This document shows positions 1-64,000 of a stretch of DNA of 64,000 nucleotides, piece by piece. The notes below the pieces were generated by a model. It saw only the letters and a program-made list of their open reading frames with translations. It made no database searches and had not been told where the DNA came from. The position numbers were made by a program, and so were the translations under genes. The stretch is taken from positions 744,001 to 808,000 of the forward strand of contig NZ_CP036425.1 of assembly GCF_007747445.1 (NCBI RefSeq), in the 5' to 3' direction. Numbering within the stretch: position 1 is the first letter of the stretch; each line of letters starts with the position of its first letter. This DNA comes from Poriferisphaera corsica. Its GTDB lineage: Bacteria; Planctomycetota; Phycisphaerae; Phycisphaerales; Phycisphaeraceae.

Positions 1-135
1 TTCTGTTTTGAATTGTTCCTTGAGCGCTTTTTTTGAATGCTCAAAATCGGTGGGTGGGGTGGTGAGTGATGTGTGTAGATTGATGGGAGTTTGAGGGGAG
101 ACGCGGTGAATTTGGGTGTTGATAGCGATAGTCAT
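1..135 (-). CDS. N-terminal fragment of an unrecognised protein (runs off the window)
   Basis: An open frame on the minus strand starts at an ATG whose first base is 135 and stays open for 45 codons to the window edge. The fragment begins MTIAINTQIHRVSPQTPINL and ends in a Lys-rich helix-like stretch. I recognise no family. The only support is that the frame is open, that it starts with ATG, and that its C-rich sense strand matches neighbouring minus-strand genes such as the DsrE-like one. No convincing ribosome binding site is visible. Confidence 0.4.
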   Translation of the reverse strand, partial: MTIAINTQIHRVSPQTPINLHTSLTTPPTDFEHSKKALKEQFKTE

Positions 136-343
136 GTTGGGACTTTATCAGAGTAGGATGCGGGAAGTCGAGAAAAATCTATTTATAGGGATAATTGTCT
201 TATTCGTCAGAGTTTTGACTGGAGGATGTGGCTATCATTGATTTGGAATAGACGGGGTGCCGAAACAGTTAAGTAAGGTGTGTGATGGGTCTAGTGGTCG
301 TAGGTTTTTTGCAAAGATTGAGATTGTGAATGAAAGGAAGTGT

Positions 344-1018
344 ATGGTTGGACGGATCGCAAAGTTGATGGTTTGTGCTGTGGCTACAGTTGGATTTTTG
401 TTTGTTAGTGGTTGCTATAAAGATGATGTGCCACAAGAGCGAGTTGAGATGCCGATGCCCGGAGGCCGCGGCGAAGTTAAGCCTAATCAAAAGATAGAGA
501 TGTTGGCGAAGCATGAGCGGGATGCAAGAGTCAAAGAATTGGAGGGCAAGGAGTTGATGAGTTGCGGTGAGGTGATGCCTGTTGCTAATGGTGGCGAAGT
601 GGTTGGGGATGGAGAAGGTGTGCGGCGGGTTGAAAAGAGTGATGAAGAATGGCGATCGCTGCTTAGTCATGACGAATACCGGGTAATGAGAGAGAAAGGG
701 ACGGAACGGGCGTTTACGGGGCAATGGTTGAAGAATAAGGAAAAGGGGCAGTATGTGTGTGCGGCGTGTGGGTCGGTATTGTTTGAGAGTGATGATAAGT
801 TTGAATCGCGAACGGGTTGGCCATCATTTTCTGAGGTTGCGGAAAAGGGGAATGTTGTTTTGAAAGAAGATCGGAGCTATGGGATGGTGAGGGCTGAGGT
901 TGTGTGTGGGGTGTGTGATGGTCATCTGGGGCATGTGTTTAATGATGGGCCGCTACCGAGTGGCAAGAGATACTGTATTAATTCGGTGGCGTTGGATTTT
1001 AATAAGTATGCCAAGTAA
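344..1018 (+). CDS. msrB: Peptide-methionine (R)-S-oxide reductase MsrB, exported lipoprotein form
   Basis: MsrB reduces methionine-R-sulfoxide in proteins. The SelR domain fills roughly residues 95-222 of the 224-aa protein. The family motifs are visible: GTERAFTGQW, two zinc-binding CxxC pairs (Cys139/142 and Cys188/191), RTGWPSF, GHLGHVFNDGP, and the catalytic Cys211 in RYCINS. The ATG at 344 was chosen over an in-frame start at 257 because AAAGGAAG lies just before it and because it opens directly into a signal peptide with a lipobox (FVSGC, lipidated Cys24). A linker of about 70 residues separates the anchor from the domain. The enzyme should therefore repair oxidised proteins in the envelope, not the cytoplasm. 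A hairpin terminator follows at 1051. Confidence 0.93.
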   Translation: MVGRIAKLMVCAVATVGFLFVSGCYKDDVPQERVEMPMPGGRGEVKPNQKIEMLAKHERDARVKELEGKELMSCGEVMPVANGGEVVGDGEGVRRVEKSDEEWRSLLSHDEYRVMREKGTERAFTGQWLKNKEKGQYVCAACGSVLFESDDKFESRTGWPSFSEVAEKGNVVLKEDRSYGMVRAEVVCGVCDGHLGHVFNDGPLPSGKRYCINSVALDFNKYAK

Positions 1019-1050
1019 TCAATGGGTGGCGTGCTGGAAATGAATAATGA

Positions 1051-1079
1051 AGAGCTGAGAGATAATCTCAGCTCTTTTT
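1051..1079 (+). terminator. Rho-independent terminator after msrB
   Basis: A perfect 10-bp stem (AGAGCTGAGA / TCTCAGCTCT) with a short loop is followed by TTTTTG, 33 bases past the msrB stop codon. Confidence 0.85.
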
Positions 1080-1173
1080 GTAGTGTAGGAATTGAATGTT
1101 AAATGATTCAGATACCCTGCCAATGGTGGTGACGGGTTTGAGAGAGGGTAAATGAGATCATACGTGATATATG

Positions 1174-1641
1174 TTAGTAGCTAAATGAGAGGATGCGGTT
1201 GGTGGTGAATGCGGTGAGTGAGGATTTGCTGGCGATTTGTATGCCGGGGATGAGGTCGCTTGGGATTTTCTTGTGAGATTTGAGGCAGGAAGGGCATGCG
1301 TAGATGGGGACGTTTTGTGAGAGAAGTTTCTCGATAAGTTCTTGGGAGTTAAGAAAGTTGGATGTGCTGAGTGGTGGTGCGTCTTTTAAGAGGATGTCGA
1401 TGCTCTGGACGTCGCAATACACGATGACGGGATTGGTGCTTGCGAAGTTGTCGGCCATTTTGAGAGCCATGAGAACGGCGTGGGGGTTGCTTTTGCCGGA
1501 TGAGAGGTGGATGAAGATACCATCGGTGTTGGAGGTCTTGCTAACTGATGACGAGTTGGAGGTGGCTACGCAGGCGGGGAGTAGTAGGGCGGTGATGATG
1601 AGAAGAAGAAGTGAGGCTGTTTGTGGGCAGTGTTTTTTCAT
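1174..1641 (-). CDS. DsrE-family-like lipoprotein
   Basis: This 155-aa protein opens with a lipoprotein signal peptide (charged start, Leu-rich core, lipobox LLPAC, lipidated Cys near residue 24). The mature part fits the DsrE/DsrF fold: a first strand GIFIHLSSG, helix HAVLMALKMADNF, strand PVIVYCDV, a helix IEKLLSQNVP and the strand IYACPSC, which ends in a CxxC pair. DsrE-type proteins classically relay sulfur in the cytoplasm, so an anchored exported version is unusual. The CPSC pair could be redox active, but that is inference. It converges on msrB, another exported redox-related lipoprotein; the two are not one operon. Confidence 0.75.
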   Translation of the reverse strand: MKKHCPQTASLLLLIITALLLPACVATSNSSSVSKTSNTDGIFIHLSSGKSNPHAVLMALKMADNFASTNPVIVYCDVQSIDILLKDAPPLSTSNFLNSQELIEKLLSQNVPIYACPSCLKSHKKIPSDLIPGIQIASKSSLTAFTTNRILSFSY

Positions 1642-1868
1642 GATGTGCTTTCGTAAAAGGCTGTATGAGTCTTTTTATAGGTCGGGAATATTGCGGAGAT
1701 GGCATGAATTTGTGTGTATGTGAAGAGATAAAGCTCTTGAGAACTAGGGGGCGGGGAAAAGCGTAAAGTTGGGATAAAGTTAGGTGGTTATAAGCATGTT
1801 GGGTATGATATGTCAGTGAGAAACGCAGTGATGTTGGTTTGTCCCGGTTTGATGGGCTGACATGACAC

Positions 1869-2459
1869 ATGAATGGGAATTTGGTTTTGGAAAGTCAAAC
1901 TTTCAGAGAATTGGCTCTTGCGGAGATGGATTCGGTGTATCGAATGGCGATGCACTTATCGCGTCATCCTGATGAAGCATCGGATCTGGTGCAAGAGACG
2001 TATTTGAAGGCGCTGAAGGCTGAGGGCCGTTTTGAATTACGGGAGCAGGGGGTTCGGCCGTGGCTCTTTAAGATACTGCATAACAATTTTTATACGCGCG
2101 TGGGCAAGCGGAAACGCGAGCCGACATTGGGCGATGATATGCCTGAGCAGGCGGTGTATGGGGAGGTTGATGAGGAGCCGCCGGCGTGGGATTTAGCGAG
2201 TTTGGATTGGGAGATGGTGGACGATCGTTTGAAAAAAGCGATTGAAGAGTTGCCGGAGCATTACCGGGAGGTGTTGTTGCTTTGGGCTGTTGAAGGCTTG
2301 AAGTATCGTGAAGTGGCTGAGGTGGTGGGTGTGCCGTTGGGAACGGTGATGAGCCGCTTGTATCGCGCACGCGCGATTTTGAGTGAACGATTGGCTGACC
2401 TTGCTGCAGAGAGTGGCATTAAGGTTGGTAACGCTGGCGGGAAGAATGCTGGCGGTTGA
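1869..2459 (+). CDS. ECF-type RNA polymerase sigma factor
   Basis: A 196-aa sigma-70-family factor with only regions 2 and 4. Region 2 spans about residues 11-80, including SRHPDEASDLVQETYLKALK, the core-binding and -10 reading part. Region 4 spans about residues 121-171, with the helix-turn-helix GVPLGTVMSRLYRAR at 154-168 that reads the -35 element. It should direct transcription of a stress or envelope regulon. The next gene downstream on the same strand (from 2763) is a membrane protein that is probably its anti-sigma factor, after a gap of about 300 bp. The tail is Gly/Asn-rich. Confidence 0.93.
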   Translation: MNGNLVLESQTFRELALAEMDSVYRMAMHLSRHPDEASDLVQETYLKALKAEGRFELREQGVRPWLFKILHNNFYTRVGKRKREPTLGDDMPEQAVYGEVDEEPPAWDLASLDWEMVDDRLKKAIEELPEHYREVLLLWAVEGLKYREVAEVVGVPLGTVMSRLYRARAILSERLADLAAESGIKVGNAGGKNAGG

Positions 2460-2762
2460 TCGTGCTGGGTTGTGGGAGATGGGGTTGTACGGGTTAGGGG
2501 ATGTTGGATTCTAAATAAGACGCCATTTTTCTAAAAAAGCGCGGTAAGTGCATAAAAAATGGTGATTTATAAAAATATTGGGAGTAAAAGTTAGGTGGGT
2601 GACGTTTTAGGTAGTGCGTAGTCTAGGTTGATAGATTGCGTCCTGCGAAATGCTGAGATACTTGCGCTCAAGGAAAAATGAGTATCTGGCATGGAGAGCC
2701 TGGGATTGAATTGGGTTATGTATGGGTTGAAATTTGTTGGCTAAGTACAGGGCTGATGATTG
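2460..2762. other. Intergenic stretch between sigma factor and putative anti-sigma factor
   Basis: No gene is visible in these 303 bases. A long-range inverted repeat is present: CCATTTTT at 2523-2530 and AAAAATGG at 2555-2562. A promoter for the downstream gene would be expected here, but I cannot identify a clear -35/-10 pair. Confidence 0.4.
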
Positions 2763-3677
2763 ATGAAAGATAAGCAAGATAAGACAGGTTGTTGCCGCGA
2801 AGAGACGATGTGCTTTGCGGATGGTGAAGCGTGTGAAGAAGTTCGCATGCGTGTGCTAGGCCGAATGGCTGAGGATAGCGATGTGGTGCGTCAGGTGATG
2901 CATCAATCGAAGTTGAAAGAGGGGGTGACAGATGCGATGGGGCTGGATGCGGCATATGAATGTCCGGCAGATTTGAAAGCGAAGTTGACGGGGATGTTTG
3001 AAGATGCGGCGACGGTTGAGCAGGTGGGAGCAAGTCTTAGTTCGGGTGGGCAACAGAATATAGAGCAAGAGATTAATGATCGGCCGGCAGTTGTTGGGCG
3101 TATTGGTAAGTGGCTGCCAACGGCGGTGGCTGCGGGGTTGTTGCTTGCTGCGACAGTCGTGTTCAACTCGTATGTTGGTGGTGGATCGGGTGATGGAGCG
3201 AGTGTGGCGGGGCTATTGCCTAGTCGTATGGTGAACTTGTTTGAGAAGCGGCATGTGAGTTGTTCGAAAGAGTTGGCGCAGTTGCCACAGGATCCGAAGT
3301 TGCCGAGCAAGATCGAGGCGCTTCCAGGCGCGTTGAACGATCGGTTTGGTGCGAGTACGAGTGGCTTGGATTTATCAGGCATTGGTTATGTGTTTGATCG
3401 CGTTGGCAAGTGTACTGTGCCGGGCGAGATCAGTGTGCATCTGATTTATAAGCCAGTGGATGGTAGCGGGCATACGGATTCGATTAGTTTGTGGTTGTCG
3501 CCTGATGATGGGCGGCTTGAGGCTGAGCCGAATCAGATTTATACGATTAATGATGCTTCCAAGGCGCACCCGATTTTGATGTGGAAGAATGGTGGGATGG
3601 TTTACTATCTGGTTGGTGATTCGATGGAAGTGACGCGGCAAGCGGTTGAGTCGTTGCGAAAGCAAGGCGATCGCTAA
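2763..3677 (+). CDS. Putative transmembrane anti-sigma factor
   Basis: A 304-aa protein with a cytoplasmic N-terminal half, one membrane helix at about residues 117-138 (WLPTAVAAGLLLAATVVFNS) and an outer domain of about 165 residues. This layout, directly downstream of an ECF sigma gene, is that of membrane-bound anti-sigma factors. The early segment is Cys-rich (GCCREETMC, then GEAC) but does not match the usual HxxxCxxC zinc anti-sigma signature, so the assignment rests mainly on layout and position. The ATG at 2763 is preferred over an overlapping TTG at 2760. A terminator follows at 3707. Confidence 0.65.
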   Translation: MKDKQDKTGCCREETMCFADGEACEEVRMRVLGRMAEDSDVVRQVMHQSKLKEGVTDAMGLDAAYECPADLKAKLTGMFEDAATVEQVGASLSSGGQQNIEQEINDRPAVVGRIGKWLPTAVAAGLLLAATVVFNSYVGGGSGDGASVAGLLPSRMVNLFEKRHVSCSKELAQLPQDPKLPSKIEALPGALNDRFGASTSGLDLSGIGYVFDRVGKCTVPGEISVHLIYKPVDGSGHTDSISLWLSPDDGRLEAEPNQIYTINDASKAHPILMWKNGGMVYYLVGDSMEVTRQAVESLRKQGDR

Positions 3678-3706
3678 TACACGATTAGATTATTTGAGTT
3701 AACGAT

Positions 3707-3734
3707 CAGACTGTCGATAGGGCAGTCTGTTTTT
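3707..3734 (+). terminator. Rho-independent terminator after the anti-sigma gene
   Basis: Stem CAGACTG (3707-3713) and CAGTCTG (3723-3729), followed by a TTTTTATTT run. It closes the sigma/anti-sigma unit. Confidence 0.8.
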
Positions 3735-3955
3735 ATTTGGTTGTGGTGATATGCGGTGGTGTGGGTGCTTTGATTGCGTGATTTGTGGGGTGGATGTGAG
3801 GCTGGTTAGCTGAGGTTGCGTGGAGTACGGTGTGTGTGGATGGATTACGTATGGCGTGATGGTTGCTGGTGAGGTGTTGTTAGCGGGATGAGGGGTGTTA
3901 TATGACGAGGTATGTGATGTAGGTGGTTGTTTGAAGCTGTTGTATATAAGGTCAT
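3735..3955. other. Gene-free spacer between convergent units
   Basis: This G-rich stretch lies between two facing terminators, within the 370-base gap from 3678 to 4047. I see no open frame with a plausible start and no repeat. Confidence 0.4.
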
Positions 3956-3982
3956 AAAAAAACCCCGCGGAAGCGCGGGGTT
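3956..3982 (-). terminator. Rho-independent terminator after the first PEP-CTERM gene
   Basis: Read on the minus strand: a GC-rich stem (AACCCCGCG / CGCGGGGTT with a 4-base loop) followed by a run of T. It lies about 65 bases past the stop of the gene ending at 4048. Confidence 0.88.
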
Positions 3983-4047
3983 CAGTGGGTTCGTTACCAA
4001 GCTATTCGCTAAGGTAATTTAGTTGTCTTAAGAGAGGGTGTCGTGGA

Positions 4048-5205
4048 TTACTTGCGACGACGAGCGAGAGCGACGAGACCGCCGAGGCCGAGCAATGCGA
4101 GTGATGCAGGCTCTGGGACTGGGATTGAGGCGACATTGAAGTAGTTGACAGTGCCTTCATGAAGGTTTGATACGAAGAGAACACCGTCTTTGTATTCAAT
4201 ACCGTTGATGTTTGACCAGCCATCACCGACGTTAGCGACAACGTTGCCATCAAGGTCGACGAGGTAAACACCGCGTGATTTGTTAGGTGCGGTTTCGCCG
4301 CCGATTGAGAATGTGTCTTTTTCTTCCATGACGGAGAAAGCGATGAGTGGTGAGTTGCCGTCACCCATTTCGACGAGTTCGATATCGTAGTAGTCGTTGA
4401 ATGCATTCCATTTGGTATTATCAAAGCTAGTGACGACTTTCGAGGTGAATGAGCCGTCATCGTTACGCTCAGAGAAAAGAATGTTCTTTTGTGAACCGTC
4501 ACTTGTTACTGAGATAGCGGCCATGTTGCCAGCTGAATCCATGTCTGTTGCCATGAATGTTCCGAGATTGGTGATGAGGCCAGTCGCGGTGTTCTTGGTG
4601 ACTGTGCCTGAGTCATTGACACTGAAGATGGAGTCGCCGAAACCGTGTGAGAAGTAAACCATTTCGCCTGAGATTGGATCGTAGCTAAGGTTACTTGCTT
4701 GTGGTGTATTCGCTGTGTCTGGATGGTTGGTGACAGTTTTATAGTTTTCTGCCAAGTTGTTAGTGGTGTCGTAGGAAGCTACGAAAGCATTTTCATTGCC
4801 GAAGGTCCAGTGGTTTGCACGGTAGCTTACGTACAGATTGCCGTTTGCTGCTTCGAGGCGAGGAGCTTTCCAGCCGACAACACCAGGAACAGTTACAGAA
4901 GTTGTGGACTTGGTGTCACCGCCAAATACCATTGCGTTTTCGATCTTGGCGATGGTCATATCTGTTGGTGTGCCGCCAGCCCATGCAGGATTAAAGCCTG
5001 CGATAAATAATGTGCCATTATCGAAAGCCATGTCGTATGCACGGTTCCCGCCGAGAATACCGCCAACGTATAGGCCGCCAGCAGACTCGATAGTGTAGTT
5101 AGCAGTGCCGAAATCAGTCATGTTGATAGCCGGTGCTGCGGAAGCTGTGCCAGCGATCATGGCAGATGCTGCGATTGCGAGTGCTGCGGTTGAAAAAAGT
5201 TTCAT
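4048..5205 (-). CDS. PEP-CTERM-anchored beta-propeller-like protein (paralogue A)
   Basis: A 385-aa secreted protein. Residues 1-23 form a signal peptide ending GTASA. The last ~23 residues form a textbook PEP-CTERM tail: VPEPASLALL, a Gly/Leu-rich hydrophobic stretch and the terminal ARRRK. That tail is cut and processed by exosortase in organisms with this system. The middle is rich in short repeated beta motifs such as ANGNLYVSYR, LVDLDGNVVANVGDGWSNINGIEY and DGVLFVSNLHEG, suggesting a propeller. Enzymatic activity cannot be inferred. A strong ribosome site (GGAGAGG) precedes the ATG. It resembles the product of the next gene (6112-7257) in layout and several motifs, so the two look like tandem paralogues with separate terminators. 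Confidence 0.88.
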   Translation of the reverse strand: MKLFSTAALAIAASAMIAGTASAAPAINMTDFGTANYTIESAGGLYVGGILGGNRAYDMAFDNGTLFIAGFNPAWAGGTPTDMTIAKIENAMVFGGDTKSTTSVTVPGVVGWKAPRLEAANGNLYVSYRANHWTFGNENAFVASYDTTNNLAENYKTVTNHPDTANTPQASNLSYDPISGEMVYFSHGFGDSIFSVNDSGTVTKNTATGLITNLGTFMATDMDSAGNMAAISVTSDGSQKNILFSERNDDGSFTSKVVTSFDNTKWNAFNDYYDIELVEMGDGNSPLIAFSVMEEKDTFSIGGETAPNKSRGVYLVDLDGNVVANVGDGWSNINGIEYKDGVLFVSNLHEGTVNYFNVASIPVPEPASLALLGLGGLVALARRRK

Positions 5206-5895
5206 ATTCCTCTCCTATGCATGTGTGATGCTATATTGAATGGATGCATGCGATCGCCGTGGGCATCGAATGATGCTTAATGTCGATCATTAAAGTGTTC
5301 ACGATTCGATCTGACCAGATTGGGAAAGGAGCGTCTCTCCGATCTTTGGTCTGTTCAGATATCTACATGGCGTATGCCGTTGTTTTAAGCTGCATTCGAT
5401 CGGCATACAGATCGAATAGCCTTCTTTCTATGATCAAGATTGTGTTGTCGTCCTGAGGCCGGAGTGTGGGGGCCAATTTGAGTTGGCTGCTTATAAGAGT
5501 GAAACAATCTTGACAGTGGTAAATATATGCCGAAATTGAAAGGAGGGTATATCATTTCTGATGGGGTCTTTTAACAAAAACGATGGTGTGGTGATTGGGC
5601 TGGTGGAATCCTGTAGTAATATGGCTTTAAAGGATTTAAATGGCGATTTTGTCGATGTGTTTGGGTTGAATCAAACCATATTTTTATGTTATTTGGAGGT
5701 TAGGATAGGAAGTTTGTAGCTTCTGAACCACCGAATATGCTAAAGCATGCGTGTGAATAAGAGTGGGGACTTGCTGAGTATGAGGCATGATGAGCGGAGT
5801 TATTGGGTGTAAGACTGGGATGCTTGAATGGATTATTATAGTTGGGTGTTATAGTTAATTTCGAGTGTGAGATGTTGATGGGGGGAGAGAAAAAT
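5206..5895. other. Long leader/intergenic region upstream of PEP-CTERM paralogue A
   Basis: Part of a gap of about 900 bases between the two paralogues. It contains the nested inverted repeats at 5372-5417 (listed separately). It also contains a 52-codon plus-strand frame, 5561-5719, that starts with ATG 13 bases after AGGAGGG; this is too weak to call a gene. The rest shows nothing I can assign. Confidence 0.45.
5372..5417 (-). promoter_or_regulatory. Two interleaved inverted repeats in the leader of PEP-CTERM paralogue A
   Basis: Four 8-base blocks occur in the order A (GTATGCCG, 5372-5379), B (ATTCGATC, 5394-5401), A' (CGGCATAC, 5401-5408), B' (GATCGAAT, 5410-5417). A pairs perfectly with A' and B with B'. 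Because the pairs interleave, and B shares one base with A', an RNA could form one hairpin or the other, or a pseudoknot-like fold. It lies about 165-210 bases upstream of the start codon at 5205. A regulatory RNA leader or a pair of protein operators both fit. Function is unproven. Confidence 0.45.
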
Positions 5896-5921
5896 GAAAA
5901 ATGCCCCGCAGGAACGGGGCA
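5896..5921 (-). terminator. Rho-independent terminator after the second PEP-CTERM gene
   Basis: On the minus strand, GCCCCG / CGGGGC with a short loop is followed by ATTTTTCATTTTT. It lies about 190 bases past the stop codon at 6112, leaving an unusually long 3' untranslated region. Confidence 0.8.
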
Positions 5922-6111
5922 GATCAGCGAGGTTTTGAGGTGTTCTATTCCACTAGGGCGCCTTGCAGAAAATGTTTGTAGTCTTTGCCAGCTTCGAGAG
6001 TCGGTCGTTGCAAGAAAAGTAGTGATATCGCGGGTTGGTTGCGCAATGATGTGTTATTTAGGTTTATGCAGATCATCACCCAGGCTGCTTTCGTGTGTTA
6101 GTGCATATGAG

Positions 6112-7257
6112 TTAAAGCTGTCTCTTGCGGCGGGTGAGAAGGGGTATGGCGGTGAGTGAGAATAAGGCAAGTGATGCGGGTTCTGGGACTGAGATGTTGA
6201 TGAACTCGATGGTTTCGCTGTGTGCGTTGGTGACGACGAGTGTGTCATTGATGAAGTCGACGCCATGAACGTTGGCCCAGCCGTGTGCGGAGGCTGCGGT
6301 GAGGTTGCCGGCGATGTCGAGGATGTAGACGGCAGAGTCGTTGAGCGTGATGCCTGTACTGGTTGTAGCGGTTGTGCCGGGGACGAGGGATAGTGCAAAG
6401 AGTGGATCGCTGCCATCAATATTGATAAGAGCGAGGTCGTAGCCGTTATTGGAGTAGTTCGCGTCCGTGCCTGTGAAGGTGAAGATGGTTTGCGTTGCGT
6501 ATGAGTTGGTGTCGCTGTCGTAGGCTGCGTAAGTGAGTGCGCCATTACCTTGTGTGAGGGAGTAGTCGAGATAGGCGGCATTGCCTTGCGAGTCGAAATC
6601 AAGGGCGAGCAGGCCTGTGGGGCGGTCTTGGGTTTTGAGTGATGGTGTGGTTGTATGTGTGACGGCACCTTGATCATCGATGTTGTAGAAGGTGTAGCCC
6701 ATGGAGAAGAATGAAGTCGCTTGGGCGGCAGGGTTGTAGGCGGCGCCGCTTGTGGGTTGATGGCCGACGTTTGAGCCGTCTCCGACGTAAGACCAGTTGA
6801 TGGATTCGGTGGCTGTATTGAAAGATGTGATATATGAATCGGCGTGATCGAATGCATATGGATTGATGGCGTATGCGGCGATGAGGTTGCCGTTGTGGTA
6901 GTCGAGTGAGGTGAGAGGTGAGCCTGCGTTGATGTTGTATTGCATGGCGGTGAGTGAGGCTTGGGGGTTGGTGGTCGCGTTTTCGACTTTGATGATGGAA
7001 GAGAGGTTGGTGGTGGACCAATCATTGTCCCAGCATGCGATGTAGAGGTTTGCTGAGCCGTCGTATGCGACGCGGGCTGGTGTGAAATTTTGTGCACCGG
7101 CTGACCCGCCGTTCCATGCGGTGATGTCGCTGATATTGACACTGGCGTAGACGTTGAAGTTGAGATTGTCGTTGAGGTTCTGATCTTCAATCGCAGCATT
7201 CAGGTTGGATGCTGCAAGTATGCTGAATAATGCGAAGGCGGAAGTGGTGGTTTTCAT
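6112..7257 (-). CDS. PEP-CTERM-anchored beta-propeller-like protein (paralogue B)
   Basis: A 381-aa secreted protein. The ATG at 7257 was chosen because GGAGAGAAAC lies just before it and it opens into a signal peptide ending near LNAA; the longer frame to 7320 has no such support. The C-terminus carries SVPEPASLALFSL, a hydrophobic stretch and TRRKRQL, which is a PEP-CTERM sorting tail. Internal motifs match paralogue A in order: YDGSANLYIACWDNDW, ILDIAGNLTAASAHGWANVHGVDF, NDTLVVTNAHSETIEFINI. Family function is unknown. Location is presumably the outer envelope or extracellular matrix. Confidence 0.87.
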   Translation of the reverse strand: MKTTTSAFALFSILAASNLNAAIEDQNLNDNLNFNVYASVNISDITAWNGGSAGAQNFTPARVAYDGSANLYIACWDNDWSTTNLSSIIKVENATTNPQASLTAMQYNINAGSPLTSLDYHNGNLIAAYAINPYAFDHADSYITSFNTATESINWSYVGDGSNVGHQPTSGAAYNPAAQATSFFSMGYTFYNIDDQGAVTHTTTPSLKTQDRPTGLLALDFDSQGNAAYLDYSLTQGNGALTYAAYDSDTNSYATQTIFTFTGTDANYSNNGYDLALINIDGSDPLFALSLVPGTTATTSTGITLNDSAVYILDIAGNLTAASAHGWANVHGVDFINDTLVVTNAHSETIEFINISVPEPASLALFSLTAIPLLTRRKRQL

Positions 7258-8099
7258 GTTTCTCTCCATGAAGTGATACAGGGGACAGATAGGGGTATGT
7301 GCAGTACAGCTTGAACTCAATTAGATGGGTTGGTACGAAAGGGATGAGATTTTGTAGAGGTCGAATTGGCTGTAACTAATGCAAAATTAATGTCTTTTGA
7401 TCTTTTTCTGTCAGGCTGCCTCAAATATATCCCGTGTGAGAGGATTCGGTATGGCATTTATGATGATTGATTTAACATTTTTGATTAGGTAACAATCGTT
7501 CTTAAGGCTATTATTGCAGTTTAATGTGCTGTAATTAATCGAAAATGTTAAATAAGTTAAATGTGATGGGCAATATGTCTGGAGGCTTAATTTGAGGGCA
7601 TGTCAGAGGAGGTGTTATGGGGTTATTTCGCTGTTTTATGGCTGCTGATTGGAGGTATGTTGACTGATATACGGGCTGATCGGTATACTTTGAACATGCA
7701 AAACGCACAGAGCTTGCAATTTGAAGCATTTTTGAGTGAGTCATCACAAGTCATTGTGGTTGGCGGCTCGCGCACGGTCCTTGTTATCTGAGCGGAGGAC
7801 CCGCATATATACCCTGTCTGAATAAGAGGTTAGATTACGATTCGTTTTGGGAGGAATCGTGTTTGTCGCAACCTCAGGCCTAAAATATGAATGGATACTG
7901 AGTCAACCATGCGATATTCGCATGTTAGGTATGCTTAGTGACTAGAAGTTTGTAAAAAGGCTGAAAAAGCAAGCTCTCCCATCCGAAAAAGAACAAAACG
8001 GTACGAAACTGAATAAAATAGATATCCAGCGGCGGCGATCGGTCAATTAGAGATTGCGGGACAGCTGGAAGTTATAGAGCAACAACAAGGTTTAGAGTC
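7258..8099. other. Long divergent intergenic region upstream of ilvB
   Basis: These 842 bases separate two divergently transcribed genes, so promoters for both should lie here. A perfect 7-bp inverted repeat occurs at 7837-7860 (ACGATTC / GAATCGT). A tiny frame of 16 codons (7617-7667) follows an excellent ribosome site (AGAGGAGGTG). A 63-codon frame at 7600-7791 overlaps it in another phase. Neither is enriched in Leu, Ile or Val codons, so a classical ilv attenuator peptide is not supported. Confidence 0.4.
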
Positions 8100-9938
8100 A
8101 TGATGTCAAAGACATTGAATACGCGTAACCTGGCGGCGAGCCAGGATGAGATGACGGATCGTTATATCGGTATGACGGGCGGGGAGGTTTTTCATGAGTT
8201 GATGCGTGAGCATGGTGTTGAAACGATGTTCGGGTATCCGGGCGGGGCGATTTTACCTGTGTTTGATGCGATTCATGAATCCGAACAGTTTAAATTTGTG
8301 TTGTCACGCCATGAGCAGGGCGCTGGGCATATGGCGCAGGGTTATGCTCGGGTGACGGGTAAGCCGGGTGTTGCGCTAGTGACCAGTGGGCCGGGCGCGA
8401 CGAATACGGTGACGCCGTTGCAGGACGCTTTGATGGATGGAACGCCGCTGTTGGTGTTCTCGGGTCAAGTCGCGACGGGTGCGATTGGTACGGATGCGTT
8501 TCAAGAGGCGGACGTGACGGGGATAACGAGGCCGTGTACGAAGTGGAATTGTTTGGTGAAAGATCCGCATGATTTGCCACGCGTGATTAATACGGCTTTT
8601 GAAATTGCGACGACGGGTCGTCCTGGGCCGGTGTTGGTGGATATGCCTAAGGACGTGACGGCTGCAAAGATAACGCGTGCGGTGAATACGAAGCCGTATT
8701 TGCCGGGGTATCACGTTGCGGAATTGGGAGCGAGCGATCAGATTGATTGTGTAGCTGAGATGATCAACAAGGCGAAGAAGCCGTTGTTGTATGTGGGGCA
8801 GGGTGTGATTACAGGTGGGGCGGTTGACGTTCTTCGCAAGTGTGCGGAGCACGCGAATATACCTGTGACAACGACGCTGTTGGGTTTGGGGGCGTTTGAT
8901 GAACTCAGCGATTTGTCGGTTGATTTCCTGGGTATGCATGGCGCGGCTTATGCGAACTGGGCGATGCGTGATGCGGATGTTGTGATCGCGGTGGGGGCGC
9001 GGTTCGATGACCGTGTGACGGGTGATGTGAAGAAGTTTGCACCGAGTGCACGCTTGGCTGAGGCTGAGGGTCGTGGTGGAATTATTCACTTTGATATCTC
9101 GCCGGACAATATTAATAAGACAGTGCAGGTGACGGTGGGTGTTGAAGGGGATGCGAAGAAGAATTTGGAATTGCTGTTGCCGAAGCTGAAGGATGTTGAC
9201 CGAGGTGATTGGTTGGCAGAGATTCATCGGTGGAAGAAGGAGCAGCCATTTAAATATGATGCAGATGAACGTGAGTACCACTTGAAGCCTCAGCAGGTTA
9301 TTGAGGAGATGTGGAAGCAAACGAACAGCGAGGCAATCGTTGTGACGGGTGTGGGGCAGCATCAGATGTGGGCTGCTCAGTTCTACAAGTACCGTACGCC
9401 GCGTCAATGGGTGACGTCGGGTGGTTTAGGTACGATGGGCTTTGGTGTGCCAGCGAGTGTGGGGGCGGCATTAGCTGAGCAGATTGAAGCAGATAAGGAA
9501 GGGCGCGAAGCACGTCAGGTGATCAACATTGACGGTGATGGCAGTTTCAGCATGACCGCGATGGAGATGGCGACGGCAGCTCAATATGGAATCCGTGCGA
9601 AGTCGATTATTTTGAATAACGATTTCCAAGGAATGGTTAAGCAGTGGCAGGACTTGTTCTATGAAGAGCGGTACTCGCATACTGAGATGCATAACCCGGA
9701 TTTTGTGAAGCTTGCGGATGCTTTGAACTGTAAGGGTTTCAGAGTGACGAAGGCGGAGGATTTGCCTAAGGTTATGAAGGCGTTTATTGAGTATGATGGG
9801 CCGGCGGTGCTTGAAGCGCTGGTTGAGAAGCATGAGCATGTTTATCCGATGATGCCTGCGGGCAAGAGTGTGGATGATATGGTGCTTGGGCCTGCGAGTG
9901 AGCAGGGCGATTACGATCCGGCAGATGTACCGGGGTAA
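8100..9938 (+). CDS. ilvB: Acetolactate synthase large (catalytic) subunit
   Basis: IlvB is the ThDP- and FAD-dependent enzyme that condenses two pyruvates to acetolactate (valine/leucine route) or pyruvate with 2-oxobutyrate (isoleucine route). The 612-aa product has the three thiamine-enzyme domains: N-terminal pyrimidine domain with FGYPGGAILP and catalytic Glu72 in SRHEQGAGH, a central FAD-related domain (AVGARFDDRVTG), and the C-terminal pyrophosphate domain with DGDGSFSMTAMEMATA followed by the LNND metal-binding end. Two adjacent ATG codons (8100, 8103) are possible starts. The regulatory subunit gene ilvN, usually adjacent, is not in this window. A strong terminator follows immediately. 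Confidence 0.96.
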   Translation: MMSKTLNTRNLAASQDEMTDRYIGMTGGEVFHELMREHGVETMFGYPGGAILPVFDAIHESEQFKFVLSRHEQGAGHMAQGYARVTGKPGVALVTSGPGATNTVTPLQDALMDGTPLLVFSGQVATGAIGTDAFQEADVTGITRPCTKWNCLVKDPHDLPRVINTAFEIATTGRPGPVLVDMPKDVTAAKITRAVNTKPYLPGYHVAELGASDQIDCVAEMINKAKKPLLYVGQGVITGGAVDVLRKCAEHANIPVTTTLLGLGAFDELSDLSVDFLGMHGAAYANWAMRDADVVIAVGARFDDRVTGDVKKFAPSARLAEAEGRGGIIHFDISPDNINKTVQVTVGVEGDAKKNLELLLPKLKDVDRGDWLAEIHRWKKEQPFKYDADEREYHLKPQQVIEEMWKQTNSEAIVVTGVGQHQMWAAQFYKYRTPRQWVTSGGLGTMGFGVPASVGAALAEQIEADKEGREARQVINIDGDGSFSMTAMEMATAAQYGIRAKSIILNNDFQGMVKQWQDLFYEERYSHTEMHNPDFVKLADALNCKGFRVTKAEDLPKVMKAFIEYDGPAVLEALVEKHEHVYPMMPAGKSVDDMVLGPASEQGDYDPADVPG

Positions 9939-9960
9939 TTGAGTAATGATGAATTGACGA

Positions 9961-9993
9961 AACCGGTAGCCGCGTGGCTACCGGTTTTTTTGT
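9961..9993 (+). terminator. Rho-independent terminator after ilvB
   Basis: An 11-bp perfect stem (AACCGGTAGCC / GGCTACCGGTT) with a GCGT loop and a run of T follows ilvB by 22 bases. It shows that ilvB is transcribed without a downstream partner. Confidence 0.92.
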
Positions 9994-10068
9994 TGGTGAG
10001 GTGAGGGAGGGACGGTATGATTTGTGGATTGTGGTCGCGTCTGTGAACAACACGAACAAGATTGTCGG

Positions 10069-11082
10069 ATGAAGAAGATGATGGATATGGTGAAATGTAT
10101 GGTGATGGCGGGGAGTTTGGTGTGTGCTGTTGGTTTGCAGGGGTGCGGGGTTGGTGAGCAAGCTAGTGATCTGAAGAAGCCACGATTTATAGGGCATGGT
10201 CATGATGTTGGCAGTGAGCATGAAAAAGAAAAAGCGGATGGTGTGCGTGTAAAGCGAATGGGGAGGATGGACTATCCGGCGCTTAGTGAGGTGAGCGGAA
10301 TTGTTCGTGCTCATCCAGATGAGAAGCAGTGGTGGGTGATGAATGATAGTGGTAATGATGCGATCGTTTATGCGATTGATGAGAAGGGGCAGTTGCTGAA
10401 AGAGGTGAAGGTTGCGGGGGCGAGAAATGTGGATTGGGAGGACATTGCGATTGAAGATGGCCGATTGTTCGTTTCGGATTTGGGGAACAATGGGAATGCT
10501 CGAGAAAATTTAGGTGTGTATGCGGTCGGTGGTGTGCTTGATGATGTTGCGGGGGGTGTTGATGTGACGTGGTATGGGATGAAGTATGAGGATCAAGATA
10601 CTTATCCTGCAGCGGTTTTTGAGTTTGATTGTGAGGCTATTTTCTTTTTGGATGGGAAGTTTGCTGTGCTGACGAAACACCGGATGGGGCAGACGAGGAT
10701 GGCGAACCAGGGGACGAAATTGTATATGTTGGATGAGCTGAAGGTGGGTGAGATGAATGTGCTTCGAAAAATCGATGAGAGAAGTGATGTTGGGTATTGG
10801 GTGACGGGTGCAGATGTATCGCCGAGTGGTGATCGATTGGTGGTGCTGGGGCAAACAGAATTATGGGTGTTTGATCGGCCGATGAGTGGGAGTGATAGAT
10901 GGTTGAGTGAAGGTGTGTGTTGGAAAATGTCATTGCCGGCAGAGATGATGAAGCAGGCTGAGGGTGTGTGTTGGGATGATGATCAGATGATTCGGATTGT
11001 GAATGAGCAGCGGGATGTGTATGTGCTGGATGTGGTATATCTCGAGCGATACGGGGTTGGTTTTGATTCTAATGAAAAATGA
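10069..11082 (+). CDS. Lipoprotein with probable beta-propeller domain, function unknown
   Basis: A 337-aa protein. The start at 10069 places MKKMMDMVKC directly before a hydrophobic core and the lipobox LQGC; the longer frame from 10024 adds a polar extension that would spoil the signal. The mature part shows repeated blade-like segments: SGIVRAHPDEKQWWVMNDSG, NVDWEDIAIEDGRLFVSDLG, GADVSPSGDRLVVLGQTELW and AEGVCWDDDQMIRIVNEQ. These resemble propeller proteins that bind or hydrolyse small ligands, but I cannot name a substrate. The next gene begins within about 50 bases on the same strand, so the two probably share a transcript. Confidence 0.7.
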   Translation: MKKMMDMVKCMVMAGSLVCAVGLQGCGVGEQASDLKKPRFIGHGHDVGSEHEKEKADGVRVKRMGRMDYPALSEVSGIVRAHPDEKQWWVMNDSGNDAIVYAIDEKGQLLKEVKVAGARNVDWEDIAIEDGRLFVSDLGNNGNARENLGVYAVGGVLDDVAGGVDVTWYGMKYEDQDTYPAAVFEFDCEAIFFLDGKFAVLTKHRMGQTRMANQGTKLYMLDELKVGEMNVLRKIDERSDVGYWVTGADVSPSGDRLVVLGQTELWVFDRPMSGSDRWLSEGVCWKMSLPAEMMKQAEGVCWDDDQMIRIVNEQRDVYVLDVVYLERYGVGFDSNEK

Positions 11083-11131
11083 GAGTGCATTTTTTCTTGG
11101 ATCAATATGGCTGGTGATTACAATGTATGGC

Positions 11132-12289
11132 ATGAGAAACGCCAAATTGAATGTCTGTGTTATGGGAGTGCTGTTGTGCGTCTGGGGCTTGGGGATCGGT
11201 GCAGTGTTACGGGCGGAGGTGGTTATTGAAAGTGCATTTCCTGAGTTGTGGTTTAATAAACCGGTGTATCTAACACATGTGCCGGACGGGTCGGGGAAGC
11301 TGATTGTGATAGAGCAGGGGGGCGGGGTGTATGTTTTTCCGAATAAAACATATGTGAAGAAGGGGGAGATGGTGCGGATGTTTGATGGGGATACAAAGCA
11401 TGGGCAGATTCGGGCTGATGGTGAGCAGGGATTGCTTGGGTTGGCGGTGCATCCGGATTTTAAGACAACGCGTGAAGTGTTTTTGCATTATTCAGCGATG
11501 AATCCACGACGTGGTATTGTGTCACGGTTTAAGGTCGGGCTGGATTGGGTGATAGATAAACAATCGGAAGTATTGGTGATCGAAGTTGATCAACCATATG
11601 CGAATCATAATGGTGGGACGATTACGTTTGGGCCGGATGGGTATTTGTATGTTGGGTGGGGTGATGGTGGAGCGGCGGGAGATCCGAAGGGGCATGGGCA
11701 GGATCGGGGTACATTGCTAGGTTCTATCTTGCGGATAGATGTTGATCGACGTGAAGGAAGCAAGGGATATGCGGTGCCAAGGGATAATCCATTTGTAAGG
11801 TTGAAGAATGTTCGGCCTGAGATTTGGGCGTGGGGGATTAGGAATCCGTGGCGATTTTCATTTGATCGTGAAACGGGGTTGTTATGGGTTGGTGATGTTG
11901 GGCAGAATAAGTATGAAGAGGTGAGTATTGTGCCACGTGGTGGGAATATGGGATGGAATATCAAGGAAGGAAAGCACGCGTTTAAACGTGGAAGAGGACG
12001 TGGGCTTATTGATCCAGTGTGGGAGTATGGGCGAGATGAGGGGTATTCGATTACGGGTGGTTACGTTTATCGCGGTCAAAAGATCAAGTCTTTGTATGGA
12101 GCGTATGTCTTTGCAGATTTTGTTTCGAGTCACGTTTGGGCATTGCAGTATGACGAGAAACGGGGGGAAGTGAAAAAGCATGTGCGTATTGGTACGGGGC
12201 ATACGCCGGCGAGCTTTGGTGAAGATGCTGATGGGGAGTTGTATATCTGTACGTATGGCGGCGGTATATTTAAATTTACAGAGCGTTAA
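11132..12289 (+). CDS. PQQ-dependent sugar dehydrogenase-like (glucose/sorbosone dehydrogenase family) secreted protein
   Basis: A 385-aa exported six-bladed propeller of the GSDH family, which oxidises sugars using pyrroloquinoline quinone in its characterised members. Family motifs are clear: LGLAVHPDFKTTREVFLHYS, NHNGGTITFGPDGYLYVGWG, GDGGAAGDP, GSILRIDVD, WAWGIRNPWRFSFDRETG, WVGDVGQNKYEEVS and GGNMGWNIKEG. The ATG at 11132 gives a signal peptide (cut near VLRA/EVV). In-frame alternatives at 11072 and 11123 exist and ribosome-site evidence does not decide. Many planctomycete members are sensor-like or fused to cytochromes; this one is a single domain. The actual cofactor and substrate are unknown. 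Confidence 0.85.
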   Translation: MRNAKLNVCVMGVLLCVWGLGIGAVLRAEVVIESAFPELWFNKPVYLTHVPDGSGKLIVIEQGGGVYVFPNKTYVKKGEMVRMFDGDTKHGQIRADGEQGLLGLAVHPDFKTTREVFLHYSAMNPRRGIVSRFKVGLDWVIDKQSEVLVIEVDQPYANHNGGTITFGPDGYLYVGWGDGGAAGDPKGHGQDRGTLLGSILRIDVDRREGSKGYAVPRDNPFVRLKNVRPEIWAWGIRNPWRFSFDRETGLLWVGDVGQNKYEEVSIVPRGGNMGWNIKEGKHAFKRGRGRGLIDPVWEYGRDEGYSITGGYVYRGQKIKSLYGAYVFADFVSSHVWALQYDEKRGEVKKHVRIGTGHTPASFGEDADGELYICTYGGGIFKFTER

Positions 12290-12307
12290 ATATTTACCGG
12301 ATGTGTG

Positions 12308-12568
12308 CTATCGCTTGATTTTTGGATCGTATGAGTTTTTAGATGGATTTTGGAGATCGTTGGTGATTGACTTGGTGAGATCTCGTTTAAAAATTTCTGT
12401 GAAGAGGCAGATGCAGTAGGCTGCAACGACGCAGGCAGTGATAGCGATTTGGTAATCGGCGTAGTTGTATGCGGTTATCGCGATGGCCAACAGTACGATG
12501 AGTAGGAAGGCGCAGATAAAGCGGAGAGGTGTGGTGGCGGCTTGGTGGAGTGGCTCATTCATGGGCAT
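12308..12568 (-). CDS. Small two-helix membrane protein, unknown function
   Basis: An 86-aa frame with two hydrophobic helices (about residues 15-35 and 40-58: FICAFLLIVLLAIAITAYNY and IAITACVVAAYCICLF) and a basic C-terminal tail. It lies between two larger genes and converges on the sugar dehydrogenase gene with an 18-base gap. No known family is recognised. The compact membrane pattern and position suggest a real gene. The start could also be the ATG two codons downstream. Confidence 0.6.
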   Translation of the reverse strand: MPMNEPLHQAATTPLRFICAFLLIVLLAIAITAYNYADYQIAITACVVAAYCICLFTEIFKRDLTKSITNDLQNPSKNSYDPKIKR

Positions 12569-12641
12569 ATTTTAATGGAATATTGCGAGGATGACAGTGG
12601 GGCGTTGGAAATGTCGCAAAGTTATGTTTGGGCGGTATATT

Positions 12642-14507
12642 TCAGGGGATTAACGCGGGTGAGAGTATCTTGAGGTCGAGGATGTGGATGTCGGGGGAAA
12701 GGCGATTCTGCCAATTGTTGATCGCGGGGGAAAAGACGATATCGAGGTTCATGCCGACGGCGAGTTTGGGTGCAAGTTCGCCAAGGCCGAAGCCGACTGC
12801 GCGCATCGAGCGGTTGTTTTGCTTGATGTGAATTGAGAGGTGCGTGCCTTCAGAGCCAATACGGTTGGGTGGGCGATCTAGTGTTACATTGCGAAGAATG
12901 AGTTTGGGTTTTGGGTTTGCGTTGCCAAAGGGTGAGAGGGAATGGATGATCTGAAAGAGCTGCAAGTTGATTTCAGAACATTGAATTTCACCATCAATTT
13001 TGATGGTGTGGCTTAGGTCCTGTTCGGTAAGCAAATCATTGCAGTGGTTGATTAGAGCTTCGCGAAAAGCGGGTACATTGTCTTGGGGAAGCGTGCAACC
13101 GGCAGCGGCTTCGTGGCCGCCAAATTGGGTGAGGTGTTCGCTGCAAGCAGTGAAGGCGGCGTGTATGTTGAAGTTTGCGATCGAACGAGCGGAACCAGAT
13201 GCAGAACCGTCCGGTTGATATGAGAGGACAACGGTGGGGCGATGATATGTTTCGACAATACGGGAGGCAACGATGCCGACAACACCTTTATGCCAATCAT
13301 CGGCACCAATCACAATCGCTCTGTGATTGGGCGAATTGTCGCCAGCGGCTTCGATTTGTTGTTTTGCCTGTTCGATGATTTCGCGTTCAATTTCTTTACG
13401 TTTTTGATTTTCCTGCGTCAGGAAGTCGGCAATGTGTTTGGCTTGATTACCTTGGGCGATGGTTAGGAGAAAGACGGCGTTGCGTGCGTGGCCCATGCGG
13501 CCGCAGGCGTTGAGTCGCGGGCCAAGGACGAATCCGACGTGGTATGCGTCGACTTTCTCGTCACGGAGCTTTGCGGCATCAATGAGTGCGTTGAGTCCGG
13601 GGAAAGGTGTGTTTTTGATGCGTGAGAGGCCGAAGGTTGTGAGGGTACGGTTTTCACCGACAAGTGGGACGACATCGGCGATTGTGCCGAGTGCGACTAG
13701 AGAGATGAGATCGATCATGAGGTTGCGGAAGGGGGCTGGGAGGCTGCCAGAGTTAGGATCGAGGTTGTGGTGGATGCGTGCGAATTGCCAGGCAAGTTTG
13801 AATGCGACACCAGCCCCGCAGAGGTCGCCAAAAGGATAAGGGGTGGGGAGTGATGAGGGGATGCGTGGGTGGACGAGTGTGTGAGCGTTCGGGAGATTCT
13901 CGGCATCAAAGTGGTGGTGGTCGGTGATGATGAGGTCGACACCGAGTTGTTTGGCAAGGTCGGCTTGTTCTGTGGCGGTGATGCCGCAATCGACGGTGAT
14001 GATGAGAGGCGGGGTCGCAGGGTCTTCAGGTTGGCGGTTGAAGATTTTATTTTCTGTATCTTGGTGCCAGTCACCTGAGGCGATGTGTGAGAGGGCTTCG
14101 GAGTTGAGGCCGTAGCCTTCGTCAATGCGGTGGGGGACGTAGCAGGAGACGGTTGCTTTGGCGAGATTCAGGGTGTGGTAGAGGATTGTGGAGGCGGTGA
14201 CACCGTCGACGTCATAGTCGCCGTAGATGACGATCGGTTGGTCGTTGAGCACTGCTTGGCTAATGCGTTGTGCGGCTTGTGTGGCGCCGGGTAAGAGGGC
14301 AGGGTCATGCAGGTTTTTGAGAGTTGGCTTTAGAAAACTGGCGGCTTCTTCAAGGGTATTAATATCACGCTTTAGGAGGAGGTTGGCAATGAGTGGGTGT
14401 TGGTGAATCTGCTGTGCGAATTCGGTAGGCGAGATTTGGGTGGTTTTATTTGGATTTCTCGGGATCCAAGTTGATTTGAGGCCGGATTCTGGATTCATGG
14501 GATCCAT
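12642..14507 (-). CDS. recJ: Single-stranded-DNA-specific exonuclease RecJ
   Basis: RecJ degrades single-stranded DNA 5' to 3' and acts in recombination and mismatch repair. The 621-aa product has the DHH phosphoesterase core with YGDYDVDGVTAS (residues 95-106), TVDCGIT, the DHH triad at 196-198 (ITDHHHFDAE), CGAGVAFKLAW and LVALGTIADVVPL. The DHHA1 domain shows RLNACGRMGHA, GVVGIVASRI and QFGGHEAAAGCTL. The C-terminal part fits the oligonucleotide-binding domain. All metal-binding motifs appear present. An ATG three codons downstream is an alternative start. It stands alone between a small membrane gene and a divergent pilin-like gene. Confidence 0.95.
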   Translation of the reverse strand: MDPMNPESGLKSTWIPRNPNKTTQISPTEFAQQIHQHPLIANLLLKRDINTLEEAASFLKPTLKNLHDPALLPGATQAAQRISQAVLNDQPIVIYGDYDVDGVTASTILYHTLNLAKATVSCYVPHRIDEGYGLNSEALSHIASGDWHQDTENKIFNRQPEDPATPPLIITVDCGITATEQADLAKQLGVDLIITDHHHFDAENLPNAHTLVHPRIPSSLPTPYPFGDLCGAGVAFKLAWQFARIHHNLDPNSGSLPAPFRNLMIDLISLVALGTIADVVPLVGENRTLTTFGLSRIKNTPFPGLNALIDAAKLRDEKVDAYHVGFVLGPRLNACGRMGHARNAVFLLTIAQGNQAKHIADFLTQENQKRKEIEREIIEQAKQQIEAAGDNSPNHRAIVIGADDWHKGVVGIVASRIVETYHRPTVVLSYQPDGSASGSARSIANFNIHAAFTACSEHLTQFGGHEAAAGCTLPQDNVPAFREALINHCNDLLTEQDLSHTIKIDGEIQCSEINLQLFQIIHSLSPFGNANPKPKLILRNVTLDRPPNRIGSEGTHLSIHIKQNNRSMRAVGFGLGELAPKLAVGMNLDIVFSPAINNWQNRLSPDIHILDLKILSPALIP

Positions 14508-14709
14508 GATAACGTAGTTGAAGCTGCAAGTGGAATGGTATTACTCATACAGATGATACGATCGTTATTGTTTGCCAAGTTGAACATTTTTCGGCTGAAA
14601 AAAGGTGTATTGGTGTGAGCTGAAATGCATATTCAGTGCAAAGGGTTCGTGATGTACTTTTTGTGGATTGCGAAATGACAGCAGTAAGAGGCAGAATAAG
14701 GATGAATGC

Positions 14710-15144
14710 ATGAATAGGCTGCTCCATCGGGGGTTCACGTTGGTTGAAATATTGATCGTGGTGGTAATATTGGCCATATTGGCATCGATTGTCATTCCTC
14801 AGTTGAGTCGAGCGGGCGAGCAGGCGAGAGAGAATTCGCTTGCGATGAGTCTGTACCGCATACGGCAGCAACTTGAGATTTACAGAAATCAGCACAATGG
14901 TCATTATCCGTCGCTTGATCAGTTTGATAATCAGATGCTGAAGATGAGTAATGAGAGTGGTGATACTGCTGAGATTGGTACAGATGGATACCTGTTGGGG
15001 CCATATCTGCAAGAGGTGCCTGTGAACCCTTTTACGAGTAAGAAGACGATTGGTATTGGAGAAGTAGGTACAAGTGATTGGTATTACAATGAGTTGACAG
15101 GTGATTTTGCGGCAAACAATTCAGAAAAAGCTGCGAAATTCTGA
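14710..15144 (+). CDS. Type II secretion/type IV pilin-like protein (GspG-like pseudopilin)
   Basis: A 144-aa protein with a class III prepilin leader. MNRLLHRG is followed by FTLVEILIVVVILAILASIV; processing is expected after Gly8, leaving N-terminal methyl-Phe and Glu5. The first ~25 mature residues form the membrane and assembly helix. The C-terminal part (YLLGPYLQEVPVNPFTSKK, then DWYYNELTGDF) is typical of GspG-like major pseudopilins. The start was placed at 14710, after AAGGATG and directly at the leader; the longer frame from 14668 has no support. No other secretion gene is adjacent; planctomycetes often scatter such genes. Confidence 0.85.
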   Translation: MNRLLHRGFTLVEILIVVVILAILASIVIPQLSRAGEQARENSLAMSLYRIRQQLEIYRNQHNGHYPSLDQFDNQMLKMSNESGDTAEIGTDGYLLGPYLQEVPVNPFTSKKTIGIGEVGTSDWYYNELTGDFAANNSEKAAKF

Positions 15145-15300
15145 TTGCTATATAGTGATATTTTAATACCAACATGATGCGGTAGTGAGTTTTGTAAAGT
15201 AGTTGGTGAAATCAACATATCTGTTGTGAACAGCGAGTGGTATACTGACTGGTGTGGTGTCATGCATAGTTAGAAGACCGTGTTGGATATGGAGAGCGTC

Positions 15301-16590
15301 ATGCGTTTTTTAAGGGTATTGTTGTTTGCTTTATGTATCTTGATCACAGCGGTATCGCATGCACAGTTAGGACGCGTGAAAGTAGATACCCGAACGGGCG
15401 TACCGGGCCCGAAAGTCGAAAAGTTTGCAGGCCGCGAAGCATGGATTCGTGTTCGTATTCAGAAAGACACAAAGGCATTGAAGATTGGCGGCCGTGGGCA
15501 AGTCAGAGTTGGGCCCGATGAATCGATGAAGGGACGCGTTCCAGAGCAAACTTGGGATTTACCGATTGAGGTGACTCGGGTTAACAAAGAGTTTTATATC
15601 AAAAGCAAGAGACGCGGGAAGGTGAAGTGGGCGTTACCAGCTTTAATGATGCAGGTTGGTAATGAACGTGTTTTGAAGTTGGGTGATCGTGAGTATCCGC
15701 ACCGTCTGGTTTTAGATGGGAAAAATGTAAGTGCGTTTGATGTAATTAATCATGTACCTTTAGAAGAGTATTTACCGGGGGTTTTAGCCAGAGAGCTGTA
15801 TCCAGATTGGGACGTGAAGGCTTTTGAAGCGCAGGCTGTTGCGGCGAGATCATATGCTTTGTGGGAGATGACATTAAAAACCGGTCGTAAGTTTGATCTC
15901 GAGTCATCGACGGCAAGCCAAGCGTACATTGGGAAAACGAAGGCAAGTAAGCCATTGACTGCAGTCAAGAATACTCGAGGTATGGTTTTATCGTGGGAGG
16001 GAAGAATCGTACCTGCCTTTTATTCGGCATCGCATGGCGGTGTGACGAATGATGCATCGGTCGCATTGCTGGGAAAAACACCATTGATAAAACCCTTGAT
16101 GGGTAAGAATGTCGGTGACTGGGGTAAGGTTGGTGCAAAGGTTTATAGCTGGGGTCCGCAAAAAAGAAATCGACAAATGCTGTCGAAACGTATTGCTGCG
16201 TATGCCAAACGTAGAGGTCATCAGGCGTCTCAGCTGACGGAAATTCGGCGTGTTGTTGTAACAAAGAAAAGTAAGCAGGGGAGGCCAATAGAATTTGGTA
16301 TCGTTGATCGTAATGGAAAAATGTATTTACTGCCGTGCGAATGGTTTCGCAATGCATGTAATTACAGTGATGGGCGATCGATACCGAAGCTTGCCCGAAA
16401 AGACATTGTAAAAAGTAGTTTCTTGACGGTTACGATTAAAGGTAACGAAGTGATTTTCAATGGCAGAGGGTATGGGCATGGCGTGGGGATGAGCCAATGG
16501 GGGGCGCAAGGCATGGCATTGAAGGGGTATACGTTTCAACAAATATTAAGCAACTATTACGCGGGTGCGGCAATCGCAAAATTGTATTAA
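15301..16590 (+). CDS. SpoIID/LytB-domain protein, probable peptidoglycan lytic enzyme
   Basis: A 429-aa exported protein. The ATG at 15301 follows GGAGAG and opens into a signal peptide ending near SHAQ. The SpoIID core begins near residue 155 with the hallmark PLEEYLPGVLARELYPDWDV and AFEAQAVAARSYALWEM, where a Glu of the first block is the proposed catalytic acid. It continues with AFYSASHGGVTNDAS, and ends with the conserved GRGYGHGVGMSQWGAQGMAL. SpoIID trims glycan strands lacking stem peptides; LytB-type proteins enhance amidases. Planctomycetes have thin peptidoglycan, so a wall-remodelling role is plausible. The gene stands alone. Confidence 0.9.
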   Translation: MRFLRVLLFALCILITAVSHAQLGRVKVDTRTGVPGPKVEKFAGREAWIRVRIQKDTKALKIGGRGQVRVGPDESMKGRVPEQTWDLPIEVTRVNKEFYIKSKRRGKVKWALPALMMQVGNERVLKLGDREYPHRLVLDGKNVSAFDVINHVPLEEYLPGVLARELYPDWDVKAFEAQAVAARSYALWEMTLKTGRKFDLESSTASQAYIGKTKASKPLTAVKNTRGMVLSWEGRIVPAFYSASHGGVTNDASVALLGKTPLIKPLMGKNVGDWGKVGAKVYSWGPQKRNRQMLSKRIAAYAKRRGHQASQLTEIRRVVVTKKSKQGRPIEFGIVDRNGKMYLLPCEWFRNACNYSDGRSIPKLARKDIVKSSFLTVTIKGNEVIFNGRGYGHGVGMSQWGAQGMALKGYTFQQILSNYYAGAAIAKLY

Positions 16591-16606
16591 GACAAGCTCG
16601 AAAAAT

Positions 16607-16915
16607 TTATGGGTCAATTTTGATTTTCGGAAGTTCTTTATCGACTTGTGGGAAGTAACGTCGAATAACTGCACAATCAAATTTACTCATGATTGCCGAG
16701 GCAGGTTCATTCTGCAGCAGAAAAAGAAACGCTTTATGTACAACTTTGGAGGGAGGTATGGTACCGCCGCACCATAATTCGTAATCGGCAAAATTGAGTG
16801 TCACTTTGTATTGAAAAGTTGAGTCCGAATCTTTGACGGCAACGTCATAAATCCAAGAGTTGCTGTTTTCAATTTCAGTGCCGATGTTGATTTCTGGCAT
16901 AAGCGAGTCTCGCAT
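16607..16915 (-). CDS. Conserved-looking hypothetical protein, about 100 aa
   Basis: A 102-aa soluble protein without signal peptide or membrane helix. It has an alternating beta pattern (WIYDVAVKDSDSTFQYKVTL), then ELWCGGTIPPSKVVHKAFLFLLQ and VIRRYFPQVDKELP. The balanced composition and good hydrophobic pattern suggest a folded protein. I do not recognise the family. It is divergent from the acidic small protein at 16950 (gap 34 bases), so both promoters would lie in or near that gap. The internal ATG five codons in (16900) is an alternative start. Confidence 0.6.
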   Translation of the reverse strand: MRDSLMPEINIGTEIENSNSWIYDVAVKDSDSTFQYKVTLNFADYELWCGGTIPPSKVVHKAFLFLLQNEPASAIMSKFDCAVIRRYFPQVDKELPKIKIDP

Positions 16916-16949
16916 AGTTTTAGTGGCAAGTTTACGATAAGGATATCAT

Positions 16950-17174
16950 ATGGAAGGTCGTAAGTCGCATGATAACGATTGGGATGACGAAGAGGACCCT
17001 AAGCTTGCGATCCGGAGGCATACTGACCGCTGTTTTCATCGCGTTGAGGAGGTTGTTCAGGGAGGATATATCGTAGAGGGGATCATGATCGGTGAGGATG
17101 AGGTTGCGGAGGTGCGAAAGACGGGCGATGATGGCGGTTTACCTCAATGTAATGTGCCAGAAGATGAAAAATAG
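16950..17174 (+). CDS. Small acidic hypothetical protein
   Basis: A 74-aa frame beginning MEGRKSHDNDWDDEED, with many Asp/Glu and no hydrophobic segment. A good ribosome site (AAGGAT, 6 bases spacing) precedes the ATG. No family is recognised. It lies about 100 bases upstream of a permease gene on the same strand. Confidence 0.5.
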   Translation: MEGRKSHDNDWDDEEDPKLAIRRHTDRCFHRVEEVVQGGYIVEGIMIGEDEVAEVRKTGDDGGLPQCNVPEDEK

Positions 17175-17270
17175 TCTTGTTAAGGCGCGAAAATTTGAAA
17201 TTCGAGGCGTTTTTGTACGTCATTTAGATTGACGTGACGATTTCCTTGCAGGAAGATGGTGGCTTAAAAC

Positions 17271-18566
17271 GTGAATTTTTTAATTGAAACAATTCGGCTT
17301 GGTTTGTCGAACCTTATGCTGCACAAGCTTAGGTCGCTTTTAACTGCCCTTGGGATCATCATTGGCATCGCTGCGGTGGTATCCATGGCATCGTATGGTG
17401 AGGGGGCCAAACAGGCGGCATTGGAGGATATTCGACAGCTTGGTGCGCGAAATATCATAGTTCGTTCCGTGAAACCGCCAGACTCGAATCAAGCGAGTGA
17501 CAGCCGGCAATTCGCTCCTAAATACGGCTTGCTGCGAAGAGATTTAAGGCGTATAGAGCAAACGGTTGGGCCGATTGAGCGAATCGTGCCACTTAAGAAA
17601 GTCGGAGCTCAGGCTCAGCGTGGTCGATACAAAACGCCAGCGGCAGTGTTTGGGACAACGCCAGTGCTGATGGATGTGGCATCGCTGAAGGTTGCGCGTG
17701 GTCGATATCTGACTGAAGCAGATATGCTGCAATTGAATAAAGTTGCGGTTGCAGTGATTGGGGCTGAAATTGCAGATCGCTTGTTCCCGCTTGTAGACCC
17801 AATTGGCAGTCAGTTGAGGGTTGATACCCAAACGTTCGAAGTTGTTGGTGTTTTAAACAGGATTGGTTTGGCTGGCGGGGCAGGGTCGGCACTTGTTGGT
17901 CGTGATCTAAATTTTGATGTTCATATTGCTATGCCTGTAGCCAAGGCTCGATTTGGAGATACATTATTCCAAAGAAGTTCAGGCTCAATGCAGGCATCGC
18001 AAGTTGAAATCAGTGAGCTGTATATTCAAGCTCCTGAGGAAGATCAGGTTGTATCCGTTTCAGAACAGGTTAAACGTGTTTTAGAAAAAGAGCATAAGCA
18101 GCAGCAGGACACGTCTTTGACCGTCCCTCTGGAATTGTTGATCCAGAAGGAAAAAACGCAGCAGATGTTTAATATCATGATGATTCTGATTGCTGGATTG
18201 AGTTTGTTGGTGGGTGGTATCGGGATCATGAATATTATGTTGGCTTCTGTAACAGAGCGCACTCGCGAAATTGGAATTCGTCGTGCATTAGGAGCGACGA
18301 GGCATCACATCGTGATGCAGTTTTTGGTTGAGACGACCGTGTTATCTGGGATTGGTGGTGTCATTGGAGTTGGTGTGGGTTTGGGTGGCGTTGGCGCATT
18401 AACGGTTTTGCATCAGTTATGGCCGGACTTAGAGCAACCTCAGGTGACCATGTGGTCGATCGCAGTCAGCTTTGTCGTTGCGACTAGTGTGGGTGTTGTT
18501 TTTGGTTTATATCCTGCTATCAAAGCTTCACAGCAAGATCCGATTGTCGCGCTTCGTCACGATTAA
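17271..18566 (+). CDS. MacB-like ABC transporter permease (FtsX family)
   Basis: A 431-aa permease with the MacB layout: an N-terminal membrane helix (LRSLLTALGIIIGIAAVVSM), a periplasmic domain of about 250 residues, then three C-terminal helices carrying the FtsX signature (GGIGIMNIMLASVTERTREI, IGIRRALGATRHHI). Such proteins couple cytoplasmic ATP hydrolysis to movement of substrates in the periplasm, with a separate ATPase. The start is GTG at 17271; later ATG codons would remove the first helix. No ATPase or membrane-fusion gene is adjacent, so its partner must be encoded elsewhere. The ATPase at 29711 pairs better with its own neighbour. Confidence 0.88.
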   Translation: MNFLIETIRLGLSNLMLHKLRSLLTALGIIIGIAAVVSMASYGEGAKQAALEDIRQLGARNIIVRSVKPPDSNQASDSRQFAPKYGLLRRDLRRIEQTVGPIERIVPLKKVGAQAQRGRYKTPAAVFGTTPVLMDVASLKVARGRYLTEADMLQLNKVAVAVIGAEIADRLFPLVDPIGSQLRVDTQTFEVVGVLNRIGLAGGAGSALVGRDLNFDVHIAMPVAKARFGDTLFQRSSGSMQASQVEISELYIQAPEEDQVVSVSEQVKRVLEKEHKQQQDTSLTVPLELLIQKEKTQQMFNIMMILIAGLSLLVGGIGIMNIMLASVTERTREIGIRRALGATRHHIVMQFLVETTVLSGIGGVIGVGVGLGGVGALTVLHQLWPDLEQPQVTMWSIAVSFVVATSVGVVFGLYPAIKASQQDPIVALRHD

Positions 18567-18615
18567 TATCTATTATCTGAGTATAAATTTTGCTCAATAA
18601 TGCCGGAGCACATTG

Positions 18616-19371
18616 ATGTCTAAAATATCTTTATATACACGTTCAATAGTTTGCTATCTATTAGTCGCTTGTTTTGCCACATCTCTTTGGGCCGGTGAGA
18701 CTCAGAAAGCTAATAAGGACTATTTCAAACCAAGTGGTCAATATGTTTTGGATGTTGCGTATAGTTATGATAATGGCGGTAAGTATATTTGGAAGAAAAG
18801 CACAGGTGTGCCACATGACTTGATTCATAAAGGTGAGGTTGTACTTAAAAAGCAGCCAGAGGGCACTTACTGCTGTGGTTTTACTGTCACGATTGCTTTT
18901 GAAGTCGCCCAAGATTTCGGTTTATTTGATGAATTTTCGCCAAAGCAAGTGAAGAGATTTCAGCAGGAATGGTATGGCAGTATCAAAGAGACTGCGGAGC
19001 GTCAGGGGGCAATGGCGATGTCTAATTTAAAGATAGGCGAGCAAGTTAAGAATTGGAAAGATGTTCGGCCTGGAGATTTCTCGAATTACTGGCGTAAGCC
19101 TAAAGGTGGTCATTCGGTAATCTTTGTCGATTGGGTTAAAGAAAAAGGAAAGATTGTTGGTATTAAATATCGTAGTTCGCAGGGATCAACCAATGGGATT
19201 GGTGATAATGTTGAGTATTTCTACGGTGTGAAAAAAGATGCAAAGGGGAAGTTAAAGCGTGGTGTTGATCGAGATAGAATATATTTTTATCGTTTGTATA
19301 CACCAGATGATTCGGAAAAGATCGAACAAGCCAAAAAGCGAATGGCTAGGCGATTAAAAGAAGAAAAATAA
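18616..19371 (+). CDS. Exported NlpC/P60-like protein (possible amidase or cysteine peptidase)
   Basis: A 251-aa protein with a signal peptide (core SIVCYLLVACFATSLWAG). The mature part has the order expected of an NlpC/P60-type fold: a Cys at the head of a helix (GTYCCGFTVTIAFEVAQDFG), then the segment VRPGDFSNYWRKPKGGHSVI with a His, and FVDWV followed by another strand. Cys and His could form the catalytic dyad; the third polar residue is not clear. This assignment is by pattern and is tentative. GGAG precedes the ATG at 18616. The C-terminus is a Lys-rich helix. A bidirectional terminator follows. Confidence 0.55.
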   Translation: MSKISLYTRSIVCYLLVACFATSLWAGETQKANKDYFKPSGQYVLDVAYSYDNGGKYIWKKSTGVPHDLIHKGEVVLKKQPEGTYCCGFTVTIAFEVAQDFGLFDEFSPKQVKRFQQEWYGSIKETAERQGAMAMSNLKIGEQVKNWKDVRPGDFSNYWRKPKGGHSVIFVDWVKEKGKIVGIKYRSSQGSTNGIGDNVEYFYGVKKDAKGKLKRGVDRDRIYFYRLYTPDDSEKIEQAKKRMARRLKEEK

Positions 19372-19380
19372 AAAAATAAA

Positions 19381-19410
19381 AACGCCTTATTTAAGGCGTT
19401 TTTTTGTGTT
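19381..19410. terminator. Bidirectional terminator between convergent genes
   Basis: Stem AACGCCTTA / TAAGGCGTT with a 2-base loop has T runs on both strands. It serves the NlpC-like gene on the plus strand. It also overlaps the last codons of the small Cys-rich gene on the minus strand. Confidence 0.85.
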
Positions 19411-19602
19411 GTTATAGTTGTCAATACACGTTTTGCAAATGCATGATTTGTTTATGTATTGGTCAGGTATTTGGTCTAATAAATCCTGAGGTATCGTTGC
19501 GCTTACACACCAACATTCGCCTGCATCGGTTTGATGTAAGTAGCAGTTATTTGGTTTGCTGCACAATGGACAAATTTTCTCAATATCTGATTCTGCATTC
19601 AT
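19387..19602 (-). CDS. Cysteine-rich CWC-family small protein
   Basis: A 71-aa protein with the pattern of the Cys-rich CWC family: CPLCSKPNNCYLH, the ECWC that gives the family its name, IPQDLLDQIPDQY, and CICKTC. Eight cysteines in CxxC-like pairs suggest metal binding. The function of the family is not established. Its 3' end runs into the shared terminator stem. Length matches the family. Confidence 0.85.
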   Translation of the reverse strand: MNAESDIEKICPLCSKPNNCYLHQTDAGECWCVSATIPQDLLDQIPDQYINKSCICKTCIDNYNNTKKRLK

Positions 19603-19637
19603 GTTTGCATTTTAGCACAAGATATTGTGTTTGGCTC

Positions 19638-20744
19638 TTATACTTGATGAGCAACTAATTGGTCAATTGTGAAAGGTATGTCAGAATCCTTGGCAATCTG
19701 CTCAAATTCCAATATTTCAGCCTCAGTAAATAACAGACCCCCGGCTTTGTCACTCTCGCAGGCAGCTTGATGTTCTAATTGTCCAGGTAACAAGCAGTTT
19801 TCGTTTCCATGCCCAAGTATATCTAGAATAACAGCTTTTGTATTCTCACTCTGGTTGCGTTTGTCGGCAAACAGGCCTGAACTAACCGCATCAGGATGGA
19901 TGACTTGGAAGTAGAAATTAGGCGTTGTTTTTTCAATTGTTCCAGTTGTAATATTTTCTGGACGCGATCGTAACGTAGGTAGCGATCCACCAATTAATGC
20001 TGCGACTAATTCATTAATCAATGAGAGTCCATAGCCTTTGTGTTTTCCAAAAGGCAGTAGTGCTGAAGCGTTATGGGGATCTTGTGTTGGATTACCTTTG
20101 GAATCAACAGCAGCGTCTGGTGGTAATTGCTTGTTTTCTCGTTTGAATTGCTGAACACGTCCCATTGCGACTGTACTAGTTGCCCAATCGATGACGATTG
20201 GATAGCCAAGTGCATCCATTGTTGGAAATGCCCACGAGTGTGGATTTGTGCCTAGCGTTGGATGTTTGCCCATAAATGGCACAACCTCCGCTAATGCGGC
20301 AGTGCAGCATGTGTATGCAATGTAGCCGCGCTTAGCTGCTTCCATGACATACCCGCCACCCCATAAGTAGTGAAATGCTTCGTCAACACTCACGATGCCA
20401 ACACCGTACTCATCTGCCAGTGTCATTGCTTGTTCAATAGCATTGAATGCGACCGCTTGGCCCAGTTTTTTATGCGCGTTCCAAACGGTGCAAGCTTTAA
20501 ATCGATTCGGTATTTCTTCGATCTCGGCACGGGGGGTACAGCCTTGGCTTTTTTGATTACCTGACCCAAAAAGGTCATCTAAATGCAGCGCTTTAATTGC
20601 ATTGTGTGTTTTAATACCGTGCCATGATGCCATTGCACAGAATCGCGCAGCTTTATCGGCTTCATCCTGGTTAAAACCTCGTTTGAGATATGCAGATGTA
20701 ACGATTGTGTTATGTAGATCCAAGGGCATTATGAGGTCGTTCAT
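19638..20744 (-). CDS. Ldh family (malate/L-lactate/ureidoglycolate dehydrogenase-type) oxidoreductase
   Basis: A 368-aa NAD(P)-dependent 2-hydroxyacid dehydrogenase of the Ldh_2 family, distinct from classical malate and lactate dehydrogenases. Visible family features: RAARFCAMASWHG-like N-terminal helix with a His, ADEYGVGIVSV, FMGKHPTLGTNPHSWAFP, PIVIDWATSTVAMGRV and LLPFGKHKGYGLSLINELVA. The substrate cannot be told from sequence; malate, lactate, ureidoglycolate and sugar-derived acids are all known in the family. The gene is divergent from alkaline phosphatase with a gap of about 250 bases. Confidence 0.85.
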   Translation of the reverse strand: MNDLIMPLDLHNTIVTSAYLKRGFNQDEADKAARFCAMASWHGIKTHNAIKALHLDDLFGSGNQKSQGCTPRAEIEEIPNRFKACTVWNAHKKLGQAVAFNAIEQAMTLADEYGVGIVSVDEAFHYLWGGGYVMEAAKRGYIAYTCCTAALAEVVPFMGKHPTLGTNPHSWAFPTMDALGYPIVIDWATSTVAMGRVQQFKRENKQLPPDAAVDSKGNPTQDPHNASALLPFGKHKGYGLSLINELVAALIGGSLPTLRSRPENITTGTIEKTTPNFYFQVIHPDAVSSGLFADKRNQSENTKAVILDILGHGNENCLLPGQLEHQAACESDKAGGLLFTEAEILEFEQIAKDSDIPFTIDQLVAHQV

Positions 20745-20932
20745 CGTTTTTTAACCAATCGTTTACTTTTTGATGAATGTTTCTAAAACACAATTGTGCT
20801 AGCATTTAGGCTTAACACACACAATATCATGATTTTTAACGAAAGTGATATATGGTGTTTATGTGTGGATTCTGAGGGCGAATCCGTCAAAATTATGCCT
20901 GAAACAGTAGGTTATGTACGTAAGAAGGCTTA

Positions 20933-20963
20933 CATGACAATAGCCATGCTCTAAACTTATATA
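20933..20963 (+). promoter_or_regulatory. Candidate promoter of the alkaline phosphatase gene
   Basis: ATGACA (20933-20938, 5 of 6 to TTGACA) lies 19 bases before TATATA (20958-20963, 5 of 6 to TATAAT). The spacing is longer than ideal, so this is only a candidate. It sits about 30 bases upstream of the start codon. Confidence 0.3.
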
Positions 20964-20994
20964 TAGTTTGTGATCATTTTCATGAGGAGTTGAT

Positions 20995-22470
20995 ATGAAG
21001 CGTTTTTCGATGATTATTACATTGTTTTTAGCGACTTTTTTCATATATGTGAACGCTTTTGCTGATCAATCGGGAATTAAGAATGTGATCGTAATGATTG
21101 CCGATGGCTCTGGATACAGCACTTTAGATGCAACTCGCTACTGGACCGGCGAGCCATTGATCTATGACCGAGATGATTGGAAAAAATATGCAATGGCTAC
21201 ATACTCCTATTCAGGCCCTAAGGGTGCTGATGAGCAGGATTTGAGTCGTGTCTATAACCCGGCAAAGGCATGGGATGGTACGCCAGTGGAAGGTAGTTCA
21301 GGGCGGTACCCGTACTATTTTGAAGGATATAAATGGCATCGAAGCACCTATCCAGATTCTGCAGCGACAATGTCGCAGATGATGACTGGTGTACTTACAT
21401 CAAACGGTAGATTGAATGTTGGACCAAATGGCGAAAATCTCGTTAGTGTGCCGGAACTAGCAAAGCAAGCTGGCAAAAAAGTAGGCACCATATCTTCAGT
21501 TTTCTTGAGTGATGCTACGCCAGCTGCTGGAGGTGGCGCTCACAACATTAATCGGAAAGAGTACGCAGCTGTAGCAAATGAAATGTTTGATGCGGGTGTT
21601 CTAGATTTAATCGGCGGCACAGGTAATCCTGAATACAATGATGACGGGCAATCTGTCGTTCCTTCAAAGGATACCGATTACAAATACGTTGGCGGCAAGG
21701 AGACGTGGGAAACATTAAAGGCAGGTACACATCCAAATGGTTGGCTGTTAATTGAGGACAAAGAATCGATTATTCAATTAGCAGAACAAGGTTTAGATGA
21801 AGATCGCCGTATTGCAATGATTCCGCAGGCAAGAATAACATTACAGCAAAATCGATCTTCAACCGGTAATTCACGAGAAGCTGTCCCTGGTGATGATCCA
21901 CTAAATACCAATGTGCCGACGTTGGTTGATATGACCAAAGCGGCATTGAATGTTGTTGGGAAAGGCGAAGATGGATTTTTTCTTCAAGTTGAAGGTGGCG
22001 CTGTTGATAAGGCAATGCATCTCAATCAAGCGGGTCGAATGATTGAGGAATACATCGATTTTCATCAGGCTGTCAAAGCGGTTTCAGATTATCTAACACA
22101 CAACACCGATGGCAATAACTGGGGTAATACTTTGGTAATTGTGACTGCTGATCATGATCATCTGTTGTGCGGGCCAGATGCGCATAAGAAACCATTTCAG
22201 CCAATTATCGATAATGGGGCAGGGGTGATGCCCGGTTATCGATGGTACTTTAATAGCCATAGCAATTTTCCCGTGCCATTTTTCGTCAAGGGAGCGGGAG
22301 CTGATCGATTTGATCAGTTACCAAAGCAGATGGATTACTATGAAAGCAATGGCGAGCAGTTTGGGCGAGGTTTGTATTTCCATCAAATAGATATGGCACG
22401 CGTGCTTAAAGACATCTATCAGAATGAAATTTCTGATAATGAACAGAATAAAGAGCATCGTTTGCCATAA
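20995..22470 (+). CDS. Alkaline phosphatase, secreted
   Basis: A 491-aa phosphomonoesterase of the PhoA-type fold, exported by a signal peptide (residues 1-23, ending NAFA). Metal and catalytic motifs are present: VIVMIADGSGYS (first Asp, residue 37), PDSAATMSQ with the phosphorylated Ser122, the FLQVEGGAVDKAMH block, and VTADHDH near residue 385, with a distal SHSNFPVPFF. It releases phosphate from organic esters outside the cytoplasm. A good ribosome site (GAGGAG) precedes the ATG. It converges on the S1/P1-like gene, and both end at one terminator. Confidence 0.93.
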   Translation: MKRFSMIITLFLATFFIYVNAFADQSGIKNVIVMIADGSGYSTLDATRYWTGEPLIYDRDDWKKYAMATYSYSGPKGADEQDLSRVYNPAKAWDGTPVEGSSGRYPYYFEGYKWHRSTYPDSAATMSQMMTGVLTSNGRLNVGPNGENLVSVPELAKQAGKKVGTISSVFLSDATPAAGGGAHNINRKEYAAVANEMFDAGVLDLIGGTGNPEYNDDGQSVVPSKDTDYKYVGGKETWETLKAGTHPNGWLLIEDKESIIQLAEQGLDEDRRIAMIPQARITLQQNRSSTGNSREAVPGDDPLNTNVPTLVDMTKAALNVVGKGEDGFFLQVEGGAVDKAMHLNQAGRMIEEYIDFHQAVKAVSDYLTHNTDGNNWGNTLVIVTADHDHLLCGPDAHKKPFQPIIDNGAGVMPGYRWYFNSHSNFPVPFFVKGAGADRFDQLPKQMDYYESNGEQFGRGLYFHQIDMARVLKDIYQNEISDNEQNKEHRLP

Positions 22471-22489
22471 AATTGTGTTGAGTAGATAT

Positions 22490-22520
22490 TAAAAAAGCCC
22501 ACTAAATGTGGGCTTTTTTA
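22490..22520. terminator. Bidirectional terminator between alkaline phosphatase and nuclease-like gene
   Basis: Stem AAAAAGCCCAC / GTGGGCTTTTT with a 5-base loop and T runs on both strands. Confidence 0.9.
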
Positions 22521-22536
22521 ATAACCTTGTAAAAAA

Positions 22537-23520
22537 CTATTTTTTGTCGGGTAGTTGATTAGGATCAAAGCTATTATCGAAATTGTTCCGATCGAGCCAT
22601 GACGGGATCACTTCTTTCTCTGAATTTACCCAAGCAGTTAAGAATAAATTTGCAACAAATCTAGATGCAGCCCGTTCTCGATTTTTCGTAAAAGCGATCA
22701 CATCTTTATCGTATAAGTCTAAATCACGAGCTTCAGGGAATTTATCTGCTAATTCGTATGTCTGTTTAACATAGCTATGACTTTCTTCGAGTTCAGTAAG
22801 AACATATAGAAATAAATTATCAGCAGGCTTTATATCATCCAAAGCAACATCAAAGATTTCGTTAAATGTTATTTTACTGGGTAAGGCATCAACTTTTGCG
22901 TGGATCCCTTTATGTTCTATGTTGCCGTCTTGTTTAATCCAACCATTGAAGTGCTTGGTCGTGTGAAGAGGCATTTTTATATCAGCCGCATAATGAGATA
23001 AGTTGCCGGCATATATTAAACATTTAGCTTTTACGTGTGGATTGGATGGATCTTTTCTGTATTCAGCAAATGCAATGGTAAGGCGTTGGGTCCATTCGGT
23101 TATAGCATATGGAGCAGTACCAACTTTTTGGGGACTAATTTCTAGTTCATTACAGAGCTCGTAAAATTCATAGCGCGTGTTTGGTAGCTTGTTATCACCA
23201 ATTAACTCTTTATCTAAATAATGCTCACTGCTTTCAAAATCGGTGAGTTGCTTTGTATTTGGTGATTTCATTACATCTGGATCAATAGAGCAATGTGCGA
23301 TTGTTTTGAAACCGTCTTTGAAAAAAATAGGGAAGGTATTAGGAAGATTTTGAGTCGCAGCCATGGCCGCATAATAGTGGCCTTCATCATGCCAAGCTGT
23401 AGCACTATTGGGTGCTAAACTTATCGTTGATATTGCGATTGCAGTGATGAGTCCTGTGATCTTACGGCTTTTGTTTCGAGATAAAGCCGGGAGAGCCTGT
23501 ATCTTGTTTGTCGTATTCAT
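22537..23520 (-). CDS. S1/P1 nuclease-like or zinc phospholipase C-like secreted protein
   Basis: A 327-aa exported protein. The ATG at 23520 follows AGGT and was chosen over the longer frame. Signal cleavage after SATA would leave a mature N-terminal Trp (WHDEGHYYAAMAA). In the S1/P1 and phospholipase C superfamily the N-terminal Trp itself binds zinc. Further His/Asp motifs follow in the expected order: HYLDKE, NLSHYAADIKMPLHTTKHFN and HKGIHAKVDA. The enzyme would cleave single-stranded nucleic acids or phospholipids. The start codon lies 59 bases inside the upstream lamin-tail gene, so translation is probably coupled. The choice between nuclease and phospholipase is open. Confidence 0.75.
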   Translation of the reverse strand: MNTTNKIQALPALSRNKSRKITGLITAIAISTISLAPNSATAWHDEGHYYAAMAATQNLPNTFPIFFKDGFKTIAHCSIDPDVMKSPNTKQLTDFESSEHYLDKELIGDNKLPNTRYEFYELCNELEISPQKVGTAPYAITEWTQRLTIAFAEYRKDPSNPHVKAKCLIYAGNLSHYAADIKMPLHTTKHFNGWIKQDGNIEHKGIHAKVDALPSKITFNEIFDVALDDIKPADNLFLYVLTELEESHSYVKQTYELADKFPEARDLDLYDKDVIAFTKNRERAASRFVANLFLTAWVNSEKEVIPSWLDRNNFDNSFDPNQLPDKK

Positions 23521-24112
23521 TTGTGACCTGATTATGTCTTGCACCATCGGTGCCGGCCTTTGATTGTTTCCAACTCTTACCTTGGTCATTCTCGGCCGTG
23601 GAGAGTTTGTCAGGCAAAAGATAAATACTCGGCCCCTGTTTTGTATCGGTTGGCCATGGTTTATTGTCGTCGTAGTTTACCCGATCTATTATGCGTCCAG
23701 AACCGTCATGTAGTGTGAGAATTTCATTTGTTTCGGTGGGATTATTGGCAAGGCCTTTGAGGCCACCGTTATTCCATTTTTTGACAGTCATGACTAGAAA
23801 GTCGCCTGGCCACGCCTTTCTGAATTCTTCAATTTGCTGGTCGTCTGGTATCAAAACAATTGCATGATTTGGTGCAATTTCAATCTGTTGTGTAAATGGT
23901 TCACTCTTGCCATCTTCGTCACTTAAATACCAGCCACGTATTGGGACCGTTTCGTCGCCGGTGTTGTAAAGCTCAAGCCATTCTGTACGCGCGGGTACTT
24001 TTTCTCGACTTGCCGGGTTGTACATAATCTCGGTGATCAAAATTTCAGCTTCAATAACGTTTGCGATGAGTACGTTTAGGCATAATACTGTGAAAATTGC
24101 AAGGTATTTCAT
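23462..24112 (-). CDS. Secreted lamin-tail-domain (LTD) protein
   Basis: A 216-aa protein. The ATG at 24112 follows GGAGGC and opens into a signal peptide (MKYLAIFTVLCLNVLIANVI). The mature part is one LTD beta-sandwich: ILITEIMYNPASREKVPART, EWLELYNTGDETVPIRGWYL, SDEDGKSEPFT, and DGSGRIIDRVNYDDNKPWP. LTD domains are common in secreted nucleases and phosphatases and probably help bind DNA or surfaces. Its 3' end overlaps the S1/P1-like gene by 59 bases on the same strand, which suggests that the two products work together. Confidence 0.85.
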   Translation of the reverse strand: MKYLAIFTVLCLNVLIANVIEAEILITEIMYNPASREKVPARTEWLELYNTGDETVPIRGWYLSDEDGKSEPFTQQIEIAPNHAIVLIPDDQQIEEFRKAWPGDFLVMTVKKWNNGGLKGLANNPTETNEILTLHDGSGRIIDRVNYDDNKPWPTDTKQGPSIYLLPDKLSTAENDQGKSWKQSKAGTDGARHNQVTNEYDKQDTGSPGFISKQKP

Positions 24113-24187
24113 GATGCTTGCCTCCAGAATAGAAAGATAACACTCGAAGCTGTCGCTGTCACGAACAAAGCCCTGGCATGGACAATC

Positions 24188-24222
24188 AAAAAAGCCTGAT
24201 CCCTTTTTATGGGAATCAGGCT
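24188..24222 (-). terminator. Rho-independent terminator after the Gfo/Idh gene
   Basis: On the minus strand, a stem built from AAGCCTGATTCCC and its near-complement is followed by a run of T. It separates the Gfo/Idh gene from the LTD/nuclease unit. Confidence 0.82.
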
Positions 24223-24262
24223 TGCATCTATAAAAGTGCACTGCAGGGTCTATGTTATCGCT

Positions 24263-25447
24263 TTAGTTTTTGCAGCAGGCAGTGTTGCTCAAACCCGCGC
24301 TTTCCCACCATTCGGAAAGTTCAACGACTTCGCCAGTTTCCATAGCTTTATCCATCGCGAAGCATGTTGCTGCTGCGACAAGTCCGTCTTCAAGTGAAGC
24401 TTGTGGTGCTGCACCCTTGGTCATTGTGTTGATGATGCCTTTGACCATGATGGTGTCGCCATCGCCGTGGCCACCGCCTGTTGCATCGATAACCGTTGTT
24501 GGGGCTTCCCAATCGATACGACGGAACTCAATTTTGCCTGTGATCAAGTCAGCTCTGACAGCACCTTCTGTACCCAAAATGTACATGCGGCGTTCTGGGA
24601 TGCCAGCGTTGCAGCTTGTATGGAAAGTAACATTGACACCATTTTCATACTCAAGAATACCGACTTGGCTATCTACGATGTCCTTGTCGTTCCTGAAAGG
24701 CGTCTCGTGGCTGTAGATCCAGCCTTGATAGGCTGGGCGGTCATCCTTTGGATTTGGCCCAATACGATCCTGGTGATGTTTGTTTGCATCGGTGAAGAAT
24801 GTGCAGCTACCAAAGCTGGCTACACGTTTGGCCTTAGAGCCAATAATCCAGTTCACAAGATCAACATCGTGGCAACATTTTTCTAGCAGGTGTGTACCCG
24901 CTAATTCTGTCTTGCGACGCCAGTCTTGGTGGATGTAACCGCCATGATTAAATTCAAGAGTCTCATTGAATTCGAAGCTCATGATGTCACCGATTTGGCC
25001 GGATTTCACAATTTCATTGATCTTGTTGTAAAGCGTTGCATATCGCAGAACTAGGCCGAATGAAAAGATTTGGCCAGGAGCAGCATTCATGGCTTTTTGC
25101 ATCGCGAGGCAATCTTCAAAATTCGTCGCAAGCGGCTTTTCGCAAAAAACGTGCTTGCCGCACTCGAGTGCCTTGATTGCATGCTCCTTGTGGAAACAAT
25201 TCCATGAGCCAATCATGATCCAATCGATATCATCAGCCTCGCAGAGGCTCTCGAAGCTGTCATAGATCACAGCCTCAGAAGCATCGCATCTGGCTTTGCA
25301 TTTCTCAATAGATTCAGGATTCGGGTCGTATAAGCCGGAAATCTTGATCTGGTCACACTGTTTGTCCAATCGCTCCACGACATCCATCAATCGGAAGCCG
25401 GGGCCGATCAGTCCTACACGTACTACATCATGGCCATTTGCCATCAT
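24263..25447 (-). CDS. Gfo/Idh/MocA-family oxidoreductase
   Basis: A 394-aa NAD(P)-dependent oxidoreductase. The N-terminal Rossmann domain shows VRVGLIGPGFRLMDVVERL and the diagnostic CGKHVFCEKPLATN, whose Lys is part of the catalytic site in the family. The C-terminal domain has HLLEKCCHDVDLVNWIIG and a His in the DVDLVNW helix region. Family members act on sugars, inositols and their derivatives. The tail is Cys-rich (NTACCKN). AGGAA precedes the ATG. It is divergent from an AraC regulator with only about 90 bases between the starts, which suggests that the regulator controls this gene. Confidence 0.9.
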   Translation of the reverse strand: MMANGHDVVRVGLIGPGFRLMDVVERLDKQCDQIKISGLYDPNPESIEKCKARCDASEAVIYDSFESLCEADDIDWIMIGSWNCFHKEHAIKALECGKHVFCEKPLATNFEDCLAMQKAMNAAPGQIFSFGLVLRYATLYNKINEIVKSGQIGDIMSFEFNETLEFNHGGYIHQDWRRKTELAGTHLLEKCCHDVDLVNWIIGSKAKRVASFGSCTFFTDANKHHQDRIGPNPKDDRPAYQGWIYSHETPFRNDKDIVDSQVGILEYENGVNVTFHTSCNAGIPERRMYILGTEGAVRADLITGKIEFRRIDWEAPTTVIDATGGGHGDGDTIMVKGIINTMTKGAAPQASLEDGLVAAATCFAMDKAMETGEVVELSEWWESAGLSNTACCKN

Positions 25448-25481
25448 CTTTTCCTATCAAACAGGTAGCAAAAAGGGGGTC

Positions 25482-25509
25482 TTTACCAACTTGTATGATA
25501 AGGTATAAT
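25482..25509 (+). promoter_or_regulatory. Candidate promoter of the AraC-type regulator gene
   Basis: A perfect TATAAT (25504-25509) lies 16 bases after TTTACC (25482-25487, 4 of 6 to TTGACA), 27 bases before the chosen ATG. It falls in the short divergent gap shared with the Gfo/Idh gene. Confidence 0.4.
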
Positions 25510-25536
25510 ATCGAAATAGGTAAGTACATAGCCAAA

Positions 25537-26499
25537 ATGACTAAAGATTTAACAATTACGACGGATATTTCCATTCCGCCACCCCCACCTAACCGTGCTT
25601 TAGCCGATGGTGCTGATTGGGTAAGGTTGGAAGGGGCTGTTTGCGCCATTTCAGATTGGCGTGAGATGTATATGCAGCACATCTCAGGGGATGTGATTGT
25701 GCCTGATAAGGTCTTGATGTTTAAACGCCGTGCTCCCATGCTTGGGCCAGCACATCGACATGGCCGGTTTGTCCTGATCATCCCCATTCGAACACGCGCA
25801 GATGTCATTATTGACCAAACGTTTTATCGCATCGGCCCGAGTCAGGCGCTCATGGTCTTTCCATGGCAGTTTCATCATTTCGCGAACTTTGAAGAAGAAG
25901 ATCTGACCTGGCTATTTATGACGTTTGAATTAAAAGATGAAAAGCAGATCGCGTCACTTCGCTCAACACCGCTCACATTGAATGATCAGATTAGTCAAAA
26001 CTTGATCACGCTAACAGAAATTTATGAAGCTCGAGATGCATCTGTTTCTGCAGTTGAACAAGAAATCAGATTGCGTTTTGGTTTGGTTCTCCAGCAATTG
26101 CAACGACAGGTTCAACGTCAAATCAAGCCGTTCTCGGGTGAGTCTGGCGACGTTCGTTCTGCTGCGGTTCCGCACCTATCTCTTTTTGAATCCGTTGCGA
26201 GATATCTACTGGACAATATGGAAGAGCCGGTTTCAGTTGATGATGTCGCGGAATGCCTTGCGATGTCCAACTCTCATCTGCGTGAGCGATTTAGAAAACA
26301 GTATGGCATGTCAATTGGCCACTATATCCGTCAAGTCAAGATGCACCACGCCATGCGTCTACTATCAACCACAGATCTGTCTGTTGCGCAAATTGCTTCT
26401 CGAACAGGCTTTCAATCTGTGTATGCTTTTTCGCGTTCGTTCAAACGTGAAACAGGTAAGTCGCCAAGACAATTTCGAGACAGTCTGATTAGCGAATAG
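25537..26499 (+). CDS. AraC-family transcriptional regulator
   Basis: A 320-aa regulator. The N-terminal ~170 residues resemble a cupin sensor (RRAPMLGPAHRHGRFVLIIP, IGPSQALMVFPWQFHHF). The C-terminal ~100 residues are the double helix-turn-helix: VDDVAECLAMSNSHLRERFR, then LSVAQIASRTGFQSVYAFSR and FKRETGKSPRQFR. Such proteins usually sense a sugar or related ligand. The ATG at 25537 was chosen because upstream in-frame starts overlap the promoter candidate and the Gfo/Idh start. The divergent Gfo/Idh gene is the obvious target. Confidence 0.9.
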   Translation: MTKDLTITTDISIPPPPPNRALADGADWVRLEGAVCAISDWREMYMQHISGDVIVPDKVLMFKRRAPMLGPAHRHGRFVLIIPIRTRADVIIDQTFYRIGPSQALMVFPWQFHHFANFEEEDLTWLFMTFELKDEKQIASLRSTPLTLNDQISQNLITLTEIYEARDASVSAVEQEIRLRFGLVLQQLQRQVQRQIKPFSGESGDVRSAAVPHLSLFESVARYLLDNMEEPVSVDDVAECLAMSNSHLRERFRKQYGMSIGHYIRQVKMHHAMRLLSTTDLSVAQIASRTGFQSVYAFSRSFKRETGKSPRQFRDSLISE

Positions 26500-26507
26500 A
26501 TAGGCAT

Positions 26508-26537
26508 AAAAAAAGCCCGCAAAATAGCGAGCTTTTG
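26508..26537. terminator. Bidirectional terminator between AraC regulator and gnd
   Basis: Stem AAGCCCGC (26513-26520) / GCGAGCTT (26527-26534) with one mismatch; T runs on both strands, stronger on the minus strand. Confidence 0.78.
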
Positions 26538-26560
26538 AATAATCGTGAATTATTGGTTAA

Positions 26561-28090
26561 TTATGCCTTGTATTGTGGACGTTTAGGATCTGGCCAATCA
26601 ATATGGAACATCTCACCGCGTTTTTTATCTGTACGCTCGTAAGTATGTGCACCAAAGTAATCACGCATGCCTTGTAGCAGATTCGCTGGTAAGACCTCAC
26701 TTCGGTATCCATCGTAGTATGCTAACGCCGAACCAAATGCAGGTGACGGAATGCCATGCTCTGCACAGAGCGATATGATTTTTCGCCAATCTTCTTGGCC
26801 AGAATGTATCGCCTTCTTGAAATACGGGTCCATCATCAGGTTCTGCAATTTTTTGTCATTCGCATACGCATCTGTAATTTTCTGCAGGAATCGAGCGCGA
26901 ATGATACAACCGCCTCGCCAGATCTTTGCGATCGTACCGAAGTTTAGCTTCCAGTTGTATTCCTTCTGAGCCTCCGTCATTAACTGGAAACCCTGTGCGT
27001 ATGCACAGATTTTTGAGCAATACAAAGCTTCGCGGATCATTTCTACATACTTGGCCTTGCCGCGTTGGATCGGCTTAATTTTAGGCCCTTTTAATACTTT
27101 GCTTGCTTTAACGCGTTCATCTTTAAGAGCGGATAAGCAGCGGGCATAGACCGCTTCACCAATTGCATTAGCGGGTACACCAATATCTAACGCATTCATA
27201 GCAGTCCATTTGCCTGTTCCTTTTTGCCCCGCACGATCCAATACGATATCAACAAACGCCTTGCGTTTATTCGTTGGATCTTTTTGCTTAAGAATATCAG
27301 CCGTAATTTCAATGAGGTAACTTGAGAGTTCGCCTTTGTTCCACTCTTCAAATACTTCGCCAATCTCTTCAGGCTTCATTGCAAGCAAGTGGCGCATGAT
27401 TGAATATGCTTCGCAAATCAACTGCATATCAATGTACTCAATCCCGTTATGCACCATTTTTACATAATGTCCCGCACCATCTGGGCCGATATGAGCGGTG
27501 CATGTTTCACCGCCTTTAATAGGCTTGCCGGCCTCAGCACCTTGCAATTCAGCACCGGTCTTTTTATCTACTTTCGCAGCACATGCGCGCCAGATCGGCT
27601 TAATGGCATTCCATGCTTCTTTCGATCCGCCCGGCATCAATGATGGGCCAAACCTCGCACCCAGTTCACCGCCCGATACGCCGCTACCTACAAAGTGAAT
27701 CCCTTTTTCAGCAAGCTCATTTTCGCGACGAATCGTATCCGTCCACTCACTATTGCCGCCGTCAATGAGAATATCACCCTTATCAATTAATGGCAGTAAT
27801 TCCGCGATAACCATATCCACAGGCCTGCCAGCCTTCACCAAGAATATAATCTTCCTAGGCTTGGCAAGTGACTTAACGAAATCCTTCAGCTTTGCGTAAC
27901 CAATAACACGATCTGCGCTCGGCTCACCTGATTGGCATCGTTCAATGAATTCTTCCATTTTTTCCGTCGTACGGTTGTAGACTGAAACCGTAAAGCCGTG
28001 GTCAGCCATATTCAGTACGAGATTTTGTCCCATGACCGCTAGCCCGATCAGGCCAATATGATGCTCCCCATTATTTTGGTTCTTTGCCAT
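26561..28090 (-). CDS. gnd: 6-phosphogluconate dehydrogenase, decarboxylating
   Basis: Gnd converts 6-phosphogluconate to ribulose 5-phosphate with CO2 and NADPH in the oxidative pentose phosphate pathway. The 509-aa product shows [16 protein letters not shown] (dinucleotide fold), [30 protein letters not shown], the catalytic Lys region [25 protein letters not shown] and, near the end, [20 protein letters not shown]. The ATG at 28090 was chosen because the family begins just before the dinucleotide motif and GGAG lies upstream; an ATG at 28144 would add 18 residues. An insert near residues 190-215 is slightly longer than in typical 470-residue enzymes. Confidence 0.95.
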
Positions 28091-28375
28091 CTCAGCGTTT
28101 GCTCCATTTTTCTTACCCCTCAGGATCTCAGCAAAATACATCATTAAGCCCTCATGATCCCGAGTGGTTTTGTTTCGTGAATCTTAGCCCTGATCCTGCC
28201 AGAGCATGAATATCTCCAGCAATATCATAAGCTTTCTGATAAACCGCGTTTATTTAACACAATATCGCAGCTTCTCGGGACATCGCTCTGATCGACATTT
28301 CAGCGATGCCACTTTCAATTATCAAATCCTATAGCCCTTTTTATCATTCTATTACGATATAACTATTGGCTTATC

Positions 28376-29347
28376 CTAGTTATTCGCTTGGATGTAATCT
28401 TCTACACCCGCCAAATAATTCAGTAGATTTTTAGTTGCGCGCATTGCCTGTCGTTCAACGCTCTCCTGAGTTCGGCTGCCTACATGCGGAGTCATTAAAA
28501 TATTATCGACCCCAGTAAATGGATGCTCGGCACGCATTGGCTCTTCGTTTAGCACATCAGTTCCATATCCTCCCAGCTTTCCACTTCGGCAAGCCTCGGC
28601 AACATCATCTTCAACAATCAAACCGCCTCGAGCAGTATTGATGAGATAAGCCCCATCTTTCATCTTCTTAATCGATTCACGATTAATTAATCCACGTGTT
28701 TCATCGCTAAGGAATACGTGCAAGCTGACAATATCTGACTCTTTGAGAAGTTCATCGATTGTTTTTGCATGCTTGACACAATACTCGCGTGCAAATGCAT
28801 CGTCCCAACGATGATCGTAGCCGATCACATTCATGCTAAAAGCTTGAGCACGTTCGGTAAGTGCCCTGCCAATTCTTCCCATTCCGACAATTCCAACCGT
28901 TTTGCCCATCAATTCATGACCTGTCACTCGTTTCCACTCACCATGCTTGCAAGCATTCATATGGATCCAGAAATGCTTAGCTAAGCCAATAATGAGCCCA
29001 ATCGCATGTTCCGCGACAGTCGTATGATTCACACCCGGTGTGAACAAGACCGGAAGACCCTTATTTGTTGCATAGGCCACATCAATTGAATCTAACCCAA
29101 TGCCATACTTCGAGATGACTTTTAGCGGGGTAGGGGCTTCCAACGCGATATCGATAAACTTGGCAGTAATCTCATCATCGCCATTCAATAATCCATCAAA
29201 GCCACCATATTCTTTGACGAGTTTGATCATTTCAACTTCGGGTAGCGGCCCACGAGCTCGGACAATCTCATATCCCGAATTTTCTATGACATGATGGTGC
29301 TCACCAGGTGTGTCTTGGTAGCTGGTTGTTGTTAATAATACCCGCAT
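28376..29347 (-). CDS. D-2-hydroxyacid dehydrogenase (phosphoglycerate dehydrogenase-like)
   Basis: A 323-aa NAD-dependent dehydrogenase. The nucleotide fold is VGIVGMGRIGRALTERA (about 151-167). The catalytic triad is present as Arg240 (NTARGG), Glu269 (NEEP) and His288 (TPHVG). The N-terminal substrate region has ISKYGIGLDSID, as in SerA-type enzymes. There is no C-terminal ACT domain, so it is not full-length SerA. Substrate could be phosphoglycerate, glyoxylate or another 2-oxoacid. The ribosome site GAGGAG is strong. The leader contains a long inverted repeat, listed separately. Confidence 0.9.
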   Translation of the reverse strand: MRVLLTTTSYQDTPGEHHHVIENSGYEIVRARGPLPEVEMIKLVKEYGGFDGLLNGDDEITAKFIDIALEAPTPLKVISKYGIGLDSIDVAYATNKGLPVLFTPGVNHTTVAEHAIGLIIGLAKHFWIHMNACKHGEWKRVTGHELMGKTVGIVGMGRIGRALTERAQAFSMNVIGYDHRWDDAFAREYCVKHAKTIDELLKESDIVSLHVFLSDETRGLINRESIKKMKDGAYLINTARGGLIVEDDVAEACRSGKLGGYGTDVLNEEPMRAEHPFTGVDNILMTPHVGSRTQESVERQAMRATKNLLNYLAGVEDYIQANN

Positions 29348-29710
29348 CAGGCGCTCCTCTAATCAGATGTTAGCTAAGAGCCTGCCGTAATAAATTCTAT
29401 TTGAGGCGCGATATTGCCAAGTGTGTTTACTGGATTGACAGCCACGCTCATTCGGCAGGCTGCACATGCCTCCTGACATTACACACTGTCATTTTCATGA
29501 AGCCTGCAATCGACGCACCTGTGCATCATTCATATGTCACTGCATACATAACACGAGTTGATGTACCCAACAAAACTACCACCCATTCAAAGTATGTCAA
29601 GACGTACTGATATTACGCACTGTAAAAAACGGTGTTATCCGAATATTCGTGTATTGTTTGATCTGATCTGTAAAATCAATGATTGAAATTGCCAAAATCG
29701 AAATGATTCG
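29348..29710. other. Intergenic region with direct and inverted repeats
   Basis: No gene is called in these 363 bases; the plus-strand frame at 29401-29610 has no ribosome site and no recognisable product. The imperfect 12-base word ATTACRCACTGT occurs at 29478-29489 and again at 29612-29623. The 9-bp inverted repeat is listed separately. Confidence 0.4.
29379..29461 (-). promoter_or_regulatory. Potential structured 5' leader of the 2-hydroxyacid dehydrogenase gene
   Basis: A perfect 9-bp inverted repeat, AGCCTGCCG (29379-29387) and CGGCAGGCT (29453-29461), would close a domain of about 83 nt ending some 30 bases before the start codon. Within it, CCA...TGG blocks could pair. It matches no riboswitch class that I recognise. 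Confidence 0.35.
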
Positions 29711-30421
29711 CTACTCAAGTTTACCTTTAACCAGCGTAAGGCTGCGATCTGCAATTTTTGCGATCCCTTCGTCATGCGTCACAAGGATCAATGTTTGCCC
29801 GCCTTGATGAAGAGATTGGAATAATTCGATGATTGAGCCGCTCGTATCAATATCCAAATTTCCTGTTGGTTCATCCGCCATCAACACGTCTGGCTCATTG
29901 ATCAATGCTCTTGCGATCGCAACTCGTTGACGCTCGCCGCCAGAGAGTTTGCTTGGCCGGTGTTTCATGCGATCTGATAACCCAACTTCCTCTAGCAGCA
30001 TCTTTGCTCGCTCTTTAACTGCTTGTCTTTTTCCAGCCCAACTCAGCAAGCTTTTCCCTACCATCGACCCAATCAAAACATTTTCAAATGCATTTAGTTC
30101 TGGTAGTAAATGATATTGTTGAAAGACAAACCCCACATGCTGATTGCGATATCGATCTAGTTTTCCGCCGCGTAGCCGAAAAACCGGGTCGCCGTTGAAG
30201 AAAACCTCGCCTTCATTAGGTCGATCCAGCCCGCCGAGCAGATGTAACAGCGTGCTTTTTCCTGATCCAGAGCGGCCATAAATCGCGACAAACTCAGATT
30301 GCCTGACCTCCATATCGATGCCGCGCAAGATATGCAGATCCTGACCGCCCATCCGGTAGTGCTTATGCAAAGTGCTTGATCTGAGCACCGGTTCTTGGTT
30401 TGTCGTCGTGTCCTGATTCAT
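29711..30421 (-). CDS. LolD-like ABC transporter ATP-binding protein
   Basis: A 236-aa ATPase of the LolD/MacB subfamily. Walker A is GRSGSGKSTLLHLLGGLD, the Q-loop FVFQQYHLLPELNAFENV, the signature LSGGERQRVAIARAL and Walker B VLMADEPTGNLD, followed by the H-loop (ILVTHD). It energises transport or mechanical release of lipoproteins or other envelope substrates. It begins 51 bases after the permease gene on the same strand, forming a clear two-gene unit. Confidence 0.92.
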   Translation of the reverse strand: MNQDTTTNQEPVLRSSTLHKHYRMGGQDLHILRGIDMEVRQSEFVAIYGRSGSGKSTLLHLLGGLDRPNEGEVFFNGDPVFRLRGGKLDRYRNQHVGFVFQQYHLLPELNAFENVLIGSMVGKSLLSWAGKRQAVKERAKMLLEEVGLSDRMKHRPSKLSGGERQRVAIARALINEPDVLMADEPTGNLDIDTSGSIIELFQSLHQGGQTLILVTHDEGIAKIADRSLTLVKGKLE

Positions 30422-30472
30422 ATTTACTTCCGCTGTGACAAAAATACAAACTTATCTATTCGCAAGTTAGTT

Positions 30473-32080
30473 CTACTCGTAGCGTAATGCCTCAATAGGA
30501 TTCAGCCGTGCAGCTAATAACGCAGGTATCAATGCCCCGACGACGCTGCTCGCGATTGCCCCAAGCACAATCCAGGTTGCTTTAGTTGGGTCAACCTGAT
30601 CTGGAATGCGATCGAAGAAATACGTTCGTGGATCCCACATTCGCCAGCCAAACCACTGGTACAGCCAATCTTGAATTTCATTCAGATTCGTTACGATTTC
30701 ATAAGCAAAAAACAAGCCTAAAAATGCACCGACAACACCAATGGCAAATCCATACCCCAAATAGATATTCATGATCCCCAGCCGTGAAGCCCCGATCGCT
30801 CGTAGCACGCCAATATCTCGCGTTTTCTCAAGCACAATCATGTAAAACGTTGTCGCGACCATGACGATTGCAACCACGCTAATGATCGCGAACAAGAACG
30901 TAACCAGCCCAACTTCATTCTGCACAGCTCCAAGTAGTTGAGCATGCATCTCCATCCATGTTTGAGCGTAAAGCACAGGCATCATCTGCCCCATCTCACG
31001 GTGCTTATCCTCTACGAGGCGAATTGCTTTTTTTACAGCTTCTGCGGTCTGTTCCGCGGTATAGCCCGGTGCAGATTTTACAAGTACCTGTGTTACCCTT
31101 GCAGGCACCATTTTTCCGGTCGGCTCAAGCGTATCGGGGTCATATTCCTCGGCTTCCCCCATATCCAACTTCTCTTGTAAAACCTTTAGCGGCACATAAA
31201 CCCGGTTCGCATCAATGTCATACAAACCACTCTTGAATTCATTGACAACGGCAAACTCGGCATTCGCCGGCTCCCCACGGATACCACCCTTCTCATTTAT
31301 CGGCATCAGCGCCAGTACCGCATTGTCATAAACGCTCGCATTTGCATAACGATATTTCCCCTCAGCGTCACGCATATGATACGGGTTCACCTCCACCCCC
31401 ATCACCATACCCGGCAGATCTTTTCCTGCTCGATCTAATCGCTGCTTAGTCGGTTCAAGTTTGCTGCCCATTTCGGCCAACTCATCGCCCCTGCGCTTGC
31501 CGTCTCGTTGTTTTTCTACCTCAGCCAGATACTCACGCTTTTGCTTGAACTCTTCACGTATTGCTTCTTTTTCTTCGGCCGTCTTTGCTTCTGCTAAATC
31601 ATCCGATTCCCATTTATCAAGCTGAAGACGCTGCGACGAAATTGCTTGTTCCAGATCCGCAACCAGTGACGGCCCAGTCCACAGCAATGTATCTTCATAA
31701 TTCACAACTTCAGAATACCCGGCAGGCTCAATCCCCATCACCTCAATTGTTTTTGTATTACCCGTTCGCCCATTCTCCCCGCCGCGTTTTAGATTCAGCA
31801 AGCCATACGATTGAATAACCGGCGTCGCAGCTTCAACTTCCTTTAACTGATTCACTTCATCAATCACATCTTTATAGTACGGAAACCCTGTTAGCGTAAA
31901 CGCCGTGACCGTAACATCACCACTCAGCTTCTGAGCACTCTTGCTCAGCATGTCAAAGAAGCCCCCCATAACACTAATCACAATGATCACCATCATCGTG
32001 CACATTGTTACCGCAAGCGCAGCAAACATCGGCGCTAATTTACGCCGCAAGTATTTTAATACCAGCAATACTTTGTACAT
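30473..32080 (-). CDS. LolC/E-like ABC transporter permease (FtsX family)
   Basis: A 535-aa membrane protein with a first helix (LAVTMCTMMVIIVISVMGGF), a large periplasmic domain of about 340 residues, and three C-terminal helices with the FtsX signature KTRDIGVLRAIGASRLGIMN. The periplasmic part includes a charged, helical, coiled-coil-like insert (about residues 165-215, rich in Glu, Lys and Arg), longer than in typical LolC/E. AGGA precedes the ATG. It is co-transcribed with the LolD-like ATPase downstream. Lipoprotein release is the likely role, given the several lipoproteins nearby, but export of other substrates is possible. Confidence 0.87.
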   Translation of the reverse strand: MYKVLLVLKYLRRKLAPMFAALAVTMCTMMVIIVISVMGGFFDMLSKSAQKLSGDVTVTAFTLTGFPYYKDVIDEVNQLKEVEAATPVIQSYGLLNLKRGGENGRTGNTKTIEVMGIEPAGYSEVVNYEDTLLWTGPSLVADLEQAISSQRLQLDKWESDDLAEAKTAEEKEAIREEFKQKREYLAEVEKQRDGKRRGDELAEMGSKLEPTKQRLDRAGKDLPGMVMGVEVNPYHMRDAEGKYRYANASVYDNAVLALMPINEKGGIRGEPANAEFAVVNEFKSGLYDIDANRVYVPLKVLQEKLDMGEAEEYDPDTLEPTGKMVPARVTQVLVKSAPGYTAEQTAEAVKKAIRLVEDKHREMGQMMPVLYAQTWMEMHAQLLGAVQNEVGLVTFLFAIISVVAIVMVATTFYMIVLEKTRDIGVLRAIGASRLGIMNIYLGYGFAIGVVGAFLGLFFAYEIVTNLNEIQDWLYQWFGWRMWDPRTYFFDRIPDQVDPTKATWIVLGAIASSVVGALIPALLAARLNPIEALRYE

Positions 32081-32236
32081 GTTCCTATACCTACTCTAAT
32101 GATCGTACCTGCCGTCACCCCTCACTTATCAGGACGTTTCCTGCGTCATTTGCGATCTATACGCTTCCATTTAATCGTCCATTCCCCATTATCACCATCA
32201 TACTTCCTTATTCACCCGATAGCGTCACATCATACA

Positions 32237-32265
32237 TAAAAAAAGAAGGGCCAGACGACCCTTCT
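32237..32265 (-). terminator. Rho-independent terminator after lysS
   Basis: On the minus strand, AGAAGGG / CCCTTCT with an 8-base loop is followed by seven T. It lies about 23 bases past the lysS stop codon. Confidence 0.88.
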
Positions 32266-32287
32266 GAGTATGATTAAGATTGGTATT

Positions 32288-33901
32288 TTATTGGGACGCC
32301 TGTGTAGGCCGCATCAATGGGAACAAGATCACATCCCGTATGGATTGCTGGTTCGTCATCAGCATCACCATGCGGTCAATTCCAATCCCTAACCCGCCAG
32401 CCGGCGGCATCCCCACCTTCAAAGCCTCTAAGAAGTCATGATCCACATTTCTGAACGTTGACTCCTCGTCGTCAATCCCATCAATCTGCTGTGTGAAGTT
32501 TGCTTCCTGCACATCCGGATCATTCAGTTCCGTATATGCATTCGCCAATTCCATTTTTGCGATAAACAATTCAAATCGTTCTGCAATCTCAGGCTCATCC
32601 GGCTTGCGCTTTGTAAGTGGGCACAAGCTCGCAGGATAATCAATCACAAACGTTGGCTGAATCAGATGTTCCTCAACCGTCTCTTCCCATACCGCATTCA
32701 GCAGCTGGTCATGATCGACAATCTCATCCGTATCGATGCTCAGCTTCTTCGCTTTTTCAATCAGCTTCTCATGATCTTTGTGCGAGAACCCATTGTGTTC
32801 TTCAAACAAATCCAGATACTTCGCGCGACGGAAGTTTGAGTAGTCGATTTCAAGATCACCGAACATACGTTTCATGCCGCCGCAGACATTTTCAGCGATA
32901 TGTTGGAAGGTTTTTTCGACAAGGTTCATGATCGAGTAGAGATCGCCAAATGCTTCGTACAACTCAAGCATTGTGAACTCAGGATTGTGTCTCGGACTCA
33001 AACCTTCATTTCGGAAATTGCGATTGATTTCGAATACGCGATGCATACCACCTACAAGCAATCGCTTGAGGTAAAGCTCCGGTGCAATTCGCAAAAATAG
33101 TTCAATATCCAGAGCATTGTGATGTGTCGCAAACGGCCTCGCCGCCGCTCCGCCAGCCATCGATTGCATCATAGGCGTTTCGACTTCCAGAAACCCGCCA
33201 CTGATACCGCTCTCGGCCGGAGGGTCTGTCAGGAAATCGCGAACACCCTTAACGATCTCACTACGCTTCACCATGGTCTGCATGACATCAGGATTCGTAT
33301 ACAAATCAACATATCGCTTGCGGTACCGTGTTTCCTGATCCTGTAGGCCGTGGAATTTGCCCGGGGGCAGGGCGAGTGATTTGGTGAGTACCGAGTATCC
33401 ACCCGTTTCAACTTCTTCAGCTTTGGTCGCCCAAACAGAAATTTCACCCGTCTTCGTTGTCGCCAACGGCCCCTCCGCATGAACAATGTCAGATAGATCA
33501 GTAGCTCTCGCTAATTTGAATGTTGGGGCGCCCACCATCTTCTTTGAAACCGCGACCTGAATATCGCCCGTGGCATCACGCAGTGACATAAAGATCAGGT
33601 TCCCCATCACTCTGTGCTGTATCACACGTCCCGCGATTTTGACGATAGGCCGATTATCGACCTCAGCATTCTCTTTATGTGCTGCGTCCGCTTCTGCATC
33701 GTAAGCATCTCTAGCAGCCTTCACTGTCATCAAGCCATCGGTCCGTTGCCCGTATGGGTCAATCCCAAAATCGTCACGTAGTTTGACCAGCTTTGCTCGG
33801 CGATCTGCCAGCAATTCAGACGTGCTCTTACTGACTTCCTGTTTCCCGCCTTTGCCCTGCTTCTGTTGCTTCTGATTGTTTTGAGCTTGCTTCTCACTCA
33901 T
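32288..33901 (-). CDS. lysS: Lysyl-tRNA synthetase, class II
   Basis: LysS charges tRNA-Lys. The 537-aa product has an N-terminal Lys/Gln-rich extension (residues 1-35), an anticodon-binding OB fold (VKIAGRVIQHRVMGNLIFMS) and the class II catalytic core: motif 1 in FLEVETPMMQSMAGGAAARP, motif 2 in EINRNFRNEGLSPRHNPEFT and motif 3 in GGLGIGIDRMVMLMT. The ATG at 33901 was chosen because GGAGC precedes it. The extension resembles the basic tails seen in some synthetases that aid tRNA binding. It follows rplS on the same strand. Confidence 0.96.
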   Translation of the reverse strand: MSEKQAQNNQKQQKQGKGGKQEVSKSTSELLADRRAKLVKLRDDFGIDPYGQRTDGLMTVKAARDAYDAEADAAHKENAEVDNRPIVKIAGRVIQHRVMGNLIFMSLRDATGDIQVAVSKKMVGAPTFKLARATDLSDIVHAEGPLATTKTGEISVWATKAEEVETGGYSVLTKSLALPPGKFHGLQDQETRYRKRYVDLYTNPDVMQTMVKRSEIVKGVRDFLTDPPAESGISGGFLEVETPMMQSMAGGAAARPFATHHNALDIELFLRIAPELYLKRLLVGGMHRVFEINRNFRNEGLSPRHNPEFTMLELYEAFGDLYSIMNLVEKTFQHIAENVCGGMKRMFGDLEIDYSNFRRAKYLDLFEEHNGFSHKDHEKLIEKAKKLSIDTDEIVDHDQLLNAVWEETVEEHLIQPTFVIDYPASLCPLTKRKPDEPEIAERFELFIAKMELANAYTELNDPDVQEANFTQQIDGIDDEESTFRNVDHDFLEALKVGMPPAGGLGIGIDRMVMLMTNQQSIRDVILFPLMRPTQASQ

Positions 33902-33980
33902 CTTTTTGTTGCTCCAATTGGTCGCCCGCCCCGTGATCCCAATCATTGTCACCTGTTAGACAGCTATCAACATAATACAA

Positions 33981-34007
33981 CAGCCCTGAGCTTGCCGCTC
34001 AGGGCTG
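33981..34007 (-). terminator. Strong hairpin between rplS and lysS (weak terminator or attenuator)
   Basis: A perfect 11-bp stem (CAGCCCTGAGC / GCTCAGGGCTG) with a 5-base loop lies between the rplS stop and the lysS start. No proper T run follows on either strand, so it may terminate poorly, stabilise an mRNA end, or act as a leader element for lysS. Confidence 0.55.
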
Positions 34008-34106
34008 GAATTGTCGTTTTGTTGCAGTTGTGTCCCAATATTTTACATCACGATGCAATGTAATCAGGGCTGCTCTTGGCAATAGTTGTATAAGCCGCTA
34101 ATGAGC

Positions 34107-34502
34107 TTATTCAGCAGCCTTTGTTGCCGCTTCAACCGTTGCACGACCCAAGCCTCTGCGGCGGTCACGCAAGCGGCGTTTCTTACCAACGCGGTCACGC
34201 AGGTAATAAAGCTTCGCACGGCGAGTATGACCAGAACGAACAATGTCGATCTTGTCGATACGTGGGCTGTTGAATGGGAACGTTCTTTCAACGCCCTCAT
34301 TCGCCACAATGCGGCGAACCGTGAATGTACGATTCATTCCACCGCTTTGAATCTTGATCACAACGCCCGAGAAAACCTGAATACGCTCTTTCGCGCCCTC
34401 AATAATTTTCACGTGTACATCCACCGTGTCACCGACGGATACGTTGGGAAGATCCGTGCGGATCTGTTTTTCTTCAACTGCTTTGATAATGGCGTCGCTC
34501 AT
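34107..34502 (-). CDS. rplS: 50S ribosomal protein L19
   Basis: L19 sits at the 30S-50S interface. The 131-aa product has the family core: [75 protein letters not shown] and [13 protein letters not shown]. It is slightly longer than most (about 115 residues) owing to an Ala/Arg-rich tail. In many bacteria it follows trmD directly; here two unrelated genes intervene. Confidence 0.97.
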
Positions 34503-34790
34503 GACGTTATCTCGTTGCTAGTAAATTGTTTACGTATTTTATTCGGTTCCCGCTGCGGAAAACCGCACCGCCACCCTCATGTCGAGCCAAATAGTCTAGC
34601 TACTTCTCCCCGCTCTGTCGAATCCGCTCTCAATCCAGCCCTCTCAAAAGCGTTCAGCCACTAGCCAACTATCCCCAATCACCCATTTCATCCCCATCTT
34701 CCGCACAATCACACCCCCTTTTCCCCAGCACTGCACAACCAATCCCCGATCCTTTTCAATCATTCATGCTCCCATCCTACACACAGCCTT

Positions 34791-35165
34791 CTATTCTCGC
34801 GGCTTCAGCATCCCACGCAGGTACTCCGAAAATGTCACCTCCACCGAATCCTTAAATTCGCCAGCATCCAAATACATCCCGCCACATAATGAGCACATCT
34901 CGTACTGAATGTGCGGCTGGTCATGGAGCGACATCCCCACCATCAGCGTGTGACACTTCGGACACTTCACCTCACGTTCCGTATTATGCATCCGCCCAAC
35001 ACCCGCATCACCACTATCCACCAGCTCCCCAGCCTCTTTCATACCCTTCACCTTCTCATACTCCAACGCATCAAACCATATCCCCTTGCAGCTATCGCAG
35101 CGATCTACATCCACATCGCCAATCGACACCGTCTGCATCACACCTTCGCACTTCGGGCAATTCAT
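34791..35165 (-). CDS. Zinc-ribbon protein with two TFIIB-type zinc fingers
   Basis: A 124-aa protein with two zf-TFIIB domains. The first is MNCPKCEGVMQTVSIGDVDV with RCDSCKGIWFDALEYE; the second is VKCPKCHTLMVGMSLHDQPH with MCSLCGGMYLDAGEF. Each has two CxxC pairs for one zinc ion. The fold is small and probably binds protein or nucleic acid. No precise function is known. GAGGAG precedes the ATG. It lies between the desaturase and rplS on the same strand. Confidence 0.85.
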   Translation of the reverse strand: MNCPKCEGVMQTVSIGDVDVDRCDSCKGIWFDALEYEKVKGMKEAGELVDSGDAGVGRMHNTEREVKCPKCHTLMVGMSLHDQPHIQYEMCSLCGGMYLDAGEFKDSVEVTFSEYLRGMLKPRE

Positions 35166-35276
35166 TTCATGCTCCTCAACAATGAAAAATGACAGCTCTA
35201 AACTGTCATTATCTTCTCGGTTCGCCTCTTTTCTCGCAAGAGAAATTCATCGCATTGCATCATTCTTGTCTTTATC

Positions 35277-36161
35277 TCAACTCATTTTCTTTAAGTCGGG
35301 TTGGTGGATCTCTTTTGCAAGCCCAACCCATGAAAGAATTTTGATCGTCCAGTATGTCATGTCCCATTCAAACCACCGCATCCCATGTGCCGCTGATCGT
35401 GGCTGTGCATGGTGGTTATTATGCCAACCCTCGCCAAATGACAACAACGCCAGCCACCAAAGATTCGTCGAATCTTCTCCCGTTTCCTTGAAATTCTGAT
35501 ACCCCCATGTATGTGTTGCAGAGTTCACGAACCAGGTAATGTGAAAGATAACCACAGTTCTCGCACCAACCGCCCAGATCACCCACGATAGCCCGAGCAC
35601 CCATCCTCCCCACAACCATCCCAACCCCATAAGGGCCACCATCAATCCAAACTGTGGCAACCAAAACCATGCGTTCAGTCGTCTAACAAACCCATCACGC
35701 ATTAAATCTTTGGCCGCATCTTCGCCCTTTACACCCTCGATTTCGCGATGCAACATCCACAAAATATGCGCCCATGTGAAACCATGTCTCGGGCTATGCG
35801 GATCCGCATCGCCATCCGAATGCTTGTGATGTAACCGGTGTACACCAACCCACTGTACCGGCCCTCCCTGCCATGCCAGCGATGCTACCAGCAACAAAAC
35901 CCGTTCAAACCATATGGGCGTCTTGAATGATCGGTGAGTCATCAGCCTGTGATAGCACAAATTGATCCCGATCCCTCCACTCAACCACATCAGCACAGCC
36001 ATCAGCACCAACCCACTCCACGAGAACGCCCATGGCAATAATGCTAATAACGCGAGTAAATGCATCCCACCCAATCCCGTAATCACGACCCAATTCAAAT
36101 TTCCCCATTCAATCCCACCGCGTCGCGGCCGAGCCGCTTCCACACGCTTTGCTACAGGCAT
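35277..36161 (-). CDS. Membrane fatty-acid desaturase (acyl-CoA delta-9-type)
   Basis: A 294-aa diiron membrane enzyme that introduces a double bond into fatty acyl chains, tuning membrane fluidity. The three histidine boxes are present: HRLMTH (71-76), HRLHHKH (about 108-114) and HNNHH (about 248-252). Four membrane helices flank them (for example GLGGMHLLALLALLPWAFSW). The length and box spacing fit delta-9 desaturases that act on acyl-CoA or phospholipid. Redox partners are not encoded nearby. Confidence 0.92.
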   Translation of the reverse strand: MPVAKRVEAARPRRGGIEWGNLNWVVITGLGGMHLLALLALLPWAFSWSGLVLMAVLMWLSGGIGINLCYHRLMTHRSFKTPIWFERVLLLVASLAWQGGPVQWVGVHRLHHKHSDGDADPHSPRHGFTWAHILWMLHREIEGVKGEDAAKDLMRDGFVRRLNAWFWLPQFGLMVALMGLGWLWGGWVLGLSWVIWAVGARTVVIFHITWFVNSATHTWGYQNFKETGEDSTNLWWLALLSFGEGWHNNHHAQPRSAAHGMRWFEWDMTYWTIKILSWVGLAKEIHQPDLKKMS

Positions 36162-36480
36162 TATTTGCTTCTTAATTCAAGAGGTATTGACAACATGGCT
36201 CACAACAGCTGCAAGGCAATCGCCGTAATGATCAAGGGCATAGTTTTAAAAACCATTCTTACCTAAACCCAACGCATCAGCTTAGCTCTTTCGAAAACGA
36301 TTGCGATGAATTTAACATTAAAAGAAAAAACAGTTTTTAATCCTTATGCTGTAGCATTATTAATCCACTGCATTTTGCCCCAATCACATGTCAAAACACT
36401 CTCAAGACTGAACATGCCGATTCATTAAATACATACGATTTCTGCATAAGTCATCAAACGATCGATGAGCATTCAGTCGC
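36162..36480. other. Gene-free gap between trmD and the desaturase gene
   Basis: These 319 bases hold no frame with a convincing start, and I see no clear terminator after trmD. The region is A/T-rich compared with its neighbours, which suits a promoter for the desaturase gene. Confidence 0.35.
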
Positions 36481-37239
36481 TCAATCATCGCGCGACTCCG
36501 CCTCACCGAGTAAATCAGGCCGTCTTGCCTTCGTATTCTGTAGCGCTTCCTCGCGGCGCCATGCCTCAATCTTCGCATGATTCCCCGACATCAACACGCT
36601 CGGCACCTCTCGGCCTTCCCACGTCGCTGGCCTCGTATAGTGAGAGCAATCTAATAACCGATTAGCCCCCTCCGAAAACGAATCCTGATGCGCACTCTCT
36701 TCATGCCCAAGCGCACCCGGAATCAATCGCACGATCGAGTCAATCATCACCATCGCCGCCAACTCCCCACCACTCAATACATAATCACCGATCGAAACTT
36801 CCACTGGCTCTAACTCGTCGATGACCCGTTGATCAATTGCTTCGTAATGCCCCGCCAGAAAAATGACTCGCTCTTCCTTTGCCATCTCCTCCGCCATCTT
36901 CTGATCCCACACCTTCCCTTGCGGCGTCAGGTGAATCAATCTCCCCTTCGGTAGCACAACCCCATCATCACCCTTCACTTCACGTACCGCATTGACGCAA
37001 TCAAACACCGGTTGGCACTGAATCACCATTCCCGGCCCGCCACCATACGGCGGCTGATCTACTTTTTGATGCCGGTTCGTCGTGTAGTCCCTAATATTCC
37101 ACGTGTGATACGAGCATACCGCCTCCCTCACCGAGCCGTCCGATTTATCAACCACAGGCTCAGCCGCCCGCTTCAAGATCGAACTACCCAGTACCCCTTC
37201 AAACATCTCTGGAAACAATGTGCAAATATCAATTCTCAT
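36481..37239 (-). CDS. trmD: tRNA (guanine(37)-N1)-methyltransferase
   Basis: TrmD methylates G37 next to the anticodon, preventing frameshifting. The 252-aa product has the SPOUT-family features: MRIDICTLFPEMFEGVLGSS, NIRDYTTNRHQKVDQPPYGG, GGPGMVIQCQPVF, the knot segment LAGHYEAIDQRVIDEL, VSIGDYVLSGGELAAMVMID and RLIPGALGHEES. The C-terminal helix HAKIEAWRREEAL is typical. Most bacteria place trmD beside rpsP, rimM and rplS; here the order is kept but the genes are separated, and rimM is missing. Confidence 0.96.
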   Translation of the reverse strand: MRIDICTLFPEMFEGVLGSSILKRAAEPVVDKSDGSVREAVCSYHTWNIRDYTTNRHQKVDQPPYGGGPGMVIQCQPVFDCVNAVREVKGDDGVVLPKGRLIHLTPQGKVWDQKMAEEMAKEERVIFLAGHYEAIDQRVIDELEPVEVSIGDYVLSGGELAAMVMIDSIVRLIPGALGHEESAHQDSFSEGANRLLDCSHYTRPATWEGREVPSVLMSGNHAKIEAWRREEALQNTKARRPDLLGEAESRDD

Positions 37240-37332
37240 AGCTGTAGCCTACTCTTATCAATACTCTCAGTCCATTTTCAATGATTGCATGCTTTAGTAT
37301 GCAAGCATATTACTGCTTTTTATAATTAAATT

Positions 37333-37818
37333 ATGTACAAGTTTTGTATCCGCCATTCAGCGTTGTTTCTACTATGCATATTTGTGCTATTTCCTTTTAC
37401 AGCATGTAGCACCCAAGCAACTTTTACTGCTTCCTATGATCAGGTTTGGCAGGCAACTGAAATTGTGCTTCGTGAGGAAACTTTTTTGGGCCCCACAACT
37501 TCCCGTCAGATGTCAAGCACAGGTCTTTTAGGTGAGTATAAATTTACCAGTCACTTTGATAAAAATACGGGATATATCAGAATTCCGACCTATGGCACAA
37601 CTTTTTTCGATACCACAGTAATCTCTGCTCATATACAAGAAAAAAAGTACGCAAAACCCAAGCAATGTAGTTTGAAAATTAATGCCGCAGAGCATCCTTT
37701 CTCTATGCTATTTTCGATACGAGATAAGCAACTTGAAGCTAAGCTGATTAGCATGATTCAACAGGAGATCTTAGAGAAGATGCCTGAAAACGAAAATGAT
37801 TGTGTTTGCAACGATTAG
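37333..37818 (+). CDS. Lipoprotein of unknown function
   Basis: A 161-aa protein with a lipoprotein signal peptide (core SALFLLCIFVLFPF, lipobox FTAC, lipidated Cys25). The mature part begins FTASYDQVWQATEIVL, a pattern seen in small bacterial lipoproteins with a mixed alpha/beta fold, and ends in a helix and a Cys-containing tail (DCVCND). I recognise no named family. It is the only plus-strand gene between 26.5 and 45.6 kb, inserted between trmD and rpsP. No ribosome site is visible. Confidence 0.7.
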   Translation: MYKFCIRHSALFLLCIFVLFPFTACSTQATFTASYDQVWQATEIVLREETFLGPTTSRQMSSTGLLGEYKFTSHFDKNTGYIRIPTYGTTFFDTTVISAHIQEKKYAKPKQCSLKINAAEHPFSMLFSIRDKQLEAKLISMIQQEILEKMPENENDCVCND

Positions 37819-37935
37819 TCTTCCTCTGTTTGCCATGCGCGGCATGGCGTTAATCAATCCATTTCTTCTTTGCATGCTTCTAACCGCCTCGCTTGCGTCC
37901 ATTCTAGGACTAGCCACTAGCACTAGCACCGCAAC

Positions 37936-37965
37936 AAAAAACGCCCGACTTCGCAGCCGAGCGTT
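37936..37965 (-). terminator. Rho-independent terminator after rpsP
   Basis: On the minus strand, AACGCTCG / CGGGCGTT (one mismatch) is followed by a T run, about 44 bases past the rpsP stop. Confidence 0.78.
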
Positions 37966-38008
37966 CTTAATTTTCGTTTAACTTCCAACTGGAAGCTCAA
38001 GCAGGCAC

Positions 38009-38275
38009 TTAGGCCTTCTTGCCCGGCGTCGGATCAACGCCAGCCTTCTTCAAGATACTTGCAACCGTTTCCGATGGCTGAGCACCAACTGAGATCCAGT
38101 ACTGTGCACGCTCAACGTTTACGTTGATCTGCTTCTCTTCGTCCTTGTTGCAAGGATCGTACTGACCTAAATATTCGATCGCCCGACTGTCGCGTGCTGA
38201 ACGTGAGTCCATTGCACAAATACGGTAGTAAGGACTGTGGGTGCGACCCATACGAGTCAAACGTAATCTAACCAT
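38009..38275 (-). CDS. rpsP: 30S ribosomal protein S16
   Basis: S16 helps assemble the 30S body. The 88-aa product begins MVRLRLTRMGRTHSPYYRIC, continues MDSRSARDSRAIEYLGQYDP and ends with WISVGAQPSETVASILKKAG, as in the family. The ATG at 38275 was chosen because GGAGAC precedes it and because the family starts here; the frame to 38371 would add 32 non-family residues. It has its own terminator. Confidence 0.97.
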   Translation of the reverse strand: MVRLRLTRMGRTHSPYYRICAMDSRSARDSRAIEYLGQYDPCNKDEEKQINVNVERAQYWISVGAQPSETVASILKKAGVDPTPGKKA

Positions 38276-38507
38276 TTCGGTGTCTCCGGAGGGCAAAATT
38301 TCCTGCTCACCAGCCCAATCTCGCCACGATAAATGGCAATTTCTGGCCGTAAAACGGGGCAGGGTCGTCATGATAGGATTCTTATAAATCCGCCCAAAAC
38401 CATGACTTGCGTGACCATTGACGGTTCAGCCGAGGTACATCACCAGGGCTTGAAGGTTCAACATACTAACCCAATCCCCCACCGCAGGCAATTTCTACGT
38501 CCCAGTT

Positions 38508-39536
38508 TCAGGCTTCCTTCATCGGCTTTGTCTTAACAACCCGCTCCCTGATCGGATCAAATCCTGTCAGCTTGCACACGTATTCAATCCACCTCATCGC
38601 GGTATCCGTGTTCTTCGCACTTGTTAACTTCCGTTCAACCTCTTCCCCATCATTCGCCACATACTTCAGCGTCAGATCCACACTAAAATCTCGCGAAGAT
38701 TTCCGCTTCTTGTCTCTTTGATAATGTATGCTCCGAATCTGATCAAAATCCATCCATTCCGTATGCTCCCCATAGGTAAACCGAAATTTGTCCCGATACA
38801 CATCAAACACCAACTGCCGTGGCGTCATTCGGTTCTTAATTGTCTTCGACACTCCAGCATACAAACCGCCACCAACCAATAGGGCAAAATAACCCTGTGC
38901 CGCAATCAAAGGCAACGCATCGCCTGCAAAGCCAAATAAAAACGCACCAACAAAACCACTCGCACCCATAATGATCAACGCCACCGCAACCCCCGGCGTG
39001 CGTTCAAATTCTGCAACAACCTCATCCCCATTTTCTTTTACCTTAACGCCACCACTACTATTATACGATTTGCCAAACAGGATCTTCGATACCCCAAGCC
39101 ATATCCCGATTCCCACGCATACAAATGGCATCAAAAAAATGCACAGCACATAATCCACTTTTTGCAGTCCTGTCACCAGCACCGCACGCTCTGGATCATT
39201 CGCATCATAATAAACCGTCACCTCTTGACCCGCTGGAAATCTCTTTTTTACCGCTTTAGACGTACCCGAATTAGAAGTGCCGATCGTTCCAAAACGATAT
39301 GTGTCACTTTCGTATGCTTTTCCATTCACCTCATATTCAAACACAATTTTCGCGCGGTAGCTATCGCTATCAACATCAATGTTGCTACTTGTCACAATCC
39401 CTGGCGTTGTCGGAAAACCCTCCGCCATGACTTGCCAATACATGTTTGGCCCAGCCATCCAAATGAAGAATCCAATAAATCCACACCACAACGTCCCAAA
39501 AATCATCAGCGGAATTGCGCTTAATTTATGCCCCAT
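38508..39536 (-). CDS. DUF3592-domain membrane protein
   Basis: A 342-aa membrane protein. Its first helix (IFGTLWCGFIGFFIWMAG) precedes a DUF3592 domain: TTPGIVTSSNIDVDSDSYRA, KIVFEYEVNGKAYESD, PAGQEVTVYYDANDPERAVL. Two to three further helices and a cytoplasmic domain follow (IRSIHYQRDKKRKSSRDFSV). The function of DUF3592 is unknown. The ATG at 39536 follows GGAAG and was preferred over 39569. It lies 42 bases after the OppF-like gene on the same strand, so the two may be co-transcribed. Confidence 0.82.
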   Translation of the reverse strand: MGHKLSAIPLMIFGTLWCGFIGFFIWMAGPNMYWQVMAEGFPTTPGIVTSSNIDVDSDSYRAKIVFEYEVNGKAYESDTYRFGTIGTSNSGTSKAVKKRFPAGQEVTVYYDANDPERAVLVTGLQKVDYVLCIFLMPFVCVGIGIWLGVSKILFGKSYNSSGGVKVKENGDEVVAEFERTPGVAVALIIMGASGFVGAFLFGFAGDALPLIAAQGYFALLVGGGLYAGVSKTIKNRMTPRQLVFDVYRDKFRFTYGEHTEWMDFDQIRSIHYQRDKKRKSSRDFSVDLTLKYVANDGEEVERKLTSAKNTDTAMRWIEYVCKLTGFDPIRERVVKTKPMKEA

Positions 39537-39578
39537 ACTTTGACTTCCAATCCCAAAAAAATGGCGCATTCTATTGTT

Positions 39579-40655
39579 TTAGGCGCGCTGACTCACCCAA
39601 TGCCCATTCTCAACTTCAACCAGCGGCGGCCGATCCAGCAATCGCTTTCTTGTCACAATCTCAATATCATCACTAGCTTCTGCAGCCCTTTCTGCTTTCT
39701 CTTCTTCAGACATTTCTTCAATGTTCCCTGCCGCAATATCCGCTGCTAGTTTCTTCTCATCCTCAAATAAACTGATCGGGCTCGGCACATCGCCCAGCAA
39801 CATAATCCGCTGTTTTTTCCTTCTCGGGTCAGGACTCGGTGCGGCACTCAAAAGCGCCTTCGTGTACGGATGTATCGGGTTTGCATACAACGTATCACGA
39901 TCCGCCATCTCAACAATCCGCCCCAAGTACATCACCGCAATCCGGTCGCAGAAATGCTCCACCACCGCCAGATTATGCGCGATAAACAGATAGCTCAGCC
40001 CAAACTCTTCCTGTAAGTCAGCCAGCAAGTTCAAAATTTGGCTCTGCACCGAAACATCAAGCGCACTCACAGGCTCATCACACACTATAAACTTCGGATT
40101 TAGCGCAAGTGCCCTCGCGATCCCAATCCGCTGCCGTTGACCCCCTGAAAACTCATGCGGATACCGGTACATATGCTCCGGCAACATCCCACATTTCTCC
40201 AGCAATACCGCAATCCGATCATCCAACTCCGACCCACTTGCGACCTTATGTACCTGCATCGGCTCACCAATGATCCGCCTGATTGTCATCCTCGGATTCA
40301 AGCTCCCCACTGGATCCTGGAAAATCATCTGCATCTCACGTCGCAGCTGTTTCATCCGCCCACTGCTTGTCCCCAGCACGTCCTCCCCGTTAAAACTAAC
40401 TTCCCCATGGGTTGCCGGGATCAACCTTAATATCGTCCTGCCTACCGTTGACTTGCCGCACCCCGATTCCCCCACAAGCCCCACCGTTTCCTGATGCCCC
40501 ACTGTGAACGAAACATCGTCCACAGCCTTCACATTCCCCACATGCTTGCGCAGTAATCCACGTTTTACCGGGAAATACGTCTTCAGGTTCTTTACCTCCA
40601 AAAGAGGTTGTGAACCATGCTTATTCACTGAGTCCATTCCTTCACTTGCATTCAT
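39579..40655 (-). CDS. Oligopeptide/dipeptide ABC transporter ATP-binding protein (OppF/DppF-like)
   Basis: A 358-aa ATPase: Walker [17 protein letters not shown]-loop [16 protein letters not shown], signature [15 protein letters not shown], Walker [13 protein letters not shown] and the H-loop [11 protein letters not shown]. OppF/DppF energise peptide uptake. The usual C-terminal Cys cluster (PP-GC-FH-RCP pattern) after GDVPSPIS is absent; a charged helical stretch ([15 protein letters not shown], then [15 protein letters not shown]) stands in its place. Start codons at 40673 (TTG), 40655 (ATG) and 40637 (ATG) are all possible; 40655 was chosen as an ATG that keeps the N-terminal extension short. 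No other Opp subunit is present here. Confidence 0.9.
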
Positions 40656-40750
40656 GCCAAGATTGTAATTCAATCACCCCTGCTAGGTCTACCATCAATC
40701 CCCTCCGAACCCCTTTCTTCATGCCTCTCCATCCTGCCTCGACCCGGTCA

Positions 40751-40776
40751 AAAAACTGACCCGATTTTTCATCGGG
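40751..40776 (-). terminator. Rho-independent terminator after the PEP-CTERM esterase gene
   Basis: On the minus strand, CCCGAT / ATCGGG with a 5-base loop is followed, after TCAG, by TTTTTTG. It lies about 40 bases past the stop codon. Confidence 0.7.
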
Positions 40777-40814
40777 CCAGCTCTCAAGTTTTCATTTCGC
40801 ACATCAGATTCAGA

Positions 40815-42323
40815 TCAACGCCGCCGCCAAAGCAGCCCGCTCATCGCCAACATCAACAACCCGGCCCCCGGTTCAGGCACGCTCAATGCTTCCAACTCCA
40901 ACGCTCCAAGATAGCCAACCTTATTACCAGTTCGGCTACTGGCCATCACCTCAACCAGCAATTCTCCATTCTCATCCGCCATAAGATCCGCATACTCAGC
41001 GAAATCACTCAGGTTATCATTCGCATCGTACCAGGTCTTTTCGCCATTCACCGTGAACTCTGTCTCGTAATCATCCGTATACGAGTACCCGTGTTGCGAA
41101 CCCGTCAGCAGCAGCCTGTAATGCCCGCCAGCTTCCAGCCCCGTGAGCTTAAACGACGCCGTCTTGTTCTTGTCAACATACCATGTGTCGCGCATCTTCA
41201 AGTCGCCAAACAATGATGAGCCTGCTTCGCCTTTGCTATCCCAGTAGCTAAACCCGTCCACAATCTCAAGCCCAACCTTCGTCAATTCGCCCGTCGTATT
41301 CGACGTCACGTTTAGCACGCTTCCAGCCGCGCCTACGCTATCTGCCACCGCATCATTCCAATGATTATCTGCCGCATCAAGCTTCCCAGACATCAGTACT
41401 TCCACAGAATCCTTGCCCGTTGAACTATCTTTCGTGTACTTCGATCTAGGCCCAAAATCAATGCGAATTTTTTCCCCTTCCAGTAACCCGCGAGGCTCAT
41501 TATTCCGAACATCCAAATTCTGGTTAAACAACCATTCCCAGATCGTATCCTTACCCAGATCCCGTGCATGTCCGCCAACATACTGACTCGAATACGAGTC
41601 ATTATAAATATCGCTCCAATTCGAGTGGCCAATATTATTCTTCAACGTATACCGGCTCGGTGACCCGTTCGCCTTCAACGTCGAATACATCTTGTCAATC
41701 TGGTTATAGTTGAATGTGCCATCATCCTCACCATGGAAAAGCCATAGCGGCACACCCGACGCGCCAAGCTCCGGAATGAAATCCTTGTACTGACTACCCA
41801 ACGCTACGCCGCCCGCTATCAAGTTCGGGTTTTCATGACTCTGAATCAGTGTCCCAATACCCCCCGCGCTCAGCCCTGTCACATACACCCGCTTCGAATC
41901 AACATTCGGCAACGTCGCCAGCAAATGCTCCACAAATCCCGCATCCAGCTCCCCATTCCGCGAATCATGATTCGGCGCCACAACATACGAGTTAAACGCC
42001 GTTGTTCGCGATTTGTCGACAATCGGCGTCATGCTCCAATTGATATGTTTCTTATTGATCTGGCTACTTGGTATCCACGATCGCAGCTCGCCCGAACCGT
42101 GCATAAATATGATCAACGGCACCTTGTTGTCTGCACTCGCCTCTGTCGCATCAAATATCCGATACGGCATCGTGCTGTATTGCGCTTCTCGGCTTATCGC
42201 CAATGCCTCCGTTGGCGATATCGCTATCGCCTCTCCGCATACACCGAATCCACTAAAAATAGCAAAACACAACACCCCAGGCAGGCAACTAGTCAAATTG
42301 GTGCATTTTCTTTCTGTACCCAC
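40815..42323 (-). CDS. PEP-CTERM-anchored alpha/beta-hydrolase (esterase/depolymerase-like)
   Basis: A 502-aa secreted protein. The start is a GTG at 42323 after GAGGAGAGG; a TTG five codons upstream is the alternative. After a signal peptide, residues ~55-270 form an alpha/beta-hydrolase: VPLIIFMHGSGE, nucleophile motif VYVTGLSAGGIGT, acid region LWLFHGEDDGTFNY and a His in NNIGHSNWSDIY. This resembles PHB depolymerase and feruloyl-esterase types. A beta-rich second domain (about 280-480) ends in SVPEPGAGLLMLAMSGLLWR, a PEP-CTERM tail. It may cleave ester links in polysaccharide or polyester. The anchor keeps it at the cell surface. Confidence 0.85.
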   Translation of the reverse strand: MGTERKCTNLTSCLPGVLCFAIFSGFGVCGEAIAISPTEALAISREAQYSTMPYRIFDATEASADNKVPLIIFMHGSGELRSWIPSSQINKKHINWSMTPIVDKSRTTAFNSYVVAPNHDSRNGELDAGFVEHLLATLPNVDSKRVYVTGLSAGGIGTLIQSHENPNLIAGGVALGSQYKDFIPELGASGVPLWLFHGEDDGTFNYNQIDKMYSTLKANGSPSRYTLKNNIGHSNWSDIYNDSYSSQYVGGHARDLGKDTIWEWLFNQNLDVRNNEPRGLLEGEKIRIDFGPRSKYTKDSSTGKDSVEVLMSGKLDAADNHWNDAVADSVGAAGSVLNVTSNTTGELTKVGLEIVDGFSYWDSKGEAGSSLFGDLKMRDTWYVDKNKTASFKLTGLEAGGHYRLLLTGSQHGYSYTDDYETEFTVNGEKTWYDANDNLSDFAEYADLMADENGELLVEVMASSRTGNKVGYLGALELEALSVPEPGAGLLMLAMSGLLWRRR

Positions 42324-42608
42324 AGCCTCTCCTCTCAACTGTCACTCAAAATCAGGATAGTTAATCTTTTACACTGAACTGATGAACATAAGATATTTCT
42401 AAAATACCACGAATTAACCATCTTTCAATATGACTTTGCAGAAATTAATGCCAATTCAACAGTAGGCAAAAAGGCAAATAGGGCGTTGGTCGATTCGAAT
42501 TAAATCAGCGCATAAGAAAACGGGCTGAGGAGAGGCAGCCCGTTTCGGAGAGGTATTCACACGTTCAACTTTCTAGGAGGAAACTTTCACTTCATCAGTT
42601 AATACGCA
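42324..42608. other. Short intergenic region downstream of the HtrA gene
   Basis: These 285 bases hold the terminator listed below and the presumed promoter of the PEP-CTERM esterase. Nothing else is visible. Confidence 0.4.
42515..42545 (-). terminator. Rho-independent terminator after the HtrA gene
   Basis: On the minus strand, AAACGGGCT / AGCCCGTTT with a 10-base loop is followed by a T-rich run, about 64 bases past the stop codon. Confidence 0.75.
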
Positions 42609-44222
42609 TCACTCAGATGAAAGTTCGAGGAATTCGTAAGTATTTATATATTCCTCAGATTCTTTATCCCAGATCGCGATCGACAGGCGGATCCCTGCCG
42701 TCGGATCATGCTTCGAAATCTCTTCAGCGAGTTCACTCACACTCGTTACAGGATCGCCCATGACATGCGTGATAATCATCGGTGCTCGCGTACCCAATCC
42801 CTCGATCGCAGCAACAGACCCGCTTCTCACCGACTTCACCAAAACGCCCGGCTCAAACTTCAAACCATAACGTTCTGCCAATTCCTCACTAAAAGTCTGC
42901 AAGCCCGTCAAGCCAAATTTCTTCAGCATCTCCGAACCCTTCGACGTTTCAGTCTCAACCGCCGCTTCATCTTCGAGTTCATTCGACCTGGCGATCATGT
43001 TCGTCGGCAATTCTGCCAACTCAATCGATGTCACCTGCTCACCTTGGCCTTGACGATAATAAGTCACGTCTATCTTGGTATTAGGTGAGAATGAAGCCAC
43101 AACATTTCTAAGCTGGTCAATATTGGTAATCGGCACATCATTAATCTTTGTAACGATATCGCCGCGTTTCAAACCCGCTTTCGCCGCCGGCCCGTCAGGC
43201 ACAACATCGTTTACAAGCACGCCACTTTCACCTTCAAAACCAAACGACTTCGCCAAGTTCGGAGATAACTCCTCGCTCGGCAACATAATCCCCAAATAAC
43301 CCCGTGATACAGAACCTTTCTCAATGATCTGTGTCACAATTCGCTTCACCATGTCTGTCGGAATCGCAAAGCCCAAACCATTAAATCCACCAGTTCTCGA
43401 CGCAATCGCTGTATTCATCCCCACAACTTCACCGTAAATGTTCGTCAGCGGCCCACCCGAATTCCCCGGGTTAATCGCCGCATCCGTCTGAATGAAGTTC
43501 TCATACCCACCGTTCCCAATAATGTTCAAATTCTTGCGCCCCGTCGCCGACACAATCCCTTGCGTCATCGAAAACTCAAACCGGAACGGCGAGCCAAACG
43601 CGAAAACAATCTCACCTTGCTTGACTGGTTTCGATGTCAGCTTCGCCGGATACAAACTTCCCGCTTGTACCTTCAGCACCGCGATATCAGTTTTTGCATC
43701 CGTCCCAACAACCTCAGCATCATAGCGATCACCATTACGGAACCTCACACGAATCTTCTCAGCGTTCGCCACCACATGGTTGTTCGTAATGATATGACCT
43801 TCATTGTCATACACCCATCCCGAACCATTACCCACCGGCAATTGCGGGTTGTATTCTTCAAAATTATCATCCCCGCCGCGTTCTTCGGGCGCCTGCTGTT
43901 CAAGTTCCGGGAAGAATTTTCGGAACTCCTCCGGCATCTGTCCGAACGGCGCCATACGTCCACCACGCATACTTCGTGATCTTTGCTTGCCCAAAATCTC
44001 AATATGCACAACCGATGGCTCAACCACCTCCGCAACCTGCGTAAACGATTCAGACAACGTCTGTAACGCTTCGGACTGCGACAGATTATTTTGGATCAAT
44101 TGAATCCGCGCCTCGGTCTCAGCATAAGCCAGCGACCTCACAATCCCAGGCCCCGCAACCATCGTCACCAAAACCGTTAACAATAACACAACCGATGGAC
44201 CGTACCAGCGTATCCGTGGCAT
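42609..44222 (-). CDS. Periplasmic HtrA/DegP/DegQ-type serine protease
   Basis: A 537-aa protease/chaperone with an N-terminal signal anchor (VVLLLTVLVTMVAGPGIV). The trypsin-like domain has His149 (TNNHVV), Asp179 (KTDIAVLKV) and Ser255 (GNSGGPL). Two PDZ domains follow: YLGIMLPSEELSPNLAKSFG with AAKAGLKRGDIVTKINDVPI, then a second, more divergent one near residues 430-520 (GVLVKSVRSGSVAAIEGLG). It degrades misfolded envelope proteins. An acidic insert (EEFRKFFPELEQQAPEERGG) precedes the catalytic domain, as in other DegP. AAGGAGC precedes the ATG. It follows panB on the same strand. Confidence 0.95.
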   Translation of the reverse strand: MPRIRWYGPSVVLLLTVLVTMVAGPGIVRSLAYAETEARIQLIQNNLSQSEALQTLSESFTQVAEVVEPSVVHIEILGKQRSRSMRGGRMAPFGQMPEEFRKFFPELEQQAPEERGGDDNFEEYNPQLPVGNGSGWVYDNEGHIITNNHVVANAEKIRVRFRNGDRYDAEVVGTDAKTDIAVLKVQAGSLYPAKLTSKPVKQGEIVFAFGSPFRFEFSMTQGIVSATGRKNLNIIGNGGYENFIQTDAAINPGNSGGPLTNIYGEVVGMNTAIASRTGGFNGLGFAIPTDMVKRIVTQIIEKGSVSRGYLGIMLPSEELSPNLAKSFGFEGESGVLVNDVVPDGPAAKAGLKRGDIVTKINDVPITNIDQLRNVVASFSPNTKIDVTYYRQGQGEQVTSIELAELPTNMIARSNELEDEAAVETETSKGSEMLKKFGLTGLQTFSEELAERYGLKFEPGVLVKSVRSGSVAAIEGLGTRAPMIITHVMGDPVTSVSELAEEISKHDPTAGIRLSIAIWDKESEEYINTYEFLELSSE

Positions 44223-44556
44223 AGACTAAGCTCCTTGTTTCTCAAAGTCCCAATCAATTCTTCTCATGCTTATCACATCCCAATGACCAACCTGTCCCTG
44301 TCGACCGCAGACTTTTGCATGCAGCACCCAAACTATACGCATCAAACCCCCAGACTGTTCTGCATGATTTGCCCTTGCAATGCTTACTTTTGCAGCTTCG
44401 CAATTCTTCGTAAACAGCTTTGCATGCCCAATCCAGCCATACCCATAACCCACATCCCAGCAGCTTCTCGTTGGCACAAGATCACTGCATAAATATCTAC
44501 TTGGAAAACAACAACTTAAGCCGTATTTATTCCCACCTCCCAAATCACCACTGCGC
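44223..44556. other. Intergenic stretch between panB and the HtrA gene
   Basis: These 334 bases hold no supported gene. The 121-codon minus-strand frame that crosses it has no ribosome site or recognisable motif. Confidence 0.35.
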
Positions 44557-45408
44557 TTAACTCTCGTCCAGCATCGTATACGGCCCGCCATCTCTCAAAT
44601 ATCGGCCAGATTCAACCAACTCCACCCATTTTGCCCCAGCCTCCTGAATCTTCTCGCCCATATTGTAAATCGGCTTCGCAAACGGCGGCTGCCAATCCGA
44701 TAACCCAAAAATGTCATGGAACACTACCACATGACCATGCGCCGCTGGCCCCGCACCGCAACCAATCACCGGCACAGGCCTTCCACTCCCCGGCTGCTTC
44801 GCTGCCGCAACGATCCGTTCCGTTACCTCATCAGGTACCGCCTCAACCAATAACGCTGCCGCGCCATGGGCAATCATCGTCTCCGCTGTCTCAATCAATA
44901 TGTCTGCAACCCGTTTCGTTCGGCCGCTCGACAAAAACCCACCCATCGCACGCACCGTCTGAGGTCGCGATCCAATATGAGCCACCACCGGAATCCCCGC
45001 ATGTGTCATCCGATGCACCAACGGAGCATGCGTCATATCCACCTCAAGCTTCACCAAATCCGCATTCCCATGCGACAAAAATCGGCAAGCATTCTTCATC
45101 GCATCATCATCACTGCACTGATAGGACCCAAACGGCATGTCCCCCATAATCAACGCTTTCGGCGCACCACGCCTCACCGCCGCCGTCAACTGAATCATAA
45201 ACTCGCACGGGACAGGCAACGTCGAGTCATGCCCCAAAATCATCTGCGCCGCCGTATCCCCCACCAGCATCACACGGCAACCGCCCTCATACAAATGCCT
45301 CGCCGTCGTCGCGTCGTAACACGTAATCATCGGAAATTTATGATCATCACGAGCCCAATGACGGATATCGCGAAGGGTACAACGCTTGTCTGTTGGCTTA
45401 TCACTCAT
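44557..45408 (-). CDS. panB: 3-methyl-2-oxobutanoate hydroxymethyltransferase
   Basis: PanB makes ketopantoate from 2-oxoisovalerate and methylenetetrahydrofolate, the first step to pantothenate and CoA. The 283-aa product has the (beta/alpha)8 motifs: MITCYDATTARHLYEGG, VMLVGDTAAQMILGHDSTLP (Mg-binding Asp), GDMPFGSYQ, LVKLEVD, HIGSRPQTVRAMGGF and LLVEAVPDEV (catalytic Glu), then VIGCGAGPAAHGHVVVFHDI. Its substrate also comes from the valine pathway that uses IlvB, but that gene is 35 kb away. No panC lies nearby. Confidence 0.95.
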   Translation of the reverse strand: MSDKPTDKRCTLRDIRHWARDDHKFPMITCYDATTARHLYEGGCRVMLVGDTAAQMILGHDSTLPVPCEFMIQLTAAVRRGAPKALIMGDMPFGSYQCSDDDAMKNACRFLSHGNADLVKLEVDMTHAPLVHRMTHAGIPVVAHIGSRPQTVRAMGGFLSSGRTKRVADILIETAETMIAHGAAALLVEAVPDEVTERIVAAAKQPGSGRPVPVIGCGAGPAAHGHVVVFHDIFGLSDWQPPFAKPIYNMGEKIQEAGAKWVELVESGRYLRDGGPYTMLDES

Positions 45409-45597
45409 CCCACGATTGTAGTTTCACCCGCCTCTTCAAGCGAATTAAACATTCTCGTCTCAATACCTTCGCCCAGAACGATTTTCGTACGATCAATGCA
45501 CGAATACACCGTTTTACGTCAGAATCCCCGCCTTTCCTTATCTCCAACTACCCCTACCTCATTGCCATTCCCCATTTTCTCCGTCACAATACACCCC

Positions 45598-46692
45598 ATG
45601 ATCAGTTCTATCCGCCACGCCTCTTACCCTTTGTACGCCCTCCTCATCACCGCCATCTCTCTGCTTACCCCCACCACTTCCCTCGCCGCCGACATCCCCA
45701 TCAACCTCACCGACACCCGCCAACTCGTCCTCAAAGCCTTACCTGATCCCTGCGTCATCCGCGTCGCCGACACCTACTACGCCTACGGCACCACCGACCC
45801 CGGACAAGGTTTCCAAGCCTACAAATCCCAAAACCTCACCGATTGGCAATCCCTCGGCTTCGTTTTCAAGAAAACCGAATCCAGTTGGGGCCAAAAACAT
45901 TATTGGGCGCCCTGCGTCGTTCAAAAGAACAACAAGTTCTACCTCTTCTACAGCACCTTCGGCCCGATCAACGGCACATGGGGCAGGGCAGGTCACCGCA
46001 TCGGTGTCGCCATCTCCGAGTCAGGCCCCCAAGGCCCGTTCATCGAACAAAAAATCCCCCTCTTTGGCGTTGGCAAATCCATCATCGACGCCGAAGTCTT
46101 CATCGACAACGACGGCTCCGCCTACCTCTACTACGTCCTCGATATCAGCGAAAACAAACGTTCTGAAATCTTTGTCGTCAAACTCAGTGACGATCTTCTT
46201 AGTATTGCCGACCAATGGGATCAAGACGACACCACCAGCAACGAACCCGTTTGGTGCGCCGAACCCATCGGCAAATGGGAAGGCAAACAATGGAATGAAG
46301 GCCCCAACGTCTTCCGTGTCGACAAATGGTACATCATGATGTACTCCGCCAACGGCTTCTTCACCCCCGACTATTCCGTCGGCTACGCCATCGCCCCATC
46401 ACCCCGCGGCCCATGGTTCAAAAGCCCCAGCAACCCCATCATCAAAAAAGATCCATCCTCCGCACCAAACCCCATTGTCGGCACAGGCCACAGCGATGTC
46501 GTCCAAGACCCTACCGGCCAATACTACATCTTCTATCACGCGCATAGCCAAGACCGTGGCGTTAAACGTCGCGACCTTTACGCTCAAAAACTCTACATCC
46601 AACCCGACAAAGACCTCATCCTCAAACTCACCCTCACACCTCAACCCGCTCCTCATAACCAATCAACGTCAACTCCTCCAATCAAGGACTGA
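45598..46692 (+). CDS. Secreted glycoside hydrolase, family 43-like
   Basis: A 364-aa exported enzyme with a five-bladed propeller as in GH43 (arabinanases, xylosidases, arabinofuranosidases). A signal peptide covers about residues 1-31 (cut near SLAA). Candidate active-site residues: Asp50 in ALPDPCVIRVADTYYAYGT (base), Asp164 in IIDAEVFIDNDGSAYLYY (pKa modulator) and Glu234 in WNEGPNVF (acid). The ATG at 45598 was chosen because it opens into the signal peptide; the frame is open much further upstream but with non-protein-like sequence. Substrate within the family cannot be told. The coding strand is extremely C-rich. Confidence 0.88.
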   Translation: MISSIRHASYPLYALLITAISLLTPTTSLAADIPINLTDTRQLVLKALPDPCVIRVADTYYAYGTTDPGQGFQAYKSQNLTDWQSLGFVFKKTESSWGQKHYWAPCVVQKNNKFYLFYSTFGPINGTWGRAGHRIGVAISESGPQGPFIEQKIPLFGVGKSIIDAEVFIDNDGSAYLYYVLDISENKRSEIFVVKLSDDLLSIADQWDQDDTTSNEPVWCAEPIGKWEGKQWNEGPNVFRVDKWYIMMYSANGFFTPDYSVGYAIAPSPRGPWFKSPSNPIIKKDPSSAPNPIVGTGHSDVVQDPTGQYYIFYHAHSQDRGVKRRDLYAQKLYIQPDKDLILKLTLTPQPAPHNQSTSTPPIKD

Positions 46693-46767
46693 TTGCAGTA
46701 GCGACAAGGGGAGAGCAGGGGAAAACGAAGTGGAATAGGGGGAAAATAGGAGGGGGATGGAGGGGGA

Positions 46768-48651
46768 TTAATTCGTTGCATGAATAAACTGCTTATACAG
46801 ATGCGCATACGTCCCACCTTCATGCAGAAGCTCCACATGTGTTCCTTCCTCAATCACGCGTCCTTGATCCAAAACCAAAATCCTATCTGCCTGCCTGATC
46901 GTCGATAGCCTGTGCGCAACAACAAACGATGTTCGCCCCGCCAGTAAAATCTCAAGCGCCTTTTGGATCCGTGATTCTGTGATCCCATCCACCGATGACG
47001 TTGCCTCATCCAAAATCAAGATCCGCGGGTCTGCCAGCATCGCCCTGCAGAAACACACCAACTGCCTCTGCCCTAATGACAAGTTAGACCCCGCTTCGCC
47101 TACTTCCGTATGTAAGCCATCCGACAACTGCTCCAAAATATCCAGACAGTTCAGCGCCTCCGCCGCAGCATACACCTCCGCATCGCTCGCCTGTGGCCGC
47201 CCCATCCTGATATTCTCAAGCACACTCCCCGTAAACAGAAAATTCTGCTGCAACACAATCCCAAGCTGCCTCACCAATGAACCCGTCTCAATTTTTTCAA
47301 CCCGTATCCCATCAATCCGCACCTCTCCCTCCGTCGGCAAGTAGAACTTCGATATCAGCTTAATCGCTGTACTCTTCCCCGATCCCGTCGCCCCAACCAG
47401 TGCGATCGTTTCTCCCTGCTTCGCCTCGAAATTCACATCCTCCAGCACCCGTACCCCCGGCTCGTACTCAAAACAAACCCCCTCAAACGTCACATCACCC
47501 ACAATCTCACCCACCTCCTCAGCATCCTCATCCTCCATCGCCTCCACTTTCAAATCCAGCAGCGTAAACACACGCTCCGCGCCCGCCATCGCCGTCAGTG
47601 AAAAATGATACATCCGCCCAATGATCGCGATCGGGAAGAAGAACATCCCCGACATAAAGAAGAAGATCACCAGCGACCCAAACTCGCCCGCCTGTTCACC
47701 CGGATCCGCATACGTCATCCCCAAAATCTGATACCCACCCAGCACCAACAAGATCGCAATAAAGAACTGCGAGTTCAATTCCAACAGCGGCAAGAAGATC
47801 CCAGACAGCTCTGCCGTCCGTTGGTTGTATTGCGAATGATCTTCTACCAAACCCTTAAACCGCCGCGCATTCTCATCATGACGCACAAACCCCTGCGTTA
47901 CACGGATCCCGTTCACGCTCTCTGCCAGCGTTGACGTGATTCGTGAAAAACTCTCCTGCACATCACGAAACGCCTTCGATAACTTCTTCCGAAAATACCC
48001 CGTAATCAACCAGATCACCGGCGCCATCACCAGCAACACCGAAAACAACACCGCATCGTAATACAGCATCACACCCGCCGCGATCAGCATCTGTCCCCCC
48101 TGGACCAGCGTGACAAACAGCACATCCTGCACCCCCATCCGCACGTTCTCAGTATCTGACGTGATCCGCGAAATGACCCGCCCCAATTTCGTGTGGTCAT
48201 AAAACCGCATCGGCATCTTCTGCAGATGCGCAAAAATCTGTTCCCGCAAATCATGCACCACAAACTCACCCAGCATCATCGCCAGCTTCATCCGAAAATG
48301 AAACACAATCGAAGTCAGAAACGATAACACCAAAAAACCGCCCGTATACCAAACCGTCCCACTGAAATCCTTTTGCTCAATCGGCCCCTTAATAATATAT
48401 CCCACAAACCAACCCAACAGCGGCAACTGAACCGCCCTTAAAAACACCGTTACCAGCAGCCAATTCCGCGTCTTCGCATACGGCTTCGTATACTGCAACA
48501 GCCGCATGATCAACCCCATCGACAGCGGCCGCTCCTTCACCTCCTCCAACTTCTGCAGCGCAACCAAATCATCCAGACCTAATTGATTGTTAGATCTGTC
48601 CGCCTCGTTTGTCCCCGTCTTCACCGCCGTTGCTGTTGTCGTTGTTGTCAT
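46768..48651 (-). CDS. ABC transporter half-exporter (MsbA/MDR-type), subunit 2
   Basis: A 627-aa protein with six membrane helices (about residues 60-340, for example LPLLGWFVGYIIKGPI) fused to an ATPase: Walker A VGATGSGKSTAIKLISKF, Q-loop GIVLQQNFLFTGSV, signature LSLGQRQLVCFCRAM, Walker B ILILDEATSSVD and an H-loop in FVVAHRLSTI. The ATG at 48651 is placed after GGGAGAGG; a GTG at 48660 is the alternative. The related gene upstream (48881-50842) lies on the same strand 230 bases away, so the two probably form a heterodimeric exporter of lipids or drugs. Confidence 0.92.
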   Translation of the reverse strand: MTTTTTATAVKTGTNEADRSNNQLGLDDLVALQKLEEVKERPLSMGLIMRLLQYTKPYAKTRNWLLVTVFLRAVQLPLLGWFVGYIIKGPIEQKDFSGTVWYTGGFLVLSFLTSIVFHFRMKLAMMLGEFVVHDLREQIFAHLQKMPMRFYDHTKLGRVISRITSDTENVRMGVQDVLFVTLVQGGQMLIAAGVMLYYDAVLFSVLLVMAPVIWLITGYFRKKLSKAFRDVQESFSRITSTLAESVNGIRVTQGFVRHDENARRFKGLVEDHSQYNQRTAELSGIFLPLLELNSQFFIAILLVLGGYQILGMTYADPGEQAGEFGSLVIFFFMSGMFFFPIAIIGRMYHFSLTAMAGAERVFTLLDLKVEAMEDEDAEEVGEIVGDVTFEGVCFEYEPGVRVLEDVNFEAKQGETIALVGATGSGKSTAIKLISKFYLPTEGEVRIDGIRVEKIETGSLVRQLGIVLQQNFLFTGSVLENIRMGRPQASDAEVYAAAEALNCLDILEQLSDGLHTEVGEAGSNLSLGQRQLVCFCRAMLADPRILILDEATSSVDGITESRIQKALEILLAGRTSFVVAHRLSTIRQADRILVLDQGRVIEEGTHVELLHEGGTYAHLYKQFIHATN

Positions 48652-48773
48652 ATCCGTCACCTCTCCCTCCCCTATCCGTTAAGTTCAATTTCCAATCCCG
48701 CCCTCCCCCCCCTGTTCGTAAAATTAATTTTTCAATCCCGCCCTTGAATTGCAGCGCTTTTTGGTTGTGTCCA

Positions 48774-48812
48774 TCAAGCCCCGCACCGCCGGTGCGGGGG
48801 TGTTCTCCCAAT
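48774..48812. repeat. GC-palindromic intergenic element, copy 1
   Basis: TCAAGCC, then the palindrome CCGCACCGCCGGTGCGG and TGTTCTCCCAA. The same arrangement occurs at 54143-54180. Each copy folds into a GC-rich hairpin without a T run. It lies between the two ABC half-exporter genes. Confidence 0.6.
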
Positions 48813-48880
48813 CAATGACCCCTTTCTTTCCTACAACCCCCATGGGCCCAACTTTCGGGGGTTCGGGGGAGGGCAGAGGC

Positions 48881-50842
48881 CTAACTTCCGGGGGAAACCA
48901 GCCCTAAAATCTCTCGCGACCTCGGATCCGCGATCTGCAGATCCGCCGCCGTCCTGTAATGCCCGCCATTCGCCATCAATTCCCCGTGCGTCCCCTGTTC
49001 CACAATCTTCCCCTTTTCCAGCACAATAATCTGATCCGCACGCCGCAGCGTCGACAACCTATGAGCAATCACAAATGTCGTCCGCCCCTTCATTGCCGCA
49101 TCCATCGCGCTCAAAATTTCATGCTCGGTTTCCGGGTCAATCGCCGCCGTCGGATCATCTAACAATAAAATAGGCGGCTCCAGCAATAACGCTCTCGCAA
49201 TCGCCAGCCGCTGCTTCTGACCACCCGACAGATTGTTCCCTCCCTCTTTCAGCTTCGTGTCGTACCCGTTTTCTAACCCCACAATAAACTCATGCGCCTG
49301 CGCGATCTTCGCCGCCTGTTCGATCTGTTCCCGCGTTGCCTCCGGATGCCCAAACGCAATATTCTCCGCCACCGTATCCGAGAACAAAAACGACTCCTGA
49401 AACACAATCCCGATGTTTCGTCTCAGATCAAACAAATCCACATTCCGTACATCCGTATCATCGATCAGCACCGCCCCTTCCTGTGGGTCATAAAACCGCG
49501 GGATCAGTGACAGCATCGTACTCTTTCCCGATCCTGTTGCCCCCAACACCGCCACACATTCCCCCGGCTCAGCCGTAAAGTTTACCCCATTAAGTACCCG
49601 CGCATCTTCATCCCCCTCATTCTCTCCGTACCCAAAGGACGTATTGAAAAACGTCACCTTCCCCGCAACCCGATCAATTCTCTTCGCGCATTTTCCACTC
49701 TCAATCTCGATCGGCGTATCCATCACTTCAAACACACGCTGCGCTGAGGTCAGCGACCGCTGCATCCCATTCGCGATCTGCGCAATCGAATGAATTTTGT
49801 CCGAAAACTGTTGCAAAAGCCCCGCAAAAACCACCAGCCCCGTCCCAATATTGAACGACGCATCATGAATATACAACCACCCACCATACACCAGCAGTAC
49901 CGCGATATTCACCGACGGTAAAAACGAGATCACCGGCACAAACCAAGATACAACCCGAAAAATATAACTCTTCTGCGCCGCAACCTCATCATTCGCCCGC
50001 CCAAACACTTTCCGCTGCTCCCCCTGCAACCCAAACCCCTTCACAACATGCACCCCCTGCACATTTTCCGACAACACCCTCACCGCCCCATCAAACAGCC
50101 GTCTATTCTCCCGATAGGCCGGACGCACCATTCTCGAAAACAACACCACCAATAAATACACCACCGGCGTACTCACCAGCGTCGCCAACGTCAGACCCAC
50201 ATGAATCTGAAACATAAACACCACATACGCCGCCAGCGACAACCCAATAATGATCACCTCCAGCAACACCGCATCCACAAACATCCGCAGACCTTGCACA
50301 TCTGATGTCACGCGGTTGATGATCGACCCCGACTCGTTCGCATCGAAAAATCGAAACGATAGCCGCTGCAATTTGTCATACACCGCCGACCGCAAATCCA
50401 CCACCATCGTTTGCACCAACAGCGACTTCCACACCGTCGCAAAACGCTCCAGTATAAACCGACCTACCGCCAGCAAAAATACAATACCTGCCAACACACA
50501 AACAATCTGCAGCGCCCCCCACTCCCCCGGCGGCGCAATACCAAACGGATACTGCGGATCTTTCGCCTCAGCATTAAACCCCTTCTGAATAATGTCCACA
50601 CCCAACCCTGTCAGGCCTAGCGTCGAGATAATCACGCCCAACAACACCAGCTGCACCACAAGCAGCCGCACCGCGTGAAATTTATACTGCCACGCCAACT
50701 TCACCATCCGCCAAACCAATTCCCCAGTCGTGTAATCAATATCCATCCCTCCCGTGCTGCTCACCTCCCCACTTTGTTTCTCGCGCACGACATCCTTGCT
50801 CTCCCCATCTGTCTTCCGTTTCGTCTCTGTTGCCGTTGCCAA
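48881..50842 (-). CDS. ABC transporter half-exporter (MsbA/MDR-type), subunit 1
   Basis: A 653-aa half-exporter: six helices (about residues 55-340), then the ATPase with Walker A VLGATGSGKSTMLSLIPRFY, Q-loop GIVFQESFLFSDTV, signature LSGGQKQRLAIARAL, Walker B ILLLDDPTAAIDPETE and the H-loop FVIAHRLSTL. Walker B reads LLLDDPT, so the usual catalytic Glu after the Asp is replaced by Asp; in heterodimeric exporters one site is often degenerate. The start is TTG at 50842 after AAGGA. A later ATG at 50746 is an alternative. It is the likely partner of the gene at 46768. Confidence 0.9.
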   Translation of the reverse strand: MATATETKRKTDGESKDVVREKQSGEVSSTGGMDIDYTTGELVWRMVKLAWQYKFHAVRLLVVQLVLLGVIISTLGLTGLGVDIIQKGFNAEAKDPQYPFGIAPPGEWGALQIVCVLAGIVFLLAVGRFILERFATVWKSLLVQTMVVDLRSAVYDKLQRLSFRFFDANESGSIINRVTSDVQGLRMFVDAVLLEVIIIGLSLAAYVVFMFQIHVGLTLATLVSTPVVYLLVVLFSRMVRPAYRENRRLFDGAVRVLSENVQGVHVVKGFGLQGEQRKVFGRANDEVAAQKSYIFRVVSWFVPVISFLPSVNIAVLLVYGGWLYIHDASFNIGTGLVVFAGLLQQFSDKIHSIAQIANGMQRSLTSAQRVFEVMDTPIEIESGKCAKRIDRVAGKVTFFNTSFGYGENEGDEDARVLNGVNFTAEPGECVAVLGATGSGKSTMLSLIPRFYDPQEGAVLIDDTDVRNVDLFDLRRNIGIVFQESFLFSDTVAENIAFGHPEATREQIEQAAKIAQAHEFIVGLENGYDTKLKEGGNNLSGGQKQRLAIARALLLEPPILLLDDPTAAIDPETEHEILSAMDAAMKGRTTFVIAHRLSTLRRADQIIVLEKGKIVEQGTHGELMANGGHYRTAADLQIADPRSREILGLVSPGS

Positions 50843-51086
50843 ATGAACATCCTTAGCCTGCTAGGCCGAACGTTTTTTCTCATGCATCAAGTCACCGCAA
50901 CCCACGCTACCAGACGTGAATCACAACCCACGAATCTAACAACCATTCACAAACTTACAAGCGCAATCCGCGCACAATCGCCACATCGGTCAACAATGTC
51001 TCATCAGCCCATATTCCATCTCTTTTTTTGCACAACCCCTGTCTCTCAGATAATGCCTCTCGCTCCAATCTATCTCTCAATCATCC

Positions 51087-52250
51087 TCACCGCCCCGGTA
51101 ACGGCGGCAGCCTTTCATTCATCCGCTCCAGCGGCAAAATCTCCACGTACAGCGGCAAATGATCAGACCCAATCTGCGGCCCAAGCCGGCGGTCAACCGC
51201 CGACAACTTCGGCGACACCAGACAATGATCCAGTGGCAATCTCAACCAGCTTGGAAACTGCGCCGGCCAAGTCCCCGCATAGCCCCAACCTTGTTGTGAA
51301 TACACCAGCACCGGCACCTCACCCTCAGGGTTCATCAACTCACTCAGCGGATGACTAAACGGAGTCGCATTTAAATCACCTATCAATACCGGCGGAAACG
51401 GCTGATTCCTTGCCCATTCAAACGCCCTCACCAATTGCTCATTCCTCACCGACGCATAGCTCCCAGCCCACGTCCGCACATCCATCGGCACAATCGGCGG
51501 CAACGTGTGCAACGACAACACCGAATACGTTTGACCTTGCACTCTCACCGTCGCCTCGATCGCCGGAATGTTATAACCCCCCGTCATGTCCGCCAGCCCC
51601 GCATCAATCAACTTAAACTCATCACTCTGCCCACGCTTCACAAACATCGCAATCCCAAATGCATCCGATCGTGGCCGAGGCGTGTGTAAATCATATCCCT
51701 CAAAATACCCCTCTAAATTCATCAACCACCAAGTATTCACCTCCTGCAGAAAAATCAGATCCGCATCACTCTCCTCCATCAACTTACCCACCTGCTCGTA
51801 ATCCATATTCCGATTATGCACATTCACATGCAGCAGCCGCAGTCCCCGCGCCCCTTCCTCAACCGTCGCATTCGCCACACTCTTCGCCGCCGGTAAATAC
51901 AGCGGCGCTATAAACCCAAGATTGATCAGTAAACACAGCAGCATCAAACTCGACCAGAACCAACGCTGCCGTAAACCCATGACAATCACACTCAACACCA
52001 GTATCTCCGCGTAGATCAACCGGAAGTTCGACATCAAGTCTAATATATGGTTATATCGATTACCCAACCCCAATATCGTCCCCAACATCGCCCCGATTCC
52101 AATCAACAACACCACCCCACTCACCACACCCCACAGACGTCGAATCACGCCACCCACAGCACTGTGCCGCTCGGACGCAACCTCACCTTCTCCTCCCTCA
52201 ACCCGCTCTTCTTCGCCAGAAGATCCAATTGGCTCATCAGGTGAATTCAA
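51087..52250 (-). CDS. Membrane-anchored endonuclease/exonuclease/phosphatase family protein
   Basis: A 387-aa protein. Three hydrophobic segments occupy about residues 35-125 (VVSGVVLLIGIGAMLGTIL, then YAEILVLSVIVMGL, and SLMLLCLLINLGFIAPLYLP). The EEP domain follows: LLHVNVHNRN, LIFLQEVNTWW, YSVLSLHTLPPI, PVLIGDLNATPFS, LDHCLVSPKL and GSDHLPLYVEI. These carry the metal-binding Asn, Glu, Asp, Asn and His of the fold. It faces the periplasm if the helices insert as predicted. Substrate could be nucleic acid, phospholipid or phosphate esters. The start is TTG and uncertain. Confidence 0.85.
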   Translation of the reverse strand: MNSPDEPIGSSGEEERVEGGEGEVASERHSAVGGVIRRLWGVVSGVVLLIGIGAMLGTILGLGNRYNHILDLMSNFRLIYAEILVLSVIVMGLRQRWFWSSLMLLCLLINLGFIAPLYLPAAKSVANATVEEGARGLRLLHVNVHNRNMDYEQVGKLMEESDADLIFLQEVNTWWLMNLEGYFEGYDLHTPRPRSDAFGIAMFVKRGQSDEFKLIDAGLADMTGGYNIPAIEATVRVQGQTYSVLSLHTLPPIVPMDVRTWAGSYASVRNEQLVRAFEWARNQPFPPVLIGDLNATPFSHPLSELMNPEGEVPVLVYSQQGWGYAGTWPAQFPSWLRLPLDHCLVSPKLSAVDRRLGPQIGSDHLPLYVEILPLERMNERLPPLPGR

Positions 52251-52460
52251 GGCTCATCTCGCATTCATATCAGGCAACAAGCTCACAATCACTGCACGAT
52301 AAGACTCATCCCCATCACCCTATCTCCCTTTCATCGGCCACACCTCTTCGCACCACACACTTTTCATCCAACCTCTTTCTCCCCACATGCCCACTCCAGC
52401 CCCACACGCTATCATATTCCTTTCGTACACCCGCTTATCACCCCAGAGGTTTCCCCCGCC

Positions 52461-53000
52461 ATGTCCACCAGCAAAAAAGTCTGCGTCTTCTGCTCCGCTT
52501 CCGACCGTGTTGATGCCGCCTATAAAACCGCCGCTCAAACCCTCGGCTCCCTCATCGGCCAACGCAACCACTCCCTCGTCTGGGGCGGCGGCAAAGTCGG
52601 ACTCATGGGCGAAGTCGCACGCTCCGCACAATCCGCCGGCGCAACACTCTTTGGCGTCATCCCCGAATCCATGCAAGACATCGAGATCGCCTACACCGAT
52701 GCCGACCAACTCGTCGTCACCCAAACCATGCGCGAACGTAAAGCGCTCATGGACTCCGAAGCCGACGCCTTCATCATCCTCCCCGGCGGCATCGGAACCC
52801 TCGAAGAACTCACCGAAATCATGGTGCTTCGTTACCTCAAATACCACGACCGTCCCATCATCCTCATCAACACCAACAACTTCTACGACCCCTTCATCAA
52901 ACTCATGCAGCACTACGTCGACGAGAAATTTGCCAAACCCAAACACATGAACCTCTTCACTGTCGTCGATACCCCCGCTCAAGCCCTCGACCTCCTCTAA
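52461..53000 (+). CDS. LOG family nucleoside 5'-monophosphate phosphoribohydrolase
   Basis: A 179-aa lysine-decarboxylase-like fold protein of the LOG family. The motifs KVCVFCSASDRVDAAYK, LVWGGGKVGLMGEVA, MRERKALM and the diagnostic FIILPGGIGTLEELTEI are all present. LOG enzymes split nucleoside monophosphates into base and ribose 5-phosphate; the plant enzyme activates cytokinins. Length matches the family. AGAGG lies upstream. It is on the plus strand, converging on the membrane gene at 53046. Confidence 0.93.
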   Translation: MSTSKKVCVFCSASDRVDAAYKTAAQTLGSLIGQRNHSLVWGGGKVGLMGEVARSAQSAGATLFGVIPESMQDIEIAYTDADQLVVTQTMRERKALMDSEADAFIILPGGIGTLEELTEIMVLRYLKYHDRPIILINTNNFYDPFIKLMQHYVDEKFAKPKHMNLFTVVDTPAQALDLL

Positions 53001-53045
53001 TCCCTCCCCCATTATTGAACAACGATCTTTCTCCCTTGCCCGCAA

Positions 53046-53522
53046 TCAAGCAGCGTTTTTCTCACGCATCGCCCATTCAACCTTGCGCACCAATTTCCGT
53101 ACGCCCAGCACCGTACCCGCCGCAACCAATCCACTCATCGCACCCGCCGTCAATGTAGCCGTGAACGTCATCTCCAAGCTTGCAAAAGCATCAAGAAATT
53201 CTGCAAGGATGACCCCGATGACAAGCCAGTAAGCCAGATAACACGCACGCACCGCCCAGTACCCCTCCTCAAATCGCAATAGCACACGCCACAAACCCAA
53301 ATGCAGCAACCACAACGCAATCCCCAATGGCACCGTTAAATAAAAGATGAATAATTGCCCAATAATCGCCGCCGGCAACGAAACCAACGGCACCAGCAGC
53401 CAAGGAAAATCCTCCCCGTAAACCGCCGGATTAAACAGCCCCATCACCGTCATAAACGCCCACGGCGACAACCCCATCACAACCACACAGTGAACCCCCA
53501 ATAAACCAATCGTTTTTACCAT
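53046..53522 (-). CDS. Membrane protein of unknown function, 4 helices
   Basis: A 158-aa protein with four hydrophobic segments (MVKTIGLLGVHCVVVMGLSP, LLVPLVSLPAAIIGQLFIFY, ACYLAYWLVIGVILAEFL and TLTAGAMSGLVAAGTVLGV) and a basic C-terminal tail. The ATG at 53522 follows GGGAGG and was chosen over the frame start at 53561. I recognise no family. Confidence 0.68.
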   Translation of the reverse strand: MVKTIGLLGVHCVVVMGLSPWAFMTVMGLFNPAVYGEDFPWLLVPLVSLPAAIIGQLFIFYLTVPLGIALWLLHLGLWRVLLRFEEGYWAVRACYLAYWLVIGVILAEFLDAFASLEMTFTATLTAGAMSGLVAAGTVLGVRKLVRKVEWAMREKNAA

Positions 53523-53690
53523 CTGAAACTGCCTCCCAATATCCCCATCACACATCTTCACACCCTGCCATCTGTTATTATAAGCACTTCACCTAGTCAG
53601 GACTCCATCCACCCTCACCACTTGCCACCCCGCATCATCTACCTCATAATTTCCCACTACACTTCCCACACGAGGCCCACATAATTGAAC

Positions 53691-54068
53691 ATGTCACGTT
53701 CCAAAACAGTCCTCATCTTTGACGCGCACCAGGTGCTGCCGCCAAATCCCCATCTATTGCACATCCCGCAACTCCGCGCCACACTCATGCGACTCAACCG
53801 CCCCATCTATCGTCTCTATATCCTCACATCCGATAACCCCGCCGCTCTTGAACAGCAACTCAAAGACAAGCAGCTCCGCCACTTCTTCCACGACATCCTC
53901 ACACCCGAATCTTTCACCGAACTCGATTTCTCCGCACCCACTATTGAACGCGCCTACATCATCTCTAATCAGCCCACCCCCCCTCACGCCGCCGATGCCC
54001 CCATCGAACACCTTGCCTCCATCGACGACCTTGTCCTCCATCTCGCCACATCCCCATCCCCCCCCTGA
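53691..54068 (+). CDS. Small HAD-like protein, possibly degenerate
   Basis: A 125-aa protein starting MSRSKTVLIFDAHQVLPPNP. The segment VLIFDAHQVL sits where haloacid dehalogenase-like phosphatases have DxDGT/V; here the second Asp is replaced by His. Next comes YRLYILTSDNPAALEQQLKD and HFFHDILTPESF, which matches motif II and the following helix of a HAD core (T/S then NP). No cap domain and no clear motif III/IV are visible. It is either a truncated HAD or a remote relative. The 3' end runs into homopolymer tracts. Confidence 0.5.
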   Translation: MSRSKTVLIFDAHQVLPPNPHLLHIPQLRATLMRLNRPIYRLYILTSDNPAALEQQLKDKQLRHFFHDILTPESFTELDFSAPTIERAYIISNQPTPPHAADAPIEHLASIDDLVLHLATSPSPP

Positions 54069-54446
54069 TCCCCCCCCCCAAAAAAAAAAATCCCCCCTTT
54101 TATCTTCTTTCTGATCTCTCCATCGCTCAAAAATCACCTTATTCAAGCCCGCCACCGCCGGTGGTGGGGTGTTATCCCAACCACCTCCACAGACATTTTT
54201 TCTCCACGCTGTCCCTTCTTTCCCTTTAACATCCCCATTACCATTTGTAAGTTCCGTATACAAAATGAATCCTGACCTAATCGTTACAAACCATTGCATC
54301 ACGCCCTCATTACACTACAATCGCTTGCATAAATTGGCTCATTTTCAGAAATATCTTAAATTTTAGTACGCGAGAATCATTAACAATCTAGTCACGCATG
54401 CCAGCTTATTGCATGCTGCCTAATCATCGATCTGTAGGAGGAGAAG
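54069..54446. other. Intergenic region with homopolymer tracts and a repeat element
   Basis: Contains C10 (54070-54079) followed directly by A11 (54080-54090) and C6, the GC palindrome element (54143-54180) and, 40 bases before the next gene, two GCATGC palindromes about 15 bases apart. No gene is called. Confidence 0.45.
54143..54180. repeat. GC-palindromic intergenic element, copy 2
   Basis: TCAAGCCCGCCACCGCCGGT, then GGTGGGGTGTTATCCCAA. It matches copy 1 (48774-48812) at most positions, and the differences in the palindrome mostly preserve the hairpin (CACCG / CGGTG core unchanged). Confidence 0.6.
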
Positions 54447-55382
54447 ATGATCAGACCCACCACTTTTGTGAAGTGCGCATTAGCCGCTTCTATCACATTA
54501 ATAGCCACATCACTGACCCAGGCTGCGCCTTTGCCCATCGCAGGTGACTACAACACCTTCGTCTTTGGAAACGCAAACCTGACTTCCGACACTCAAGGCC
54601 GTCTCGCCGTTGGAGGCGATCTCGTCATCTCCAACTACTCTGTTGGCGATCAGCTCACGCCAACCGACATCGCCCATAACTCCGACGTCCTCGTCGTCGG
54701 TGGCTCGCTCAACTTCAACAGCGGCCACATCTATCACGGTAACGCCATCATCTCCGCACCACCTTCTCAAAATAACATCCCTCAATCCGCATCAATCGAC
54801 GGCCAATATTTCCAAGGCGCACCCTCACCCATCGATTTCAATGCCGCCAAAACCGCACTCTCAAACTACGCCACCCAACTCACCCATCTCGCCTCCAACG
54901 GCTCAGTCATCCAGCAATGGGGCGGTATCACCCTCAGCGGTGACAACACCAGCCCACTGCAAATTTTCGACCTTAACGCTACAGATCTTCTCAACTCGCA
55001 CACCCTCAACCTCAACAACGTTGCCCAAGACGCAACCGTCCTCATCAACGTCACCGGCGACACCGCCGGCATGACCAACATGGGACTCTTCGGCTTCGAA
55101 TCCATCCGCCAAAACGTCCTCTTCAATTTCGCCGACGCAACCTCACTCACCCTTCAAGGCATCGGTGTCCAAGGTTCCGTCCTCGCACCCAACGCCTCAC
55201 TCACCAACGGCCAAGGCGTCATCTGGGGTCAGATCATTCTCGATTCCATGCAAGGCAACCTTCAGCAAAACCTCGCCTCATTCGACGGCGACCTCCCCCC
55301 AATCCCCGAACCCACCACCACCGCACTCCTCGCAACCTCATCGCTCATCCTCCTCACCCGCCGCAACCGCAAAACCTCATAA
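54447..55382 (+). CDS. Choice-of-anchor A protein with PEP-CTERM tail
   Basis: A 311-aa surface protein. After a signal peptide (about residues 1-26, ending LTQAA), the choice-of-anchor-A domain begins with AGDYNTFVFGNANLTSDTQG and RLAVGGDLVISNYSVGD, then NSDVLVVGGSLNFNSGHIYH and further beta repeats to IWGQIILDSMQG. The C-terminus is IPEPTTTALLATSSLILLTR with RNRKTS, a PEP-CTERM tail. This domain is known to occur with alternative C-terminal anchors, hence the name. Its role is likely structural or adhesive. GTAGGAGGAG is a very strong ribosome site. Confidence 0.9.
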   Translation: MIRPTTFVKCALAASITLIATSLTQAAPLPIAGDYNTFVFGNANLTSDTQGRLAVGGDLVISNYSVGDQLTPTDIAHNSDVLVVGGSLNFNSGHIYHGNAIISAPPSQNNIPQSASIDGQYFQGAPSPIDFNAAKTALSNYATQLTHLASNGSVIQQWGGITLSGDNTSPLQIFDLNATDLLNSHTLNLNNVAQDATVLINVTGDTAGMTNMGLFGFESIRQNVLFNFADATSLTLQGIGVQGSVLAPNASLTNGQGVIWGQIILDSMQGNLQQNLASFDGDLPPIPEPTTTALLATSSLILLTRRNRKTS

Positions 55383-55397
55383 ACGAACCCACAAACG

Positions 55398-57908
55398 TTA
55401 GTCATACTTTAATTTTGCTTCGAGGATTCCCATTGCACGTTCAGGCTGCGCCTTCATCTGAATGCGAATCTTCTCTGTAGTAAACGCATGCTGCGCATCG
55501 ACATAATTAAACTGATCCAGCTTCGTTTCATAGCCGCTGGTAATGTAAGTATGCAACGGTTTCCAGCCCCCATTGGCCCAGTATTCCACCGACCAATCAG
55601 CAGGCGCCGCGCACCCACCGTTGTTCTTAATATCATCAAACCAAAACACACCAACACTCCGGATGGGCTTCTTCTCCTTCAACGTTAACACAACCCACTG
55701 GTCCTGACCCTTTTGCGGCCAGCTCGTCCATCGTCTCATCGACGTCTCATGCGATCCATTCGGTGTATCACCATCTCCGATCGCATATACCGTATCTGTC
55801 GCATGTGTATACGACGCCTCTAGCTTCTTGTATTCACCATCAACATTCAAAGGGTTCGAACTCAACGATGCCAACGACTTCTCTCGCGGCATCCACACCG
55901 CCATCGAACTCAATCCGCGGTTGCTCCAAGCGTAATACGGTATCAATCGGACCTTGCGATCTTCCATGCCTTGGCCATCAGCTGTCAAAGCTTGACCACG
56001 CAGATGTGCTTGAATTGTTTCCACCCCTTGCGTGAGGTGTCCAACTTGCGCCTGGCGTTCCTTAATCTTCGGCATGTCTTCAAAATACAAACGTGAAACA
56101 TCAAAACTAAAATCTTGATCCAGCCCCTCCGCGCACATCACCAACGGTCCATGTGTAAACGCAACACGCCCTCGATTCGCTTTCACACGCTCAATCGTTT
56201 CGTTGCTACGCACATCCATCGGCAACTCAAGCGCAACAACATCACCCTTTGACCATTCTCGTTCAATCACCGCGAAGCCGTTTTGCACATTAAAATCCAT
56301 TGACTCGCCATTAATCTTTATCTCAATATCTTTCTCCATCACATCTGCATAATGATACAGCTCGCCCGGCACAAACTGCTTGTTACCAGCCCAAGTCGGG
56401 ATTCGCATCCGTACTGAAAATTTTGCCCCATTGTTCGCGGGGTTCACCGTCAAACAAATCTTGCCATCAAACGGATACGCCGTCTGCTGCTTTACACCAA
56501 CCGTCACGCCACTGATATCTACCGTCGTTTCCGAACTCGCATACAAGCTTAAATACAAATCATCATCATCCACCGCATAAATCATCCCCGATATTTGCGG
56601 GATATATCTCGCCAGATTCGATGGGCAACACGCCGTACCAAACCACGTTGCGCGACCTTTGTGCCCGTGGTTAAACGCTCGCTCACCATCCGTCGATAGC
56701 GGGTTCACATAAAAAAACCGATCCCCTTTCAGATTCATTCCCGCAAGCACGTTATTAAATAACGATACTTCCGCAACATCTAGATACTTCGCTTCCTTCG
56801 TCATCAAGAATAAACGATAGTTCATCATCACGTTTGCAATACCCGCACACGTCTCGTTATAGGTATCATAATTCGGCAACTCATACTGCGGCCCAAACCC
56901 CTCATGCCCATACACAGCTCCCAAACCACCCGTAATATGCATCCGTGTATTGACAATGTCGCCCCAAATCTCCTGTAGCGATGTCTGCAATGACGAGTCC
57001 CCCAGTATCGCGCTCACATCCGCCATACCCGCGTACATATACACCGCTCGTACCGCGTGCCCAACCGCTTCACGCTGATCTCGAACAGGCAGATGCTGCT
57101 GTGCATATTCATCATGATTTAATCCCGCTTCTGAAGGCTTATACGTCACGCCTCGAATATCCAAAAACTTCTTAGCCATATCTAGGTATAAACGCTTCCC
57201 CGTTTCTCGGTACAACTTGACCAGAGCCAGTTCAATTTCCTGATGACCCGGGGCCTGATTCACCGGCTTGCCCCCGTTGTAATCACGATCACCCTCAAAA
57301 AAAACCTTGTTGATATGCTCCGCATTCTTCTCAGATAGTTTCAAGAACTTATCTTTCCCCGTTGCTTGGTAATATGCAATCGCCGCCTCATACATATGCC
57401 CCATGTTGTATAGCTCATGACTATAAATCACAAAACTATATGGCCTGTCACCCATCCCGTCATGAGAATGACGCTTCGTTGCGCCCGTAATGTGTGATGG
57501 ATATAAATACCCGTCTTCAAGCTGCGCCTCGCCAATAATATCAATGATGCGATCCATCTCTGCTTCCAACGCTTTCTCGGGCTTCAGCTTCAATAAATAC
57601 GCCGCGCCTTCCATCACCTTATATAAGTCAGAATCAACAAACGGATGAGGCCGATGCCCAGGCACGTCCTCGCCACGATTAAACTTCGCCGCTGCCTCCA
57701 AATGAGCCACACCAACCTGCGCCTCCTGCATCGAATGCGGCAACAAAACTTCCGCCTGTAGTTTCAATCGCGGTAACCAAAATTCATCTGTCAATCGCAC
57801 TTCATCAAATGCAATTGGCACGATCGGATAATCCGCAGCTCGTAAACTTTCCATCGCAACTAATCCTGACATATAAAAGCCGATCATGAGCAATCCAAAT
57901 CTATACAT
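55398..57908 (-). CDS. GH127 beta-L-arabinofuranosidase with C-terminal carbohydrate-binding-like domain
   Basis: An 836-aa exported enzyme. An (alpha/alpha)6 barrel spans roughly residues 30-450. Active-site residues by comparison with the characterised HypBA1: Glu336 (HEGFGPQYELPN, acid), Glu352 and Cys354 (NETCAG), Cys427 and Cys428 (TACCPSN); one Cys is the nucleophile and the set binds zinc. Beta domains follow (to about 680). The last ~140 residues resemble an F5/8-type C (discoidin) module: RRWTSWPQKGQDQWVVLTLK, SVGVFWFDDIKNNGG. It removes terminal beta-L-arabinofuranose from glycans. A short signal peptide precedes. Transcribed alone. Confidence 0.92.
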   Translation of the reverse strand: MYRFGLLMIGFYMSGLVAMESLRAADYPIVPIAFDEVRLTDEFWLPRLKLQAEVLLPHSMQEAQVGVAHLEAAAKFNRGEDVPGHRPHPFVDSDLYKVMEGAAYLLKLKPEKALEAEMDRIIDIIGEAQLEDGYLYPSHITGATKRHSHDGMGDRPYSFVIYSHELYNMGHMYEAAIAYYQATGKDKFLKLSEKNAEHINKVFFEGDRDYNGGKPVNQAPGHQEIELALVKLYRETGKRLYLDMAKKFLDIRGVTYKPSEAGLNHDEYAQQHLPVRDQREAVGHAVRAVYMYAGMADVSAILGDSSLQTSLQEIWGDIVNTRMHITGGLGAVYGHEGFGPQYELPNYDTYNETCAGIANVMMNYRLFLMTKEAKYLDVAEVSLFNNVLAGMNLKGDRFFYVNPLSTDGERAFNHGHKGRATWFGTACCPSNLARYIPQISGMIYAVDDDDLYLSLYASSETTVDISGVTVGVKQQTAYPFDGKICLTVNPANNGAKFSVRMRIPTWAGNKQFVPGELYHYADVMEKDIEIKINGESMDFNVQNGFAVIEREWSKGDVVALELPMDVRSNETIERVKANRGRVAFTHGPLVMCAEGLDQDFSFDVSRLYFEDMPKIKERQAQVGHLTQGVETIQAHLRGQALTADGQGMEDRKVRLIPYYAWSNRGLSSMAVWMPREKSLASLSSNPLNVDGEYKKLEASYTHATDTVYAIGDGDTPNGSHETSMRRWTSWPQKGQDQWVVLTLKEKKPIRSVGVFWFDDIKNNGGCAAPADWSVEYWANGGWKPLHTYITSGYETKLDQFNYVDAQHAFTTEKIRIQMKAQPERAMGILEAKLKYD

Positions 57909-58366
57909 GAGTTAGAACTCCGATTTAGAGACAGGATTATGAGTCGAATTCAACCCCGAACGGCAAGCAAAACATGCAGCAGATACACACAAGCGAATAC
58001 CACTGCTATGAATCGGAAATGATGAAATAACACCCACCATTCGTAAAATAGCTATCTTAATTTCAACACATGCTGAGGTTCCATAGTCACACTGCAACAC
58101 TTAATACCACTTCATGAAATATATCCGCTCCGCAGCTGAATCTTGATCAGCGACGGCGAAATCAGAATCTTACTTATATACTTGTTTTTTCGGGTTGGCT
58201 TTGTGATTTCACTTCCAGCTTGCGCTATAACAAAGTGACCGACGTTTGACCGAGGTCCGGCAGAGTGGTAATTTGACCACTCTTTGACGGGGTCTGTATC
58301 TGTACGCAACCCCCGATACATTCATTCACCCAATTTCTCCACGAATCGGAAGAAAGAAGGTAAGTC
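57909..58366. other. Divergent gap between GH127 and the aminotransferase
   Basis: These 458 bases must hold two promoters. A perfect 8-bp inverted repeat (AGAGTGGT at 58262-58269, ACCACTCT at 58276-58283) followed by TTTGACGG lies about 85 bases upstream of the aminotransferase start. It could be an operator or a weak attenuator. Nothing else is evident. Confidence 0.4.
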
Positions 58367-59542
58367 ATGACTGCTACAGAACTTAAGCAGCGTCTTTTGA
58401 CTCCCGGCCCAACCGCCGTCCCTGCAGAAGTCCTCGCCGAATTGGCCAAGCCAATCATCCACCACCGCACCAAAGAGTTTCAGGCTATCTTCGCCGAACT
58501 CTCCGCACTTCTGCAAAAAGTCTTCAAAACCGAAGGCCCCGTCCTCTCTATCGCCGGCTCAGGCACCACCGCTTTTGAAGCCGCGCAAGTTTGCCTCGTA
58601 AAACCAAATTCCAAAGTCATCACCTGTGCAGGTGGTAAGTTCGGCGAGCGCTGGCAGGACGTTTACGATGTTTACAGCAAATTCCTGAACATCGAACAGA
58701 TCAAAATCAATTTCGATTGGGGCAAAGCCGCTCCCGTCGATCAGATCAAAAAAGCACTCGACGAAAACCCAGACGTCTCCGTCATCACCATCTGCCACAG
58801 CGATACATCAACCGCGACCGCGAGTGATGTTAAAGCGATCGCAGCTTTGGCACAGAAGACCGACGCGCTGTTGCTCGTCGACGGCATCACCTCCGTTGGC
58901 GCATTCGAATGTGAAATGGATAACTGGGGCATTGATGCTTTAGTGACCGGTTCGCAAAAAGCGATGATGTTGCCGCCAGGTTTGGGTTACGTTGGTTTAG
59001 GCAAACGTGCACTGAAGCGTTTGGACGAAATCGAACACGATATCCCTGCATACAACTTGGATCTGCGTAAGTGGGTTGCAAGTCATGCGAAGAATGATGT
59101 GCCGTTCACGCCGCCGGTCGCTTTGATCCGCGGTCAGAAGGTTGCCTGTGAGTTGATTTTGAAGGATGGCCTTGACGCGAAGATCGCTGAAACCAAGAAG
59201 TTGGCAAAAGCATCACGCGAAGCGTTTGTTGCGATGGGTTTAGAACTCATCAGCGACAGCCCATCTGAATCAGTGACAGGTGTTTATTACCCTGAAGGGG
59301 TTGTTGATGGCAAATTCCGTGCGGGTTTGCGTGATAATCATGGGATTCACATTGCGGGTGGTCAGAGCGGCCGCGGCGCGAAGTGGAAGGGTAAGATTTT
59401 CCGGATTTCACACATGGGTTATGTTGATTTTGCAGACACGCTGGCATGTTTTGCGGCGATGGAAGTTGAATTAGCGGCACAGGGCTTTGCGATAGAGCAG
59501 GGCGTTGGTGTGACGGCGTTTGAAGCGGCTTACAATGCGTAA
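58367..59542 (+). CDS. Class V aminotransferase (alanine/serine-glyoxylate aminotransferase-like)
   Basis: A 391-aa PLP enzyme of the small-aminotransferase group that includes alanine- and serine-glyoxylate aminotransferases and SerC-like relatives. Motifs: LLTPGPTAVPAEVL, IAGSGTTAFEAA (phosphate binding), ICHSDTSTAT, LLVDGITSVGAFE (Asp for the PLP pyridine), VTGSQKAMMLPPG with PLP-binding Lys198, and FRISHMGYVD near the end. Product length and frame are intact. The striking feature is composition: codons end mainly in C up to about 58.8 kb and in G or T after about 58.95 kb, with no break in the protein. A strong terminator follows. Confidence 0.93.
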   Translation: MTATELKQRLLTPGPTAVPAEVLAELAKPIIHHRTKEFQAIFAELSALLQKVFKTEGPVLSIAGSGTTAFEAAQVCLVKPNSKVITCAGGKFGERWQDVYDVYSKFLNIEQIKINFDWGKAAPVDQIKKALDENPDVSVITICHSDTSTATASDVKAIAALAQKTDALLLVDGITSVGAFECEMDNWGIDALVTGSQKAMMLPPGLGYVGLGKRALKRLDEIEHDIPAYNLDLRKWVASHAKNDVPFTPPVALIRGQKVACELILKDGLDAKIAETKKLAKASREAFVAMGLELISDSPSESVTGVYYPEGVVDGKFRAGLRDNHGIHIAGGQSGRGAKWKGKIFRISHMGYVDFADTLACFAAMEVELAAQGFAIEQGVGVTAFEAAYNA

Positions 59543-59562
59543 GTTTGAATAAAAACAAGATG

Positions 59563-59597
59563 AAAAACCGCGATGTATTTTACATCGCGGTTTTTTT
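59563..59597 (+). terminator. Rho-independent terminator after the aminotransferase
   Basis: Stem AAAACCGCGATGTA / TACATCGCGGTTTT with a tiny loop and a T run. The T run merges with the first copy of the motif at 59595. Confidence 0.92.
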
Positions 59598-59908
59598 GTG
59601 CGCACGTTTTGATTGGAAGTCGAAAATTTGAGGTGTGAAATATGGGTTGAAAAAAAAGTGGCTATGCGCGGATTAGACGGGTTGATGATTGGGATTGTGA
59701 AATCGCATGTGAAAAATAAGGGGTTATGAAAAATGTGGGCTGGGTTTGTGCGCACGGTTTTTCGATTTTCGTGATTTTCCCTTATGGTGCGGTGATTGAA
59801 AAGCGCGAGAAATGGGAAGAAAGTCGTTGGTTTTGATTGAAAATGAGATGAAAAGTGCGGGAATTGTGTGTGTTTGATAGGGGGGGATCGGATTTGTGCG
59901 CGCGTTTT
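59595..59908. repeat. Three-copy TTTGTGCGC motif array in a convergent gap
   Basis: TTTGTGCGCACGTTTT at 59595-59610, TTTGTGCGCACGGTTTTT at 59745-59762 and TTTGTGCGCGCGTTTT at 59893-59908. The copies start 150 and 148 bases apart. The intervening sequence is poor in C on the plus strand and shows no gene. It lies between two terminators and about 600 bases from the skew switch. Confidence 0.6.
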
Positions 59909-59947
59909 GTTTTGTGAGCAATTTGGTATGGGTTTTGTGGGAGATTG

Positions 59948-59977
59948 AAAAGACGCAGCGAGATTGCTGCGTCTTTT
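59948..59977. terminator. Bidirectional terminator at the end of the LamG protein gene
   Basis: Stem AAAAGACGCAGC / GCTGCGTCTTTT, loop GAGATT, T runs on both strands; 35 bases past the minus-strand stop codon. Confidence 0.88.
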
Positions 59978-60011
59978 TGTAGGGAGATTGTGATCTATTT
60001 TTTGAATGGGG

Positions 60012-62141
60012 TTATTTTGTGAATGTGAAGACGCGGTGGCTGTTGAAGAGGTCGAGTGTGCTGAGCAGTTTGCCGTCTTCTTGGAGGAAGAGGGTTGTGA
60101 AGTATGAGGTGTTGGAGCCATCGGATGTGTTGCCGGGGTGGATGTTGGCGGGCGAGGACCAGGTGTTGAAGTTATCAGTTGAGTAGGTGAATTGGAGTTG
60201 GCCACGTCTGTGGTGTACGGGTTGATAGGAGAAATCGGCGGGCCAATCGGATGAATTGATGGCCTCATCGGTGAGGAAGGCAACGACGGCGGGGCCGGCG
60301 TTGTTGCCGAGTCTGGCGATGTGTGGGTTGTATGCGTTGTAGGGTCGGCCGAGGTTATCGAGTTTTGTCGGTTGATAGATGATGAATCGATTGTCGTTGT
60401 TCCAATTGTCATTCCAGTCGTTATTGGTTTGTCCGCCGTTGTAGCCGATGATGCCGCGGATGACGTTGTTGTAGGCGATTGTGTTGTGGTGGGTTGTATC
60501 GTTGATACGTTTTTTGAAGGTGTATTCGTTGATGCTTTCGAAAGCGAGTAGGAGGGTGTCGTTGCCGTTGTTGCGTGGATCTTTGCGGAGTGTGGTGACG
60601 GTGGGCATGCCGTCACGTGAGAGTTGGTTGTTTGGGGCTCGGGCGGCGATAATGCGGAAGCTTGAAGGGGTGAGGTATGTGCTGCTGATGGTGAACGTTT
60701 TCATGACGATGTGTTGATCGTTTGAGTTGGGCAATTCATAGTCGTAATAGACTTGGAGTGTGTTGTTGGATAGCTGATGGATGAAGGGTGAGCCGAGGAA
60801 TTTGTTGGTGGCGTTTGAGTCGATGCTTGTTGCGAAGTGGTGATAGGTTGGTGTGGTGTTGAGGTTGTCGATGCGTATGAGATTGATGGTGAACTCGGAT
60901 TGGTTATTGTCGGTTTGTGGGTTGTTATCGGGGTCAGTGGTTTTTTTTGTGCCATGCGCGATGAGGATGCAGGGGTTGGTTTCGTTGGGGAGGGTTCCGG
61001 CCCAGAGAGCGATGTCGTGGAATACGCTGTTATCGGGGAGGAAGTCGATGATGATTTTTTCGCTCCATGTTTGGCCGTCGGTGCTTTGGAGGAGTTGGAG
61101 TCTTGAGTTATTGTTTGGGTATACGGGGCCGATGTTTTTAGCGCCGTAGTATGTGCTGCCGAGTTTGACGATGGAGCGTTGGGGTGCGAGCCCTTCGTTG
61201 GTCGCGGTGTCGGGGAGTCGGGGGTTGATCCATGAGGTGTCGGTAAAGGCGGTGTCGGCTTTTTGTAGCCATTGGGATTGAGGGAGGACGGCGTTTGAGA
61301 TTCTGACTTCATCGATGAGGCCTTTGGCGTAGTCGGTGTGAATGCCGTTGTAGAGGCCGCGTCCGACCGTCCAGCCGCCGGGATGCCAAAGGTTTGTGCC
61401 GATTTTTGATCCGATGTAGATGTTGGAGTTTGAGCTGCTGTATGTGGTGGATGCGATGGCGGTGTATTCTTGGTTGTCATCGTCGTAGAGAAAAAGTTCG
61501 AGTTTGCTGCCATCGTTTGTGGCGACGAGGTGATACCATTTTGAGGTTGTGACGTAGTTTGCGGCGGTTTGTGCTACGTGTGCGTTGCCATCGTGGTCGA
61601 CGAATAGGATTTTGAAACGGTTGTCGTATGTAATTTGGAGGTAGAGTGAGGCGAGCATGTTTGTGGTGCTGAGTTGGGCGTCTCGGCCGACGATGGTGCG
61701 GAATTGGTTGTTGAGTAGAGGCTTGTAGCTTGCTTCGATGGTGAAGTTGGAGAAATCGGCGGTTTCGATGTCGGCGCCTGAGGGGTTTGAGGTGGTGGAT
61801 TTGGTGAAGAGTTTGGGTTTGATGCCGTTGTTTTTGATGGCGTTGTTGTTGCGTTGTGAGGATTGAGGGACTTTACTGTGGTCGGTATCGGCGTCGTATT
61901 TCATGGCTTCGTCTGAGCCGGGCCATGAGGAAAGGTGGTTGCCGTTGCCGGACTCGTCGTAGACGACGGCGGTGAAGTCGTATGCAGTGGACGGTTGTGG
62001 GAGCGTGTTGTTGGTGGTGCCGTCTTCGAAACGCCAATAGGCGATAACGCTATCGGGGGTGTATGATTCGGCGAATAATCTGGTTTGCAAATATGTAGAT
62101 AATATAAGGAAAGGTATGATGCCAATTATTAAGCGTTTCAT
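60012..62141 (-). CDS. Secreted LamG-domain plus beta-propeller (sialidase/GH93-like) protein
   Basis: A 709-aa exported protein. A signal peptide (to about residue 24) precedes a LamG/concanavalin-like domain (about 30-290): SVIAYWRFEDGTTNN, FTIEASYKPLLNNQFRTIVG, WYHLVATNDGSKLELFLYDD, GLIDEVRISNAVLP. The rest is a propeller resembling sialidase and exo-arabinanase folds: LQLLQSTDGQTWSEK, NNQLSRDGMPTVTTL, DTLLLAFESINEY, LQFTYSTDNFNTWSSP. Activity is unproven, but the RDGMPTVT motif and neighbouring GH43 and GH127 genes make an arabinan or related glycan substrate plausible. AAGGA precedes the ATG. It is very rich in Asn, Thr and Ser. Confidence 0.8.
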   Translation of the reverse strand: MKRLIIGIIPFLILSTYLQTRLFAESYTPDSVIAYWRFEDGTTNNTLPQPSTAYDFTAVVYDESGNGNHLSSWPGSDEAMKYDADTDHSKVPQSSQRNNNAIKNNGIKPKLFTKSTTSNPSGADIETADFSNFTIEASYKPLLNNQFRTIVGRDAQLSTTNMLASLYLQITYDNRFKILFVDHDGNAHVAQTAANYVTTSKWYHLVATNDGSKLELFLYDDDNQEYTAIASTTYSSSNSNIYIGSKIGTNLWHPGGWTVGRGLYNGIHTDYAKGLIDEVRISNAVLPQSQWLQKADTAFTDTSWINPRLPDTATNEGLAPQRSIVKLGSTYYGAKNIGPVYPNNNSRLQLLQSTDGQTWSEKIIIDFLPDNSVFHDIALWAGTLPNETNPCILIAHGTKKTTDPDNNPQTDNNQSEFTINLIRIDNLNTTPTYHHFATSIDSNATNKFLGSPFIHQLSNNTLQVYYDYELPNSNDQHIVMKTFTISSTYLTPSSFRIIAARAPNNQLSRDGMPTVTTLRKDPRNNGNDTLLLAFESINEYTFKKRINDTTHHNTIAYNNVIRGIIGYNGGQTNNDWNDNWNNDNRFIIYQPTKLDNLGRPYNAYNPHIARLGNNAGPAVVAFLTDEAINSSDWPADFSYQPVHHRRGQLQFTYSTDNFNTWSSPANIHPGNTSDGSNTSYFTTLFLQEDGKLLSTLDLFNSHRVFTFTK

Positions 62142-62713
62142 GATCGGGTCCTTGTGATGATGAGATGTCAGATTGAATGAATTCAGACAATAGCTGGATA
62201 AGCAGTAGATTGTGCAGATCGCCGGGATTGAATGATTGATTGTACGGGTAGATGAATACCTGCCTATAAATTGCTATGAAAGTAGATGTAAAAGTAATGT
62301 AATAAGGGGAAAGATACTATTGCTAGTAAGCAGTACTCAATATCCATGATCACAATATTTGATGGTGTTATGTGATGTGGGTGTGCTGAGGGGATGGGTG
62401 ATAGGGAGAGTTGGGCGGTGCAGGCTGAGAAGTTATCGGGTGTTATGGGGAGAGGGATTGGGTGGCGGGTCTGATAATGACGTGTGTATTGAGGCGGGAT
62501 TGGCGCTACGCTGGTGAGTTTGGTCAATGAGGTTTTAATAACGTGGTCGTGTGATGTTGCTAGGCCAGTCGCACGATATTGATCCTGAATTATATGGACG
62601 AAGTTACGGGTACGCTGTGGCTACGACGTGCACGTTCTCATTTTTAATAGCACTGTGTTGTTGTGTGCTGTGTTGTACGGGCGCAAGACAAACAATTGAA
62701 TAGGCAGGATGAT
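62142..62713. other. Divergent gap before the repetitive surface protein
   Basis: These 572 bases separate divergent genes and should contain two promoters, which I cannot place. The 10-bp palindrome ACGTGCACGT lies at 62625-62634. Other frames here are low quality. Confidence 0.4.
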
Positions 62714-64000
62714 ATGTCACCAGTCAGATTTTCGCGGGTATCGTTATTAACAGCTTTTTGTTCGATGGTGATGGGGTCGGGCCTGCATGCAGGTTGGGTT
62801 GATGATAGTGGCGGTAACTGGGATTGGCAAAATGGTGTTGGGCCAAATTTTGCGATTGATATCACGGCGGGTGGGCCGTTGAATGTGGTGGTGGCATCAA
62901 CGGTGAGTGGTGCGGGGCCCCAGGGAACTTATGGTCTTTCGTTGGGCGGGCCTAGCTTTACACGTTGGCTTCAAACGGATCAGGTGGCGGCGGTTGATTT
63001 TGATGGCAAGGTGCGTTTGCAGATCAATGCGGATCACCATCAAGCTTTTGAATTCAATAATGCTGGTACGAATACGTTTGATATGGATGCGGCTGGTATC
63101 TTGATGGTGCACTCGGATAGCACCGCGGCTAGTACGAGCGCGACTGGGGTTATGAGTCTTAATCCAGCGAGTGTGCTTGATCTGAATACGTTGGCGGGTC
63201 AGATTTATGTGAGCAGTGATAACACGACGGCTAGTTATACGAATCTAAGAGGCATATATTCGAGGCATTCGATTGTTGCGGATGAGATTGCGAGTACGGC
63301 GTTGATCAGTGTTGATGGGCCGGGTGGTATTAATCGCGGTATTGAGACGAATCTTGGTGATATCACGATTGGGCCGGGGGGTAGTGGAAATATGGCTGGT
63401 CGGATTGTGATTAATGGGCGGCGCGATGGTGAATCCGAGTCGGATCATCTCGCACGAATTGCGAATACTTCGAATGCATCGGGTATGCATACTGTGAAAA
63501 ACGTGACGATTCATGGTACGCTTAGTGGCAGTATTGAAGTCAATACTGGTTTGAGTGGTACGAGCTCTAATGCATACGGTATTTACGCGAGTGAGGCGGT
63601 GAATATTGGTATGTTTGCAGAGTCGGGATTGATTGAGGTGAATGGTCAGGGTAATCGCGTGGTGGGGATTAATGCGCTTGGTGATTTGCATATTCATAAC
63701 GAGCTCGCTGGGGATATTTTGATTAATACTGCGGGTGGTGATGCGAGAGGTCTGTTTAGTGATGCGAACTTGACGATTGGTTCGTTCAGTGACACAGGCT
63801 TGATTGATGTGGTTGGTTCGGCTGAGTTTGGATCGGGTCAAGTAGTTGCGGGTATTGATGGACGTGTGGTCGAGATTACTGGGGAGATGGCGGGCGATAT
63901 CACGGTTGAGAATACGTTGGCGGCTGGATACCGGACGCATGGTATTTATTCGGGTGGTGATTTGACGATTGGGTCGGTGGCGAGCACGAGCCGCATTGAT
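62714..64000 (+). CDS. N-terminal part of a large repetitive surface or autotransporter-like protein (runs off the window)
   Basis: An open frame of 429 codons starts at ATG 62714 after AGGATGAT and continues to the window end. It opens with a signal peptide (VSLLTAFCSMVMGSGLHA). A beta-rich region follows with recurring phrases such as GDITIGPGGSG, LTIGSFSDTGLIDVVG, DLTIGSVASTSRID and GIYSRHSIVADEI / GIYASEAVNIGMF / GIYSGGDLTIG. The repeated GIY...IG units suggest a right-handed beta-helix, as in autotransporters and PEP-CTERM adhesins. The C-terminus, which would settle the anchor, is outside the window. Confidence 0.75.
   Translation, partial: MSPVRFSRVSLLTAFCSMVMGSGLHAGWVDDSGGNWDWQNGVGPNFAIDITAGGPLNVVVASTVSGAGPQGTYGLSLGGPSFTRWLQTDQVAAVDFDGKVRLQINADHHQAFEFNNAGTNTFDMDAAGILMVHSDSTAASTSATGVMSLNPASVLDLNTLAGQIYVSSDNTTASYTNLRGIYSRHSIVADEIASTALISVDGPGGINRGIETNLGDITIGPGGSGNMAGRIVINGRRDGESESDHLARIANTSNASGMHTVKNVTIHGTLSGSIEVNTGLSGTSSNAYGIYASEAVNIGMFAESGLIEVNGQGNRVVGINALGDLHIHNELAGDILINTAGGDARGLFSDANLTIGSFSDTGLIDVVGSAEFGSGQVVAGIDGRVVEITGEMAGDITVENTLAAGYRTHGIYSGGDLTIGSVASTSRID

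Follow-up and report, generated by a model that had tools for sequence, protein, structure and literature searches.

Many candidate replication origins on a bacterial chromosome, suggested by recurrent skew jumps beside a short DNA element in Poriferisphaera corsica

What does it mean that a single intact gene changes from C-rich to G-rich within its own length? The gene in question lies in a 64,000-bp stretch (referred to below as the window) corresponding to bases 744,001–808,000 of the single-contig, 4,291,168-bp genome of Poriferisphaera corsica KS4 (CP036425; PMC7783415). It is a 391-residue ORF on the + strand (window 58367–59542) that encodes a class-V aminotransferase (Pfam Aminotran_5, E = 1.5e-19). 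A preliminary description, made from the sequence alone, drew attention to an abrupt switch in strand composition within this gene and proposed a replication origin signature, or alternatively a recombination junction between two homologous genes that joined inverted segments, or a local mutational boundary. The analysis below indicates that the flip is one of 33 such flips in the 1.288 Mb read closely, each near a copy or partial copy of one short DNA element, which suggests that this bacterium starts copying its chromosome at many places, as animals and yeasts do, instead of at a single one.

The observation itself was confirmed. The four base counts given in the preliminary description are exact (58501–58560, 10 G and 24 C; 58741–58800, 9 G and 21 C; 58981–59040, 18 G and 10 C; 59041–59100, 16 G and 11 C). 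The third-position skew of the gene in consecutive sixths is −0.54, −0.51, −0.43, +0.30, +0.10 and +0.37, and the largest third-position step inside the gene, 0.81, was reached in 0 of 2000 codon shuffles. This statistic places the step at 59375, whereas the likelihood change point of all bases within ±5 kb is at 58906 (support 58816–58916) and the minimum of the cumulative skew is at 58819. The flip is not local. Skew declines from about +0.5 at the left end of the window to zero near 24–25 kb and on to about −0.5 near 54 kb (per-kb values of −0.17 to −0.49 from 30 to 58 kb), and then jumps to between +0.36 and +0.51 from 59 to 64 kb. Three features could not be seen in the preliminary description, namely the gradual crossing from + to − near 24–25 kb, the same jump elsewhere in the genome, and a repeated non-coding element 0.7–1.0 kb to the right of the flip.

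Sixty stretches sampled along the genome, sparsely beyond 1.07 Mb, show strong skew of both signs, although it is weak in some (e.g. near 2.10 and 2.70 Mb). A contiguous block of 888 kb that includes the window shows a regular sawtooth, with 22 upward jumps at a threshold of 0.35 between adjacent 4-kb windows, a median of 41 kb apart, against eight downward steps. In ramp fits, 21 of the 22 upward jumps take 4 kb or less, and 21 of 22 could be placed to within 450 bases from sequence alone. Of the eight downward steps, five take 6–20 kb, while three are as sharp as jumps (2 kb or less; genome positions 90997, 275598 and 679994) and could be real inversion joints; the last of these (+0.47 to −0.06 in about 1 kb) is near where the sister species has an extra element. 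A second contiguous block of 400 kb on the other arm (3.66–4.06 Mb) has 11 upward and five downward steps. Rescaled between neighboring jumps, the mean profile runs from +0.42 through zero to between −0.2 and −0.3 in the first block, and from +0.25 to about −0.4 in the second. The jump thresholds (0.35 over 4 kb; 0.45 over 2.5 kb for the 10-kb stretches described below) were chosen by hand.

The asymmetry does not mainly follow transcription. Genes were called with a crude ORF caller (582 genes, 75% of the DNA), and third-position skew on the + strand was compared for + and − genes by distance from the nearest jump. The sign is the same in 11 of 12 distance bins, with values for + and − genes of −0.53 and −0.49 at 5–10 kb left of a jump, +0.70 and +0.77 at 2–5 kb right, and +0.68 and +0.72 at 5–10 kb right; DNA outside called genes follows (−0.26, +0.44), and TA skew behaves alike. 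The signs also agree on both sides of jumps in the other arm and in the sister species. Gene strand nevertheless has some effect, since close to the left of jumps (0–2 kb) − genes are less skewed than + genes (−0.22 against −0.57; −0.22 against −0.52 in the sister), and at 20–25 kb left the signs differ (+0.11, −0.16). Genes of P. corsica lean to co-orientation with the inferred forks (173 of 302 on the − strand left of jumps and 195 of 293 on the + strand right of jumps; Fisher p = 7e-9), but this is absent left of jumps in the right arm taken alone (103+/108−) and absent in the sister segment (60+/59− left, 49+/67− right), and where seen it is partly confounded with the arms.

The two arms lean in opposite directions. 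Mean skew left and right of a jump is −0.22 and +0.42 in the first block (right arm), and −0.41 and +0.27 in the second (left arm). When the left and right values are summed jump by jump, 19 of 22 sums are positive in the first block and nine of 11 are negative in the second. This is what local origins plus forks from a main oriC near position 0 would give, although whole-genome samples agree only weakly (+0.070 for 37 stretches against −0.070 for 23, p = 0.046). A stretch that looks like a classical oriC lies at genome 6.8–7.45 kb, with two DnaA boxes (TTATNCACA), three TTACCGACA words and an AT-rich run. It is located about 5.4 kb beyond the end of dnaA rather than next to it, between a weak element hit at 6450–6571 and one of the strongest skew jumps, at 7858.

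K-mers enriched within 800 bp of the 22 right-arm jumps gave one clear word family, TTTGTGCGC. In the window, three copies of this box are present on the + strand at 59595–59603, 59745–59753 and 59893–59901, separated by 150 and 148 bp. They lie in the non-coding interval 59543–60011, between the aminotransferase gene and a − strand gene for a LamG-domain protein (60012–62141); overlapping ORFs on the − strand were judged spurious. This interval is the candidate origin element, oriented +, and comprises two units detected with nhmmer, at 59587–59732 (E = 1.6e-6) and 59741–59906 (E = 2.4e-22). The second unit also matches a sequence model (R1) with E = 6.7e-22 for the whole genome, although it is one of the 17 sequences from which R1 was built. 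Of 28 strong elements, 22 have two or more exact boxes on the same strand and ten have three or more; 17 of 32 successive spacings are 147–150 bp, and the spacer is partly conserved. Eleven of 11 right-arm element cores overlap no called gene. Two elements, at 146615 and 3030792, share 74 of 80 compared bases (counted by eye) although they are 2.9 Mb apart on the record, which hints at copying of elements within the genome.

An iterated profile of the element found 55 hits at E ≤ 10 in the 1.288 Mb, 54 of them within 3.5 kb of a jump. All 33 jumps have a hit of this lax grade within 3.5 kb, but only 24 of 33 have one at E < 0.01. The lone hit away from a jump (window 23673–23749, E = 2.3) lies at the zero crossing of skew and is perhaps a decayed element or a chance match. 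Since the element was found from right-arm jumps and the main profile was iterated on both arms, only three tests are independent, namely the held-out arm, the scattered stretches, and the sister species described below. A model from the right arm only, scanned over the left arm, gave 21 of 21 hits (E ≤ 10) within 2 kb of a jump, with 11 of 11 jumps hit; 0 of 2000 circular shifts equaled this (at most 10 of 21), and the reversed sequence gave no hits. In 35 scattered 10-kb stretches, five of six with a jump hold a hit at E ≤ 1, compared to 0 of 29 without; the sixth has an R1 match 3.1 kb from its jump, just outside the stretch.

The orientation of the element predicts the side on which the jump lies in 26 of 28 cases: 12 of 13 + elements have it on the left and 14 of 15 − elements on the right, with a median offset of about 1.05 kb. 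The element at 146.7 kb, which is 3.1 kb from its jump and on the wrong side, was kept in the counts as a miss. The anchored mean profile of the 28 elements crosses zero about 1.3 kb 5′ of the element. No clear AT-rich unwinding region shows at the inferred start point, where GC content is about 0.49 with no dip at the jump; it falls only to 0.45 at the element. A search for a shared motif 0.3–2.2 kb 5′ of the element, around the inferred start point, gave only a weak lead (CACTTTG, nine copies against 0.8 expected, p = 2e-7 among 14,362 words), while on the 3′ side (0.3–2.0 kb) TG-rich words such as GTGTGTG are enriched (46 against 8 expected, in ten of 28 windows). The element has no match among Rfam families (E ≤ 1; window 57900–60600) and none among phage or plasmid records (1e-5; window 59540–60012) in a database from which records near this genome may be left out.

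The sister species, P. heterotrophicis ZRK32 (5,234,020 bp; PMC10945688), has the same system. A 400-kb block (3.44–3.84 Mb) has 15 upward and nine downward jumps, more densely spaced than in P. corsica (median 26 kb). The P. corsica model gives 24 hits at E ≤ 10, of which 23 are within 3 kb of an upward jump; 12 of the 15 jumps are hit and three (3452396, 3602571 and 3820200) are not. The orthologue of the flagged gene is 93% identical but has negative third-position skew in all six sixths, so that the absence of a composition change in a close relative, which the preliminary description had named as evidence against its reading, is found in part. In the sister the flip lies 5 kb further on, at 3,625.0 kb, 1.2 kb before an element at 3626217 that still adjoins the orthologue of the LamG gene. 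The flip therefore follows the element and not the gene, and the aminotransferase gene is not thought to be part of the mechanism. Eight more distant orthologues (60–70% identical) have patchy third-position skew of varied sign and no comparable one-way flip.

Elements also differ between the two species. Of 12 sister elements examined, eight have syntenic anchors in the P. corsica DNA analyzed; five of these have an element at or within about 4 kb of the matching place and three do not. At those three sites P. corsica has no up-step (largest 0.16), and a P. corsica element at 739.5 kb found only in this species has no sister jump within 13 kb of the flanking anchors. In these four cases jumps go with elements, not with genes.

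Samples of 40–120 kb from four other genomes of the family or order show no sawtooth and weak skew (2-kb values within ±0.16). The exact box pair occurs in two of 51 family genomes, both of this genus, with 22 and 56 copies. Among 298 class genomes it occurs in three, P. corsica and two with a single copy each, where the reversed control also hit two genomes once each. The R1 model gives at least 96 matches in P. corsica, at least 145 in the sister and none in four other family genomes (E ≤ 0.1, with at most 150 candidates scored per genome). Scaling of 33 jumps in 1.288 Mb gives about 110 in P. corsica, and 15 in 400 kb gives about 200 in the sister.

The interpretation in the preliminary description is thus partly supported: the origin signature holds in kind, but the site is one of many and not the origin. 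The recombination-junction or inversion reading is not supported, whereas a local mutational boundary is true as far as it goes, although the effect is bidirectional, long-range and tied to an element. The best explanation, held with fair confidence, is that the jump (58816–58916) marks a sequence-specified bidirectional replication origin, one of many on this chromosome. What the sequence analysis establishes is the sawtooth with its gradual fall to the midpoint between neighboring jumps, its general independence of gene strand, the oriented non-coding element beside jumps, the rule of orientation, and the joint turnover of elements and jumps between species. The rest is inferred from sequence alone: that an unidentified initiator binds the boxes and opens the DNA, that DNA synthesis initiates there with two forks leaving from a point about 1 kb 5′ of the element, and that strand-asymmetric mutation writes the average fork direction into the sequence. 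In this view, the negative-skew half of the domain (24001–58900) would be a leftward-fork zone and the crossing near 24–25 kb an average termination zone, termination not being fixed, hence the ramps; forks from a dominant oriC near 7 kb that also run through would account for the opposite lean of the arms. If the largest 2-kb skews seen (+0.67, −0.62) mean one-way forks, a mean jump of 0.64–0.68 implies that each origin acts in about half of replication rounds, averaged over evolution, but this number is a rough inference.

A classical DnaA-type oriC is not supported as the shared feature. Ordinary DnaA boxes TTATNCACA are not clearly enriched at jumps (four of 24 such words within 2 kb of one of the 22 jumps, 2.4 expected), and two of these words lie near 7.0 kb, where the one classical candidate is. 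Both DnaA proteins of P. corsica remain candidates for the initiator, with TTTGTGCGC and TTATCCACA as the words on which they might be compared. The second DnaA (genome 230 kb) has RKTHSTV in the DNA-binding helix where the first has GRDHTTV, and the box read on the other strand, GCGCACAAA, holds the CACA of a DnaA box. However, 45 of 51 family genomes have two or more DnaA matches, some of them partial, and a second DnaA therefore cannot alone explain the genus. A short ORF (117 residues; genome 2124602–2124784) has a below-cut-off match to the DnaA C-terminal domain and is not matched in the sister.

Other explanations are less likely. The elements might be recombination or DNA-break hot spots (Chi-like or nuclease-loading sites), with long-tract repair synthesis or single-stranded DNA spreading some 20 kb each way writing the asymmetry. 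An oriented element with an offset of about 1 kb would also suit an enzyme loaded at a site, and the present evidence is of sequence rather than of replication. This reading is nevertheless considered unlikely, since the sign matches the leading-strand G excess of the inferred replichores (weakly so in the whole-genome samples), the arms mirror each other, and the mean ramp reaches zero about half-way to the next jump in blocks of different spacing, which converging forks explain and fixed-length tracts do not. Bidirectional promoters driving long outward transcripts are very unlikely. The sign of the skew would fit non-template deamination, and gene strand has a small effect left of jumps, but + and − genes agree in sign in 11 of 12 bins, uninterrupted transcription over 20 kb through opposed genes would be needed, and the jump lies about 1 kb from the element, not in it. 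RNA-seq data are deposited for the sister species according to PMC10945688.

Inversions flip skew, and the three sharp downward steps might be read in this way. However, inversions give equally sharp steps in both directions, whereas 4-kb changes above +0.4 outnumber those below −0.4 (41 to 4 and 21 to 3 in the two blocks, and 24 to 10), most declines are gradual, nearly every element hit sits near an up-step, and the gene is intact; the shuffling of a normal two-replichore chromosome by many inversions is the least likely reading. It is also very unlikely that the elements are origins of the past and the skew a fossil, with only the oriC near 7 kb firing today. Skew does integrate over evolutionary time and the oriC-like stretch exists, but elements that differ between the two species already match the presence or absence of jumps, and the box letters are kept, which suggests current selection.

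The broadest reading, considered probable though somewhat less secure, is that Poriferisphaera replicates its chromosome from roughly 100 to 200 discrete, sequence-specified, bidirectional origins, a eukaryote-like replication program in a bacterium. It would have arisen near one genus, would use a new oriented origin element (TTTGTGCGC boxes about 149 bp apart) and probably a non-standard or altered initiator, and would have gained and lost origins between two sister species. A 2023 review states that replication initiation in all bacteria is restricted to a single origin per chromosome (PMC10331603). Among the titles and starts of abstracts listed in literature searches, which were partial and covered neither preprints nor most subscription journals, none reports many origins in a bacterial chromosome; GC skew does not occur in the main text of the papers on the two species, although one occurrence is counted in the full text of PMC10945688. 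If this reading holds, the rule has an exception in a cultured sponge isolate with a sequenced sister species, and the long-standing question of why bacteria keep one origin, and how a lineage could leave that state, becomes testable.

The sawtooth has the shape of the skew N-domains of the human genome (PMC3320577), in which abrupt upward jumps at putative origins border linearly declining segments with a sign change mid-domain, read as average fork polarity. Human domains are megabase-sized, however, while the medians here are 41, 34 and 26 kb, in a bacterium, with a sequence element beside the jumps. A bacterial oriC with DnaA boxes shares the sharp − to + switch and the repeated short boxes in a non-coding stretch, but there is one per chromosome (PMC10331603), whereas many are inferred here, and the box is TTTGTGCGC. 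Several origins also occur on archaeal chromosomes, e.g. three active origins in Haloferax mediterranei (PMC4595724), compared to the dozens of candidates counted and about 110 estimated here, in a bacterium. In SkewDB (PMC8941118), a Salmonella chromosome shows skew with several peaks, for which multiple origins are named as one possibility and inversions or assembly problems as others, with no repeated element tied to the peaks in the text consulted. Finally, yeast ARS origins are likewise short, consensus-driven and spaced every few tens of kb, and differ in sequence, domain of life and expected machinery.
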